Under the pieces are notes generated by a model. The model had not been told where the DNA came from, made no database searches, and saw only the letters and a list, made by a program, of their open reading frames with translations. Below, in pieces: positions 1 to 64,000 of a stretch of DNA of 64,000 nt; position 1 is the first letter of the stretch; every line of letters starts with the position of its first letter. The DNA comes from Sabellastarte sp. h YS-2021 (taxonomy: Eukaryota > Annelida > Polychaeta > Sabellida > Sabellidae): positions 94,710,537-94,774,536 of the forward strand of contig OZ024936.1 of NCBI GenBank assembly GCA_964017235.1, read 5' to 3'. Both the position numbers and the translations under genes were made by a program.

Positions 1-496
1 TGATGAGCTGGATACTACTACCGAGGAAAAACCTCTGGTGCGCAATATTCAGAATAAATCAAGACCACCAACAACCAAACCACAGCAGGAGCACTCATCT
101 GTTGAAACAGAAATGCGGGAGCTGAAAACCATGTTTGGAAAAATGTTGAACTTGTTACAAAATCCACCAAACCAGGGTTATAGATCGCCACCCAGAAACC
201 AAGGTTGTTTTGAATGCGGATCTCCAAGTCATTTTGTTAAACAGTGTCCTAGACGACGAGGATCACCAAATTCAAGCCCTAGGAGGAGTGATGATCGCAA
301 TTGGAGATCGCGAGGCGACAGTCAATGTGCGTCTAATCCAAACTGGAGGCAGAAAGATCAGGGGTCAAGGTCGCCACCATCCCAGTCCTGGAGGTCATGT
401 GAGCAGGATTACTGGTCACCACCACCAGTGACTAGTAGGCAGAAGCTATCAGGAGTGGAAGATTGGGACACCATTGCAGGGGCAGCCTGGAGATAG
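1..496 (+). pseudogene. gag C-terminal fragment, upstream gypsy copy
   Basis: This is the C-terminal part of a retrotransposon nucleocapsid, cut by the window edge. It contains one CCHC zinc knuckle (C-X2-C-X4-H-X4-C, CFECGSPSHFVKQC, about 211-252) followed by an Arg/Ser/Pro-rich basic tail expected to bind RNA. It ends at a TAG (494-496). The same stretch recurs at 3192-3687 with a handful of substitutions. The preceding gag sequence is not visible, so whether this copy once had a full gag is unknown. Confidence 0.75.
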
Positions 497-775
497 TCAA
501 GTTAAGTTTAATTTAAACTATTAGACCGGGACGGGCGAATTCCCAATGATCTGGCCCAACATAATAGTTTAGATTCATTAGTTAAGACAGTTACCAAGCA
601 TGTTCATAGATGCAGTAAAGGAGTCAGTTTTGCATGTCAACAATTGTGTCAAGAGAACCAAAATAATTTTAGTGCCTTAATTCTGTGTTCATTAAATGGA
701 ATACAGGTGAATGCCTTATTAGATACCGGTTCAGAAGTAACTGTAGTAAACTTTGATGTGTATAACAAATTGATT

Positions 776-788
776 CCAAAACCTTGTT
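776..788 (+). repeat. Target-site duplication, left arm, SINE 1
   Basis: CCAAAACCTTGTT occurs here and again at 1029-1041, flanking the SINE. The uninterrupted copy of the element (around 3967-3979) has the sequence once, which gives a direct pre-insertion reference. Confidence 0.9.
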
Positions 789-1028
789 AGGGGCCACGGT
801 GGGAGAGTGGTAACACTCTCGCCTCCCACCTCTGCGGCCGGGGTTTGATCCCCATCATGGCCTTAAGTGGGAAAGCTGGTAGTTGCTTGCCGTTGGTCGG
901 CAGTTTACAGTACAGAACCCTAGCGAACTATATGTACTGGTTTCCTCTGCCCTTCCAACTACCCGTCGTGATATGACCTGTACATTGTTGAAAGCGACGT
1001 AAAACCCCAAATAAACAAAATAAACAAA
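789..1028 (+). mobile_element. tRNA-headed SINE, full length (copy 1)
   Basis: A 240-bp insertion. The head resembles a tRNA and carries a pol III A box (GGGAGAGTGG; TGGCAGAGTGG in other copies) and a B box (GGTTTGATCCC; GGTTCGATTCC in the 39-kb copy). The body contains AAGTGGGAAAGCTGGTAG and the 3' end reads GAAAGCGACGTAAAACCCC followed by an A/T-rich tail. Perfect 13-bp target-site duplications flank it. Related copies lie near 12.1, 14.6, 25.2, 34.8, 35.5, 39.0, 49.8 and 55.1 kb. Confidence 0.92.
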
Positions 1029-1270
1029 CCAAAACCTTGTTTGAAAGAAAAGGTTAGGTTAAATGGTATTTGTAGAGAAGTAGATGTTGATGCTTGGTTA
1101 CTTGAAGGAATTGAAATAACTTTTGGACAAACAAAAAACTTTTGGAATGTTTATGTAGCACAGATAGCTGAACCCTTTATCATTGGGATTAATTTTTTAT
1201 GCCATTTTGGAGCAAAATTAGATTTTCGGAACTACATATTCACATTGAATGATGGAAGAAAGGGATTCAC

Positions 1271-1866
1271 TTGTTCAAAACAGAATCAGGAGATAGTTTT
1301 GAAGTTTGCCCTGTAACTATAGATAAGAAGACTGTTATACCTCCTAATAGTGTAGTTAGAACTTTAGTTAAGTCTTCTTTACTAAATGAAACCTATGCTA
1401 TACATTCAGTCAACAGTCAGGGGTTGCTGATACCAAACACTGTGGTCACCGGTGGAGGCACACATGTTCCGGTACAACTGGTGAATGATCAGAACAGGTA
1501 TGTTAGATTGAAGAAAGGTCATGTCATTGGGCATGCTATTCAATGTGATGTGGTGCCAGAGGTTATAGACACCGATTTGTCATTCAAAGTGAGGTCAATA
1601 ACAGATAAGCCACCATCCCAACAAGTAGATGAATTACCAGAACATTTGTCAGGTTTGTTCAGTCGTTCTGTTAACAACTTAGACAATTCAGAACAGAAAC
1701 AGTTAAAGACACTTTTGTTAGAATTTCAACATATTTTCTCTAAAGGTAGTGGAGATTTGGGTTGTTTTTCTGAAATTAAACATAAAATTAATACCGGAGA
1801 TGAAAGACCTGTAAAACAACCAATGCGTAGGACACCAATCGGTTTTGAAAAGGAGGAGGAAGAGAA
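1271..1866 (+). pseudogene. pol N-terminal fragment, upstream gypsy copy
   Basis: This segment lies between protease and RT. It matches 4209-4804 without a difference that I can see. The homology stops at 1866, inside a run of acidic codons before the RT core, and continues in frame into gag sequence of the downstream copy. The open frame therefore runs 1271-2923 as an accidental pol-gag fusion. No RT motifs are present in this copy. Confidence 0.8.
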
Positions 1867-3687
1867 TAAAGTGAGAATGTTGTCACTCAATGTAAAGACA
1901 AATGCTGTGGTACGTAAGATCAACCAAGGTGCAACTGAACTCAAGCAGAAGTTTGGCGTAACTTGCCCGTTTGAGTCAGAGGTAGATGAACCAGAGTGGA
2001 CGGGTTTGGATTTGAGCTTGTGTCAGACCCACAACCCTGATCGACATCTGTTAGATTCCCCTGTTCCACAGATACTCCCCAGGTATCATTACCCCCAGTC
2101 TACCCCTTTCCCTTCCAAGTTTGCAGAACAAAAACCACAGTCTCCCCCTTTCCCACCTAAGTCTGTGCATTATGGACAACCGTCGCAGCTTAGAGGTGCG
2201 CCACATGACCAACCTTGTGACCCTCAACCTAAGCCCATGACACAGTCAAGACTTCCACAGTCATATAGCAGAAAGTCACGGGAATTGTATCATCTACCCG
2301 CCTTTCGCAACACTTCACAGCAGGAAAAAAGGGATACAATTCAGCCACGACAATCAGTTGGTCATAATCAGCCTCAAGTTGTCATGCCCCAACTCAGTCC
2401 AGTTAAAAGGGACTTTGAAACCATGATGAGAGAGGTGATAAAAGAGGAACTGAAGAAGACCATGGAGCCCTTGAGGAGTGCAAATCATTCATCAAGGAGT
2501 GCCCGAAGGAGAAGAAATAGGTCTTACAAATACAGCAATTCATCAAATTCAACAAACTCAGATGATGAAAATAGCTTTAGACCGAATACCAGGAATAACC
2601 GTTCCATTGCTAAATTTTCCAGGATGCAAGTTCCAAAGATGTCCTTCTCTGGTGAAGGTTGGCGAGGATTCATCTCCCAGTTTGAGACCGTAGCTGACCA
2701 TTGCAGATGGTCTGAGCAAGAGAAATTGGACAACTTCTCCATGTGTTTGAAGAAAGATGCGGCAGAGTATTATAGCGTCTTGCTAGAGCGAAACAAAATA
2801 AATTTCTTGGAAATCAAAAAGAGGTTCAAGGGGTTCTTTGACAAAACTGAACCTGCGTCTGCCATTCGTTGGGACATCCTCAACATTGAACAAAGAGAGG
2901 ATGAAGCACTTGAAAATATTTAGCCCGACTTCAAGGAATGATCATGAGAGCATACCCAGGTTCCAGCCCAAGTGAACAAGATAACACCCTGTTCATTGAG
3001 GTCTTCCTGAAGGGATGCCGGGAGAAAGGAGCTGTACTTGCCATTTGTGACAAGAAGCCGACAAGCCTGGAGGAAGCCTACAAGTTTGTGCAATCAGCTT
3101 CACAGTACAGAAGAGCAGTGTTGGGCAAGAAAGGTCAAAACAAGAAGGTGCATCTCATCCAAACTGCTGGCAAGTCAAGTAACAGCAACAGTGATGAGCT
3201 GGATACTACTACGGAGGAAAAACCTCTGGTGCGCAATATTCAGAATAAATCAAGACCACCAACAACCAAACCACAGCAGGAGCACTCATCTGTTGAAACA
3301 GAAATGCGGGAGCTGAAAACCATGTTTGGAAAAATGTTGAACTTGTTACAAAATCCACCAAACCAGGGTTATAGATCGCCACCCAGAAACCAAGGTTGTT
3401 TTGAATGCGGATCTCCAAGTCATTTTGTTAAACAGTGTCCTAGACGACGAGGATCACCAAATTCAAGCCCTAGGAGGAGTGATGATCGCAATTGGAGATC
3501 GCGAGGCGACAGTCAATGTGCGTCTATTCCAAACTGGAGGCAGAAAGATCAGGGGTCAAGGTCGCCACCATCCCAGTCCTGGAGGTCATGTGAGCAGGAT
3601 TACTGGTCACCACCACCAGCGACTAGTAGGCAGAAGCTATCAGGAGTGGAAGATCGGGACACCACTGCAGGGGCAGCCTGGAGATAG
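1867..3687 (+). pseudogene. gag of the main gypsy copy, frameshifted
   Basis: Structural protein of the element. The likely initiator is the ATG at 1877. A Pro/Gln-rich N-terminal region (about 2040-2400) is followed by a basic Arg-rich patch, then a capsid-like region with the usual FSGEGWRGFISQFE and LFLEIKK-type blocks near 2640-2830. The frame is broken at 2921-2923 (TAG) and reopens one frame away at 2938, where the matching sequence continues without a gap, so a small indel has split the gene. The C-terminal half ends with a CCHC zinc knuckle (CFECGSPSHFVKQC, about 3402-3443) and an Arg/Ser-rich tail, with the stop at 3685-3687. The extent agrees with gypsy gag proteins of roughly 600 residues. 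Confidence 0.8.
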
Positions 3688-3834
3688 TCAAGTTAAGTTT
3701 AATTTAAACTATTAGACCAGGACGGGCGAATTCCCAATGATCTGGCCCAACATAATAGTTTAGATTCATTAGTTAAGACAGTTACCAAGCATGTTCATAG
3801 ATGCAGTAAAGGAGTCAGTTTTGCATGTCAACAA

Positions 3835-4254
3835 TTGTGTCAAGAGAACCAAAATAATTTGAGTGCCTTAATTCCGTGTTCATTAAATGGAATACAGGTG
3901 AATGCCTTATTAGATACCGGTTCAGAAGTAACTGTAGTAAACTTTGATGTGTATAACAAATTGATTCCAAAACCTTGTTTGAAAGAAAAGGTTAGGTTAA
4001 ATGGTATTTGTAGAGAAGTAGATGTTGATGCTTGGTTACTTGAAGGAATTGAAATAACTTTTGGACAAACAAAAAACTTTTGGAATGTTTATGTAGCACA
4101 GATAGCTGAACCCTTTATCATTGGGATTAATTTTTTATGCCATTTTGGAGCAAAATTAGATTTTCGGAACTACATATTCACATTGAATGATGGAAGAAAG
4201 GGATTCACTTGTTCAAAACAGAATCAGGAGATAGTTTTGAAGTTTGCCCTGTAA
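3835..4254 (+). CDS. Retropepsin-like aspartic protease (pro)
   Basis: Processes the gag-pol polyprotein. The catalytic DTG is at 3913-3921 in the context LLDTGSEVTVVN, and the flap/hydrophobic region and IIGINFL block follow at about 4114-4134. The frame is open with no ATG near its left end, so it is probably part of a longer polyprotein; gag-pro is interrupted by stops around 3688-3720. It overlaps the pol frame by about 45 nt and the shift is -1. I see no standard X-XXY-YYZ slippery heptamer in the overlap (4209-4254). Both copies share the arrangement, so it predates the duplication. Confidence 0.75.
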   Translation: MCQENQNNLSALIPCSLNGIQVNALLDTGSEVTVVNFDVYNKLIPKPCLKEKVRLNGICREVDVDAWLLEGIEITFGQTKNFWNVYVAQIAEPFIIGINFLCHFGAKLDFRNYIFTLNDGRKGFTCSKQNQEIVLKFAL

Positions 4255-7200
4255 CTATAGATAAGAAGACTGTTATACCTCCTAATAGTGTAGTTAGAAC
4301 TTTAGTTAAGTCTTCTTTACTAAATGAAACCTATGCTATACATTCAGTCAACAGTCAGGGGTTGCTGATACCAAACACTGTGGTCACCGGTGGAGGCACA
4401 CATGTTCCGGTACAACTGGTGAATGATCAGAACAGGTATGTTAGATTGAAGAAAGGTCATGTCATTGGGCATGCTATTCAATGTGATGTGGTGCCAGAGG
4501 TTATAGACACCGATTTGTCATTCAAAGTGAGGTCAATAACAGATAAGCCACCATCCCAACAAGTAGATGAATTACCAGAACATTTGTCAGGTTTGTTCAG
4601 TCGTTCTGTTAACAACTTAGACAATTCAGAACAGAAACAGTTAAAGACACTTTTGTTAGAATTTCAACATATTTTCTCTAAAGGTAGTGGAGATTTGGGT
4701 TGTTTTTCTGAAATTAAACATAAAATTAATACCGGAGATGAAAGACCTGTAAAACAACCAATGCGTAGGACACCAATCGGTTTTGAAAAGGAGGAGGAAG
4801 AGAACTTGAAATTAATGTTAGAAATAGGAGTTATTTCCGAATTATCCTCAGACTGGGCATCAGCTCCAGTGTTAGTGCGGAAAAAAGATGGGAGTGTGAG
4901 ATATTGCATTGATTTTCGATGTGTTAATGATAAAACGGTTAAGGACTTATTTCCATTGCCGTCAATATCTCAATGTTTAGACCAACTTTCTGGAAACATG
5001 TATTTCTCCACATTAGACATGGCTTCCGGATACTGGCAGATAGAAATTGATGAACAGGATAGGCATAAGACAGCATTTATTACCAAGTTTGGGTTGTTTG
5101 AACACCGAAGAATGGCCTTAGGTTTATGCAACGCCCCAGCTACTTTTCAAAGAGTAATCAAACTGGTCCTGAGGGGATTAACCTGGGATAAAATACTGGC
5201 CTATCTTGATGATGTAATTGTGCTGGGTAAAAATTTTCAAGATCACATAAAAAATCTCCGCACTACTTTTGAAAGGTTTGCGAAATATAACCTTAAGCTT
5301 AAACCTAAGAAATGTGTCTTGTTCCAGACTGAAACCATGTTTCTGGGTAGGATAGTCAGCTCAGAGGGAGTAGGTGTAGATCCAAACAAGATTGAGAAAG
5401 TCAAAAACTGACCTATTCCAAAATCAGTAAAAGATGTTGAGAAATTCTTGGGTTTTCTAAATTACCACAGGGAACACATCAGGGATTATGCTAAGATAGC
5501 GTCAGTGTTGTATGAGTTGACAGGTAGCAAAGCCATTTTCAACTGGCAGGGGAAGCATCAAGAAGCTTTCGAGGATTTGATTGGAAAGTTGACAACAGCA
5601 CCAGTTCTAGCTTATCCAAATTCAGATGACATGTTTATTTTAGATACAGACCATTCTATTGGAGCTGTACTTTCCCAAGTTCAAGATGGTGCAGAGCGAG
5701 TCATAAGCTATGGGAGTTTTGTGCTTACACCTGAGCAGAGGAAGTACTGTGTAACTAGGAAGGAGTTGTTAGCTGTTGTGAGCTTTACTAGACAGTATAG
5801 ACACTATCTGCTTGGTAGGAAATTCCTAGTAAGGACAGATCACAATAGTTTAACTTGGCTCTTAAGATTCAAGTATATAGAAGGTCAACTGGCTAGGTGG
5901 CTAGATGAACTAAGTCAATTTGATATGACTGTAATCCATCGTCCTGGAGTGAGGCACGGTAATGCAGATGCATTGTCACGTGTAACAGATGATATACCAT
6001 TTTGTGATTGTTACAGAGCTGCTTCCGATCCGAATTCACTACCTTGTGCTGGTTGTAAGTATTGTCTCAGAGCACACAATCAGTGGTCCAGATTCAGTGA
6101 GGAAGTTGATGACGTTGTTCCTCTCCTGGTTAGGACAGTAAACTTAGCGAAACCGGTGAGTAGATCAGTACCTTGGATACCTGGTTACACTACAAGTGAG
6201 ATGAGTGAGATTCAATCTTCTGATCCATGTTTAGGTAAACTAATTGCATGGATATTGAGTGAGAAGGAGCCTGAACAAAGGGAGTTATACCTGAGTAGTC
6301 CAGCCGTTAAACATTTTTATATTTGTAGGAAGCAATTACTTTATAAAGATGGGCTGTTGTATTATAAGTGGAAAGAAGAAGCTGGTGACAGATTATTACT
6401 CATGGTTGCTGATAAGCTTAAACAAGAGGTTATGTCCCTCAATCATGACATACCACTTTCTGGTCATATGGGAATAGCTAAAACCTTAGCTAGAGTGAAG
6501 CAATCTTTTATGTGGTATAATCTGAGGAAGGATGTGGAACTGTTTGTGAAGTATTGTTCTGAGTGTAATAAGAAGGCAAATGTTAAGGCAAAAGCTGTGT
6601 TAGGCCAATTTCATGCAGGTTCGCCATTGGAGGGGGTTCATATTGATATACTAGGACCATTTACGCCAAGTTCCAAAGGTAATCAGTATGTACTTATGAT
6701 CGTGGACCAGTTTACCAAATGGTTGGAATGTTTTCCTCTTCCACATCAATCAGCAGAAGAAGTAGCCAGATGTGTAGTTGAAGGTTTCATTTCCAGATTT
6801 GGATGTCCATTGGAGATACACACTGATCAAGGTAAAAACTTTGATGGTAACCTGTTTGCTTCTGTTTGTGAGTTATTGCACATTGTCAAGAAGAGGACGA
6901 CACCATGCAGACCTTGTTCAAATGGTCAAGTGAAAAGGTATAACCGAACATTGCTACAGTTAATCAGATGTCTTTTACAAGGTAATCATCATACTTGGGA
7001 TGAACATCTTCCACAACTAGCTGGAGCAATAAGGTTCACCATTAATCGAAATACTGGTTTTACTCCAAATTTGATGATGCTAGGTCGTGAGGTTATCCTG
7101 CCTGTTAATCTAATGATCGGCATTACAGAAGAAGGTGAGAATAAAACCCCTGCCAAGTATGTATTAAAGTTGAAAACTATTTTGAATAAAGTTCATACTT

Positions 7201-7757
7201 TAGCAAGAGAAAATCTAGTGTCAACACAAATGAGACAGAAGAAAGACTATGACCTGAGACTGAAGGAGAACACATATGAAGTAGGTGACTTGGTTTATTT
7301 ACTAGATTCTGCCTGGAAGATTGGACAAAGTAGCAAATTGCAACAGATATGGAAGGGCCCAATGTTGGTAACTAAAGTGGTAACACCAATCCTTTTTGAG
7401 GTTACGGGAAAGAAGCCAGTCATCATACATCATGATAGGTTAAAACCCTGTTGTGATCGAAACATCCCCATATGGTTGCGTCGTAAGAGGAATCAACTAT
7501 TAGGTAATCAATCCGAACTTTGTGAGAACACTTCAATTTGCCAGGAGGATGATGATCTGAATCTTAGTCACTTATTTGAAGTGAACTGTCAGGATACAGC
7601 TGATTCAGGTATGAAAGCTAATGATTCTTTAGTTTTGGAAGAAGAGTTAAAAGTAAATACAACAGATGAAGGTAACCAAGAAGTAAACAAACCCTCAGTA
7701 ACGAGAGCCGGCCGGGAAAGCAGGAGGCCCAGACACCTGGTAGATTACTATAGTTAA
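4209..7757 (+). pseudogene. pol: reverse transcriptase, RNase H, integrase (one nonsense codon)
   Basis: Replication enzymes of the element. RT blocks run from about 4850 (APVLVRKKDG) through FSTLDMASGYWQ (about 5010) to the catalytic YLDD at 5202-5213. A TGA at 5409-5411 interrupts the frame at a position where gypsy pols normally have Trp before a Pro; the same frame then stays open to 7757. RNase H follows (about 5630-5970, with TDHNSL and NADALSR). Integrase has the HHCC zinc module (GHMG...YCSEC, about 6450-6570), catalytic Asp at about 6645 and HTDQG near 6820, but the third catalytic residue, normally Glu, is Lys (AAA 6933-6935). A GPY/F-like end with HHDRLKP is near 7428. The product would be inactive for integration. 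Confidence 0.88.
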
Positions 7758-7815
7758 GGTAGTTAAGTGTCTTGTTACCAAAGTTTGCATGGCTTACCAG
7801 GTGAAGTTTACAAGT

Positions 7816-7873
7816 TACTAATCAACTATAGCTCTCACATTTTGGGACTTACACAGTTGTTTCCTTCTTGTAG
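7816..7873 (+). promoter_or_regulatory. Putative 3' splice acceptor before the extra ORF
   Basis: A branch-point-like TACTAAT (7816-7822) is followed by a pyrimidine tract TTGTTTCCTTCTTGTAG (7857-7873), and the ATG of the extra ORF begins at the very next base. This fits expression from a spliced subgenomic RNA, as for env-position genes of retroviruses and some gypsy elements. The matching donor would lie in the 5' leader outside the window. Confidence 0.5.
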
Positions 7874-9835
7874 ATGGATCGAGGTAGGTCATCCTACCGA
7901 GGGAGGAGATCCCGAGACAGGGATCGCGAGAGGAGGCCAGAGTACTACGTAGGAGTCCCACCACCGATTTCTATGGGAGACCTGGTCATCAGAGAGGCGG
8001 CCGAGACAGGAGTCGTCCAAGCTACAACCAGGCAGGAGGGTTACGTCATTACAATGATAGACCTCGCTCTCAAAGGCCATATGACCATGACGGCTATGGC
8101 AGAAGGCATGAACGCAGAAGTCATGACACTGATTTCGCTTCACATGACCGCTACAGACGTGATCCTCAACAATGCACCACCAAGGAAGAGGATGAATCCG
8201 TCACAATTATACTGATGGATATATATAGTGAACTCAGGGTAGGAGTCATAAGGGCAAGTGTCAATCACCCTGAAAACCGCAGGAGGCCTTTCAATAAGGG
8301 GATTCTACTCCAGCGATGTTTAGAGGATTTACGCGGTCTTTCTACGTGGCGACGTACAAGCCGGCCGGAGCCATCTCCTGCGTTAGGGGCACCCCCGCAG
8401 GAACCAAGTACCAGTGGAGTCCCTACAGCAAGTACCGCAAGTGTGTCTGCTCCAAAGCCCTCTACGAGCGGAACTCAAAGGGTTGACAAGTCGGGCACGT
8501 CCCCCGGTGACAAACAGAGATCACCGGAAGAAACCTCTGCTGGATCTCAGTCAACTCTGCAGAGACAGCAGGAAAGTACCTCTGGTGTGTCTCAATCAAC
8601 TCCACAAAGACCACGGGGAAAATATCCCCAGTGGTGCTCAGGAATCCAAGATAGATGATAGGCCGCAGAAATCACCGGGCGAGTCAACTGAGCAAAAGTC
8701 ATCTTCAGTAAATAGAAAACAGGAGTGGGTCAAAGTTACATGCAAAAAGCCTGTCAAGCAAGCAAAGTATGTAACCTCATATGCTTACAGAAAAGATATA
8801 AAGAAGGATAGACCCAGCAGGGAAAGTGAGCCTGTCGAGCCGTTCAAGAAACGAAGGAGGGTAACCCCTAAGATGAAGTGTTTCATGACTGGTTGCGACT
8901 CCATGAACAAACATATGAAAAAGCATGTGATTGGTAAACATCTGCCCACTGAGGCCTACAGTAAAACCGGGGATTTACCCCTGGGTTTTCGCATGCGAAT
9001 CTTAGAAGACTTGCTGAACAAAATAGCTCACCACCTGGGTTGTGAGGATTTGAAGGCGTTACTCCAGAAGGTGTTGTCCCTGAAATTCTATCCAACCACG
9101 GATAAAACTTATGAGGTGACAGAGCCTGATATTGAAATGATGAACCAGTTCCACCATTGGTTGTATTCAGAAAACCTGCCAAGGACACCATCAATCAGTC
9201 CACCTAATCTTGTAGCCTCTCTGGTACAGTGGAGAGCCTTGGCTCATCTCATCAATTGTATAGGAGAGAGCAAGTTCAATGTCAAACGTGTAAAGATAGA
9301 CAAGGGGCATGTTACAAAGGACATTGTACCAGCCAGCGTAGACAATACGGACGTTCAAGTAGAATTGGCCAGTGACCAGAATACAGATCAGGCAAAATCA
9401 AAGGAAAAGTCAAGTGAAAAACAGACCCACAAGAAGTCTGTTAAACAGAGTCTGGACAAAGCGAACACAGCTGAGTCTGCACCGAGATTCAGGCCACTAT
9501 CTGTTGTTATCGCTGAATCATTAGAACAAGCTTCAGCAGGGAAGGTTCCACAGGGAAAAGCCTCATTGGAGAAGAAGGTAAAAGAAGTTGAAAGTAGTGA
9601 GTTTGTGGTTGTGGACAGTCTATCTCCGGAAAGGGGGGACGAGATGGAAATAGATTGGGAAGAGGTTACACCAGGAAGAGAGGAAAGGCAAGGAGAAATT
9701 GCAAGGTCTGTGGAGTCTGAAGCGATGGAAACAAACAAACCAGTGGAGACAAAGGAGTCAACCTCTTCTGCCACTAGGAGTTATGCCGCAGTTGTACAAT
9801 CGGGTCCAGCAGTGCCAGCAAAGGGGAAAAGATGA
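7874..9835 (+). pseudogene. Extra element ORF, N-terminal part: Arg-rich region, zinc-finger-like motif, charged linker
   Basis: It starts at the ATG directly after the splice acceptor with an arginine-rich sequence (MDRGRSSYRGRRSRDRDRE), suggesting RNA binding. Coding potential changes frame near 7950 (from the 7874 frame to the 8215 frame) and back near 8620, at GGGGAAAA-type runs. The middle is Ser/Thr/Gln/Pro-rich low complexity (8400-8640). A C2H2-like motif, CFMTGCDSMNKHMKKH followed by VIGKH, lies at about 8880-8945. A conserved-looking helical block containing LVASLVQWRALAHLIN is near 9207-9255. The rest is Lys/Glu/Ser-rich and probably disordered. The frame ends at TGA 9833-9835, overlapping an ATG at 9832. 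The N-terminal architecture resembles what I recall of long TATDN2-type proteins; that comparison is inference. Confidence 0.65.
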
Positions 9836-10744
9836 AACCATCACCACTTAGTATTCCTTATCCCAAAGAGGAAAGGGAATTGAGGTTAGTGCGTTTGGTG
9901 AGGAATTCACAGAGGATACCGTTTGTGGATTCTCACTTCCACCTTGATCGTGTGAAGCAGCAAAGTAGAATGGAGGATCTAGAGGAGATACTGGCTAACG
10001 GGCCAATCCCACAAACCCCAATGAAATTGGAAGCTGCAATAGCCAAAAAGGCGGGATTTGTCCAAGGATCGACGGTTGTTTTTTACTTTCGGGGTGCATC
10101 CAAAACGTGCTCACAAAGTAACCCCTGAAGAGATGAAAGCGGTGAAAGAAGTTATTTTGAAGGAACCAAAGTGTGTGGGAATTGGTGAGATGGGTTACGA
10201 CCTAACTGATGGTTGTAGTGTACATCTTGACAAGCAAATGAAGGTGTTCAAAGAGCAGCTGAGACATTACGCCAGCAAGGAGTTATGGTCAACTGTCATG
10301 GTTATTCACTGCCGAGACAGTGTGGACTCCAAGAAAGCCACAGATTTATGCTTGGACACCATGGGAAGTCAGTTATTCTCTAAACACCGTGGTTCTTATA
10401 GAATTCATGTGCATTGCTTCAACGGGGGAATGAAAGAAAAGGACACCTGGTTGGCTCAATACCCAACAGCCATGTTTGGATTCACTGGACTGTTGCTAGG
10501 TAGTGAGTGTCATCCCGAGCTAGAAGAAGTGGTACGATCTCTGGAGCCAACCAAGATTCTCCTGGAGTCAGATTCTCCCCATTTACTCCCCCCAGCATTT
10601 AAAACCGAGAAGTTCAACACTCCTTATGGAATCGATGAAGTCACTCGTAGGATAGCTTTTTTGCGTGGGAAAACTGTCAGGGAGATTTTAGATCTCAGCT
10701 CCTTCAACGCGAAAAGGGTCTATGGAAAAATACAGATTCTGTAG
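9832..10744 (+). pseudogene. TatD-family metal-dependent nuclease domain (TATDN2-like)
   Basis: TatD proteins are TIM-barrel metal-dependent hydrolases acting as DNases; TATDN2 has been linked to RNA/R-loop cleavage. The usual ligands can be seen in order: HFH in FVDSHFHLD (about 9925-9950), the FGVHP strand (about 10090), Glu in GIGEMGYD (about 10180), His in VIHCRD (about 10300), His in VHCFNGG (about 10410) and Asp in LLESDSPHL (about 10560). The domain lies in two frames, 9832-10128 and 10058-10744, with a shift around 10045-10060. No stop interrupts the second part. It lies between integrase and the putative LTR, in env position. It could instead be a neighbouring host gene or pseudogene, but the short 117-nt spacing and the splice acceptor favour element membership. 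Confidence 0.75.
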
Positions 10745-10751
10745 GAGAAAA

Positions 10752-10785
10752 ATATTCAGCAGGCAGTTTACCACTTGCTGAATAT
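10752..10785 (+). other. 10-bp inverted repeat just after the TatD stop
   Basis: ATATTCAGCA (10752-10761) is exactly complementary to TGCTGAATAT (10776-10785) with a 14-nt loop. It is 10 nt downstream of the TAG and could be a 3' hairpin near the polypurine tract/LTR boundary. No function is assigned. Confidence 0.5.
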
Positions 10786-10789
10786 GACT

Positions 10790-11183
10790 TAGAAGATGGG
10801 CCGGGAGGTGAAGACACTGCCATAAGCGTGACAAGTGCCGTCAATGTGTTTGTCATGATACCAAGCTTCTCGTTGACGGAGGAGAGTGTAGTGAATCGCG
10901 GGCGGAGATGATCTCGCCGTTAGAATAGCCACTTGCAAACGGCAATATAAAAGGTGAAGGTCGTCCTGACAACGAGAGATCCAATACCAAGTATCGAGAG
11001 TAGTAGTTTGAAATGCCGCCATTTTACAAAGACATTGTAGTTAGAAGAAATATTACAGACAGATAGTTGTGTAGAAAGGAAATATATAAAGAGAAAGACA
11101 TTTATAAAGGACGTTTGTATCATCAGTGTACCACCAAGTGTCCAGAGAAGTGGGATCCTGCAAACAGTGACTGGTGAGTTACA
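10790..11183 (+). promoter_or_regulatory. Putative 3' LTR with TATA box
   Basis: Follows a purine-rich stretch after the last ORF. Contains a TATA-like AATATAAAAGG (about 10942-10952), a YY1-like GCCGCCATTTT (11015-11025) and, close to the right end, a good splice donor context ACTG/GTGAGT (about 11168-11177). The proposed end TTACA at 11183 is a guess from the CA rule; an alternative end is at the CAAACA near 11165. Without the 5' LTR neither boundary nor target-site duplication can be confirmed. Confidence 0.35.
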
Positions 11184-11404
11184 ATACTATTTAAATAATC
11201 TTCTCATTCAACATTTAAATTATAACTGATAGACATTTGATTATATGGCAATGAAATCTGTGTGTATGCTCTCTTGCACACAAGTTGGTAAATGTTTATC
11301 TGACTGAATTCCTCCATGATTAGGGCCAGTTCATAGTGGCTTGGCTGAACACTTAACATGATAATCCTCTGTCATTGTACCCTAAAACATTCTTTTTGAC
11401 TGCC
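11184..11404. other. Unassigned spacer
   Basis: AT-rich; no gene or repeat recognised. Confidence 0.5.
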
Positions 11405-12071
11405 ACAGGGATTGGTTTGGTGTTGATGGCACTGTGTCGAGGTGGATCAAATCCTATCTTAAACAACACAAAAAGAAGGTTAAATTGTGTAATATCTTTT
11501 TGGATGCCTTCTCACTACCCTATGGTGTACCCAAGGGCTCTGTCCTGGGTCCCCTCCTTTTCACCCTTTACACCACCCCCTTTAGTAACATTATTTCCAG
11601 TTTCAATGTCACCCACCATCTGTATGCTGATGACATCCAAGTATATCTAGAACTTGACCATAGGAAATTTGATTCCAGTTTTGCTGAGCTCACTGAGTGT
11701 CTTACTTGTGTTCAAAAGTGGATGGATGGTGTGAAACTGAAACTCAACCCAGAGAAAACAGAATTCATGATCATTGGTGATAGACAAGCCAGAGAGTCCC
11801 TCATACAAAAATTTCCGACCTAGCTTCTTAGAAATTCTATCTGCCCTGCCGATGTAGTTAAGAACCTAGGTATTATTTTTGACTCTGGAAACACTTTCAC
11901 AAGTCATATAACTAAGGTTTGCCATGCCTGCTACTATCACCTCAATGAACAAAAATGCATCCACAATTTCCTCAGTGTAGAGACTACAGCCCTGCTTAAA
12001 AACTCAATGTTTAGGAGTCAGATTGACTACTGCAATTCCCTACTCTATGGTGTAAATAAAAACACTGTAGA
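11405..12071 (+). pseudogene. LINE reverse-transcriptase fragment (CR1/L2/Jockey-like)
   Basis: One frame reads through RT blocks: DGTVSRWIKSYL (about 11425), VPKGSVLGPLLF (about 11530), the catalytic YADD (about 11620) and LKLNPEKTEF (about 11745), then after a TAG at 11821-11823 continues in the same frame through VKNLGIIFDS and QIDYCNSLLYGV (about 12018-12053). These blocks are standard for LINE RT thumb and post-RT regions. There is no 5' end or endonuclease; the 3' side is cut by a SINE. A dead fragment. Confidence 0.85.
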
Positions 12072-12072
12072 T

Positions 12073-12299
12073 TTTATTTATTTATTTGGGGTTTTACGTT
12101 GCTTTCAACACTGTACAGGTCATGTCACGACGGGTAGTTTTATGGGCAGAGGAAACCAGTACATACAGTTGGTCAACCCTCTGTACTGTAATTTGCTGAT
12201 CAACGGCAAGCAATTATCAGCTTTCCCACTTGAGGTCGGGCCGGAAACTCCGATCTCACAGGTGGGAGGCAAGAGTGTTACCACTCTGCCACCGTGGGA
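12073..12299 (-). mobile_element. tRNA-headed SINE (copy 2, minus orientation)
   Basis: Reads on the minus strand from the head (GGTGGCAGAGTGG, right end) to the tail (TAAAACCCCAAATAAATAAAT, left end). It interrupts the LINE RT fragment, so it is younger than that LINE. I did not find a convincing target-site duplication. Confidence 0.85.
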
Positions 12300-12354
12300 G
12301 ATGGACTACAGATAGTTCAATGGAACCAGAATCTCTTTTAAATAGATTACACTT

Positions 12355-12480
12355 TCAATAAAACTAACACAGATAAGTGAGTAAAGGATGGAAGATATTG
12401 ACTACAGCATCCAAAAATTTTTTATATATCATGTTAATTGCACTTTAGCTGAATATCACTCAAGTAGTTTTCACGCTTGA
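12355..12480. repeat. Old dispersed repeat, also at 49265-49470
   Basis: Shares the blocks AAAGGA.G.GGA.GA.AGATATTGA, CATCCAA and TGCT/GCTGAATATCACT with 49265-49470. Diverged, no coding. Family unknown. Confidence 0.4.
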
Positions 12481-12545
12481 TGTGATTATCTAATTGCACT
12501 TATAATTAAGGGCTATGAAAGTACTCTTATTGCATTACATTTTGT

Positions 12546-12610
12546 TTTTTAACCTGGTGGCCGACTTGCCCAGGGCCAAGTTTTTAGAAGGATGATCTGC
12601 GGAGGGACGT
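12546..12610. repeat. Half of a foldback element (family C terminus)
   Basis: Contains AACCTGGTGGCCGACTTG and CCAGGGCCAAGTTTTTAG, matching the terminal region of the 26609-27217 foldback element. The other terminus is not seen here. Confidence 0.45.
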
Positions 12611-12713
12611 TTTCAATGGTTTGGGCCTTACCCCAAGAACAGATTACATTCTTTAATTGCTACGGTTGCTGATGCATATACCAGCTACCTGAAATATAGC
12701 ATATCATAATAAG

Positions 12714-12929
12714 GATCAGGATTCTTTTGTTTCTCTCTATATTACTCCACTAGCCAAAACTAAATTCATGTCCTTGAAGTATCATCACTGTGATGATAAC
12801 AGATTTACTGATTTATCTCATTCACACGCATGCTTAGACTATATAAAAACCGCATCTGTCCATTTATGGACAAACTTGAACAAACTGAAAATAAATCCTA
12901 AACTTGTAGTGACAGAAATGTGTAAGTAA
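12714..12929 (+). pseudogene. LINE RT remnant (second fragment)
   Basis: A 71-codon open stretch aligns by eye to the RT palm of CR1/L2-type LINEs: SLYITPLAKTKF, then a decayed YADD region (YHHCDDNRFTDLS) and TNLNKLKINPKLVVTEM, the usual WM..N.LKLN..KTE block. It repeats blocks already present at 11.6 kb, so it is a separate insertion. Confidence 0.65.
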
Positions 12930-13405
12930 TTTCACCTCATGCACCCACCAATATTCTTGTCAAAGAATTTCAAGCTGTGGATACAATAATAAACTGTAGA
13001 TGTTTGGGATCACTCTTACGTCATTATCAGAAAGATATACTTAGAAGATTATACAGTCTGTAATGACATTATTTTCTATAAAGAGGGTTAGTTGTTCTAA
13101 AGGGTATAGAACACAGTGACGTAATGTAATTTACACTTTATAGCACTTAATTTTAATGCATTAACATTTGAGTACATTTAAGTTCGTTGTTCTCCTGAAG
13201 AGGCATTTTCTTGATTTTACTCATGAAGGTTGAAAATGGAACCGCAGTTGACATGTCTCCTGAGGCAAAGATCAGCTGAGCCATTTTTCTTGATCCTTAT
13301 GATCTTGAGCTGATTTTTCACTCAGCTTGATGTGTTAGTGAATACAGGCCCAAGTAAATGGCCAAATAAATAAAATAATTAACATTTATCTTGTATTTTT
13401 TGTAG

Positions 13406-13527
13406 ATTTTAAGGCCTTCTTGATCAAAACTGCCATGTTTGGATTTATGAACTTCACTTTGAATGGGGACGGATTAAAAGGCATCTTTTTTCAAAATTCT
13501 GGAATTGCAGAGTGGGGATTTCTGTAA
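13406..13527 (+). CDS. Possible terminal exon, unidentified protein
   Basis: A pyrimidine-rich acceptor TTGTATTTTTTGTAG ends at 13405. The reading frame starting at 13408 is open for 39 codons with balanced composition (for example FKAFLIKTAMFGFMNF) and ends at TAA 13525-13527. No match recognised, no partner exon located; could be chance. Confidence 0.2.
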
Positions 13528-14606
13528 ACCTTTTATTTTTAAGAAAGTGTAATATGTAAATAGCTGGGCAGGGAAAGGGGGAGTGTAGATCAGTACACTG
13601 TGGATGAATTGAAAATTGAACTGCACTTTGGCAAAGGCTGTTTACTAAACTACATTTACAATATGGTCTTTGGAATATAAGAAAAGAATTTATTTAGAAG
13701 AATTTATATATATAAGTAATGGTCAATTTTTCAAACCAAAAAGTCACCTGTTTATATGTAATTGTGTACATTTTGTTAAATAATTATTTGAAACCAATTA
13801 ACATAATTCCACAAAGGCAGTACCTTTACCACTATCCTCTTACTTACTTCTTTGTGATTGATCTCAAACCAGGCGAGAGAGATTCCACCCTTTTCTGGTT
13901 TACCTACTTGAGAATTAACTATCAGTCAATACTCCACAAAGAATTAGAGCAAAACTTAATGCGTTCTACATGTATCATGCTGTATCAAATTTTATAACAA
14001 TTCTGTCTACTCAAATTATGGGTACCTGTGTTTAAAGATACCTTTGCACATTTTTTTCATTGTATGTCATTTAGGAAGTTTCCTATTGTACCATTAAATT
14101 ATGAATAACGAAGATTATTATTACTGTGGTCAAAAAAGTAGTCTTGAAAGTGTAAAAGGTCCAAATATTCAAAATTATGACTTTTTATTAATTTTTTTTT
14201 TTAATTTTTGTTTATAAAAATTTTATAAAGCCGAGAGGAGTCTTCTTTCTAGTATTGTTGATAGTGTGCATAACTGCTCAAAAATTAATGGAGATCAGAA
14301 AAGAAAAATCTATGAAACTAAAAATAATATACCCCACAACTTGTTTTGTGTACTGAAACACATTTATGAAGATGTGTGTATTTCTGTGTGAAATCTGTCC
14401 TCAGTTGAACTACCTCACTGTAGATACTGCACAGTGATCCTGTTTATCTCAGTACACTGCTCTATGTTTACACAAGTCCCCCTTCTTGTGTTTTAACAAA
14501 CATTAAAACTAATATGCAAGTTTTATGTTATAAAGATTTAAAAAAAAATGAAAAAAAAACTTTGTGGACAAAATGCTTATAATTCCTATGGATTTAAAAG
14601 TTAGTC
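13528..14606. other. Noncoding AT-rich stretch with one old repeat
   Basis: Around 13900-14040 the blocks AGAATTAACTATCAGTCAAT and CTCAAATTATGGGTAC match the 300-bp repeat at 32.2-32.5 kb (diverged copy). Otherwise poly-A/T tracts and nothing coding. Confidence 0.45.
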
Positions 14607-14622
14607 TTAATGATCTATGGCT

Positions 14623-14821
14623 CGCCTCTCACCTCTGAGGCCGGGGTTCTATTCCCGGCATGGCCTCAAGTGGGAAAGCTGGTAGTTGCTTGCCGTTGGT
14701 CGGTAGTTTACAGAACCCTAACGAACTGTATGTACTGGTTTCCTCTGCCCTTCCAACTACCCGTCATGATATGACCTGTACACTGTTGAAAGCGACGTAA
14801 AACCCCAAATAAATGAATGAA
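14623..14821 (+). mobile_element. tRNA-headed SINE, 5' truncated (copy 3)
   Basis: Begins inside the tRNA-like head and ends in CCCCAAATAAATGAATGAA. Flanked by a perfect 16-bp target-site duplication TTAATGATCTATGGCT at 14607-14622 and 14822-14837. The 5' truncation with intact TSD indicates target-primed insertion. Confidence 0.9.
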
Positions 14822-14837
14822 TTAATGATCTATGGCT

Positions 14838-16139
14838 AAAAGTATGAGTTCTGATGATGCATATGGTCACAGGAACTTTCATGGACTTTTAAAACTCTGT
14901 TGCTTTGAACTACAAAAATCTCATAATGCGTTTGAGGAAACATGTTCAGAAAGTGGTAAAGATACTAGGCCCTAGCTGATTTATTTATTGTAAATTAGTG
15001 AAAGACAAAGAAATAAGAACTAAAATTTTGCAAAATTTTTACTTCAATATTGTAAACTTAACTTTTATTTTTTACATGTAGAACCAAGGATAACAGTTTT
15101 ATTGATGACTGGTCTGATCACATCTAGTTCAATAATAGCACCAAATATATTAAAAGTACTTAGGGTGGCTGCCCATCAGTAATTAGTTCCCAGTTTATAT
15201 CTGAAGTTATGGGAGGTAGCTGAATAGGGTTTAAAAGGACATAATTAAGAATCTGTAATAACATTTTTTCATTTTATTTTCATTCATTTAAACTTACATT
15301 AAATAACCATAAGTTTGTGTCATCTCTTCACCACTGTGTTTAATTTTTTCATGAGCTGAACTTAGCCATAGTGTTGTTGTTTCACAATCTTGCAACATAG
15401 ATACAATCTATATATCAGTCCAGGGAAGGCCCGCCCATAGCTCACACTTAAGTAACATAGTTAAATACATACCAAGGGGTTGGAGAAGAGCCTTTTATTT
15501 ACACATACATAATACGTAACATGTACATTAACATTAGTGGGTTAAAATCTAATACATTACTTGACAATAATTGACAATAAAGGCCCCACATGTAATAACA
15601 TTAAAGATGCAATAGAATTAAAAGACAAACATGTATATGGTAAAATAGATATAATACTGAACCCCTTTTTGGGGTACGACTTAAAATGTAAAGATAACCT
15701 GTGAAAAGGTGTACTAAAACTAAATAACATGTAAAGAGCTGTAATGGAGAGATGCAGAGGATGGAAGGTGGGAAGCTTTTCTTCACACAAACTTCATAAA
15801 AGTGAAAGGGGGGGGACCTCAACACAGTGCTTAAATAAGGCACAGTTTGGCGGGAAAGGTGTCACTGTTCATTAGTGTTTAACTTACACACAAGAAACTA
15901 TAATTCTGGCTGACACCTGTTGACATACAAACTAATGCCCTGACCACTGTTCGGTAGTGGTAACTTTGACAAAATAGACTTCATATATGGTTGACACTTG
16001 TTGCAATACAGACCAATGACCTCCCTGGACTGAGAGGTTGTGACAATGCAGCAACAAACATACTCAAAAGCAAACTTTCACCCCCTAAAATTTGTTAAAA
16101 TTCAAGTGGTAGAATTTTCATCAAATTCCAATGCCAATC
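14838..16139. other. Noncoding stretch
   Basis: No gene found. A diverged two-copy repeat of about 40 bp sits at 15909-15948 and 15990-16030 (GCTGACACCTGTTG / GTTGACACTTGTTG). The rest is AT-rich single-copy-looking DNA. Confidence 0.4.
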
Positions 16140-16285
16140 ACAATACAATTTCAGACAGTATTGTAAGTAATACAAAATAAGGCAATTTTACTACAAAATA
16201 AGTCTGTAATATGAAATAAGTCAAAAATTGATACAAAATAAGTGTGTCAGGTAATACAAAATAAGTCGTTGATACAAAATAAGCG
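16140..16285. repeat. Short irregular tandem of a TACAAAATAAG motif
   Basis: At least five occurrences of (GA)TACAAAATAAG or close variants separated by 15-30 nt. Low-complexity expansion, no known role. Confidence 0.6.
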
Positions 16286-16424
16286 AGCTCTGTATAGAGG
16301 GATTGTTTATCAGAGAGGAGATAACAAGATGTGTGTGTTACACATAACAGAGTGTGCTGGGAGGTGTTTTATGTGCATTCATCACAACTCTCTGTATATT
16401 TTCATATATATTCAAGTTAATTTT

Positions 16425-16975
16425 TGGCTGTCTCCTTTAAAGAATTCTTGGTGTGGGTGTTATACTGGTACAAAGTATATGGGAAGCTTGAGTTATGCTG
16501 ATGACATTTTTATTATTACCGCAAATCAAACACCTTCGTGGTTACAGTTACAGACGTGATAAATTTAGTTCTGTATTTAGTATATCATGTATATTTATCA
16601 AATCAGTCAACAGTGCTACTTATCTACGAGTCACTCCCAATATCAATGAAAATGGTTCTTGTGTAAACACATCGCTACAGCTTAAATGCTACTTTCCCCC
16701 AAGTGTCCCTGTGGATTAAATGCAAGTTATGATAAACATTGGGCATATATGGGATAATAACAGTAAATCTGTTAATACTTTCTTACATGCTTGTAGGAAA
16801 AGTATTAGATACATTCTATTTCTACCATACAAAAGTCAATCTATCTATTTGCCACTTAGATATTCAGTTACATAATCGTTTTCTAATTGTTTTACTAAGT
16901 TGGTTCATAATACTGAAATCAGGCATTAAAGTTAGGCTGTGGATTGGTAATAAATTGAAGTCAGTTGTCTGATAT
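16425..16975 (+). pseudogene. LINE RT and post-RT remnant
   Basis: SYADDIFIIT (about 16492-16521) is a RT catalytic block. Downstream, in other frames, come decayed post-RT motifs: NSATYLRVTP, ACRKSIRYILFLPYKSQSIY (about 16790-16850) and IQLHNRFLIVLLSWF (about 16862-16906), the typical Trp/Arg-rich C-terminal part of LINE pol. Several stops and frame changes. Long dead. Confidence 0.6.
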
Positions 16976-17397
16976 CATGCCATAGGCATATTAATTGGTA
17001 AATATATTAATATTGTAGACTGTGCACTGTTGAATGTACAAATAAGTAAATACTGTTTGTTTTTAACACCTTTTGTTGTTCCCAAAATGTTTCTGATTCA
17101 ATGTGTATGATCAACAAACCACTCACTTAATTTAACAATTATGCCAAGTGAACAGCTAGAGATATTATAAAGTAACTAACTGATTATGACTATTTCAAAG
17201 ATGATTGTGACTATTTCAAATAACATATTAGTAGTAACTACCCCACATTGTAAATCAAGTGTACTTTGTTAACTTCTATCCGATAAATTTTAAGCTTAGT
17301 GCCTCTAATATTAGAATGATTTTCAGTGCTTTGATTATCCGAGTGTGTTTTGAACAGCCAATTTTGACTGATTACAACATTGCACTTTTACTTGCAG

Positions 17398-17472
17398 GGT
17401 GATATACTGGAGAGAAATGTTATGGAACTTCTGAAACCAATGAAGGATGATTTTGCTGAATGCTTATTCTGA
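17398..17472 (+). CDS. Possible terminal exon, unidentified gene
   Basis: Acceptor CACTTTTACTTGCAG ends at 17397; the following frame encodes 24 residues (GDILERNVMELLKPMK...) and stops at TGA 17470-17472. An AATAAA at 17555-17560 could be its poly(A) signal. The helical, charged composition looks protein-like but I do not recognise it, and no upstream exon was located. Confidence 0.3.
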   Translation, partial: GDILERNVMELLKPMKDDFAECLF

Positions 17473-17938
17473 AGCTCAAAGAAAAGAAATGCAGCAAGTT
17501 TTCTGAGACAGCATTAGCTAAACCTTGAGCAAAACATGGTTTTAACATAGTAAAAATAAAGTTGAAAACATTGAAATAACCAGTAACTTAAGTTATAATG
17601 AAAAATCAATTTGGCAGTTCCAAGCTGCCATGGGCTTTTACCTTCATTTTCAAAACAAAATTTCTGAAATACTTATATTGATGTGATTTCACAGAAATAC
17701 TATGCTTTACTTATTACTTACAGTGAGTGCACACATGTACATTGTCGTGGAAGTTGTATTTACATGCTAATATTAATTATACACTCAAAAAAAATTAAAT
17801 TTTTAATGTCTCTGTCAGTGTTGTGTGTTTTACAGTTGAGTACCTAATTTGATGAGTTGTTGCCAAGTCAGAATTGGAAATGACTTGCAAATCCTACATA
17901 AGCCTTGAAAAAAAATGGATCAACAAATAATGAAATGG

Positions 17939-19072
17939 TCATTGAAGTAATTTGATATGGTACTCCATAAAGTCAAACCCATAACCTTCAAGTTCCCATT
18001 CTTTTATGTCTGTAACCTCAAACGTGGCACCAGAGGGGTATAAAAGTTCTTTTTCGTCATACTCTGACAGGTGAGCAACTTTACTTGGCCTCCACCAAGA
18101 GGACTGTCCATTATCAATTACAAATGATGCCTTAACAGCCTTCTTTCCATTATCCATGAAGTAAAAGCTAACTTTCTCTTCCAAGCTACTTGATGTAAAA
18201 GGCATCCAGGCAAACTTGGTGCCTATTTTATATTGCCTTGCTTGTTCTTTTGACAATGTTGTCCCCCTGTAAGAGGTTGCTGTGCTTGGGGGAATTGAGT
18301 TCCAGAAAAGCAAAATTATCTGAAGAAACAAAGTATAGGCTGCCAAGTACAGACAATCATTCACTGGTCTGTTAGCATGTGATTCCCTCAAAGCAGCATT
18401 AACCATCCGATAAATGTTGTTGCCTGTGTAAATTTCAACAATTTTCCTCTTTAAGCTGTCAAGGTTAATGGCCTTTAGAATTTCTATAGCAGCATTGTAA
18501 TCAAATGGACGCAGGCAATCAGCAATTCTTTGTTGGGCATATTTCCAATCAGCCTCTAGCAGTTGGTTAATTTTTTTACACATTTCAACCAGGTCTGTAT
18601 ATTCAATGTCCAGCGGCTGTAGCTTCTTTGGATCCAGATATGATGCAGCAATTTGATAATAGTATATTGCACTTTCGGGAAGTGAGTCATTTTCTAACAC
18701 AAGGAAAGTTTCTTCTTTCAGGTCAAGTTTTTCTTGCAGTAGCTGGAGGCAATTGCTCTTTCTGTCTTTTGCCAATTCTACAGGGGTTTTTCCATTTCTT
18801 TTTTTAGAACATCTGTCTTCTTTGGCCCTTATATTGATGTCACAGTTGGGATATGCGATAAGCTTTTTTATGACCTCACAGTTATCCCAGTAAACAGCTT
18901 GGTGAAGAACTGACCATCTACGTCCGTCTGGAATGCAATTTATAAGATAAACCTTCTTCCTGATGATGCCTAATGCTGTTTCAAAATCCCCATATTTTGC
19001 AGCTCGGGTCATTTTTTCGATATCATGTTTGTCCAGCTCCTGTCTTGTAGGTTGAGACACTACTTTAATTTG
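17939..19072 (-). CDS. ART gene, exon 3 (ankyrin + ART domain)
   Basis: Acceptor TTTAATTTTTAG precedes 19072 on the minus strand. The exon is open for 377 codons plus stop. It contains all the ankyrin and catalytic ART motifs and could be mistaken for an intronless gene, but no ATG occurs near its start, which supports upstream exons. Confidence 0.85.
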   Translation of the reverse strand, partial: QIKVVSQPTRQELDKHDIEKMTRAAKYGDFETALGIIRKKVYLINCIPDGRRWSVLHQAVYWDNCEVIKKLIAYPNCDINIRAKEDRCSKKRNGKTPVELAKDRKSNCLQLLQEKLDLKEETFLVLENDSLPESAIYYYQIAASYLDPKKLQPLDIEYTDLVEMCKKINQLLEADWKYAQQRIADCLRPFDYNAAIEILKAINLDSLKRKIVEIYTGNNIYRMVNAALRESHANRPVNDCLYLAAYTLFLQIILLFWNSIPPSTATSYRGTTLSKEQARQYKIGTKFAWMPFTSSSLEEKVSFYFMDNGKKAVKASFVIDNGQSSWWRPSKVAHLSEYDEKELLYPSGATFEVTDIKEWELEGYGFDFMEYHIKLLQ

Positions 19073-20464
19073 CTAAAAATTAAACAATAATTGAAACTGT
19101 AATGAATATCTCTCATTGTTATTTACTTCACTGTTTTATTCATATCTACATATCGACTGTAATTAATAAAATTGTCTTAGGGCCAATAATTAAAAGTTAA
19201 CCTGGAAACTACTTGAATGTCTGAAAAAGAGGCAATTGCGGACCACTGCAAAACCAAGGGATAATAAGTTTAGTTATAAAGGTAAATATTCAACCTAAAA
19301 ATGTATATTTTCACTCAACGAAATATAACAATATTTTAAAGTTTATGAAACTCCATTCTTTGTATGTTTTATGGATGCCTCAAAGGCTTTTCACTGATGT
19401 ATAAATGGGAAGATACTGAATGGAGGACCAACAAAGCATGCCTGAGTATATTATCCTGATTAAGCTAATGATATATACAATACACAATGGAACAGTTTTT
19501 ATTCAGAGATATAATTATTTATTATTAAACTCACCTGCTTGGTCTCCACTACTGCATCTTTTGTTTCCTCTGTGAGTAGCTCTGCAATACCAGAAACACA
19601 AATTTTGAATATATATCTGTGCATCTTTTTCAGTTCAGTTGTAAACTTAGTGCATTGAACTTACTTTTCACTTACAGTACATGAAACAACTTGTTTACTT
19701 TTGAAGTTATCCTTTTTTTCCTGTTGCCTTTAATGATTTCAAGAACATACTTCAATTTTTTGCATGCAGACATTGGAATTTGTGTCAATGACATATGTGT
19801 GTAGTCTGTTATGTACATGTGGATAAATGAAGACTACTGAAGACCTACTATTCAGTTCTATGTTGGGCCAGTTCATAGTGCACGAGTTATATGCTGTTTT
19901 ATATCTGTCTGCAAAAGCCTATCCACCATAGTCTCCCCTGTCACCCATGTTAACTTTCTTCTTGGTATGACCTGTATATGTCAATGAATTAACGTTAATG
20001 ACCTTGTTGTAAGTTCAGTTGCGCCATAGAGTCTGTCAATTGATAAAAGGTCACATTAGATTAGTTGACATTATGGTGGCCCCTTGTCATTCATCTCGAG
20101 TATCTGGTAGAGGAAGCTTAAACACATTGATAAAGCAGCCATCACTAACCTTGCTCTTATAGTTACAGGTGCAATTTTGGCATTAAAGTCTCACATGAGT
20201 ATATCTGAGTTTAAGTTACCAAAAGTGATATTGAAGAATAAAAAGTGACAAACCGTCTAATTTAATGATAATCTCTGCAGTCGCTAAACCAACAGCAGTG
20301 CCAGTAGCAACAGCTCCAGTTCCAAGTGCAACACCTGTAGCAATCGCTGCACCTACTGTTGCCACAGGTATAAGTGGGGCTAGAGCTACAGCACCAATTC
20401 CTGCTGCTCCTATCGAAAGGGCTACTTGAATCTTTCTGAATTTGTTCTTGTCTTCGTCACTCAT
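17939..20464 (-). CDS. Ankyrin-repeat mono-ADP-ribosyltransferase with hydrophobic Ala/Gly N-terminus (3 coding exons)
   Basis: Predicted exons on the minus strand: 20464-20254, 19581-19535, 19072-17939. Phases agree (1, then 0) and give about 463 codons ending in TGA. Exon 1 starts MSDEDKNKF and encodes an Ala/Gly/Val-rich hydrophobic stretch of about 45 residues with GxxxG-like spacing, probably membrane-inserting. Exon 3 opens with ankyrin-type repeats (WSVLHQAVYWDN, GKTPVELAKD) and ends in an ART domain: Arg in SYRGTTLS (about 18255), FTSSSLEE (about 18190) and EKELLYPSG (about 18035), i.e. the R-S-ExE triad of arginine-specific transferases that move ADP-ribose from NAD+ to protein. The acceptor TTTTCCAG at 20493 suggests an upstream noncoding exon. 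The exon 1 donor (G/GTTTGT) is weak and is the least certain joint. Confidence 0.75.
19535..19581 (-). CDS. ART gene, exon 2 (47 bp)
   Basis: Bounded by ATTGCAG acceptor and CAG/GTGAGT donor. Encodes ELLTEETKDAVVETKQ when joined to the last base of exon 1. The length preserves frame between exons 1 and 3. Confidence 0.6.
20254..20464 (-). CDS. ART gene, exon 1 (hydrophobic Ala/Gly-rich N-terminus)
   Basis: ATG at 20464-20462, just downstream of a TTTTCCAG acceptor. A short charged start, then a hydrophobic Ala/Gly/Val/Pro-rich region (IGAAGIGAVALAPL and GVALGTGAVATGTAVGLAT). Could form a hairpin membrane segment; it loosely recalls glycine-zipper or ISG12-like segments, which I cannot confirm. 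Confidence 0.65.
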
Positions 20465-20504
20465 GATGATGGCAATGATTGGCAAATATAAGCTGGAAAA
20501 CAAT

Positions 20505-21419
20505 CACTTCAATATGTTAACAGGTTGCTTTTGTTGACTGTATTCATTAGCCGTATATTGCATATGTCTTTACGTTGATACAATGGGGATATGAGAGTTC
20601 TTAGAGAAAAAGAACAGACAACTTTGTCCCACCACATAGTTGGTCTGCTGGTTAGTTCAAATTAATTTAAGATTTTTAAAAGGTTTATATATCAGATGCA
20701 ACTTTTACTGAATCAAACCACTAAGAAGTCAGCCCCTGTAAGCATCAGTGCCCAAGAAATGTTTGCGCCTTGAAAAATTCGCCCCCAGTATAAAAGAAAC
20801 AATAAAAATGGTCTAAATAATCTTACCACCAAGTCATTATAACGGTGACAAATTTTAAAGTAATTTTTAAAGTATAATAAGTGTATACTGTATATATTGG
20901 ACTGATACCATCAATTTCTTTTACCCTGCCCTGTCTTTGGCCACTTTTTATGGTAAAAGTATTGACAGTGTCATTTATGCAAAAGAGTCTCCAGGAGTTC
21001 CTCATTCTTTGATGCTGGGGTCATATCTTTTGTGAGGTTTGTTTAACATTTGATCCTGCTTTCTGGGCATCAAAAAGCAAGAAATGCTCTTTAATATCTG
21101 CTATTTTTTTCAATAATCTCTACGAGTATAGCTTATAATTTTATCATTTCATAAACTTGAACTTTTTTTATATTATTGCTATTAAAAGTTAATTATTTAA
21201 CAATGTAATATTTAAAATTTTTTAACAAAATATGTCTCACAAGTTATTCTATAATCAATTGGTAATAAGTCCTAAAATATGATTAGTTAAAATCAATTTG
21301 ACTTTTAGCTCATCTAAACAATTAAAAACAAACATAAAGTAGAAAATACACTACTAACCTACAACAAAGAAGCAATCCAAGTACAATGTCAATTTTCCCA
21401 CATCAACCTGCTTATGTAC
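20505..21419. other. Noncoding stretch upstream of the ART gene
   Basis: AT-rich, candidate site of a noncoding first exon and promoter of the minus-strand ART gene. No clear promoter motif identified. Confidence 0.35.
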
Positions 21420-22135
21420 TAAATAGCAGATATGGTCATATCGGTGAAAGTACCATCAAACAAGATAACCAATTGTGTACTTCAACATCACAATCAATTT
21501 ATCATGTCACTCTTGGACTCATTTGCAATGTCGTCCAAAAATGAAAGTGAACCACGGGGCTTTTTACATGTTTATATGAAAATGATCAATGGCGGATCAA
21601 GTATTTTCAAGAAACAGTAGAGAATAGAGGTCAGCTGTTTGTCACCACACCAGTCACTTTTGTAAAGGGAAACTAGATATTTTGTTTCCAAAATGTTTAT
21701 TAAAAAAGGAACACACATTTCTTCTAGGCATTTATGTTTACAGGTTACAATTCACTCAGATGTATGCTATAAAACTCACTGTTTTTGAAAATCAGGAAAA
21801 AATGGAATTTTTCCAAAAAAAAAATATAGGATGCCATAACCAGTTTATATTTTTTTATATTTTAGAAGTAGTTATATGATTAATGATACATTATATACAA
21901 GGAAATATTTATGTACATGTATATGTTGTTAAGTAATTTACAGAACTTTCTGGAGCTAAGCCTGGGTGAGTCTGCTGTTTGTCACTGAAAGCCCACATGT
22001 GAATTAACTATATTTGCCCAATTTTCATCCGTAGGATATGCATTATAATGAGTCTACAAGTAAAGCCCATAAACCTAGTTTACAGCCAAAGCTATCTTAT
22101 TTTTCATCATCACTAGACCTTTTTTAATAATTTAT
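21420..22135. repeat. Segmental duplication, left copy
   Basis: Matches 22915-23650 with scattered substitutions and small indels: shared ATCGGTGAAAGTACCA, TTGTCCAAAAATGAAAGTGA, GATCAAGTATTTTCAAGAAA and later AAAGCCCACATGTGA. Offset about 1.5 kb, same orientation. Short open frames in the two copies are not preserved as coding. Confidence 0.75.
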
Positions 22136-22914
22136 GAGAAAGTATTTTCAAAGTTGGGTTTGCTGTGCCCCCTTCAATTTGAGGTTGGGGTGTTTATGGC
22201 TATTCACAAGGCAACAGGCATTTTACAGTAGGTTTTGGATCATGGGGCACTTTGGTTTCCCCAAGGTTACCCATCTCCTCAACTTAACACGTGTATCTGC
22301 GTGTGACACTGCCCTTACAGCACTCCACTAAATTTAAAACAATGATCACTTTTGGAGTATATTACAATGAATCATCAAAGATGTTGAAAGCCATGTCCTT
22401 TTTAGAAATAAGTGTAAATTCTTAATTAGTAATATTAGGTATGCTAAATTGGTATTCAAATCATAACTAGAAACTGTCATACCAATGTTTTCCCAGAAAA
22501 GTCAGTCCAGAAGTTGAATTGTTCCAGTCCAGAAGTATAAACCACCTCTTTGAATAGAAGCTTGAGAATTTGCAGAGCTTCAATGTGTGATTCCGTTATT
22601 AATTGGAGAATTGATGATCTGTTCACAGGCACATAACCAGCTTCTGAATGGAATTATTCATTTTGCAAAATTACCAGTCCCAGATTGTATAAATGTGGTA
22701 AGTGGATCCCCGTCAACTGTTAGTAAATGGAAACTGTTTTTCTTTGTAACTTAAATGATGATCAAAAATGTACCTGAGGTGGATATCTGTTAAAATGATT
22801 TGCTTAGAGGTGTGTACGTTACTTGAGAAATGGAATTAATTAATACCCTTAAAGTACACCTGAGATGCAGGCTTCTGTATGGTTTACCAGATCAATGACT
22901 AAATCATAACGATT
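22136..22914. other. Spacer between duplicated segments
   Basis: No gene or clear repeat recognised. Confidence 0.4.
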
Positions 22915-23650
22915 GCACTTATTCTTACTAAGTTGCAGATATATTATCGTATCGGTGAAAGTACCACCAAACAAGATAAGGAAACATGCACTTCAACATG
23001 ACAATCACTTTATCGTGTCATGCTTTGATCATAATTTGCCATGTTGTCCAAAAATGAAAGTGAAAGTCATGTTTTTACATGTTTACATGAAAATGACAAA
23101 TGACAGATCAAGTATTTTCAAGAAATAATACAGGTCAGTAGTTGTCACCATACCAGTCACTTTCATGAAGGGAAAAGAGACATTTTTCTTACCAAAATGC
23201 TGATAAAAGGAACACAGATTTCTTCTAGGCATACATGTTTTCAGGTTACAATTCACTCACATGTACGCTATAAAACCCACTATTTCTCAAAAATGATTAA
23301 AGTGAATATTCAAAAATTGGAGGATGCCATAAAACGTTCATATTTTTTATATTTAGAAGTAGTTATATAATTTATGATACATCATAAACAGAAAAAAATA
23401 TTTATACAAACATATAAAATGTACATACAATATATACAATTCACAGAATGGTTAACTTTTTTGAGCTTAGCCTGGGTGGGTCTGTCATTTGTCATTGAAA
23501 GCCCACATGTGAGTTTATCATATTTACACAAATTTCACCCGTAGAATATACATTATAAAGAGTATACACGTGGAGGCTGTAAACATATCTTACAGCCAAA
23601 GCTATCTTATAGTTCATTATAATGAGACCCTTTCTGAAATATATTGAGAA
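22915..23650. repeat. Segmental duplication, right copy
   Basis: Counterpart of 21420-22135. Divergence looks appreciable, so the duplication is old. Confidence 0.75.
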
Positions 23651-23984
23651 GGCCTCTTTCAATAGGATCTTGACAATTTGCAGAGCAGAGACTGATGCAA
23701 CACTAAATTTAGATATAATTCTGAATATTATATATAATACTGCTGTATATACAACACACACACATTTTCTGTTATTATGCCCTCCTATGTAACACCTCTG
23801 ACCAGACAAATATCAAGCTTTGGCTTTTATATTTATTGATGGGTGTGTTGGGGAATATGTCCTCAATTGAACTTATGGCTGCAGCTGACACACCTTCAAC
23901 ATTTCACGAACATGAACACCGATTGCATCCTGTAAGCTTTAGTCTATTGCTGGTACGTGTTTAAGATATTTTATCTTGCATTTA

Positions 23985-24130
23985 TATACACCAGATATCT
24001 TCACCAGTTCACAGGGCATTCTCAGTATCTTGCAATGATAAGGTTTAATCTCAGGGCTGTTGAAAAACGTTGAATAACAACATAGACATTTACATAGAAA
24101 ATTCTTTTTATCACACATTCCTGCCTCCTT
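23985..24130. repeat. Foldback family B fragment
   Basis: CACCAGATATCTTCACC, GGCATTCTCAGTAT and ATCTCAGGGCTGTTGAAAA match the interior of the 28546-29207 foldback element. Termini absent. Confidence 0.6.
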
Positions 24131-24240
24131 TATGCAGGATGGCAAATTTATTATTATGTTCTTACTGATTGCTGGAAACAACATAAAGCTAAATAAACTT
24201 GAAAGATTGATAGAAAGCAAAAGCTGTAAGTAAAAGTGCA

Positions 24241-24828
24241 GGGGCGGATTTCATGAAAGGTCTCAGACTTAGCCCAGTCTCAGGCTGAGCCACTGGCTCA
24301 AATCTGAGCCTTTTGGCTCAGCTAAGTCTTTGTCTCAAATGGTTTTCACAGAAGGGGTCTCAGTTGAGACCAAGCTTATCGAATAACCACAGTGGTTTTC
24401 TGTGTCATGTGACCATTTTTTGTAGTCAAAATATTCTACTGATGACATATATGTTCCTTGTTTGACACATATTATCTCTGGTCAAATACCATTTTGGAAT
24501 GGGAAACCTTGTAAACATGTAAAAACACCCAAAGACTACTTCAGGGGGTTGTTTTATATACTTGTACCCTATATTTAGCCATTTCAAATTTTGAAGTGAA
24601 GAAAGAATTATGGCGGCCATATTTGAGCCTTTGTTTACAAAACTTAAGCCCACTTTCTACCAGTCTCAACATTTGAGCCAGTGGCTCAGCCAAAGCTGAG
24701 ACTGAGACCTTTTGTGAAATCCATTAAGGCTGAGCCCATGGGCTCAAGTAAAATATTCCAATAATTTGAGACAAAAGTCTCAAGTTTGAGTCTGAGACCG
24801 GGCTAAGATCTTTCGTGAAATCCGCCCC
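24241..24828. mobile_element. Foldback/MITE-like element, family A (copy 1)
   Basis: Long imperfect terminal inverted repeats: left GGGGCGGATTTCATGAAAGG, right end TTTCGTGAAATCCGCCCC. The arms extend about 150-200 bp with many GGCTGAGC/GCTCAG blocks. The core matches the reverse complement of 60029-60582, a second copy. No transposase; short open frames in the core are incidental. Target-site duplication not obvious. Confidence 0.85.
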
Positions 24829-25207
24829 AGATATATAAAATCTAGTGCATGTATTATCTTTCACTGATTTCATATTGATTGTTGCGAATCTAGTCCATAT
24901 TTAAGTGCATGAAATTATGCACAGAGACTGAGGAGAGGCAGATCAAATTGTTCCTGCCTGGGGCTAATATTTACACAAAAACACTCATTTTGTCAAAAAA
25001 CATGTACATAAATGTTTATTAATCATCAAGCACTGCTACCTGTTGAGAAGTATTAGCTTACCAATATACATGTATTCTAAGGCCTAAACTCATGGAGAAA
25101 AACATCACTGGTTATCCATTTAGAAAGAACCAAAGGTAATTTGGGTAGTGACTTTTTAATTACCTACACATGGACTCGGAGGGCACAGACCAGATCCAAG
25201 GAACATA

Positions 25208-25420
25208 TAACACTCTCGCCTCCCACCCCTGAGGCCGGGGTTCAGTTCCCGGCACGGCCTCAAGTGGGAAAGCTGGCAGTTGCTTGCCGTTGGTCAGCAG
25301 TTTGCAGTCCAGAACCCTGACAAACTGTATATACTGGTTTCCTCTAACCTTCCAACTACCTGTCGTGATATGACCTGTACAGTGTTGAAAGTGATGTAAA
25401 ACCCCAAATAAATAAATAAA
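25208..25420 (+). mobile_element. tRNA-headed SINE, 5' truncated (copy 4)
   Basis: Flanked by a 12-bp target-site duplication CCAAGGAACATA at 25196-25207 and 25421-25432. B box GGTTCAGTTCC and the standard tail are present. Confidence 0.9.
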
Positions 25421-25433
25421 CCAAGGAACATAA

Positions 25434-26435
25434 TTATAAGTTAATGAGGATTATTTTGTATCCAGCCGATGATCCAGATCACTCTCAAAATTTAAAGGGA
25501 TCTAAATTGGATGTGGACTCCGACCTGTCTAATATTTTCAGTATTATCCAGTAGTATTTGTGTAATCTTTCGGTTATGAAAATAATACCTCCTTGGAAGA
25601 TGTAATTAATGAGCATGATTAAAAAAATTCATTATATTTATCATTTTACACAAACTAAATTTTGTCCTAAAACAAAAGGAAAAAAATTTAAGCCTGAAAT
25701 GGGAAAGTTTTCATCCCTGGACAAAAATCTTACTAAAATTCACTCTTGGCATATTTATAGGAGTTATCTATGGAACAATCCCAACTGGCTGCTGATGTAT
25801 GGCCTACCGTCTGCCTGTCAGTGAAATCCTTTATAAACCCTTAGATTCATAGCTCTAAGTAAGGCTAGGGTACGCTATTTAAGGATGATTTTATCCAGAC
25901 CATAGGCTTTTCTGCTCCAGCTTTCTAAAATATTTGGTCCAATAGAAATTTATTATTTAAAACGACACATCAAAAGATACACCTAAGCATATAATAATGA
26001 AGTGTCATAATACTGTTATTACAATGTTGAAGAAACTTTTTTTTTTAATTTTTAATAATTTTAAAAAGATATTAAGCCAAAATGTGCAACAAAATGCTTT
26101 TGTTAAATATAGGTGAATGGCTTCCCTTGGACAACATACACCAGATCAGTGCTGATAATTGTATTTATAAACCCTTCCCATCGCCAAGTGTGCATGTCCT
26201 GCCCTTTTAGTCACAACACTAATGCAAATATGTTATTGGGACTATCAGTGATATTTTGTTTGTTATGAACTACTAATGAGATATCTGAATGCTTCATTGG
26301 TGCACATTTCTAAAGGTTTCTGGTCAATAACTGTGGAGTCAACAGAATCGCACAAAAATATGAACTTTTACAAGCTTATCGTCTTAGTCTTTACGTCCCT
26401 TTAGGCAACTACTGGTAACCTTAATAAATCTTACC
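25434..26435. other. Noncoding stretch
   Basis: No gene found. 25450-25560 (GATCCAGATCAC...) resembles, in reverse, the old repeat at 27.6-28.0 kb. The rest is unassigned. Confidence 0.35.
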
Positions 26436-26439
26436 TGTT

Positions 26440-26600
26440 TTCTGTCAATGTTGTCCTTCTGTCATTGTGCACCTGCTCTTTGGAACTCTTTCCCCCCCGC
26501 CAAATAAGAAGCAGCCCCTCTGTCACTTCTTTCATGAAACATATGAAAACTCATCTCTTTACCTCTAGTTTCCCTATTATTCTCCTTCCCTTAGGTCACA
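26440..26600 (+). pseudogene. LINE pol C-terminal tail remnant
   Basis: Reads CAPALWNSFPP then, after a shift in a C run at 26490, RQIRSSPSVTSFMKHMKTHLF. This is the typical end of CR1/L2-like LINE pol proteins (APTLWNSLP..IR....L..FK..LKTHLF). Only the tail is present. Confidence 0.75.
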
Positions 26601-26608
26601 CTGGGAAC

Positions 26609-27217
26609 TGGACAATTCGGACCATTGCCAAGGCAGCCCTCGGCAAATCGGCCTCATAAAAACTCGGCCCTGGACAAGTTGGCCCCCAGGTTGAAAAGAA
26701 ATAAAATGTAATACAATAAGGGTACTTTTGTAGCACTTAATCTCCATCATATGGAAGACTCTAAGACTGATATATATTTAGTATGTACAGTACATCAGGT
26801 GAGCATGCATTAGGTTATTAAAAACAAATAGTGGCATAATCACATTATATCAATGGTGAAAACTACTTCAGTGATATTTAGCAAAAGTACTATTAGGATA
26901 TATCAAAGATTTTTGGATACTTTAATCAATATCCTTTATCCTCTGTCCATTATTCACTCATGTTAGTTTTAATAATTGTGCAATTGATTTAGTAGACATT
27001 AAATGCTATAAGAAACTTTATCAAATCACAGTCTTATTAGATGGTGATTTTTGTCATTTGTATGACATATTCTCTTTGAGAGTACAGTAATTTGCAGGGG
27101 GGGGGGGGGGGGGCTATTTGACTAAGGTATTTTTTCCTGGTGGCCGATTGGACTAGGGTATTTTATTTTGGGGGCCGATTTGATGGGGGCTGATTTGGCA
27201 AAGGGCCAAGTTGTCTA
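26609..27217. mobile_element. Foldback/MITE-like element, family C
   Basis: Left end TGGACAATTCGGACCATTGCC pairs imperfectly with the reverse complement of the right end (GGCAAAGGGCCAAGTTGTCTA). GGCC-containing blocks (CGGCCCTGG, GGCCCCCAGG / CCTGGTGGCCGA) continue inward for about 90 bp. A poly-G run sits at about 27097-27114. Half of a related element is at 12546. Confidence 0.7.
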
Positions 27218-27639
27218 TGATTCATCACACCCATATCCCTGGAATACCGACCTCAAGCCCCGTTGATTCATCCAAATGATTAATATTTTTGTTGACTTAG
27301 TACACTGAGTTCCCCATTGTGGGGAAGATATTACACCTGCAAAGCAGTAGATTAGATTAGATTAAAATACTCTGATTAAAGTTATGACTGAGACTAAGTC
27401 CAGGGGTAAGTCTATGATCCTTTGTGAAACCACTGCCTGGGTTATTTATACAGTAAAGACCAATTTTTGCCCACCATTAGTCAATCAAGGTCAACAATGT
27501 TTGCTGTGTACACATTGTACACTCCCGGTATGTCATTCAGATCATCCTCATCAGACTACTGGGTTTGCTATGCTGATTTTCAATGCTTGTATTGAGTTGA
27601 AATTTCTAACTCCAACTTGGCTTTCTATATTGAAAGATT

Positions 27640-27985
27640 GTTACCTGAGCCAAGGAAATATTATTTTTAAGATTGCTTTTCTGTCTGTTTGTCCATCTGA
27701 ATGTTTGTCTGTTTGTTTGTTAGCAGGATTACTACTGATTAAAAATACTACTGGCTGGATGCTGATGAAAAAATAGAAGATGGGTCTTGGTACAACTTAG
27801 ATCCCATTAAGTTTTGATAGTGACCTGGATCACCACCTGGATACAAAATATTAAAGATCTGGATTTTCTCATTTACTTTTTACTGAGCTGTTTTGTTTTA
27901 GAAGAGAGAGATAAGGTTCCTCTATAAACAGTATATGCCTTGACTGAGGTCTGCACTCTACGAGTGTCCTTGTTTTGTGAATGTG
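27640..27985 (+). repeat. Old dispersed repeat with CTGTCTGTTTGT and GAGGTCTGCACTC ends
   Basis: A CTGT/GTTT-rich start, a middle on the lines of GCAGGATTACT...ACTACTGGCTGG, and a GAGGTCTGCACTCTACGAGTG end. A second, shorter copy is at 35085-35265 (CAGAGATGTGCACTGTCTGAGTGC). The kind of repeat is common in invertebrate genomes; its class is not known to me. Confidence 0.45.
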
Positions 27986-28545
27986 ACAAGGGATAATCAC
28001 AGAAATCTAGTTATGTCCTTGTGTTGGGTGTAGACAAGTATTTCAAATGTGCCAATGAAGTAATTCTAGTCTACTCCTTTTAAAATGGCATCGTAATTCT
28101 AATGATACTTTTATAAAGATTAATCTCCATTAAAAGACTTACTCTAGGTGAAGAATGCAGAAAAGAAGAAAACCGTACTCGTACAACCAGAGGCAAGGCG
28201 GGGTCAGCACCATAGAAAAAAAAAACAGGAAAAAAACCAGAAACTAGCCAGATCTTAGACTTGTCTGCTTTGTCATCAACAATTATTTGGAATTCATAAG
28301 GCACTCATATAGGTCAGGACATACAAGCTCATCAGACAGCAGTATGCAAATGTAAAATATCGTACATGTAAGAGTGAATTATTCAAACTAAAGCTTTATC
28401 ATGTAAACATAACTTGAGCCTTTAGCAAGGCTAGATACAGATGTGCTGTATACATCAATAGAAGGGGAGTTTTTACAAAGCTTCTGGTTTTGTTGCATTA
28501 TCATGATTATGCAGCCACAAAAATGATGGAAAAATTGCATGTTAT

Positions 28546-29207
28546 AGCCAGGTCACACTGTGGCGATTTTATTGGTGAATATGCGCGATCCTGAAATTCT
28601 TGCCTGTTGGTAGCAATTTCTTGGTCCATCTTCAATGTTATCCAGATTCACCATGGATCGTCATCTGGCTATGACAGTTTCAAACTGTTCAAAACTATCG
28701 CCGGTATTTGCCAATTTTTGGCGTTTTTTTAGTTCGCCATGAGAATTCGCCACTATTGGTAGCAGATTCTTCTATATCGTAGCTCTGTGGTAGGACATTT
28801 GCCAGCAAATCGTACTACCTTCTTGTTCTCAGTAAATTCGCCAGATATTCTTCCTTGTTCTCAACTGGTTCTTCCTTTTTGTGAAAGATTCTTCAAAGAT
28901 CACATTCATTCTCCCCACCTGTAGCTAATTCATGGACAATTGTAGTCAAATCACCAGATATCTTCACCTTCGTAGGGTATTCTCAGTATATTCTCAGTGT
29001 ATTCTTGCTTTGTTGAGGGTTCATCTCAGGACAGTCGAAAAGCATCGTAGAACATCGTAGAAGGGTTGTAGAAGAATGAAGATCTTTTATCATGTGACCA
29101 CACTTTCCCGCTTTTTTTTGGCGAATTCTGGCGAATTTGCAGTCGCCTCTAGTCTTCTATATTCGCAGATATCATCGTAGCACCCTCGCCACTGTGTGAC
29201 CTGGGCT
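28546..29207. mobile_element. Foldback/MITE-like element, family B (full copy)
   Basis: Terminal inverted repeats AGCCAGGTCACACTGTGGCGA (left) and, on the opposite strand of the right end, AGCCCAGGTCACACAGTGGCGA. The interior has many TCGTAG/TTCGCC words and no coding. Related decayed copies at 52189-52640 and 23985-24130. Confidence 0.85.
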
Positions 29208-29487
29208 TTAGAAACTGGAACTTTCACTGGCGGCTCTAAGTATGGATACATTTATTTATTTATTTACCCATTTATTTATTTTGTGTTCTTTTGGTAAAAT
29301 ATGGCTTTGGTACTGTTGAAGTAAAATGGTGGATAACAAAACATCCCTAAATACATCACTCATGAAGAAGAACAATATGATACTATTGTAACATATCCAT
29401 ATAACATTGGGGTCTGTGGTTTCAGTATGCTATATCTCTGGGTTCTGATTTTTTCTTTCTCCCTTTATGGCCCAAGCAACTAATACT

Positions 29488-30016
29488 CCATTCACACTAC
29501 AGGCAGGGAAAACTCCCTGTCTATAAAGCTACATTTCCATGTAGGCAGGAGTGGGTCACGATTTCCATCTGCCGTTTACAGGTCACGGAAAAAATCAGTC
29601 AGGGAGAGATTAAAAATGATAGGCTCCAAAACCTGCAGACTTCTACCACTATCCACAGCCATGACCCGTGGAGATGGAAACACTTCTTACCATTTGTGTA
29701 GGTGTTGATTTTTACCGTGACCCGCGTACATGGAAACATGGCTTTACATTGTTTAAAATTTCCACCTCTGATTTCGGAAACCATGGGCATTTGCAGACAA
29801 AGGTGAGCATGCACAGAGGAATTTCTTTGCTACAGTAACTGAAGGTGTGGTTCACGGTGTACATAAGGTTGTGACTTGGTCATCTTTTCGTGTAACATGG
29901 CGACATAAGGTGAGTGACGGTTTTGCCACTGTCTCACAAGGTCGCATACGAACCCTCGGACAGTAGTTGAAGGACAGGGGTATTTCACCAAATCCCTATA
30001 ACCGTAGTGAGAATGG
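29488..30016. mobile_element. Foldback/MITE-like element, family D
   Basis: Left end CCATTCACACTAC pairs with right end GTAGTGAGAATGG. A second, internal inverted pair: CTACATTTCCATGTAGGC...GGGTCACG (29527-29560) against CGTGACCCGCGTACATGGAAACATGG (29718-29743). No coding capacity. Confidence 0.65.
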
Positions 30017-32180
30017 GGCATTAGTCTGTCATGTGATGGCAATAAAGCACTATAAAAGTATTCATTGCATTACAATCTCCTTAAATTGGCACAGAACTGC
30101 TGTAAACAGTGAATTCAAAATGTGGACAGTTGGGATCAGTGATATGAAAAATACCATAATAGTTTGTAAACTGCATGTTAAATTGTTTAGTATTCGTGTG
30201 CCACTTTCAGATGCTGGTTTCACATAGAAACAGTATTATGGCCTTCCAGCACACCCTGAAAGATTAATAAATTTTCTGTATTTGAGTAATCTATAATGTT
30301 TATAACTTGTCCTAGCGTCTACCCATCTTTAATTCCAAGATATTCACACGTATTAAATCTATATTAAAAGTAACTGTCTGTCTTTCCATTATACGATTGC
30401 CACTCCCTGCCTGTAGCACTCCCACATGTATATGTTAGAAGTTACAATGTTAACAGAGCAGCTAGGCATGTACCATATTTACATACTTAAAATGTTTGAC
30501 AAGACATTTACTGTATAAATTGATGAGAAACATCATCAAAACTGGTGGGGCCATATTCATGAAATGTTTAGTTATGTCCTAGGCTTGACTAAGACTGATG
30601 GATAACATTGAATTTTCATTGGTGAGCAATCTGAAACAGATATAATTTGACCTCTGACCCAATTAAGGTTCATATCGCAAAGCAATGCTGAAGTAATATT
30701 TCCGAGACACTGTAACGTTCATTTGCAATGTTTTTGTAACATTTGCCATTAAATGTTTGATAAATGGTATACATAAAACGCTTTGATAATCCGCTATTTT
30801 AGATTTGTTTAATACCACCATTTTTTCACCTTTACAAAGCTTTTCTCTTCAAATGTTTGCAAACATTAAAAATGTCCACTGGGATATTTTATACTTTCCA
30901 ATTACCAGTTGAATTTCAACAAATTATACTGATTGTTAAGTGGCCTTAAATTCATCATTCCTTATTTGGTCATTTTACTGCTTTCTTCTTTAATGGGGAT
31001 AAATGTGTAGTAAAATTGGGGACCATAGGGTGATGAAATACTTTGACAATTAATTGATAATTTATCTAGGTGATCATATTTTAAGGTCTTTTTAATTTAT
31101 ATTCTTGACCAATATTGTTTTCCCTGATTTATGGAATAAATTCTATTGCTGATTTTAATTTATATTTCTCTTTCTCAATTAAATACCTAAATTTACACAC
31201 AAAGCCATTTGATAACAAGCCTTGTCAGTGGCTCTCGCTTGAGACTTTTTTAGTCTGATATTTAATTTTAACGAAGTGTCTAAAGATCCCTTCAGACTGG
31301 ATATACAGTGTTATTAGAAAGGTTTAGTACAATGTTTACAAGGCATGTAGCGCTAAATAATTTCCTTAACAGATACGTTACGTTTGAAGTGGATGCGTTT
31401 GTTATATTAGGGTTCAGCAATATGTCCATATGAAAGACTGCAGGTAAATGTAGTTTCTACAAAACATGCATACTTAGTAAACAGACCTCTGGTATTCGTA
31501 TGGGAAAATAAAGTGAACTGGAACGTGACCAAAATGATGTGCACATATTTATCTACCTATGTGTGGCATATTTATTTGTAGTATGTAGTTTTTTAAATAA
31601 AATAGTTAGGGTTGAGTGAACATAAGAAAGCCACCCTTTACGTATAAAACGTAACATAACAAGCTCCAAAAATGCTAAAAATCACCTGATACACATCTAC
31701 TGCTGACGTAAATAAGTTTGCGTTTACGTTTTGACAGCCAAAATGTAACACTTTTAACCTCTCTATTAACTTCAGACCAGGACTTAAATGAGTGCATAAT
31801 GACTCCATAAATGGCCCTGAGCTCTCGAGATTAAAGAATTTGATCTTCGTTCAAGTTTTCATTTAATTTTAAAGACAATGTGAGACTAATAGTAGAAACA
31901 TACAGTAAATTTTCAAATAATCTGACCTTACTGAAGGTTGAAAGGTACTTCCATTTGCCTAGCCTTCCTTTGTGTTCGTGAGATACAGAATAAAGACTGT
32001 ATTTGTTGCTGTGTGGTTTTAGTCAACTCTTAGTTTAACTTGTTTCCCTGTTGATTTTCCAGTTGAGCTACTCTAATTTTTCAGGTTTCCTCTACAGGTG
32101 GAACATCTGGGAGGGAATTTTCTTGTTTGATTTTGTTTACTTTTCCTTCTATGACATGTAGGGTGGTTGGAATATCCAGT
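30017..32180. other. Long noncoding stretch
   Basis: No exon or element boundary supported. 30545-30600 (GGGGCCATATTCATGAAATG) looks like one terminus of a foldback element of family A style, but the partner end was not found. A tRNA or ncRNA gene was not seen. Confidence 0.4.
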
Positions 32181-32480
32181 ATTTTTTTTGTATTAATCCA
32201 TTCCATTCTTAGTCCATTCAATTGTTTCCTGATTTTGTATAATCCTTTAAAATCTCAGAACCTTGTTATAAGTGATGCAATTATTACTATGAACTGTTAT
32301 ATTTTTCATAAGAATTAACTGTCAGTCAATTCTCATCAAATAAAAACAGAAGATTTTTAGGTCCCATAAAAAATAGTGAAATTAGCCCCTGATAAGTTTT
32401 TATAAATAATCAACTTATTCAAATTATGGGTGCAATTATTTGAATAATCATAACACTTTTGTGTCTGAATACCGGGTACA
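32181..32480. repeat. 300-bp tandem repeat, unit 1
   Basis: CCATTCCATTCTTAGTCCAT, AGAATTAACTGTCAGTCAAT and CAAATTATGGGTGCAATTAT recur exactly about 300 bp later. Diverged copies also occur near 13.9 kb (direct) and 35.8-36.0 kb (inverted). Confidence 0.8.
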
Positions 32481-33587
32481 GTTTTTTTTGTTTTGGTCCA
32501 TTCCATTCTTAGTCCATTCAACAGTTTCCTGATTTTGTAGAATCCCTTTCGGTCTCATCTCCCTCTTATAAGGTATTAGCTATGAACTGTTACTTTTCAC
32601 AAGAATTAACTGTTAGTCAATTCTCTTCAAATAAAAACAGAAGATTTTTTAGGTCTCATGGAAAATGGAGAAGTCTAATAGGACATGGTAAAATAAAAAT
32701 TACACCATGTATTAAGTCGTGCGCACGAGATGATCTCGTGATAATGAGAAAATAAGTTGTGATAATGAGATGATCTCATTATAATGAGATAAATAGGACA
32801 TGGTAAAATAAAAATTACACTATGTAATAAGTCGTGCGCACAAGATGATCTCTAGATAACAAGAAAATAAGTCGTGATAATGAGATGATCTCATTATAAT
32901 GAGATAATAAGTCGTGATAACAAGATCATCTCATGATATCAAAATGATCTGGTGATAATGAGATCATCTTGTGATATCAAGATCATCTTTTGATAACAAG
33001 ATCATCTCATTATCACAAGTTATTTTCTTGTGATAATGAGATCATCTCGTGCGCACCATTTATTTTCTTGATATCAAAAGATGATCTTGTGCTCACTAGA
33101 TAAAGCGGTGAGCTCCAGATGAAGTGGTGATACCGACTTAATAAGTGGTGAGCACTAGTTGATGTACTGCTCACTACTTATTTTCTTGTTATCACAAGAT
33201 GAAGTAGTGATCACCACATCATTTAGTTATAACCAGATCATCTCATGCTCACCCCATCATCTGGTGATAACCAGAAAATAAGTAGTGAGCACCACATCAT
33301 CTGGTGATCACTAGATGAAGTGGTGAGCACGAGATGAACTGGTGATAATAGAATAATCTGGTTAGCACCAGATAATATAGTGCTCACTACTTCATCTGGT
33401 GATAACAACATAATAACTGGTGATCACCACATAAACTAGTGCTCACTACTTATTACGTTGTGATAACTACTGAATCTGGTGATCACCACTTTATCTAGTG
33501 AGCACAAGATGATCTTGTGATATCAAGAAAACAAGTGGTGCTAAGGGGATCATCTCATTATCACGACTTATTTTCTCGTTATCACCT

Positions 33588-34373
33588 TGTGCTTTGAATG
33601 TTTTGTTAAATATTTTATTAGCTGAAGGAAGATGGGCAATATGGTGTTGTAGAAATTTTCATCGCTTTAGAGAGAAAAATGTAGATAGCTGTTTCATAAA
33701 GAATTTATTTATTAGTAATATTAAGATTAGACTTAAAGCAGATTTTATGAGATTATCTTATGAAGATTTCGAAGTTTTATGGTGTAATAATAATGTTATA
33801 TGTTCAATTGTATCTAATGTTATGAAAATACATATTTAACTTTTGGTGAAAAGTGATCCTGCTATTTTTATTCATACTAATCCAACCATATTTTGTTACT
33901 TTGTTTAAATAGTATATTTGGCAATGCTCAATATCATATTCATATTTATAATAGCTATCTGTTATAGCATATATCATTTGTTTTTTTCTAAAACTAGATG
34001 TGTAATTATATATTAGTATATGTTTGTCAATAATTTCATGGTATATGTAATAATTTTAATAATTCCTCCAAAAATATATTTCACTATTTCTATTTATTCA
34101 AACTTTAGAAACCATTTTTCAGTATGTTAGTTTTTCTTTATAGTTAGAGTTTTTTTTGGTATAAGGTTTGTATTGTGTCTGAAAAGGGTAACTTTGCAGC
34201 ACCATGTAGTAAGGGGGATATCAGGAGGCGTAAAGCCCACCCTGATAACCCCAAAGTAGCTGTCATTATTAATTATTTTTTTATTGTTTATTTTTCTATT
34301 ATATTTTGTATATAATGTGAATGATTGTAAAGATTTTATGGCTAAATAAATTTTACGGAACAAAAAAAAAAAC
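33588..34373 (+). mobile_element. 5'-truncated LINE with poly(A) tail, inserted inside the TIR element
   Basis: The 33591-33839 frame encodes a LINE pol C-terminus (AEGRWAIWCCRNFHRFREK, IRLKADFMRLS, LWCNNNVICSIV), a pattern of RW.IW..R...F, KADF.R and WC. Then about 520 bp of 3' UTR with a hairpin, an AATAAA-like word (AAATAAATTT at 34344) and a poly(A) run at about 34362-34372. It restores to TIR-element sequence immediately after (CGACTTAATACATG). Confidence 0.7.
34214..34252 (+). other. 3' UTR hairpin of the LINE tail
   Basis: GGGGATATCAGG (34214-34225) pairs with CCTGATAACCCC (34241-34252) with one A-A mismatch and a 15-nt loop, about 110 nt before the poly(A). LINE 3' hairpins can be the RT recognition element. 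Confidence 0.55.
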
Positions 34374-34833
34374 GACTTAATACATGCTGCAATATTTATT
34401 TTACCATATCCTAGAAAGGCTCCATATAAATCAACTACTGATGAGTTTTTATAAATAATCCACTTATTCTAATTATGGGTGCAATTGTTTGAATAATCAC
34501 ATCACCTTTTTGTCTGGATGTCTCGTGCAGTTTCCTTATACAATGTGTTTATATGTACCACTGTTGGGTTCTGTATCACACCCAAGTCTACGTAATGTTT
34601 GTATTTTTATTATGTGAAAATTTCCCATGTAATTCAACCAAACAGATAGTGTTAATTTATTATAGACCAATGTAAGCTATTAATATTCAAATAATTTTCC
34701 TGGAGGTGTCTTTTGTGTGCATATGTGTCATGGTTTACGTCTGATTGATGATTTCTATTCATATTTAGCACCATCAAGGAAGTGATGTAATCTTGGTACT
34801 CTTTGTTTAAATGTCTGTTTCCTTGCTGCTTCT

Positions 34834-35067
34834 GGGGGTAACAGTGGCAGAGTAGTAACACTCTCGCCTCCCACCTCTGAGGCCGGGGTTCAATCCCCGT
34901 CACGGCCTCAAGTGGGAAAGCTGGTAGTTGCTTGCCGTTGGTCGGCAGTTTACAGAACCCTAACGAACTGTATGTACTGGTTTCTTCTGTCCTTCCAACT
35001 ACCCGTACATGACCTGTACAGTGTTGAAAACGACGTAAAACCCCAAATAATAATTATAATAATAATA
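34834..35067 (+). mobile_element. tRNA-headed SINE (copy 5)
   Basis: Flanked by a 14-bp target-site duplication TCCTTGCTGCTTCT at 34820-34833 and 35068-35081. A box TGGCAGAGTAG, B box GGTTCAATCCC, tail of AATAAT repeats. Confidence 0.9.
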
Positions 35068-35084
35068 TCCTTGCTGCTTCTAAA

Positions 35085-35275
35085 ATAACTCACAAATTTA
35101 TGAACAGATTTCGATGAAATTTTTGGGAAATGTTGACCATAGCACACCTTGGATTTAAGTGTTAATCTGGATAATTGTCTGTATGTTTTATCATTGCATT
35201 GATAAGCAATTTTACTGGTGTTGACCTTGGCAGAGATGTGCACTGTCTGAGTGCTCTTGTAAAACAAGAAGCGAC
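35085..35275 (+). repeat. Old dispersed repeat, partner of 27.6-28.0 kb
   Basis: ACAGATTTCGATGAAATTTTTGG at the left and TTGGCAGAGATGTGCACTGT at the right resemble the 27640-27985 repeat. No coding. Confidence 0.4.
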
Positions 35276-35512
35276 TTTTGGTCGATTCTCTTGACAGAAA
35301 AAAAAGTTGACAAAAACAATACTGACCATATAAATTTCTAACGTCGGAAACCTAACCTACTGTCATATCCCATAGATTTTAATCTTGTGTATCTTTTTTC
35401 TATCTCGATCCAAGGGCATCAATTCCTTCTATTAACATTTGGTCTAGGTTTTCCAAATCTGTTATGTTGTGCAAAATATTCTCACACTGTGTGACAAATT
35501 GCTTTTTAATGG

Positions 35513-35641
35513 CCGGCAGTTGGTCGGCAGTTTACAGTACAGAACCCTAGCGAACTATATGTACTGGTTTCCTCTGCCCTTCCAACTACCCGTCGTGATA
35601 TGACCTGTACAGTGTTGAAAGCGACGTAAAAACCCCAAATA
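35513..35641 (+). mobile_element. tRNA-headed SINE, strongly 5' truncated (copy 6)
   Basis: Contains GTTGGTCGGCAGTTTACAGT through GAAAGCGACGTAAAAACCCC. The head is absent. No clear target-site duplication. Confidence 0.85.
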
Positions 35642-35789
35642 TTCAAAATATGAGGCTGCAAGCTGTGTTATTATATATAATTCTAATGGTAATAATTAAT
35701 ATATTTTCTCTGTTAGCCATACTATTTGGGGGTCATCGACAGCAACCTCACATTTTGTTTTTGTATGTTTCATCATTTTTATAGCATTC

Positions 35790-36005
35790 ATTTTGATACT
35801 CATCATTTTCCATTCACGTTGTCCTATAGAAAATCCATCCATGTTTTCATTTTCATACGAGACATCGGAAAAGGGTGTGGTAATTATTCAAACTAATGCA
35901 CCCATAGTTGGGATGGACTATTTGGTTATAAAAACACTATTAGCCTTTGCGATGTTGTCGAAATACATAACTCATTCTTTGTAGGGAATTAACCGACGGT
36001 TGATT
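35790..36005 (-). repeat. Inverted diverged copy of the 300-bp repeat
   Basis: TAATTATTCAAACTAATGCACCCATA and GGGAATTAACCGACGGTTGA are the reverse complement of blocks in 32181-32480. Older than the tandem pair. Confidence 0.55.
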
Positions 36006-36764
36006 CTTATGTAAATAACGTCACATAAGCCAAAGAAATTAAGGTATTTACACACAGATAAATATTTGTTAGATTGTTTTACGTGTAATATCAAGTCTGA
36101 GCTTTGTTGATTTTTACTTTTTTTTTTTTTTTGCCTCTTGGACAGGACTTCTCATTTTGTGGGAACGAGATAAAAATAGTAAAAAAATAATTCTGTCCTT
36201 TCATGCTCTATATATATATAAATGGAAAAGATAAATGCATACTACAGTTTTTTTTAAGATAAACAAAATTTTTGCTTTTCTTGGAATTTTTCAAAGCGGC
36301 AGAATATTTTATATAATTTCGAATGTGTATGTTGCCTTCCCTAGATATTTACTCTATTTTTAGTTTGAAAAACAGAAAACAGATGTGTGATTTAGAAATG
36401 AGAAGAAAAGTTTATGAGGCCTAAAAAGAGGCAAAAAGTACCTGCCTCCTGACCTTCAGAGGTCACCTATGTATTATGACAGGTATATTCCATTACTGTC
36501 CTTTAGAGGTTTATTTACTACTAATGGGGTTATAGTGTCTGTATGTGGCACCTGAGGGGAACCACACCATTTTGTATTCGTGTATGATGTAAATATTTTT
36601 TCTTTCTTTTTATCTGATAAAAATCCTCAATGAATTTATATATTATTAACTAGTTTCAGTCATAATTGATAATACTGCCATGATGTCAGTAGTCACTGTT
36701 ATAACTGTTATGTATAACAAATATTTTTAAACGCTGTTTGCATATTATTGTCACTGGCGGGAAC

Positions 36765-37075
36765 AAGTGAATAAATGCTGAGAATGACTTAATAAGTGGT
36801 GACAGTGAGTTAATAAGTGGTAGCAACGAGTTAGTAAGTGGTGGGTATGACTTATTAAGTTGCGAGAACAAGTTAGTAAGTGGTGGGAATGAGATAGTAA
36901 GTGGTGGGTGGGCCCGAGTTGGTAAGTGGTGGGAACGAGTTACTAAGTGATGAGAATGAGTTATTTAATGGTGGGAATGAGTTAGGGAATGTGATAGGAA
37001 CGAGGTAGTAAGTGGTGGGAACGAGTTAGTAAGTGGTTGGACTGACATAATAAGTGGTGGTAATAACGGTTGAGT
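36765..37075 (+). repeat. 21-bp minisatellite (AAGTGGTGGGAACGAGTTAGT)n
   Basis: About 14 degenerate units, mostly 21 bp, with purine-rich plus strand. The AATAAGTGGTG word is shared with the palindromic modules at 33.1-33.5 kb. Noncoding. Confidence 0.85.
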
Positions 37076-37380
37076 ATTAATGAAAACAAGTATGACGTAG
37101 CATCTTGTGGTAACAACTTATTAAAAATAATAATAACCCATTTTCAATACAAAAATACAATAATCATAATATTTACTCAAGCAAATCAGGTCTATCCACA
37201 TATCATATAGCTTGAGACAGCACATTTTGGAAGGTACTCAATCAATTCATGCATTTCAGTCTATAAAAACAAAACATAGCAAGCAGTATGTTCATGTTGT
37301 CAAGTGCTTATACTCCACCGTCAATTCCCGCATCCCCTCCCCCTCCCGCATGGTCAAGATAATGATACCTTGAACACACA

Positions 37381-37405
37381 CCCCCCCCCCCCCCCCCCCC
37401 CCCCC
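37381..37405. repeat. Poly(C) tract of 25
   Basis: Uninterrupted C run after a CA-rich stretch. Length may be affected by sequencing. Confidence 0.85.
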
Positions 37406-38857
37406 AATTTAATATTTAAACCTTAAACTCCATGTTAGTTTGTAGCTGTGGGATGTGTTTAGATAGTCTTTTCATGCGAGGTATGTCCAAGGTTTGTTAC
37501 ATCCACAATCAAACATTCCTTGAACTACACACCATTTGAAATAGTGTTACATATTGGCAAATTTAAAGTGAGTATAATTCTGTTATTACCGTACAATTTA
37601 TGGTCACCTTAATGTAGCACACTTATCTAGGGCAAAATTTAATGAAACCTGTCGAGTTATTTTCAGTACACTCCACAGGAAAATAAGAAAAAAATCAATT
37701 AAATTTTAATTCTAGGGGAGATTAAAGTCACCCTAAAATAGGAGATATCTTGATTACCAGTTATATCCACATGCCAAATTTGAATTAAATTCGTTAAGCC
37801 ATTTTTGAAATACTTTCCGGGAATGAAGTGTGATGGCAACAGACAATGATAATGTCTCCACAGAGGACAAAATGATCCCATTTAAGCCCCCAGCACAGAT
37901 GGTGACACAAAAAAAAAACATTTACTGGTTGAGATTAAGCACATACTCATTACATTATACTTAAATTGGATTTTCCTATTTGGACATCAGTACTTAAAGT
38001 ATGTTTTGATTAATTTAACAATTTCACAAATGGCATTTCGTTTCATGAGGCAAAGTTACACATGTGTGAAAGTACAGTAGTCGTTAAAGTTGTAGTAACA
38101 CTGAGAGCAGTTGTGTATTTCATGTATTTAGTGTTTATGTCATGCTTAGTACCTTATCGGTTATACTGTGATTGGTAGTTGGGAGGCCATAATAAGCCAA
38201 TACATACAGTTGGTCAAGGTTCTATAATGTCATTCCCCCACCCCAGGTTAATAGTCAAAGTTTTTAGATATTAATAAGGATATAAACAAGAAAGCTTCTG
38301 GGCACATTACAGCCCGAACCCAAGGCCAAATGTGCAATGCGAAATCATAGACACAAGGTCAAGCCTAGGGTCAAAGGTCAACCCAAAACCAATATATCAG
38401 ACCTCAGTTATGGGAACCAACACCCAATTACAGTGAATGAGTGTAGCAAAATAAAATGAAGCACCATAAAAGCAAAGGTGATTAGAAAGGTCAACACGTT
38501 TCATCCAGGCCCACCACACGGGGGAAAGGTCAAACAGGGTTACCTCACAAAGGTCACCGAAGGGTCACAAACCCAAAGCAAACTACTAATTGATAACAGA
38601 TTTTACAAACAAGGTACACCAGGTAGTAAAGACCCAAGTTTTGGAGTTAAATATTTATTTATTTTACAATTACAAATACTATTAAAGAAAGTATTTCTTT
38701 TAAAATGAAGTGACTTGTGGTCAGAAGTAACACAGCAATCATAATGCACTGATGCATATATAATATAAGTTTTAAAGTTTATTAACCAGTGCCATGTAAA
38801 TAATGGACATAATGCCCTACTGCAGTGTGGCCAAAATTTTAAATATTTTTGATATTA
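37406..38857. other. Noncoding stretch
   Basis: No gene recognised. Contains several AGGTCA words between 38340 and 38575, including GGGTCAAAGGTCA at 38368-38380 (DR1 spacing). Confidence 0.4.
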
Positions 38858-38905
38858 AGCAACTACCAGCTTTACCACTTGAGGTCAAAAGAGGTGGAGC
38901 AGTTG
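38858..38905 (-). repeat. SINE fragment (minus)
   Basis: AAGCAACTACCAGCTTTACCACTTGAGG is the reverse complement of the SINE body; the rest is missing. Confidence 0.5.
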
Positions 38906-38988
38906 TAGGTGTCACAATATATCACTCACTGAGGTCTACAAACCTTGTTTGGTCATAACAAACAGAAACAACTATTTAAAATATTTGA

Positions 38989-39225
38989 AGGGGTGCACGG
39001 TGGCAGAGTGGTAACACTCTCCCCTCCCACCTCTGAGGCCGGGGTTCGATTCCAGGCACGGCCTCAAGTGGGAAAACTGGTAGTTGCTTGCCGTTGGCTG
39101 GCAGTTTACAGTACAGAACCCTAAAGAAATGTATGTACTGGTTTCCTCTGCCCTTACAACTACCCATCGTGATATGACCTGTACAGTGTTGAAAGCAACG
39201 TAAAACCCCAAATAAATAAATAAAT
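38989..39225 (+). mobile_element. tRNA-headed SINE, full length (copy 7)
   Basis: Flanked by an 11-bp target-site duplication AAAATATTTGA at 38978-38988 and 39226-39236. A box TGGCAGAGTGG and B box GGTTCGATTCC are both intact, making this the best candidate for pol III transcription. Confidence 0.92.
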
Positions 39226-39239
39226 AAAATATTTGATGG

Positions 39240-39975
39240 GATTTTCATTATGCATCGGACATCAAGATGCCCATACACCTTATAAAATTCTAATGCCAAA
39301 CTTTTCCAGAACGTTTCATTTTTCCAAAGTGTAGAAGCTTTGTGTTTGGGAAGCATCTTATTGGGAAAGTGTAAATGGCTAGAAGCCCTGGATTGATCTG
39401 TCCCTTGATAGCCACTTTGCAACTTCTCTCACCTGTTTCCGATGAAGGCTTTAAACCAAAACATTTTTTAGTAGCAGATGAACAAGCATACATTCAACAA
39501 AACATAGGTTTTGCCCCACATTTTTTTCCTCCGGAAGTGATCTGAATAAACAAATACTGCAGATCATTGTCATGTGCTATTGCTTCTGCAATGTCTTAGT
39601 TTTCCTTGAAGTAAATAAGAAAGAAAAATGTGTCTAGACATAATACATGTTTTCACCAGTGCAACCACTTTTATTGTGAAAACAACTTTATAAGCAAGAA
39701 AGAATTTAGCAGAATTACAAGAGCAAGTTACTATTGTGACACCTTTTTTTGTACATAATTGGTAATATCACTTGAAAACTATCTTAAAAATATTCATGGG
39801 GACCGGTGTGACAGAAAATTTAACCCATCTACCACCCACCCATCCCCATTCAACAAAAGTGCAATCAACTCATATTGGCACAATTCTTGAATGTCATTTG
39901 CAATGAAAAAATATATTCTTTGTGCACTGACTTATGCTGAGGATACTCAAACTCTGGCCAACAAGTACTAAAAGT
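39240..39975. other. Unassigned noncoding stretch
   Basis: A minus-strand open frame extends from the SINE into 39240-39422, but nothing in it is recognisable. Confidence 0.35.
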
Positions 39976-39977
39976 GA

Positions 39978-40268
39978 AAAGAAACTAAAAAAAAAAAAAA
40001 ATCAGATAAATTTCTGGATTTTGAGTTCAGAGCCCGATTAGTTGCATCGATCATTACAGACGCCAAGTTTGAGGATTACCAATATATTAATAGCTCTCTA
40101 GCATGGAAATATAGCTACGATCCAAAGAACAGTTTTATGCATGTGAATATTGCCAAAACTCCCAAAGCAATTTTGGATAAGCAATCCAGAACCCAAGCTA
40201 GATCATCTTGGATTTGGACTGAGTTATGGTTAAACCCCACGTTGTGGAAACATGTGACCCAAATATGA
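39978..40268 (+). other. Open frame of 96 codons without a start, unidentified
   Basis: From a TGA at 39975 to a TGA at 40266-40268 one frame stays open with varied, protein-like composition (for example FEDYQYINSSLAWKYSYD, RSSWIWTELWL). First ATG is late (near 40138). Could be an exon or an element remnant; no family recognised. Confidence 0.25.
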
Positions 40269-40554
40269 TGTGTAGTTGTAGACAATGAATATGGACAGAC
40301 CGGGAGTTATGGAGAATAATCAAAACGGTCCCCTGGGCGACCAATTTAGTCACTGCAAACATGGGATTAAAATTTTACTACAACAACTATAGATAAATGT
40401 GACAAATCATACCATAGTACATTATAATCAAAATATTATTAATGACACATAACGTACTCATACTAAACAAGATATATGTAAATATCACACAGTGGGATGG
40501 ACCTCAGAGGAATGGAATTTTATGGTCCATGATTAAGGACCATCACTGGTATTT

Positions 40555-40770
40555 ACATTTCACTAACAGCTCCAAGAGGAGAGGCCCTCTCAGCCTTAAA
40601 TATTAAGTCATTTTTAAAGCAAATTAACAAGTCACACCGGATAAGATGGTAAAACTTGGTACAAAAAATTGTAATAGACCCAAGGGGAGAAGCCCTCTCA
40701 GCATAAAGTAATAAATGGGTTTCTAGAGAAATTAACAAGGCAGGCCTGAGATGAAAATTTTAACATGATA
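40555..40770. repeat. Two-unit tandem repeat, about 110 bp
   Basis: CCAAGAGGAGAGGCCCTCTCAGC (40571) and CCAAGGGGAGAAGCCCTCTCAGC (40680) each followed by AAATTAACAAG and GATAAGATG/GAGATGAAAA. Diverged pair. Confidence 0.6.
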
Positions 40771-41044
40771 CTTGCGGGTTGGCATTTAGGTGCCAACCTT
40801 AATCATTCCTTCACCCCTATTTTTGTATCACCCCTGTCATTTAGTGGGTCATTTAAATGACCTATGTTCGTGTTTGATTGGCCAGTAGTTTGTCCTTAGC
40901 TTTGGTCCAGGGGATAATGGCCAGATGTGAACTTTCAGCCGAAAAGACAAGTTTACATTTTAAACAACAATAAATTTTTATTTTTCTTTTAGTTGTATTT
41001 TTGATTGTCTTGTCTCTACACACACACTTTCATCTCTCATTCGT

Positions 41045-41786
41045 ATGGTAGCAAGAAAGAAGCAAAAGCAGGCAAGTAACCCTTACAATTTGCAGAATAA
41101 AGTTGAGATTACGGTTGAACTTCAACTAGAAAATGACCACACATTTTTGAATGCATTTTCTCGTTCGGGTTTAGATTCTAGGTCGGATACTGAGTCTGAC
41201 ATTGAACCTCTTGTTGATACTTTAGTTTCTTGTGACAGTACCGAATCTGAAGATACTTTCCCTGTGGTAAAACACAAACATGATTTCAAATCTTCTAGGA
41301 AAGTACTGCGTGGAAAGTGGAGATTAAAGTCGTGTCTGAGGTCAGAAGTTCAACCGGATCAAACTTTGATTAATCAAAGAAGACTACCTCAACTGGATGC
41401 AATTGGTAAGCGGTTGTCTGTCATTGAAAGTTCTGCTTCTGGTGCCACTTCTAAAGTCAAAAATTCTGTGTGTGGTAACACTACTGCGAGTTCAACTCTC
41501 CCCAGCTCCTCTCATGAGGGCAACATGCATGCAAAAATACCTGATTTACATACACACACAGTTATGTTGATTCCTATTTTTAAAGCACGAGATGACAGAC
41601 TTTTGGCTCACAACAACATTTTCTTTTTGTAATTGTTTTTCTGTAGTTTTCTCTTTATCTACAGCCCTGCCACATTTTGACCAAAGCTTTTCATCCCAGG
41701 GTAATGATGTAATTTCATTGAATACTAAGATAACTATAGCACTTCTGGAGCATAAACATCCGCCAAGTTCTGCAGAACTATGGTAG
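41045..41786 (+). pseudogene. Retroelement ORF1-like fragment (DIRS/YR type suspected)
   Basis: The ATG at 41045 opens a 195-codon frame beginning MVARKKQKQASNPYNLQNK, with an acidic Ser/Asp/Glu region (41180-41270), a basic stretch (KSSRKVLRGKWRLKSCLRS) and a LDAIGKRLSVIE block (about 41393-41430), ending at 41632. The neighbouring frame continues to 41786 with ALPHFDQSFSS. The order acidic N-terminus, helix with GKRLS, then IPDL recalls ORF1 of molluscan DIRS-like elements; that is from memory and unproven. It is outside the intact YR element at 42489. No RT follows, so it is a dead fragment or an unrelated gene piece. Confidence 0.35.
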
Positions 41787-42488
41787 AGACTAGGGAAGGA
41801 AGCACTCCCTTGTTTTTAGATATTTGATATTGATAAAAAGCTTATGTTACCTTCCAATTTATTGACTACTACATGGACTATTTCCTCTGGTAATGAAACC
41901 CTTAACCCTTGGACTGTGAAGTTACTGTGTACTCATGTTTGAATTTTATTTCACAACTTTGTCCTTATAGCCCTGAAAAGAGATGCCATATTTTTGTAGT
42001 GCAGGCACTTAAAAATAAATCTCCACATATAGGACCCCCTCCCCCAACCTGATACCTCCAGCGTGCGAGTTTACCATTGCAGGTTTTTAATCGTTTTTAA
42101 ATCCACTGCATGTTGACATGCAATCCAAATGCGTGCTATCCCCAAATACAAGCCCAGAATTATTTATACTATGAATTCTAAGAGACGCTACTACAAAGGA
42201 AACACTGAAAAATCTGAAAGTGAAAGTTTATAATATTATATATATCCACTAGTTCTCCCTAATATAAATGTTTCACAAATGATTTTGTTTCATTCTTTAG
42301 GATGTAGCGGGTAATTCTGCTGATTATTCAAATAAACTTGTGACAAATAAATATAAAAGAATTCTTGTGAAGGATAATTTATAATTTCATCAGGCAAAAT
42401 GACAAATGAGATTTCCAGTTTGTTTTTAGTTTCAACTTTAACAAGCATCAGAGCAAAGGTAAACCCCATATTGTGAGAAGATATAACG

Positions 42489-42789
42489 CTGTAGGGGTGA
42501 TGCGTCGAAGTGTAGCACAGTGGTTCAGTCCTGATGGGGGAAGGTATTCCTATGGGGGTTTTTAAAACTAGTTAGTTGGTATTGATTCACATGTATTGGC
42601 AATGTGGGGGAGGTTGAACTACTCTGTTGGGGTCTCCCTCATGAATATTCATGAGTTATATTGCGGGAAAAAATCCCCTGATGTCTGCAATTGAGGTTAA
42701 ATACTGTGGACAGCATGGGTTCTGTGCATTTAACTAGTACTGAGGGGGCTGGTAGTGTACGCTAGCCAGTATTCCAAAACAGTGTTTTA
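42489..42789 (+). repeat. Split direct repeat A1
   Basis: Starts CTGTAGGGGTGATGCG and ends CCAAAACAGTGTTTTA. It includes a near palindrome around ATGAATATTCATGAG (about 42643). Probably carries the promoter: ORF1 begins 98 nt after it. Twin of 48231-48531. Confidence 0.92.
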
Positions 42790-42887
42790 GTGAGGTGATT
42801 TTATTATTTTAGTTGTTTTATATTACCTGGACACTTTTTGTTTTACACTGTTGGAATATCTTGGTAGTAGCGGCGTACTCTGCCATT

Positions 42888-43823
42888 ATGGGAAAGAGAA
42901 AACTTAAGACATCTGAAACTCAAGATTCTCAGAAATCTGGTGAAGATAACAAGCTAGTTGCATTGGAACAGAAGTTGGACAAATTACTGGACACGGTGGC
43001 AGTTATGGAAGGAAGAATTGATCAACAGGAACAGAAGTCACGCCTTCGAGAACTTTCGCCAGTGCCGTCTGCCCATAGCTCCCTCAGAATTCAGAAGGGT
43101 GACAGCGACCCCAAACTACCGACCTTCGATGAGTTGCGTTCTGATGACAAGATTCAAGCTGAGGTTCAGCGCAGATTCCATCAGTACGACCACACATCCA
43201 GATTAGAAGCAAAAGGTAAGGCAGTTGATGCTTTAAAGTCAGGTCGCTTTCGACCAGGTGTTCATAAAGTTAAAAAGTTTGTAAACTGGCCACAAGATTA
43301 CTGTACTGTGTTAGGTGGTAACAAACAGCCTACATACGATGAGTTGAATAGTTTTCAGTGGTCCCAAGGTTATATTCAATGTGTTTTAGAAGAAACAGAC
43401 AGTTCAGTCAAAGAAAATATGTTGAAGCACTTTATAAGTGCAATGCAAGATGCTATCGAACTCTCCTTTCCAACTGTGAGAAGGGCTCATGGGTTTATTT
43501 TACAAGAGATGGAACGAGGTAATGTTAATTGGTTACAACCGGAAAAAGTTGAAAAAATTAGAAGTCGAAACACCCAAAGAGTGGTCCAGATTCCTAATGG
43601 TAGGGCTGCTGAAAGTAGTGAGAAAACTATGTTATGCAAATTATATAACAAAGGGACATGTAGATATGAGAAGCAGGCGGAACATACAGACAAAGGTATC
43701 ACTTACCAGCACTTTTGTACTAACTGCTTTGCAAACACAGGTAGAAAATACGATCACCCTAAACATGCATGTTTAAGATTGAAAAATGACAAAAAAGAGG
43801 TTCAAACCTCACAGAAGGTTTAG
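42888..43823 (+). CDS. YR-retroelement ORF1 (gag-like)
   Basis: 311 residues from the ATG at 42888 (MGKRKLKTSE); the open frame extends further upstream without another ATG. A coiled-coil-like N-terminus (KLVALEQKLDKLLDTVAVME) is followed by a central globular region (KFVNWPQDYCTVLGG, PTYDELNSFQWSQGY, AHGFILQEMERG) that resembles ORF1 of DIRS-like elements I know from invertebrates, and a C-terminal Cys/His-rich part (CKLYNKGTC, HFCTNC, HPKHAC) likely to bind nucleic acid. It overlaps ORF2 by 38 nt in another frame (+1), with an A-rich overlap. Translation of ORF2 would need reinitiation or frameshifting. Confidence 0.85.
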   Translation: MGKRKLKTSETQDSQKSGEDNKLVALEQKLDKLLDTVAVMEGRIDQQEQKSRLRELSPVPSAHSSLRIQKGDSDPKLPTFDELRSDDKIQAEVQRRFHQYDHTSRLEAKGKAVDALKSGRFRPGVHKVKKFVNWPQDYCTVLGGNKQPTYDELNSFQWSQGYIQCVLEETDSSVKENMLKHFISAMQDAIELSFPTVRRAHGFILQEMERGNVNWLQPEKVEKIRSRNTQRVVQIPNGRAAESSEKTMLCKLYNKGTCRYEKQAEHTDKGITYQHFCTNCFANTGRKYDHPKHACLRLKNDKKEVQTSQKV

Positions 43824-46641
43824 CAATTATGTTCAGGCCCGTTTTGATACAGTAGGAAATAAGTACTCATTCAAAGGCGAGGCAGCAAATGAATTTGTAA
43901 ACTCATATATTGTATCAAACATAAATCCTGTGATTGATAACATGGGTGTCTATAATTCTGGTGGGAGCGAAGAAATTCCTGCCTATAGCATTGAATTTAC
44001 TGATAAAGTTAGCAAAGATGTAAGTTGTGTAGTGAAAAAGTCTGTAGCTCATAACTTTAAATTTGATGTTTTTGCAAAAACTTTCATTCCAAAATACAAC
44101 TATATAACTCCCATCAGTGGTCGGCCTGTGGCCTCAAACCAATCGAACATCGAATTATCAATTGGTAGGCTTATTGGTGAGGACATTGGTGAACTAAGTT
44201 CATATAGTGTAGATCATGATTTCTGCAGTACTTCTGTGTGTTGGGTTGATGGTGACAGGCCGTCCGCTTGCACTGATAAACTGAAAAGCATTTTGGCCAA
44301 CACAACTATTAACTCCATAGCGGGTAGTATTGCTTCTAGGGGAAGCAATACCGACCTCTCTATACATGACCTGGAGCAGCTTGTGTACAAGGTCGAGAAC
44401 CAACAAGGGCTCTGGGATATAAGTACTTGCACAAATTCAGATATGGGAGATATATTTTACCTAAATAAAGTTTTTAAAAATACTGCAAACAGTGTTAGTT
44501 CTATTAAATTGTGGTATGACTGTTATGCAAGTTTAGAAAGTACTGTTAATTCACAGGTTTTGGGTGGCGTTGACCAAACCATAGATGTTTCAAATTTAAC
44601 GCAAAATTCTACACTATATTCTGTTCATATGCTTAAGCAGAATATTGTTCAAGATTGCTGTGATAGTATTCCCTATGGCAGTAATTTATCTGCGAATTAT
44701 AATCACGGCTCCCTCAGTACAGTTAACAATGCTTTATATTGTACAGATAATAGTTTTAATCAAGTTGTATCTAATACCATAAGGTTAGTAGGAAATTATG
44801 GTGAGATTAATGTTAAATACAATGATAGTCTTGATCAATCCGACAAACTGATGAAAGATTTTAGTTTTCTCTGGGCTACCAGACAGTTAAGCAAAGGTAC
44901 CAAATATGTTAGAACTTTTGGTTTTCTTCCTTTGAATAGTTATCACCTTAAAACCTTAAGTGGTAATCAGGAGATTAATACTACAGATATGGTTGAATAC
45001 GTTAGGCAATCAAATGAAATGGTTCGTAAAACCAATTGTTTCAATTATCAGCAAGCAAGAATCAAAGTTCCTTCCAATTTGAATATATGTAACTGGAGGA
45101 GGTACCTCAAGTATTATGATCTTAAAATTTTATGTGATTATTTGGAATTTGGGTTCCCTTTAAATATTGATTACGAATTATTTCAATTTAATCAGAACGT
45201 TACCAACCATCCCTCTGCCAGGCGTGATATAGTGGGGGTAAATGAATATTTCGAGGCGGAAGTTGGGTATGGGGCGATGGTAGGCCCCCTTGCAATGCAA
45301 CCATTTGAAAAAATGCATTTTTCACCATTAATGGCTAGACCTAAGCCAGATGGCAGTACTCGTGTAATAGTAGACTTATCATGGCCTCATGGCAATAGTG
45401 TGAATAGCTGTGTCCCCATGGATTTCTTTGATAATATTGAATTTAAGTTAAAATATCCCACCATTGATAATGTGATCCAAAAAATTAGGGTCATGGGTTC
45501 GAAATCCTTATTGTTTAAGATTGATTTACAACGTGCCTTTCGCAATTTTCGTATAGATCCAGGTGATTATCATGTCTTGGGCCTCAGATGGCAGGGTATG
45601 ACGTACGTTGACGTTGCGTTGCCTTTTGGATTCAAACAAGCGGCTTCGAGCTGCCAGATGGCCACAGATGCCATAACATATCTTATGTGGACTCAGAATA
45701 ATTGGATCATGGCCTACTTAGATGATTTAGTGGGAGTGGCTGATCCAGATAAGGCACAGGCTGCTTTTCTAACTTTATCCAATCTTCTTCAAGCGTTAGG
45801 TTTACCCATTAATGCTAAAAAAGTAGAACCACCTAGTCACAAAATTACTTGTCTTGGCATCGAAATCGATGCAAAGGCTGGTACATTAACTATTCCTGAT
45901 AAAAAAATTGAAAAAATTAAAACTATGTGTCACAATTGGATGTTTAAAAGTAAAGCAACAAGAAACCAGCTTCAAAAGCTAGTTGGCAATCTCTTGTACC
46001 TTCATAAATGCATTCCACCAGCTAGATTGTTTACAAATCGTATACTTTCTGTGTTACGTAATGCCCCAATGTCAGGTATGGTAAAACTCAATGCGGCTTT
46101 TTATAAAGATATTGCATGGTTTTGTGAGTTTTTGGTTGAATTCAATGGAATGGTAAAAATTCACCCTATTAATGTATTTACTAATCATATTTTTGTGGAT
46201 GCATCATTAAAAGGTATGGGGGCAAAATTTGGAAATAAAGTTTATGGCATGCCTGTCGATAACCAACTCCAGGAAGTATGTACTATAGTTCATCTTGAGG
46301 CGGCTAATGTTATGTTGGCTATAAGAACTTGGGCAAAATTATTGTTGAATTCTGAATGTATTATTTGGTGTGACAATGAGGCTGTAGTTAATTCTTTCCA
46401 ATCTTTTAGAATACGGGATCCATTTATAATGGCATGTGTTCGGTCAGTTTGGCTCACCTGTGCCATTTTTAATATTAAATTGGTAGTCAAGCATATTTCT
46501 GGAAAATCAAATAATTATGCTGATATTCTTTCAAGGTGGCACGTTTATAGAATGGTAAACAATCCACAGGTGGAATTAATTAAAAAATGTATTTGGTATG
46601 ATCCAAAAGTACAGGATATGTTTCCAAACTTTAATATTTAA
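43786..46641 (+). CDS. YR-retroelement ORF2: reverse transcriptase and RNase H
   Basis: 951 residues from ATG 43786. Residues about 1-480 are Asn/Ser-rich with no motif that I recognise, unusually long for this position. RT covers about 505-730: FSPLMARPKPDGSTR, KIDLQRAFRNF, VALPFGFKQAASS and the catalytic YLDD (about 45713-45724). RNase H covers about 800-920 with FVDAS, LEAAN, CDNEAVV and NYADILSRW, so Asp-Glu-Asp-Asp are all present. No methyltransferase domain follows. The enzyme copies the element RNA into a circular DNA intermediate in YR retroelements generally. Confidence 0.92.
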   Translation: MTKKRFKPHRRFSNYVQARFDTVGNKYSFKGEAANEFVNSYIVSNINPVIDNMGVYNSGGSEEIPAYSIEFTDKVSKDVSCVVKKSVAHNFKFDVFAKTFIPKYNYITPISGRPVASNQSNIELSIGRLIGEDIGELSSYSVDHDFCSTSVCWVDGDRPSACTDKLKSILANTTINSIAGSIASRGSNTDLSIHDLEQLVYKVENQQGLWDISTCTNSDMGDIFYLNKVFKNTANSVSSIKLWYDCYASLESTVNSQVLGGVDQTIDVSNLTQNSTLYSVHMLKQNIVQDCCDSIPYGSNLSANYNHGSLSTVNNALYCTDNSFNQVVSNTIRLVGNYGEINVKYNDSLDQSDKLMKDFSFLWATRQLSKGTKYVRTFGFLPLNSYHLKTLSGNQEINTTDMVEYVRQSNEMVRKTNCFNYQQARIKVPSNLNICNWRRYLKYYDLKILCDYLEFGFPLNIDYELFQFNQNVTNHPSARRDIVGVNEYFEAEVGYGAMVGPLAMQPFEKMHFSPLMARPKPDGSTRVIVDLSWPHGNSVNSCVPMDFFDNIEFKLKYPTIDNVIQKIRVMGSKSLLFKIDLQRAFRNFRIDPGDYHVLGLRWQGMTYVDVALPFGFKQAASSCQMATDAITYLMWTQNNWIMAYLDDLVGVADPDKAQAAFLTLSNLLQALGLPINAKKVEPPSHKITCLGIEIDAKAGTLTIPDKKIEKIKTMCHNWMFKSKATRNQLQKLVGNLLYLHKCIPPARLFTNRILSVLRNAPMSGMVKLNAAFYKDIAWFCEFLVEFNGMVKIHPINVFTNHIFVDASLKGMGAKFGNKVYGMPVDNQLQEVCTIVHLEAANVMLAIRTWAKLLLNSECIIWCDNEAVVNSFQSFRIRDPFIMACVRSVWLTCAIFNIKLVVKHISGKSNNYADILSRWHVYRMVNNPQVELIKKCIWYDPKVQDMFPNFNI

Positions 46642-46690
46642 TGACACCTACTGTACAGGAGGGGCTTACCCCTCTTAGTGTAGCATCAAT

Positions 46691-46714
46691 ACTGCCTTTC
46701 CCCTATGCTTTGTA
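46691..46714 (+). promoter_or_regulatory. Putative splice acceptor before the YR ORF
   Basis: CTGCCTTTCCCCTATGCTTTGTAG is a strong pyrimidine tract plus AG. The YR frame is open from 46679 but has no ATG until about 46838, so splicing is a plausible way to supply a start. No donor was fixed. Confidence 0.45.
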
Positions 46715-47686
46715 GATAACAACCAACTACAGTGGCTGACAAAGCAAGCAGTGCAACGAGCTGAGAAGGGTTTGTGTCATCGTACCAGTACTGTGTATGC
46801 CAGTAGCTTCAAGCTCTTTGTGGCCTTCACTGTGTATATGGGTATACTTCGACCTTGGACAGAGTTAGCAGTCATCACATTTCTTGAGTTCCTGGCCCAG
46901 AACTCCTTGTCTGCAGCTTCACTACAGAACTATGTAACTGTGTTAGGCCACTACTTCTCTATATATGCCTGGCCGAAGGCTGCGTTGCAAGCTAGACGAA
47001 CAGTATTGTTGATTAAATCTGTAAAAATGAACTCTGTGATGAAACCAAAGGTTAAAGGTGTAATGTCAATTCAAATGTTGAAAATATTGGTTGAAAAGTT
47101 ACAGGTTATGCCAAATTATCTGACCTATAAAGCCATTATGTTGTTGGGGTTCTTTGGTTTTTTTAGGCTAGCATCTCTTGTCCCCACAACTGTGAAAAAA
47201 TTTGATTCTTCTAGGTTTCCTTTGGTACGTGATGTTATTTTTACATCAAGTGGTATGCAAATTATTCTGAAGTGTGCCAAAAATATGCAGGCTCATGATG
47301 CATATAAGATTATTCATGTTCCAAAGCTTAAAGTTCCAGAAATATGTCCAGTTTTGACTGTCAAACGTATGTTAAAATATGTTAAGTCTCATCAAACTGA
47401 CCCACTATTTCTTCTGGTCATTGATGACCAAAGAATTCCTGTTACAGCATTTAAAGTTCGTAATGTTTTAACAGTAATGGTTAAACAAATGAAATTGAAC
47501 CCTAAAGACTATGGTTTCCATTGTTTTAGGCGCAGTGGTGCCACTTTGGCCCTAGAATTAAAAGTTCCTCTCGAAAACATAAAAATTCATGGTCATTGGA
47601 AGTCAGATGCAATATGGTCATATCTGTCAGATACCCCAAAGGCTGCATCTGTTGTGGCTTCTGCTTTTCAACAACATATTACATAA
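46715..47686 (+). CDS. Tyrosine recombinase (YR) of the retroelement
   Basis: Integrates the circular DNA. The catalytic set is complete: Arg in GFFRLASLVP (about 47166), HCFRR giving the HxxR pair (about 47519), GHW (about 47591) and the nucleophilic Tyr in WSYLSD (about 47618). The N-terminal SAM-like DNA-binding region starts near 46770 (TSTVYASSFKLF). Listed from the splice acceptor; in-frame GTG at 46751 and the first ATG at about 46838 are alternatives, the last cutting into the N-terminal domain. It ends with a TAA 32 bp before B1. Confidence 0.9.
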   Translation, partial: DNNQLQWLTKQAVQRAEKGLCHRTSTVYASSFKLFVAFTVYMGILRPWTELAVITFLEFLAQNSLSAASLQNYVTVLGHYFSIYAWPKAALQARRTVLLIKSVKMNSVMKPKVKGVMSIQMLKILVEKLQVMPNYLTYKAIMLLGFFGFFRLASLVPTTVKKFDSSRFPLVRDVIFTSSGMQIILKCAKNMQAHDAYKIIHVPKLKVPEICPVLTVKRMLKYVKSHQTDPLFLLVIDDQRIPVTAFKVRNVLTVMVKQMKLNPKDYGFHCFRRSGATLALELKVPLENIKIHGHWKSDAIWSYLSDTPKAASVVASAFQQHIT

Positions 47687-47718
47687 CCCCTACACTCTTA
47701 TGAACTCTCTTGGCTTGG

Positions 47719-48233
47719 TACATTTCATTTGGCTGTGCTTCTTTATATAACATAACTCCAGTTTAAAGGTCATTGCAAGGTCAAGTTGTATAACATTGTG
47801 ATAGCCAACCAGATGGTACTATTGGCATAGCTAGTTGATGAATTATCTAGATTTTGACCAGTACCTTGGGTTGTGTAGTTTTATAATGAAAGTAAACTTA
47901 CTGGGTTTGACCTTGAACTGCAATGTCAGGTTATATGTACAAGAAGTAATCAGTATGTAACAATGCAACAGGTTAACAGGCATAAGAAATGTTCTTAAAT
48001 AACTCTTAATGCATTGTGGTTCCTTAACAGTGATATAGTCTTATGTACTTGAAAACTTAATCAGGAACTATGTAAATAAAGTGTTAAAGCTAATTGATGG
48101 TAGTAACTAAAAAAGAAATAATCTATTAGTAGCAGTAACATTGTTTATTAACAAGTTTTAATGTGTAACAATACTAATAAATAAAGCCAAGTCAGTTTAA
48201 CAGAGTTGTTTCCTTTCCCCATCCACAGGACTG
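47719..48233 (+). repeat. Split direct repeat B1
   Basis: Begins TACATTTCATTTGGCTGTGC, ends CCACAGGACTG. It contains TAATAAATAAAGCC (about 48174-48187), a good poly(A) signal. Identical by eye to 48612-49126. Confidence 0.92.
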
Positions 48234-48531
48234 TAGGGGTGATGCGTCGAAGTGTAGCACAGTGGTTCAGTCCTGATGGGGGAAGGTATTCCTATGGGGG
48301 TTTTTAAAACTAGTTAGTTGGTATTGATTCACATGTATTGGCAATGTGGGGGAGGTTGAACTACTCTGTTGGGGTCTCCCTCATGAATATTCATGAGTTA
48401 TATTGCGGGAAAAAATCACCTGATGTCTGCAATTGAGGTTAAATACTGTGGACAGCATGGGTTCTGTGCATTTAACTAGTACTGAGGGGGCTGGTAGTGT
48501 ACGCTAGCCAGTATTCCAAAACAGTGTTTTA
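48231..48531 (+). repeat. Split direct repeat A2
   Basis: Abuts B1 with CTG shared. One difference from A1: A at the position equivalent to C 42676. Confidence 0.92.
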
Positions 48532-48611
48532 CCCCAAACCCTCCCTCCCTCTGGTACATGGCTGTTCTGGTAGCCTAACATTTTGTTAATTCGCATTTTA
48601 TTTGGTTATAA

Positions 48612-49126
48612 TACATTTCATTTGGCTGTGCTTCTTTATATAACATAACTCCAGTTTAAAGGTCATTGCAAGGTCAAGTTGTATAACATTGTGATAGCCA
48701 ACCAGATGGTACTATTGGCATAGCTAGTTGATGAATTATCTAGATTTTGACCAGTACCTTGGGTTGTGTAGTTTTATAATGAAAGTAAACTTACTGGGTT
48801 TGACCTTGAACTGCAATGTCAGGTTATATGTACAAGAAGTAATCAGTATGTAACAATGCAACAGGTTAACAGGCATAAGAAATGTTCTTAAATAACTCTT
48901 AATGCATTGTGGTTCCTTAACAGTGATATAGTCTTATGTACTTGAAAACTTAATCAGGAACTATGTAAATAAAGTGTTAAAGCTAATTGATGGTAGTAAC
49001 TAAAAAAGAAATAATCTATTAGTAGCAGTAACATTGTTTATTAACAAGTTTTAATGTGTAACAATACTAATAAATAAAGCCAAGTCAGTTTAACAGAGTT
49101 GTTTCCTTTCCCCATCCACAGGACTG
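48612..49126 (+). repeat. Split direct repeat B2 (right end of the YR retroelement)
   Basis: Ends CACAGGACTG then host ATTTCATG. Separated from A2 by 80 bp of unique, pyrimidine-rich sequence (48532-48611). Confidence 0.92.
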
Positions 49127-49765
49127 ATTTCATGTATATTTTTAGATATGTATGCTGATATTGCTGAAAAAAAAATCACTAAACCGATTCTAAACTTTAC
49201 CTTGGATTATTTGTGAGGATGATGAAATCAATCTTAGGTAATTACTGATTACACTTTTTAAAAATTGAGTAAAGGACAGAGGATGAAAGATATTGATCAC
49301 ATCATCCAATATTCTTTGATGTATGTGAATAGTGCTTTTGTTAAATCAAATTAAAGAAGTTAATAATACTCTTTATTTAATGGGATACTAAAGATTATTC
49401 CAACATTATTTGACATATGTTAATAGGACTGCTAAGTGATTGCTAAATATCACTTTAGAAGTTGTCACCCTAGTAAAATATAATGAATTACCCTCATTAT
49501 TTGCTATTTATAGAAATAAAACTCTGTCTTTTCCTGTTGCAGTTTAAAAGCAACTGGTAATTTCTACAATTCTTGCCCCATGACTGTATCAGCAGTGTGA
49601 AACAACTTAATATTAGTTTTTTGGTTGTGTTGTCAATTGATGATCAATAGTTGATGGTAAGAAATCATCTGCTAACTGAATATGATTGATGAGTTGAACA
49701 AGTTATTGAAGCCAAACGTGATGATAACAAAAAACCATTGAAATAATTCACCCACTAATTGCTGT
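49127..49765. other. Noncoding stretch with an old repeat
   Basis: 49265-49470 is the partner of the 12355-12480 repeat. Nothing coding. Confidence 0.4.
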
Positions 49766-49916
49766 AAATTTATTTAGTTATTTATTAGTGGTTTACATCA
49801 TGCACAATACTTGGTACTGAGTATATTGAGACGGTTAGTTAGAAGGGCAGAGGTTATTTAACGCTTTTACTGTAAACTACCTATCAAAGGCAAACAACTA
49901 CCAGCTTTGCCACTTA
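49766..49916 (-). mobile_element. Diverged SINE, 5' truncated (minus)
   Basis: The reverse complement shows AAGTGGCAAAGCTGGTAGTTG and CTCTGCCCTTCTAACTA then a TAAATAACTAAATAAAT tail. Older than most copies here. Confidence 0.7.
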
Positions 49917-50639
49917 ATTTAGGGAGAGGATTCATTTTTAAATCACAGAGGAAAGGAGTTGAGTGTATTTTCACATTATTCTCCTTGCTGTAAATGTACA
50001 GATTTATGGAGAAGGTCAAACAGATCACATGCAATACTTTAAATATCTCTTATATCCAGCCATAGAGGTGAGAAACAATAAATTGCTGTACAATTTCTGG
50101 TGACATTTAGGACCGAGGTCAGTTTGTCAAGAAAGTAAGTATGTGTAAGGACATCTTGCTTGCAAAGCAAGTGACTCTTGTGGTCTGGCTTCATGTCAGT
50201 TGTTTTTGCGACAATACAGAAAATAATTCACTAACCAATTTCTCTTCCATGTCTGCGATATGCTATCAGCATCCTCCAAAAGCCTAAAAAGAAGGGTCTG
50301 GCCCTAAACCAATAGATAGGTATGATAAAAAAGAAATCTATTAAAGGTAAGATGTTATGGCAGCCATTTTGAAAAATAGAAACATCTGAAATTACTGGAG
50401 GGTGAGATGTTCACATCATACTGCGTGATATTACACAGACACCAGGGGTGTATCATCAGCAGACAAAACAAACATAAACTGGCACTTTTTATTCAAGGTA
50501 AAATATCCACTTTGTAAGTAAGTAATTAAGTTAAAACACTTATATAGTGCCTGATTGATGTTAACATCCTCTAAGGTGCTGATGTCCGAAAAGGGAGATT
50601 CCAAAAAGAGATCAGTATCCATATTAGAGTCCGATGCCG
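49917..50639. other. Unassigned noncoding stretch
   Basis: No gene or repeat recognised. Confidence 0.4.
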
Positions 50640-51340
50640 GAGCTAGGATAGGCTAATCTGAAAGTGATGGGTAACATTGACCACTTCACCACTCCCTTTC
50701 CAATTTGCTTTTGCATCTCTTTGGTGCCAAAATCTTGTTGTTTATGAACCCTTTATTGACATGTTGTAGAGTTTTGCATTCATGTGTAGGTGCATGCTTG
50801 TCAAGTAAGTTCTTAAGGGTATGAAAATATTGTTGTGATAACAAACTACCTGTTTTTAAGCAACCTGGATAAACTCAGAATTTGCAATATCACATATGAA
50901 TTCACATTTATTTAGCTTGCCAAGTTTGCTGATTTTAGAGCATTTTACTCTGCAAGAATTTTTGAACAAAAGTTTTGCATTGAAAAAGACAGCTAGGTGG
51001 TCTGATATGCCAGTCTTTACATACTGAAAAACCTGAGAACGTGAGGGATTTACTAGTACACAGCACATCAAGGATATGTCCTTGTATATGTGTAGGTGTT
51101 GCAATATGTTGGATAAAATCAAAATCTGACAAAACTATGTTGAAATTATCTGTCCAGCAGTTTGGACTATCTATATGAATATTGAAATCTCATGGGATGA
51201 TGTTTGGCTGCAAGACTATATGATTTTCCTCCAAGAACAAACTTTTCAGCTATGGAATTTCTATTGCCTCATTCAGGTAAGGCTCTGTAGTTAACTGTTT
51301 GCAACAGTCTCTTCACATTAGCCACCCCGAATCCCCTGGG
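50640..51340 (-). pseudogene. LINE endonuclease remnant
   Basis: On the minus strand, in several frames: FNIHIDSPNCWTDNF (the GDFN region, Gly-Asp lost), FDFIQHIATPTHIQGHILDV (about 51057-51116) and SDHLAVFFN (about 50985-51010). These are the APE-endonuclease blocks GDFN..., PTH..GH.LDL and SDH of CR1/L2/Jockey-type LINEs. Multiple stops; no RT in place. Confidence 0.75.
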
Positions 51341-52188
51341 TCTTCCCTTGTATGAAATGGTTATATAAATGGACAAACGATAACCAAAAATATTTATGTA
51401 GTGTGGCATCTTGGAACCTGTCAAATGATGGAGACTCAACACCATAAAGTTCCTTGCTGGCTTTGATTAGTTTAGATTCAGCACATAACCGTTGGTTTCA
51501 GAGATATCAAATAAGTGTAGGTAAAATTTCTACTCCCACAGTACATTCGCACTGCTTAGTTCAAACACAAGTGTGGCCAATAGAATTGTCCATAAATCTA
51601 ATGTTTACTTTCATAAAAGAAAGGTGTAAAATGTAATGCAGTGACTTAGGATTGATATGTGTTTGAATTTCATGTTTTTAAAAAAGTTAACACCAAAGAT
51701 ATATGTACGTCTTATAATGTACACAAGGTCTGAAATAGTCTCAGGAAATATTATACATCATGACTCTTTATGTGTAGAATACTTCAAAACAGAAGACATA
51801 ATGGCCCACTTGTGAAAAAATATTGACAGTTCGTGAAAATTATGGTACTTTTTTAAAGCTTACAGTATTTTTACACTAGGTCTTATTGAGTTTAATTACA
51901 TACATTTTACACTTAATGGGTTACGTGTAATTACATACACTGACTTTAATGTTCCCAAATTGAAATTGGGCATTATTTCAGTTCAGATTTTTGTAATATT
52001 TTGACACGATATGAAGTTTCAAAATCACAAATAGAATATACAAGTATATGGCCCTTTGTGCACAACGGTTATGATACAGTCAAATGGTAGAACCATTGAT
52101 GATCAACATTTTAAATAAGTTTTAAAAGATCAAAATTTACTTAGATTATCATTAGATTTTGCATCAGAGCAGATCAGGCATCTGATGT
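51341..52188. other. Unassigned noncoding stretch
   Basis: AT-rich. No gene recognised. Confidence 0.4.
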
Positions 52189-52640
52189 CCAGGTCAGACT
52201 TTGGCGAATTGTAATGGTTGAATATCTGCAAATATCAATTTTCTTTTCAATATTCTAAGTGGATTATTCTCATTATTCATTATTCTCCCTTTGTCCTCAA
52301 TCCATTCTATTTTTGTCTCTTCATGGTAACAAGAATGCGAGGTCCACAATTGTCACAGGTATTCACCAGTTTGTAGCTTCATCACCACAATTCACCACAA
52401 TTTGTAACATATTCTTCCATGTTTGTAGCTCTGTCGTAGGGCAGTTGTCAGTGAGCCGTACCAGTTTTCTTTCTTGTTCTCAGTACATTTGCCAGATATT
52501 CCTCCTTGTTCCCAACTCATTTCCCTTGTGGTAGAGCAATCCTTACAGATCCCATTGATTCCTTTGGTATTAAATAATATTACCATACTCGGAAATGTGT
52601 AAAGAATTTTCCACAATTCATAGATACAGAACAAGGTTCA
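52189..52640. mobile_element. Foldback family B, decayed copy
   Basis: Left end CCAGGTCAGACTTTGGCGAA; the interior TTTGTAGCTCTGTCGTAGG and TTGCCAGATATTCCTCCTTG match 28770-28870. The right terminus has decayed. Confidence 0.7.
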
Positions 52641-54554
52641 TCAATGGAAAATTTCATGTTGTGTGGCTAATCTTATACTTCTTTTATATTTAGGTTTACT
52701 GCTGTAATAAAATGGCACGGTACTTGTCTTGATAATTTAGTATAACTTGAACATGAAATACTTTTTTGTTTGTGTTTTATATAGCCTCTAATGGGTCTCT
52801 CTTTGTACAAACATGCATTCACACAAGTATCAGTTTAATGATGAACATGATATTTTAAAATGTCACACGGTTCAAGAGGCCTTTTCTGGAGTGGGGATGA
52901 GACAATTTCTGCTTGAAATCTCCACACAAAAACTCCAAAGGAAACCCACAAATTTTCATGTTTTTTAACAGTGAACCTCACTGGTTAGATATTTAAGAAT
53001 ATTGTTAGCAATATATTTTCATTGATGTTAAATTAGTTAGCAATAAGCTTCTGTGGGTGAAAATGAACTTAAAGTCCAGTATTCTATTATACAGTTGTTG
53101 GGCGTCAGCAATTTTTTTTTAATTTTTAACAAACACCTCCCTGAGTAAATTGCATATTGACATAAATGTGTTACAGATTTGTAATTTCTTTTTTTCTTTT
53201 TGCTTTGTCACCACACAGTTAAGCTGCATTTTCGTGAATTTTTACCAATATTTTGATGGTCCCTGCAGGGTGGACGAAATGTTTTTCCCATATAAAATCA
53301 AACAACACAAATGTGTCTTCTACGTCTTACCACCAGTGACATAATTCACCTTTTGTGAGCCAGTTACCACATCGGAAAAATTTACAGGAGTTTTCTTCAT
53401 TTTTTCTGGGTTAAGTTGTTTTATTGCTGTTATTTGACATTTGATAGTGTGTGTGCCTTACTTCTGTGCGGAATCATACTTGATACTATCAGTTTTGCTT
53501 ATATCATGCCTGGCAAATTTACCTTCTTAAGTGTGACGCAGGAGAATGCAAAATCTAGAGCATCACCCATCAATTTAAAACAGATAATCTAGAAAATGGA
53601 GAACAGCATTTGTGGTTAATTATTGTTTTATTATTATTATTATTATTATGGCAGTGAAACCTGATAACTATTGAAAATGCTCAAATTGTTAAAAACTGGC
53701 TCAACTTTTGCTTGTCCCATCTAACAATAAAATTTAGGACCAGGATATATGGTCCTCATACCAAAATGTTTCTCTACCCTGATCTTCATTGAATTATGTA
53801 ACATCTGGAAGGATAGTAAGATTATATCATCAGCATCTCAGTCCAATGGCTGTTTCTTGTTGACTTCTGTGTTTTTGAAAGAATCTTGTGAGTTCTGCTT
53901 TTGTGCTGTGATTTTTTTCTTCAACCTCTCTTATACTTTTAGTTGTGGCTGTCAAAGCCGTAAACAATGTTAGGTTGACAATGTCAAATGAATGTTTCCT
54001 AGAGTCACTAAGTATACTATTATCCATTGTCCAAGAAAACACAGTTGGGACCTAAATTACTCATTCTAGTTGTGCAGTATAACACTAAAAGTGCTTTTAA
54101 GTGTTATAAATTTCAAACTTACTTACCCACAACCCCAAACTCTATATGTTTTGGATATTATGCTTTTTGGTGTATTTTTTTTTTTTAAATTTTTGAAGCT
54201 CTAACAACATATCCAGAAGACACCAACGCAATACTAAATGGAGTGAAATTTTTCGTGGGTTACTTGGGTCACTTGAATAATTCCATAATCCTACTTCACT
54301 GTAAAAACTCTTTTCAAATAGTACACATTAAACATATAAATTATCTGTATTTATTATAATATAAACTATTGTGTTATTGTACAGCTTATGCATGATGGAT
54401 CTGTTTTGGATTCATAGTATTCATAGCTAGGACATAGGCTTATGCCATTTGGTGTGTGGTTAATATGTTTATGTTATATCATTCATGGTATTTCAGTGAG
54501 ACATTCAGTCAGTGGTAAACAGTAGAAATCAATTCTCAGTGTAATCGGGTTTCA
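52641..54554. other. Long noncoding stretch
   Basis: An (ATT)n microsatellite at 53625-53650. No exon, RNA gene or element supported. Confidence 0.4.
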
Positions 54555-54800
54555 CTTATTCAGTAAAGATTTACAGTACAGTTGGACCCTTCTTCATTAA
54601 GAGATTTGTAGTAAATCTTCACCCCCCTGAACAAAGATGTACGACATATCTTGATCCTTTTTTCAACAAAAATTTACAATAAATCTGGACCTTTTTAAAC
54701 AAAGATTTAATGATATATCTTATCTCTTCTTCAACAAAGATTTACAGCACATGTTGACCATTACCGGACTAAAATTTATGGTGCATGTTGATCAGCTACT
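54555..54800. repeat. 34-35 bp tandem repeat, about 7 units
   Basis: Degenerate unit of the type CAACAAAGATTTACAG.ACAT.TTGACC.TT. Units are diverged, so the array is old. Confidence 0.75.
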
Positions 54801-55119
54801 CTGCACTGATTTCATCCTAAAACTAGAGCTCCTCTCAGTGATGTTCCATGCAAAATATGTTGGAAGTTAAATAAGAATTTCATACAGAGCCCGTATTAGA
54901 ACATTCTGATTTTTTCAAACATGTACAAAATCATGATCACCAGAACATTTCATGAGCGTGGTGTGTGGTGTGATGATCACCAAGTGATTTGCTGTGTACC
55001 ATTTATGATGATTAGATAACTAGATGACCTAAGGATCACCAAGAATTTTCAAATCATCATGACTCAATGAGTATGTAGTGATCACAGATGACATGATGAT
55101 CGATGTAGGGTATTGGGTA

Positions 55120-55330
55120 GGGACCATGTAGATGCATTGGTAACACACTCTCCTTCCACCTCTGAGGTCTTTGATTCAAACCCCATACCTTATATGGGGA
55201 AGTTGCTTGCTGATGGTCGGCAGTTTACAGTACAGAACCTTGACCAAGTGCATGTACTGGTTTCCTCTTCCTCTGGGTCGTGATATGACCTGTACATTGT
55301 TGAAAGTAAAACCCCAAATAAATAAACAAG
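55120..55330 (+). mobile_element. Diverged tRNA-headed SINE (copy 9)
   Basis: GGTAACACACTCTCCTTCCACC, GGTCGGCAGTTTACAGTACAG and GTTGAAAGTAAAACCCC identify it. Imperfect target-site duplication TAGGGTATTGGGTA (55106-55119) / TAAGGTATTAGGTA (55331-55344). Confidence 0.8.
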
Positions 55331-55344
55331 TAAGGTATTAGGTA

Positions 55345-55983
55345 ACTCTTTATACATGTCTTAGTATGTCCAACATTAGATATTTTGTCAAGTTGAGATC
55401 AGATAAAAACAAAAACAAACATTGGAATTATTAGATGCCTGTTATTTTACATTGTGCCAGATTTAACAAAGACGTGATAAATTTTTAGCAACACACTATG
55501 ACAAATTGTGGTATAGATCACCTAGTACATCAGCATTTAGTTTAAATGTCAGTGCATGCTACAAAAAGACTGGTTCAGGACTTTTGAGCTTGAAAAAGTC
55601 CAGTGAATCATTTTCCTGCAAGTTAGTTTCCCAGGGATCCAAGAAATCTCTGCTACTTCATTCAACTTTGCAGCAGATGAAGTAGGTAAAATCAATGCAG
55701 AAACTCTACTATAAAATCAAAGTTGGGGTTTTACATTCAACAGCCAGGGTCATATGATTCATTACAGTAAAATATGTAAGTCTATAAGAACTCAGAGAAC
55801 TAGACGTAAAATCTATCCGATTGAATTAGAAGATACTGAAGAACAAGATCAGATCACACATCTATCATACTAGCCAATATGATTCAATGATTTTTAATAA
55901 AATAATGATGTAATCTGAAGAAATGGGTGCAGAAGGAGACAATGTATCATATATATATATATATACTGAACCCAAAGTTGAAC
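55345..55983. other. Noncoding stretch with AT microsatellite
   Basis: (AT)n at about 55951-55967. Nothing coding. Confidence 0.45.
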
Positions 55984-56535
55984 CAATTCTAATTCTAATT
56001 CTAATTGGACTTTTATAGCGCTTAATCTCCCCAATAGGAAGGGGACTCTAAGGCGCAACAAAACAAAAACAGTCTACCAATGTCATTGTCCAGGGACGGA
56101 AAAAAAGTTCAGCACCACGGAGAACACCAGGGTGAGTGAAACTAAGGAGGGTATGCCTTGGTGTAAAGGTGGGTTTTGAGCCGTTTTCTGAAGGAGGCAA
56201 GAGAGGGGGATGCACGAATCTCCTCAGGAAGAGCGTTCCAAACAGTGGGAGCATTGAAGGCAAAACTATGACCAAACTGTTTGACAGATTTATGGATTGA
56301 GGGTTGAAACTTGGGAATGACAAGGAAATTACCACCACTCTGACTGCGCCTAGTACTGTAAGAGCTGCTGTAGGAGGAGATGTATGGAGCAAAATCCCTG
56401 GGGAAACCAGTGTGAAGAAACTTATAGACAAGGGTAGCAGTTTTAAACACTGAACGATGTTCAACAGGAAGCCAATGCAGATTCTTAAGAACAGGGGTTA
56501 TACTAGTGTATCTACTGGTATTTGATACAATAAAT
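55984..56535 (-). pseudogene. LINE pol C-terminus and 3' end (CR1/L2-like)
   Basis: The minus-strand frame reads ITPVLKNLHWLPVEHRSVFK (about 56500-56440), then KFLHTGFPRDFAPYISSYSS and APTVWNALPEEIR...FRKRLKTHLY, to a stop at 56142. This is the standard C-terminal tail of CR1/L2-type LINE proteins. The 3' UTR ends in a hexanucleotide tail, TTAGAA repeats on the minus strand (55984-56007), as in LINEs that end in microsatellites. 5' truncated. Confidence 0.85.
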
Positions 56536-56555
56536 GTATAACCAATGAATAACCA

Positions 56556-57140
56556 ATGATTATTCTGTCAAGATACTTCCCATATGAGATCCACGATCGA
56601 GTCAAGATTAACATTACCATGCTGGAAGAGCAAGGTATAATAGGAAAGCAAGAGGATTCAACGCTCCAGGTGCACAGAGTGAAATTGTTCATAAACCAAG
56701 CAAGGTTAGGATGTGTCTATGAAAATTTCATAGAAACTTAAAATGTCAGGCCAAAATATACTTTTCACCCTAGATGCTAATGCAAGTTACTGGTAAATAT
56801 CACTGGAAGAAGAAAGTTCAAAATTCTGTAATTTGAACACATCTTGGGGGGTATAGATTCACACATCTACTGGTCAGGTGTGAACATGGCTAGTGACATT
56901 TGAAAACAAACAGTGTAAGAACTGACATTGACATTAGGTTGTGTCTCTACATGCAGTAAAATGTTTCAAAGAAATTCAGAATGCCCATATATTTTCAGGT
57001 TTCTGGCCAATACAAGTGGAAGAAGAAAGTTCCAAATTATGTAACTTCAACAAACCTTGGGTGAGGTATAGATTCACATGTCTACTGTTCAGTGTAAAAA
57101 TGGCCTGTGACACTTTCAAGAAATCTTGCGAGAACTGACT
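56556..57140 (+). pseudogene. Old Ty3/gypsy RT remnant with an internal duplication
   Basis: FPYEIHDRVKINI..LEEQGII (about 56575-56640) is the start of a gypsy RT. SGQNILFTLDANASYW and SLEEESSKFCNLN follow at about 56745-56840. A second version of the same RT block, VEEESSKLCNFNKPWVRYRF, is at 57015-57075 ending ...KMACDTFKKSC. Several stops. Diverged from the element at 1-11 kb. Confidence 0.7.
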
Positions 57141-57419
57141 TTGAAAGGATAAGAAATTTGACATTACACATATGGTCATTTATCTTGAAAGCTTTGCTTA
57201 ATGATTCACTGTGCACTGTGTATATTTGTTCTGCCATTATTATCCACACTTGGACGTTTATGTTCAAAATAAAACTTATCTTTTTGTTTTACAAAGTTTG
57301 CAATTTGCAGTCTAGTGTTTGGGGGTTTTGTTATTTGCCAGACTACGACCCTTTCAGATGTGTGGTTTTCTTTACACAAGTCAGTTTTAATGTGATCAAT
57401 ACTCTAACAATAGTCAAAC

Positions 57420-57540
57420 TCCTGACCTCATGTGGCACAATTGGTAGTTGCCTTGTGATTGTCAGGAGTTTAAAGTAGATATCCTTGACTTGATATGTAC
57501 TGGTTTCCTCTGCCTACACAAATTCCCAGCATACAGCACT
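57420..57540 (+). repeat. Possible SINE remnant
   Basis: GACCTCATGTGGCACAATTGGTAGTTGC and TATGTACTGGTTTCCTCTGCC recall the SINE body, but the ends are gone. Confidence 0.4.
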
Positions 57541-58117
57541 ACTCTCTTTATTAGTTTGAAAAGTTTTGCTATAATGTTTGAATGAGTTATGTTAAAGATA
57601 CTCAAAGTTTATGCAGTTTTTTGACAACAATTGAAACAAAACAAAACATTTGAAATGGAGATCGAAAGTATTATGTAAATCTTTCATACACATTTCAGTA
57701 ATCACCATTTGCATTCTTGTTGACACCACATGATATGGTGCTCTGATAATTGGATTTTCTGGTAATCACAAAATGGCAAATACAGTGATCACCACAAAAA
57801 AGTAGACATATGTAAGTTTAATGCCCTCTTGAACCCAAAAGGAATTCCGTAATTGCTACCATTTCAAACACTTACATTTGGGCTTGAGAATGACTGAGAT
57901 ATAAGATTATTATAGACAAGTTGTTGAAACAGAAACCGAAAACACAAGAAGTATATATTTATAGAATAAAATATTATTTGGGCAGAATTAATCAGTTATA
58001 TGAAACAGTCAACAGTGAATGTATTTATTCTGAATCTTCAACAAAAGCTGCTGCTAGTTACTTGTGGCGTTAAAGACTGACAAAATATAAATTGTGATTC
58101 TTACTTGAACGTTACAG
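57541..58117. other. Upstream region of the caveolin exon
   Basis: No clear promoter; the exon at 58118 begins at a splice acceptor, so a 5' noncoding exon is expected further upstream. Confidence 0.35.
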
Positions 58118-58124
58118 ATAGAAC

Positions 58125-58187
58125 ATGGAAGATCCAGCAGAAGGTATAGAAAGGAGGGACCCTAACGGTATAAACGATCATTTAAAA
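58125..58187 (+). CDS. Caveolin, first coding exon
   Basis: The acceptor CTTGAACGTTACAG ends at 58117; the ATG at 58125 opens 21 codons, MEDPAEGIERRDPNGINDHL then K, and the exon ends in AAA/GTGAGT (phase 0). RDP..(L/I)ND is the conserved run before the caveolin signature motif. Caveolins are hairpin membrane proteins that oligomerise to form caveolae. The N-terminus is shorter than in vertebrate CAV1. Together with 60676-60749 it gives a continuous caveolin N-terminal region. Confidence 0.75.
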
Positions 58188-58189
58188 GT

Positions 58190-60028
58190 GAGTACATTTG
58201 TTCATTTCTTTTCTAAAATCATGACTTGGTCACAATGATGACCGGCCACATGCCATGGTAGATTGGATGATTTCTGACAAAACAGGCCAGATGCCTTATG
58301 AAGCAGTCTGTACAGGAAAAAAAAGACTAAACTTATTTTATCTCTCTCAAAATCAAATCACTGAAAGTGCTGAAACTGCAAAAATCTACAATTTTTGTTC
58401 TATTTTGCCATATCTGTTTGTAAGCTATCATATTGAATATAAGTGATGGAATTTTATTGATTTCTAAGTTAATTGCGATTAAATACTACATGTTATGTTA
58501 ATTGTGATGCAATCTACATTTCATTTTTATCAGCAGCAGTGTTATAAGAACAATAATCCTTTTTCACATTCATTATCATTCTCATTCACCTTCATACCCG
58601 GTGGGCACTAAAATGGATCTGGAACTGACATGTCCCTGGGAATCCCCCTTTTTATCTCAAGCGCCTAAGTTTTTTGAACTATATAAAAGTTTCTATTCTA
58701 TTCCGTTGTATTCCATTCCAAAGCCAAATCATGATAATTCACCACAAGAATACCTGATATCCTTCAGAATTATGTAGGATTTACATCACACACAAAAAGG
58801 CAAACGAGTATGCAACAGGACCCCCTAGGAGGTGAAAGGACTGCTTCAATCTTAAACCAAAAATTTTATGGCCTTCAAAGGTGATCTGGTGAAACACCTT
58901 ACCAATTGCAGATTATCAGTTAGGATTTATTCAATTGGGGTGTTAAGGCACCCCGGTGGTCAGTCCTGCCCCAGAAGGTATTAGAGGTCAGGATACCAGG
59001 CTAATGGTGTGTAGTGCTTGCCCTTATTGACACTAGGTGTCTTATGTGAATCCTAAGCTGGGGATTGGTTGAACTGGGGTTCAGAGGTGAAGTCCCAAGG
59101 GTCAATGATTTTTGAACTGAAATGTCAGAGTTGGGGATTCCCAGTTCCCATAGTGACCAGGGCTACTGGGCCTTGTATTGGCAGAATCAAATGAAAAAGG
59201 GGGTTTCCTGGCATGTGCCAAGAAATGCTAATGCAGATTATGGGGGTTGCTAAGGTTATGCTAATAACAAATGGAAATCATTGGTTAAGATATTTATAAA
59301 TGGGGTGTCTTGTGCTCAACATTGCTAGTTTGAAAAACAGAACTGTTGGAAGACATGATGAAAATGTTTTGGTTTCCCTCCCTCCCTCCCATTGTTATTA
59401 TGTAGAGTCCTTCTTCTGAGCTGTGTTTTTTAAAAGAAAGGGTCTTTGTATTGTATTTTTGTATGCATGTATGTAATAATTCTTAATATTAGGTCACCTT
59501 ATTTAGCAGTTCCCCTCAATAATATAGTAAGTAAGAAATACTGACCTTAACTTAAGGTCACATTTGGAAGTTAGCTTAGTACTTGGGGTACTGCTCTTCA
59601 AGGTCACCTCTTAACATGATTTTTAATATTATCATCACAATGTAGTAATTAACGCTGCTTAGTGGACTGGACTCTAATTTTCTGCAGCGTATATCATATT
59701 AGTAATTAGTAACTTCTATTCACATTACTATGCTGCTTAGTGAACTGGACTTTAAAGATTAGCAGCAGTCATTTATGATACTTTATACATTTAATGGAAT
59801 TTTATGTGTATTTTATAACGAAATGTAAATAGTATTAGTATTTTATACATGACATATATATATCTTGTTGTATCTAAATAAAGCCAGTATCCCCATGTTT
59901 GTATGTCACTGTCTTTTGGGGGGGACTGACTTCTACAGTCCTGCAAACGAGGATGGCTTCCATTGATGAACCCCACTTCCCTCCCTCAAAATGGATAGTC
60001 ACTGGCCACAAAAGGGTTGTTACCAGCC
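58190..60028. other. Caveolin intron, left part
   Basis: Noncoding, with scattered AT-rich and TCCC repeats (59383-59398). No independent gene supported. Confidence 0.5.
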
Positions 60029-60582
60029 AGGGCCGATTGTACAAAGAGACTTAAACCCAGACTGAGACTTAAATTTGAGACTCTCATCTTAAACTTTGTC
60101 AATGGAATGGCGAGTCTGTGGTCTTGGACTTAGTGGAGTTCATGAATTTGCTAAGTCAGTGGACTTAACTTTAAGTCTGTTAGGTAGTGGGATTAAATTT
60201 TGTAAAGAGGACTTAAATATGGTCCCAATAAACTTTTCTCCACTTCAAAATTTGAATTGGCTGTAAATATATTAAATTGTATAGAACACCTCACTAAAGT
60301 AGTCTTTGGGAAGTTTATATGCAATAACAAGGTTTTCCATTTCCAAACAGCACTTATCCTTAGATAAAATGTATCAAATGAAGGATATATGTCACCAATA
60401 GTATATTTTGAATGTATACAAAAGGACACAGAAAACCACTGTGGTTATATGATAGCCTTGGACTTAGCTAAGTGAAATCCATTTAAGTCCCAGACCTAGC
60501 ACAGACCAAAGTCTTAGATTTAATTCCCTGACTTAGCAAAAAAAACTTGGCTAAGTCTAAGTCCCTTTGTGAAATCGGCTCC
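60029..60582. mobile_element. Foldback/MITE-like element, family A (copy 2, opposite orientation)
   Basis: Ends GGGCCGATTGTACAAAGAGA and TCCCTTTGTGAAATCGGCTCC are inverted. The core (CCACTTCAAAATTTGAATTGG, AGTAGTCTTTGGGAAGT, AGAAAACCACTGTGG) matches the reverse complement of 24390-24610. It lies in the caveolin intron, ending about 93 bp before exon 2. Confidence 0.85.
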
Positions 60583-60675
60583 AGAAAACATATGGGTATT
60601 ATAGATTTTATTTTAATGAAATATATAAAAGACATTCTCTTCTATATTGAAGTGTATTAATTTTGTTATTTTAAG

Positions 60676-60749
60676 ATGAAATTCGAGGATGTCTTAGCTG
60701 AGCCAGATGGTGCCCATGTTAATGTCTGTATATGGAGACTGTCCTATGG
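60676..60749 (+). CDS. Caveolin, second coding exon
   Basis: The acceptor TTTTGTTATTTTAAG ends at 60675. It encodes MKFEDVLAEPDGAHVN, then VCIWRLSY: FEDVLAEP corresponds to the caveolin signature FEDVIAEP, and the W..S(F/Y) pair to the start of the scaffolding domain. It ends before GTAAAT (phase 2). The scaffolding and membrane-hairpin exon is not in the window; a LINE lies in the following intron. Confidence 0.85.
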
Positions 60750-61344
60750 GTAAATCATATTTCTTGTAACATTAAAGTCATGAATTTAATAGACAGTGAA
60801 AGTATGATTTGTGCTTTTTATGAATAAAATGAGTGAGTGATTGCACAGGTCTTCTTAGGGTTTAATTGCAATTAGAATTTGGACTAACCAAATGTTGCAT
60901 GTGCATGAGTTGTTGTACTTTGGGGGTTTACAGTTACTGGTTTTTATTATTATAAATGTAGACATTAGAACTATTCAACACTACTTTTATAATTAATAAA
61001 TATTGAATAGTTATATTTTAGAACATCACATGTGTATTGAAAATTGAACAAAATCATGTGTTTTTTACTTGAATAAATATTAATTTATAACTTCAAAATT
61101 AAAGAAAAATGATAATGAGCACTAAGATTTTTAAATAATGTTGTTTAAACATATTGTTATCAACTGCCAAGATTAAAGTTAACCTATTTATTGCTATTTG
61201 TAGCCTCATATTTATTTTTAATCTAACGTAGTACAAAACTGAATTAGTTTTTACTTTCCTCTGGTCTGAACATAATACAAGTTGCATACATCAATTATTT
61301 CTTTTCAAAAGTTGGTATAATGCTTTATTGTTCCAAAAATATAT
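60750..61344. other. Caveolin intron, right part
   Basis: AT-rich, no exon recognised. Confidence 0.5.
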
Positions 61345-61515
61345 GTTATGTACAAGTTGAGATTTTGCACAAGTTGCAACTTGTACAAGAAATTTGTACA
61401 TGTTGCAACATGTACAAACAGCTTGTACAAGTTGCAACTTATATGACTTGAAGTGCATAAGTTGCAACATGTACAAATTTTGGACCTGTACAAGTTACAA
61501 CTTGTACAAGCCCCA
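61345..61515. repeat. Palindromic minisatellite (TGTACAAGTTGCAACTTGTACA type)
   Basis: Five or so units of about 29-33 bp, each centred on a self-complementary core such as ACAAGTTGCAACTTGT or ACATGTTGCAACATGT. Substitutions are often symmetrical within a unit (AAG/CTT versus ATG/CAT), so the dyad is kept. Confidence 0.8.
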
Positions 61516-61771
61516 TATTTATCAGTTGATCCATGTAATCTAATGAATTTATACTTAAAAATTCATAAAACCAACATACCCGATCTACATAAATAGCAAA
61601 TTTACTGTAAATTGTACTTCTTTAATTAGTCTCTTACATAGTGAACATGCATTCTTTTAGTAGAGAACAAATAATAAAATTATTGTAAAGTTTGAAACTT
61701 GGTAACAGTGAAAATAGGACAGCTATTTAATATAATGCTTCAGAAATGTATATGTGTCACATTTACAAAAA

Positions 61772-62479
61772 ATGGTGTTTGGTAAAGGTTCTAAAAATAA
61801 AAGAAATGAATCTAGTTCTTCAGGAGAATATACACCATTAAAGAAGTCTATGAAAAAATCAGCAGTACACAAGCCAAACATGGAAAAAGATCAAGAACTG
61901 GGTGACCTTAATGAACATGTTATGGGGGAAGTTGATATGGATGTTATTTGGAAAGAAGTGAAAGACATTAAATTAGGCCAAACTAACATATTGAAAAAAT
62001 TTGAGAAAAAGATTGATCAGTTAGGTGCAAGACTAACAACAGATTTCACCAAACAATGTTATGAATTAAAGAAGGATTTAAAGAAAGACTTGAGTGAAAT
62101 GAATAGTAGAGTAAACAGTTTGGAACAACGCATAGTAAAGTTGGAGAAGAATAAAAATGGAATTTCAAAATCATTTGGTGACCCATTGGAAAATACAGAT
62201 GTGACTATTATAGTTACAAATGTATTCCAGCATCCGAATGAGGACCCTTTGGAAACAGCACACTTGATGGTCTCTGCAATAGGTAAAGATGAAAATAACA
62301 AGAAGATTGCATCACAAGTGGTGATAACAGCAGCTAAACATTTACCAAACAGAAACCAAAAAGGCCCAGGTTTGTTGAAGATATCTTTCACAGACTTAGA
62401 GGAAAAGAAATACATTCTGAGGCATAAGTCTTTGCTGAAGAATACCACAGGATATGAATGGGTTTTTCTTCTGATGTAA
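61772..62479 (+). CDS. LINE ORF1 (coiled coil, RNA-binding type)
   Basis: 235 residues from the ATG at 61772 (MVFGKGSKNKRNES); no earlier in-frame ATG. A basic Ser-rich start, then a coiled coil (about 61950-62150: KKFEKKIDQLG, SRVNSLEQRIVKLEKN) and a C-terminal alpha/beta region (DVTIIVTNVFQHPNED, PGLLKISFTDLEEKKYIL) like the RRM/CTD of L1-type ORF1p. Overlaps ORF2 by 22 nt. Intact. Confidence 0.8.
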   Translation: MVFGKGSKNKRNESSSSGEYTPLKKSMKKSAVHKPNMEKDQELGDLNEHVMGEVDMDVIWKEVKDIKLGQTNILKKFEKKIDQLGARLTTDFTKQCYELKKDLKKDLSEMNSRVNSLEQRIVKLEKNKNGISKSFGDPLENTDVTIIVTNVFQHPNEDPLETAHLMVSAIGKDENNKKIASQVVITAAKHLPNRNQKGPGLLKISFTDLEEKKYILRHKSLLKNTTGYEWVFLLM

Positions 62480-64000
62480 TCAAAACAGATTTACTTGCAG
62501 ATACTTTTGAAGACATGCACATCTCCTCCCTTAATATAAATGGATGGACAGAAAACAATAAACAGCTTCGATTGGCCTTAATTAAATACACAAGGCCAGA
62601 TGTGTTGTGTTTACAAGAGTCCCACCTTGATGCTGGACAACCACTAGACATTGAGGGCTATTTATGGATTGGCCATAACAGGAAAAGTAAACATGTGAGA
62701 GCAAAGAAGGCCAGTGGGGGAGTGGGAATACTTGTTAAGGACAAGGTATTAGATCAGTATTCTGTTTCTAGTATTGATAAATGTTTTGATGGTATTCTTG
62801 TAATTTGTTTGCAACATAAAACCACAGACTTCAAATTAACTTTGATAAATGTATATTTACCCCCTGAAAACTCAATCTGGGGACGTGATTGTGATACATT
62901 TACCTCATACCTGACTTCAGTGTTGTTTAGTTCACACTCCTCTGACATTATCTTAGTGTTGGGTGATTTTAATGCTAGAATAGGTAATGAATTAGACTAT
63001 ATTCATGAAATCGATGATTTACCAAACCGCTTCCCAATTGATTTTGCTAAACATTCTCATGGTGATTCACTTGTAGAGTTTTTAAAAGACACAAAACTGA
63101 ATATAATTAATGGAAGAATTTCAACAGAATCTGATAATTTCACATGTATTAACAACCATGGGAAGTCAGTTGTTGATTATATGATGATCCCACATGATTG
63201 TATTAATTATTGTTCCTCTTTTAAAGTTGAGACAATGTCGGACCTATTATTCAAATACAATTTATATAGCTTTATATCACATGGATGAAAGCCACCAGAT
63301 CATTCACTATTGTCAGTAAATTTAAAATGTTCTTATATTGATAAGGGTGTTCATGGTTATTGTAGCAATGTAAACCGCATGTCAGGTGATATCTCATCCA
63401 CCAATCTTATTAACAAATCAAGTCAGAAAAGAAGTATAATTTTAAGAATAAGCCGGAAGCATGTATGAATTCATATGAGTGGAGGCACTCTATTTTGGCA
63501 CAAATTCATTCTTTAGAAAACCCCATAAAATCCCAAGAATCTATAGACATTGTGTATAATCAATTTTCTGAAGTTGTTTTCACAGAATTAGATTCGTTTT
63601 TAAAAATTAGAAATATTTCAAAATCTACCAAGAGGCGTTATAGAAACAATAAGCCATGCTGGTCAGATGATTTAAAAATCATGTTGAAAAAGATGAGAGA
63701 TGCAGAAAACAGCTTTCTAAACCACAACAAAAATGGTAGTAAGAAAATCAGAGATCATTTAAGGTCACAGTATATTACAAAGCGTCCTACATTTGACAAG
63801 GCATTAAGGCAAGCAGAGAGAAAGTATAATAGGGGGGTATAAACGATATTGAGAAAGTCAATACCCAAAACCCAAGGGTTTTTTGGGAATACATAAAAAC
63901 GTTAAGTCCAAGAATAGGCAATAAAATACCAATGAAAGTGAAAATAAATGAAACTGTGACAGCGATTGAGAATGAGGTTTTGAATAAATGGCAAGAAGAT
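62458..64000 (+). pseudogene. LINE ORF2, 5' part: APE endonuclease (window edge)
   Basis: Starts ATG 62458. Endonuclease blocks: SSLNINGW (catalytic Asn), LCLQESHL (Glu), VYLPPEN, VLGDFNARIG (about 62960), VVDYMM and PDHSLL (just after an in-frame TGA at 63286-63288). A frame change near 63440 leads to 63465-63842 (CWSDDLK, a post-endonuclease linker), and another in a GGGGGG run at 63834 leads to FWEYIKTLSPRIGNKIP, the usual linker before RT. RT lies outside the window. With one stop and two shifts this copy cannot make a full ORF2 protein unless these are sequence errors. Confidence 0.85.

What the first reader, a model, noticed from the sequence alone, without database searches (positions are those of the whole stretch)
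7874..10744. Gypsy retroelement carrying a zinc-finger + TatD nuclease ORF in env position
Between integrase and a putative 3' LTR lies an extra ORF whose C-terminal domain shows all TatD metal ligands (HFH, E in GIGEMG, two His, D in SDSP). Gypsy elements usually have nothing, or an env, there. A captured TATDN2-like nuclease could act on RNA:DNA hybrids or cDNA during replication, or against host or rival elements. Seen: motifs and order. Known: TatD fold and TATDN2 activity. Inferred: element membership and role.
Basis: partly seen in the sequence, partly recalled or inferred. Interest (0 to 1): 0.82.

Follow-up and report, generated by a model that had tools for sequence, protein, structure and literature searches.

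The report
Retrotransposons carrying a TatD nuclease gene
A group of virus-like jumping genes in this probable animal genome carries, in the slot where related viruses keep their envelope gene, a gene for a DNA/RNA-cutting enzyme of the TatD family, which evolution has kept intact and which is probably made from its own spliced message.

Summary
The window copy is a broken member of a Ty3/gypsy LTR-retrotransposon family. Its 5' LTR lies 3.7 kb left of the window, its 3' LTR at 10887-11184. Here ORF3 (7874-10744) is split over several frames, but other copies in the same 1.79 Gb genome carry it open (965-966 aa), three of them inside LTR pairs 99-100% identical.

Eight subfamilies (TatD 39-68% identical) share the order integrase-ORF3; gag was seen in three. 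The six TatD metal ligands are invariant in 8 of 8. The TatD domain shows dN/dS of 0.05-0.06 between two diverged family-A lineages. In 5 of 6 subfamilies the best acceptor-like site in about 4.7 kb is at the ORF3 start, and a top or tied-top donor-like site sits at the LTR end in three of three tested, so ORF3 is probably made from an env-style spliced mRNA.

ORF3 is a class II (HxH) TatD behind an SR/RG-rich N-terminus, a C2H2-like finger and a helical 'HWR' module. Its role is inferred: most likely processing of the element's own nucleic acids, possibly attack on host silencing RNAs. Eight literature searches listed no such element.

The parts
1..1894 (+). First copy of an internal duplication: 3' part of gag (1-513) and protease/early RT part of pol (512-1894), interrupted by a SINE-like insert (about 789-1028)
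   Evidence: tblastn of gag/pol; 1029-1866 identical to 3967-4804 and 2-788 99% identical to 3193-3979
1844..3704 (+). gag, second (main) copy, frame-broken; other copies have Gag frames of 839-875 aa
   Evidence: tblastn; Gag frames in other copies. CCHC read from the sequence; Pfam gave no match on the 249-aa gag piece
3703..7757 (+). pol: protease (DTGS motif read, not scanned), reverse transcriptase, RNase H, integrase
   Evidence: Pfam RVT_1, RT_RNaseH, Integrase_H2C2, rve; tblastn pol 1-1357
7860..7873 (+). splice-acceptor-like tract TTTCCTTCTTGTAG directly before the ORF3 ATG
   Evidence: the corresponding site ranks first in subfamilies B, D, E, F, G and second in A
7874..10744 (+). 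ORF3, env position; frame-broken here, 965-aa open frame in copies C6a, C8, C6b
8870..8950 (+). C2H2-like finger (C-x4-C-x9-H-x4-H) of ORF3
   Evidence: read from the translation; C, C, H, H kept in A, B, D, F and Y51, but the last H is Y in the X67 copy; no Pfam match
8955..9280 (+). helical 'HWR/QWR' module of ORF3
   Evidence: aligned in subfamilies A, B, D, F and present in unnamed relatives; confident helical domain in the model of relative P0119
9922..10741 (+). TatD nuclease domain, class II (HxH); in this copy split between two frames
   Evidence: Pfam E=1.1e-35 on 10058-10741; ligands invariant in 8 of 8 subfamilies
10878..10886 (+). polypurine tract GGAGGAGAG at the 3' LTR
   Evidence: a purine run also borders the 3' LTR in copies C1b, C4, C2a
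10887..11184 (+). 3' LTR, TG-start, with donor-like CTG|GTGAGT near its 3' end (GTGAGT at 11174)
   Evidence: 92% to the C1b LTR; partner 5' LTR at window -3733..-3436 (L035), 97.7%

Best explanation
This is a clade of Ty3/gypsy LTR-retrotransposons (about 11.6 kb in family-A copy C6a) with a third gene in the env position. Shown by sequence in families A, B and D: LTR, PBS, gag, pol, ORF3, purine tract, LTR. In five further subfamilies integrase followed by ORF3 is shown. ORF3 has an SR/RG-rich N-terminus, a C2H2-like finger, a helical HWR module and a C-terminal class II TatD metal nuclease domain, whose ligands are conserved across eight subfamilies and which is under purifying selection. 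Strongly suggested: ORF3 is made from a spliced subgenomic mRNA whose donor lies at the 3' end of the 5' LTR and whose acceptor abuts the ORF3 ATG, as retroviruses make Env. Inferred: the N-terminal part binds RNA or other nucleic acid and the TatD domain trims or cuts the element's own reverse-transcription intermediates (3' ends, RNA:DNA hybrids, abasic sites), raising the yield of integrable cDNA. Estimates by step: element membership 0.97; catalytically active nuclease 0.85; spliced expression 0.85; own-replication role rather than another target 0.45. The confidence given is for the whole chain.
For: LTR pairs with TG start, purine tract and 4-bp TSDs. TSDs match in 6 of 8 copies examined (C1b, C4, C2a; C6a; B and D) and differ by one base in C8 and the window copy. 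LTR identity: 100% C1b, 99.7% C4, 94.3% C2a; 99.7% C6a, 99.4% C8; 99.05% B, 100% D over 201 bases, 97.7% window. 36 of the 40 LTR hits scored lie near a TatD copy; of 29 TatD hits at 75% identity or more, 16 have LTRs on both sides. Integrase upstream of ORF3 in 14 of 17 non-family-A copies checked, covering seven subfamilies. H,H,E,H,H,D invariant in 8 of 8. dN/dS of TatD 0.05-0.07 between the two diverged TatD versions of family A. The acceptor at the ORF3 start ranks first of 367-442 AG sites in B, D, E, F, G and second of 542 in A; the LTR-end donor ranks first in A and B and ties for first in D, in 1.0-1.7 kb scanned. Barrel of relative P0119 predicted at pLDDT mostly above 90 and matched to solved TatDs.
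Against: No experiment, no transcript, no protein. Splice weights were approximate and recalled. Pol relatives lacking ORF3 were not searched because the tool did not complete, so 'always present' is not shown. For 10 of 29 TatD hits no LTR and for 3 only the 3' LTR was found, and 4 of 40 LTR hits have no TatD in range (40 of 83 LTR candidates scored). Three of 17 copies show no integrase next to ORF3. Recently diverged family-A pairs have higher TatD ratios (0.27-0.70, from very few changes). The low ratio comes from a stretch with its own recombination history (pol dS between the same copies is 0.02-0.06). The own-replication role rests only on what TatD enzymes do elsewhere.
Confidence: 0.45

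Rival explanations
1. ORF3 is a counter-defence nuclease: it degrades host small RNAs (piRNA/siRNA) or silencing-linked R-loops in the germ line, keeping the element transcribed. The same anatomy applies; only the target differs.
For: Separate, probably spliced expression rather than fusion to Pol suits a factor that acts outside the particle. SR/RG-rich N-terminus. E. coli TatD acts on ssDNA and RNA 3' ends, and human TATDN2 is reported as an RNA 3' exonuclease and endonuclease (passages of PMC10085689 and PMC12709183). ORF3's TatD diverges faster than integrase: 39-68% against 76-90% identity.
Against: No target evidence. Fast divergence may be plain weak constraint outside the catalytic core. 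Between the two diverged family-A versions the TatD domain is under purifying, not diversifying, selection.
Confidence: 0.27
2. ORF3 is a passenger: a host TatD gene transduced once and carried without benefit, or kept only for RNA structure with an inactive domain.
For: The window copy is broken and several family-A TatD copies hold stops. The family could be swept along by retrotransposition.
Against: All six metal ligands are kept in eight subfamilies and the splice acceptor in six tested; dN/dS is 0.05-0.07 between diverged versions. A passenger would not keep these.
Confidence: 0.05
3. ORF3 is a host gene family that lies beside or inside Gypsy elements by chance or by assembly error.
For: A tandem array on C11 with about 5.4-kb spacing carries RNase H-IN-ORF3 (one unit read), and the window copy shows a suspicious internal duplication.
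Against: LTR pairs enclose ORF3 at many unlinked sites. The order IN then ORF3 recurs in eight subfamilies. ORF3 is one open frame in intact copies.
Confidence: 0.02
4. ORF3 attacks competing elements or gives superinfection exclusion, acting on cDNA of rivals.
For: Family A carries two diverged TatD versions and two LTR versions on near-identical gag-pol, which could reflect conflict between families.
Against: The same pattern arises from ordinary template switching during reverse transcription; no specificity data.
Confidence: 0.08

Closest known systems
Ty3/gypsy (Metaviridae) elements with env, e.g. Drosophila gypsy-type errantiviruses (recalled)
   Same: LTR, gag, pol with RT-RH-IN order, third ORF after integrase, probable spliced mRNA for it, 4-bp TSD
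   Different: The third ORF is a TatD nuclease with finger and SR/RG region; no envelope family matched it in Pfam
TatD nuclease family, class II (TATDN2/TATDN3, YcfH, YjjV)
   Same: HxH, GxGE, HC, HxHC and LE(T/S)DSP motifs; barrel fold in the model of a relative; best solved match S. aureus YcfH-type TatD
   Different: Encoded by a retrotransposon, about 280 aa at the end of a roughly 820-1040 aa protein; no Pfam match was found for its finger and helical module, which was not searched alone against solved structures
Bivalve proteins annotated 'putative deoxyribonuclease TATDN2' / 'TatD-like' or hypothetical (Mercenaria P0076, Ruditapes P0053, Mactra P0066, P0092)
   Same: HxH TatD; P0076 and P0092 also carry the PxN...HWR module upstream; grouped apart from the bacterial TatDs, 96/100
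   Different: About 28-33% identical to ORF3 of family A; whether these are transposon ORFs or host genes was not tested
Mollusc Gypsy clades of PMC6238403 (passages read)
   Same: Ty3/gypsy elements of animals; that study reports 21 Gypsy clades in molluscs
   Different: 'additional ORF', 'third ORF' and 'nuclease' occur 0 times in its main text; our clade was not placed in its tree

Membership tests
Ty3/gypsy LTR retrotransposon | RT-RNase H-integrase order in pol | tested here: met
   Pfam RVT_1, then RT_RNaseH, Integrase_H2C2, rve in order
Ty3/gypsy LTR retrotransposon | Matching LTRs with TG start, PBS, PPT and target-site duplication around the unit | tested here: met
   TSD exact in 6 of 8 copies; TGGTACCAG next to the 5' LTR in copies of families A, B, D. 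A match to tRNA-Leu(UAA) is recalled, not tested
Ty3/gypsy LTR retrotransposon | Placement in an RT/IN tree with reference Gypsy clades | not tested
   No reference set at hand
Errantivirus / env-bearing gypsy | Third ORF is a membrane fusion envelope | tested here: not met
   ORF3 is SR/RG-finger-TatD; only TatD passes a Pfam cut-off in the four ORF3s scanned
Errantivirus / env-bearing gypsy | Third ORF from a spliced subgenomic RNA | tested here: inconclusive
   Strong donor and acceptor motifs, no transcript data
TatD nuclease | Pfam TatD_DNase above cut-off and all metal ligands | tested here: met
   123.7-142.4 bits against a cut-off of 27; ligands invariant 8 of 8
TatD nuclease | Metal-dependent nuclease activity | not testable with these tools
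   Needs a purified protein
TATDN2 orthologue | HxH class II motif plus extended N-terminal region | tested here: met
   Definition from PMC10085689 passages; sequences. HxH is shared with TATDN3, so this alone does not separate the two
TATDN2 orthologue | Groups with vertebrate TATDN2 in a tree | not tested
   No vertebrate TATDN2 sequence was at hand; the tree holds ORF3s, unnamed, bivalve, nematode and bacterial relatives

The most novel reading that the evidence does not exclude
A finger-HWR-TatD nuclease is a recurrent mobile-element gene of animals that takes the env slot of a large Gypsy clade, expressed by splicing and kept for replication or for defeating host silencing. Many 'TATDN2' annotations in mollusc genomes (perhaps also the TATDN2 drawn inside the giant squid Hox cluster, PMC6962438) are then ORFs of such elements rather than host repair genes.
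Probability: 0.4. Interest if true: 0.82.

Novelty: new variant of a known kind. Interest (0 to 1): 0.72.

Why it matters
If active, it would be a retrotransposon-encoded TatD nuclease made as a separate protein from the env position; none was listed in the eight literature searches run here. It makes testable whether reverse-transcribing elements recruit host-type repair or RNA-processing nucleases, and what they cut. It also warns that 'TATDN2' gene counts in invertebrate genomes may be inflated by transposons.

Tried and rejected
Rejected: chance or assembly adjacency (LTRs with TSDs at unlinked loci); an env protein; a host gene with introns (ORF3 is a single open frame in copies of A, B, D, E, F, G).

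Led nowhere: viral-contig scans with P0001 and alignment A3, 0 relatives confirmed in each. The genome-contig scan kept 80 of 554 relatives, which read as ordinary bacterial or archaeal TatDs from their record titles. The first homologue search gave 4 hits without names. The model of P0001 was poor, mean pLDDT 44. The dN/dS script failed at the ORF3 of C2a and did not reach the window, so these are only. The first IN/TatD correlation kept only 4 of 6 lineages (E and G were lost to a motif in my script) and was uninformative, 8 of 24 permutations. With 8 lineages r=0.54, 479 of 40320 permutations as high; this rests partly on the one close pair A-X67, and for X67 and Y51 the integrase and TatD come from different copies of the subfamily. 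The genome-wide integrase search and a search with relative P0119 did not complete.

Literature: searches (1 paper; 14; 13; 0) asked for TatD with retrotransposon, reverse transcriptase plus integrase, or LTR retrotransposon, and all results were listed; some searches listed 15 of 4807, 30 of 69, 12 of 4985 and 10 of 64. Passages only were read of PMC6962438, PMC10085689, PMC12709183, PMC9254389 (its 'TatD' is a guide-RNA name), PMC5408686 and PMC6238403; all others were seen only in listings.

Full report
What is there. The window lies in a 1.79 Gb genome of unnamed species (G000, contig C14). The nearest named relatives of the TatD domain are bivalve entries at about 28-33% identity, so an animal host is likely but not shown. 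The region holds a Ty3/gypsy element on the + strand. Pfam finds RT, RNase H, integrase zinc-binding and integrase core domains, then TatD_DNase at 10058-10741. The unit is bounded by a 302-bp LTR type. The 3' copy is at 10887-11184. The 5' copy is left of the window at -3733 to -3436 (L035). The pair is 97.7% identical, and the 4-bp flanks differ by one base, CTAG/CTAT.

The window copy is decayed. Gag and ORF3 are frame-broken. A gag-to-RT segment is present twice: 1029-1866 is identical to 3967-4804, and 2-788 is 99% identical to 3193-3979; the first copy contains a SINE-like insert. The HFH motif and the other TatD ligands are in different frames here.

Other copies. TatD from the window finds 151 matches in the same genome, 150 of 721 candidates scored. 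Ten family-A copies were fetched. All 11 (with the window) have the LTR at +829 or +830 from the TatD query start. Copies C6a and C8 carry Gag frames of 839 and 875 aa, a Pol frame of 1357 aa and ORF3 of 965 aa, inside LTR pairs 99.7% and 99.4% identical. C6a spans about 11.6 kb with TSD CTAT/CTAT; the C8 flanks differ by one base. C1b, C4 and C2a have LTR pairs 100, 99.7 and 94.3% identical with ATAC, ATAT and ATAC duplications; C1b and C4 are shorter in pol. A genome search with one LTR scored 40 of 83 candidates. 36 of 40 lie near one of 29 TatD hits of at least 75% identity. Of those 29, 16 have LTRs on both sides, 3 only the 3' LTR, and 10 none found.

Subfamilies. Eight TatD lineages were sampled: A, X67, Y51, B47, D44, E, F, G. 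Besides family A, 17 copies were checked for an upstream pol; 14 have integrase directly upstream of ORF3. The three others are C3:122.8M, where gag-protease is followed by ORF3 (rest of pol missing); C20:23.8M, where a 908-aa antisense ORF that reads like a LINE (not scanned) lies before ORF3; and C11:96.2M, with no pol in 3.6 kb. In B and D both LTRs were found, 99.05% and 100% identical, with ATAC and ATAT duplications, the same TGGTACCAG PBS and gag matches. Gag was not looked for in X67, Y51, E, F, G. Integrase identity between subfamilies is 76-90% and TatD identity 39-68%, correlated at r=0.54, 479 of 40320 permutations as high; for X67 and Y51 integrase and TatD come from different copies.

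Selection. All six ligands (H, H, E, H, H, D) are invariant in 8 of 8 lineages. Family A carries two TatD versions. Between them dN is 0.022-0.033 and dS 0.39-0.47, ratio 0.05-0.07. Recently diverged pairs give higher ratios, 0.27-0.70, from very few changes. For C6a against C20 the ratios are gag 0.36, protease 0.18, RT 0.27, RNase H-integrase 0.20, pol tail 0.40, ORF3 N-terminus 0.36, finger-HWR 0.19, linker 0.29, TatD 0.057. In that pair pol dS is 0.02-0.06 and gag 0.07, but TatD dS is 0.39. So near-identical gag-pol carries different TatD versions. LTR versions differ too (about 81-83% identical) and do not always follow the TatD version: C3 has a TatD 99.4% identical to C6a but an 83% LTR, and the window has the other TatD with a 92% LTR. 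This points to repeated recombination, as from template switching. Within B, dN 0.006 and dS 0.085. Between subfamilies dS could not be estimated, it is saturated.

Expression. In B, D, E, F and G the acceptor at the ORF3 start is the best of 367-442 AG sites in about 4.7 kb; in A it is second of 542 in 6 kb. In A, B, E, F and G the AG directly abuts the ATG; in D it lies 8 bases before it. The LTR-end donor (C/T)TG|GTGAGT ranks first in A and B and ties for first in D, whose LTR end is partly repeated (1.0-1.7 kb scanned). The weights were approximate and recalled. This anatomy is the retroviral env arrangement, but without transcripts it remains a strong suggestion.

The protein. ORF3 is about 820-1040 aa: SR/RG-rich N-terminus, a 'SVNHPxNRRRPFDK' stretch in A and Y51, a C2H2-like finger, a helical HWR module, a variable linker and TatD. 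The finger's C, C, H, H are kept in A, B, D, F and Y51, but in the X67 copy read the last His is Tyr. Only TatD passes a Pfam cut-off. Relatives at about 30% identity with the HWR-TatD layout occur among unnamed entries and in bivalve entries, one of them named 'putative deoxyribonuclease TATDN2 [Mercenaria mercenaria]'. In a 51-row, midpoint-rooted tree the ORF3s form one clade (100/99) together with P0001, P0002 and P0012, and this side is separate from the bacterial group (96/100); one row on the ORF3 side, P0049, is of unknown origin and may be bacterial. A model of relative P0119 (mean pLDDT 88) matches solved TatDs (best E 6.5e-12). Its N-terminal helical module is confidently predicted but was not searched alone. 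Among viral models one giant-virus protein matched at E<=0.001.

How it most likely works. The element makes Gag and Pol from full-length RNA and ORF3 from a spliced RNA (suggested). The N-terminus, finger and HWR module bring a metal-dependent TatD nuclease to nucleic acid (inferred). From TatD biochemistry (3'-5' exonuclease on ssDNA and RNA, AP endonuclease; PMC10085689 passages; TATDN2 as an RNase resolving R-loops, PMC12709183 passages) the first choice is processing of the element's own reverse-transcription intermediates. The second choice is attack on host silencing RNAs. Nothing here decides between them.

Novelty. Eight answered literature searches listed no report of TatD in a retroelement (four of them were capped lists). 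Subscription papers and Repbase were not searchable. It is a known kind of element with a third gene not found reported, hence a new variant of a known kind.

Noticed in passing
window 2-1866 and 3193-4804: Gag-to-RT segment present twice, 99-100% identical, the first copy with a SINE-like insert at about 789-1028; could be two haplotypes assembled in tandem or a real duplication.
   Followed up: partly
window about 795-1028, 12072-12297, 14621-14821: Three copies of a short SINE-like repeat in both orientations, 82-96% alike; the tRNA-like look is recalled, ARAGORN found no tRNA.
   Followed up: no
window 11375-11823: Fragments that read like a non-LTR reverse transcriptase just downstream of the 3' LTR; motif recalled, not scanned.
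   Followed up: no
L013/L014 (C6a), L017/L018 (C20), L023/L024 (C3), window: Near-identical gag-pol combined with different TatD and LTR versions, in more than one combination: repeated recombination in family A.
   Followed up: partly
G000:C11:99803988-99831555: Six TatD matches at about 5.4-kb spacing on one strand; the one unit read (L132) holds RNase H-integrase-ORF3.
   Followed up: partly
L030: A 908-aa antisense ORF that reads like a LINE lies directly upstream of ORF3; not scanned.
   Followed up: no
L039: The 3' 71 bases of the D-subfamily LTR, with the donor-like site, are repeated after the 5' LTR next to a second PBS-like stretch.
   Followed up: no
P0061, P0087, P0091: TatD proteins named from Thiodiazotropha MAGs; P0087 and P0091 carry the HWR module, and P0061 and P0091 fall in the same larger tree group as bivalve entries; possibly clam DNA in bacterial bins.
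   Followed up: no
L021 (Gag N-terminus): The Gag N-terminus looks like a helix-hairpin-helix (ComEA-like) stretch; resemblance recalled, not tested.
   Followed up: no
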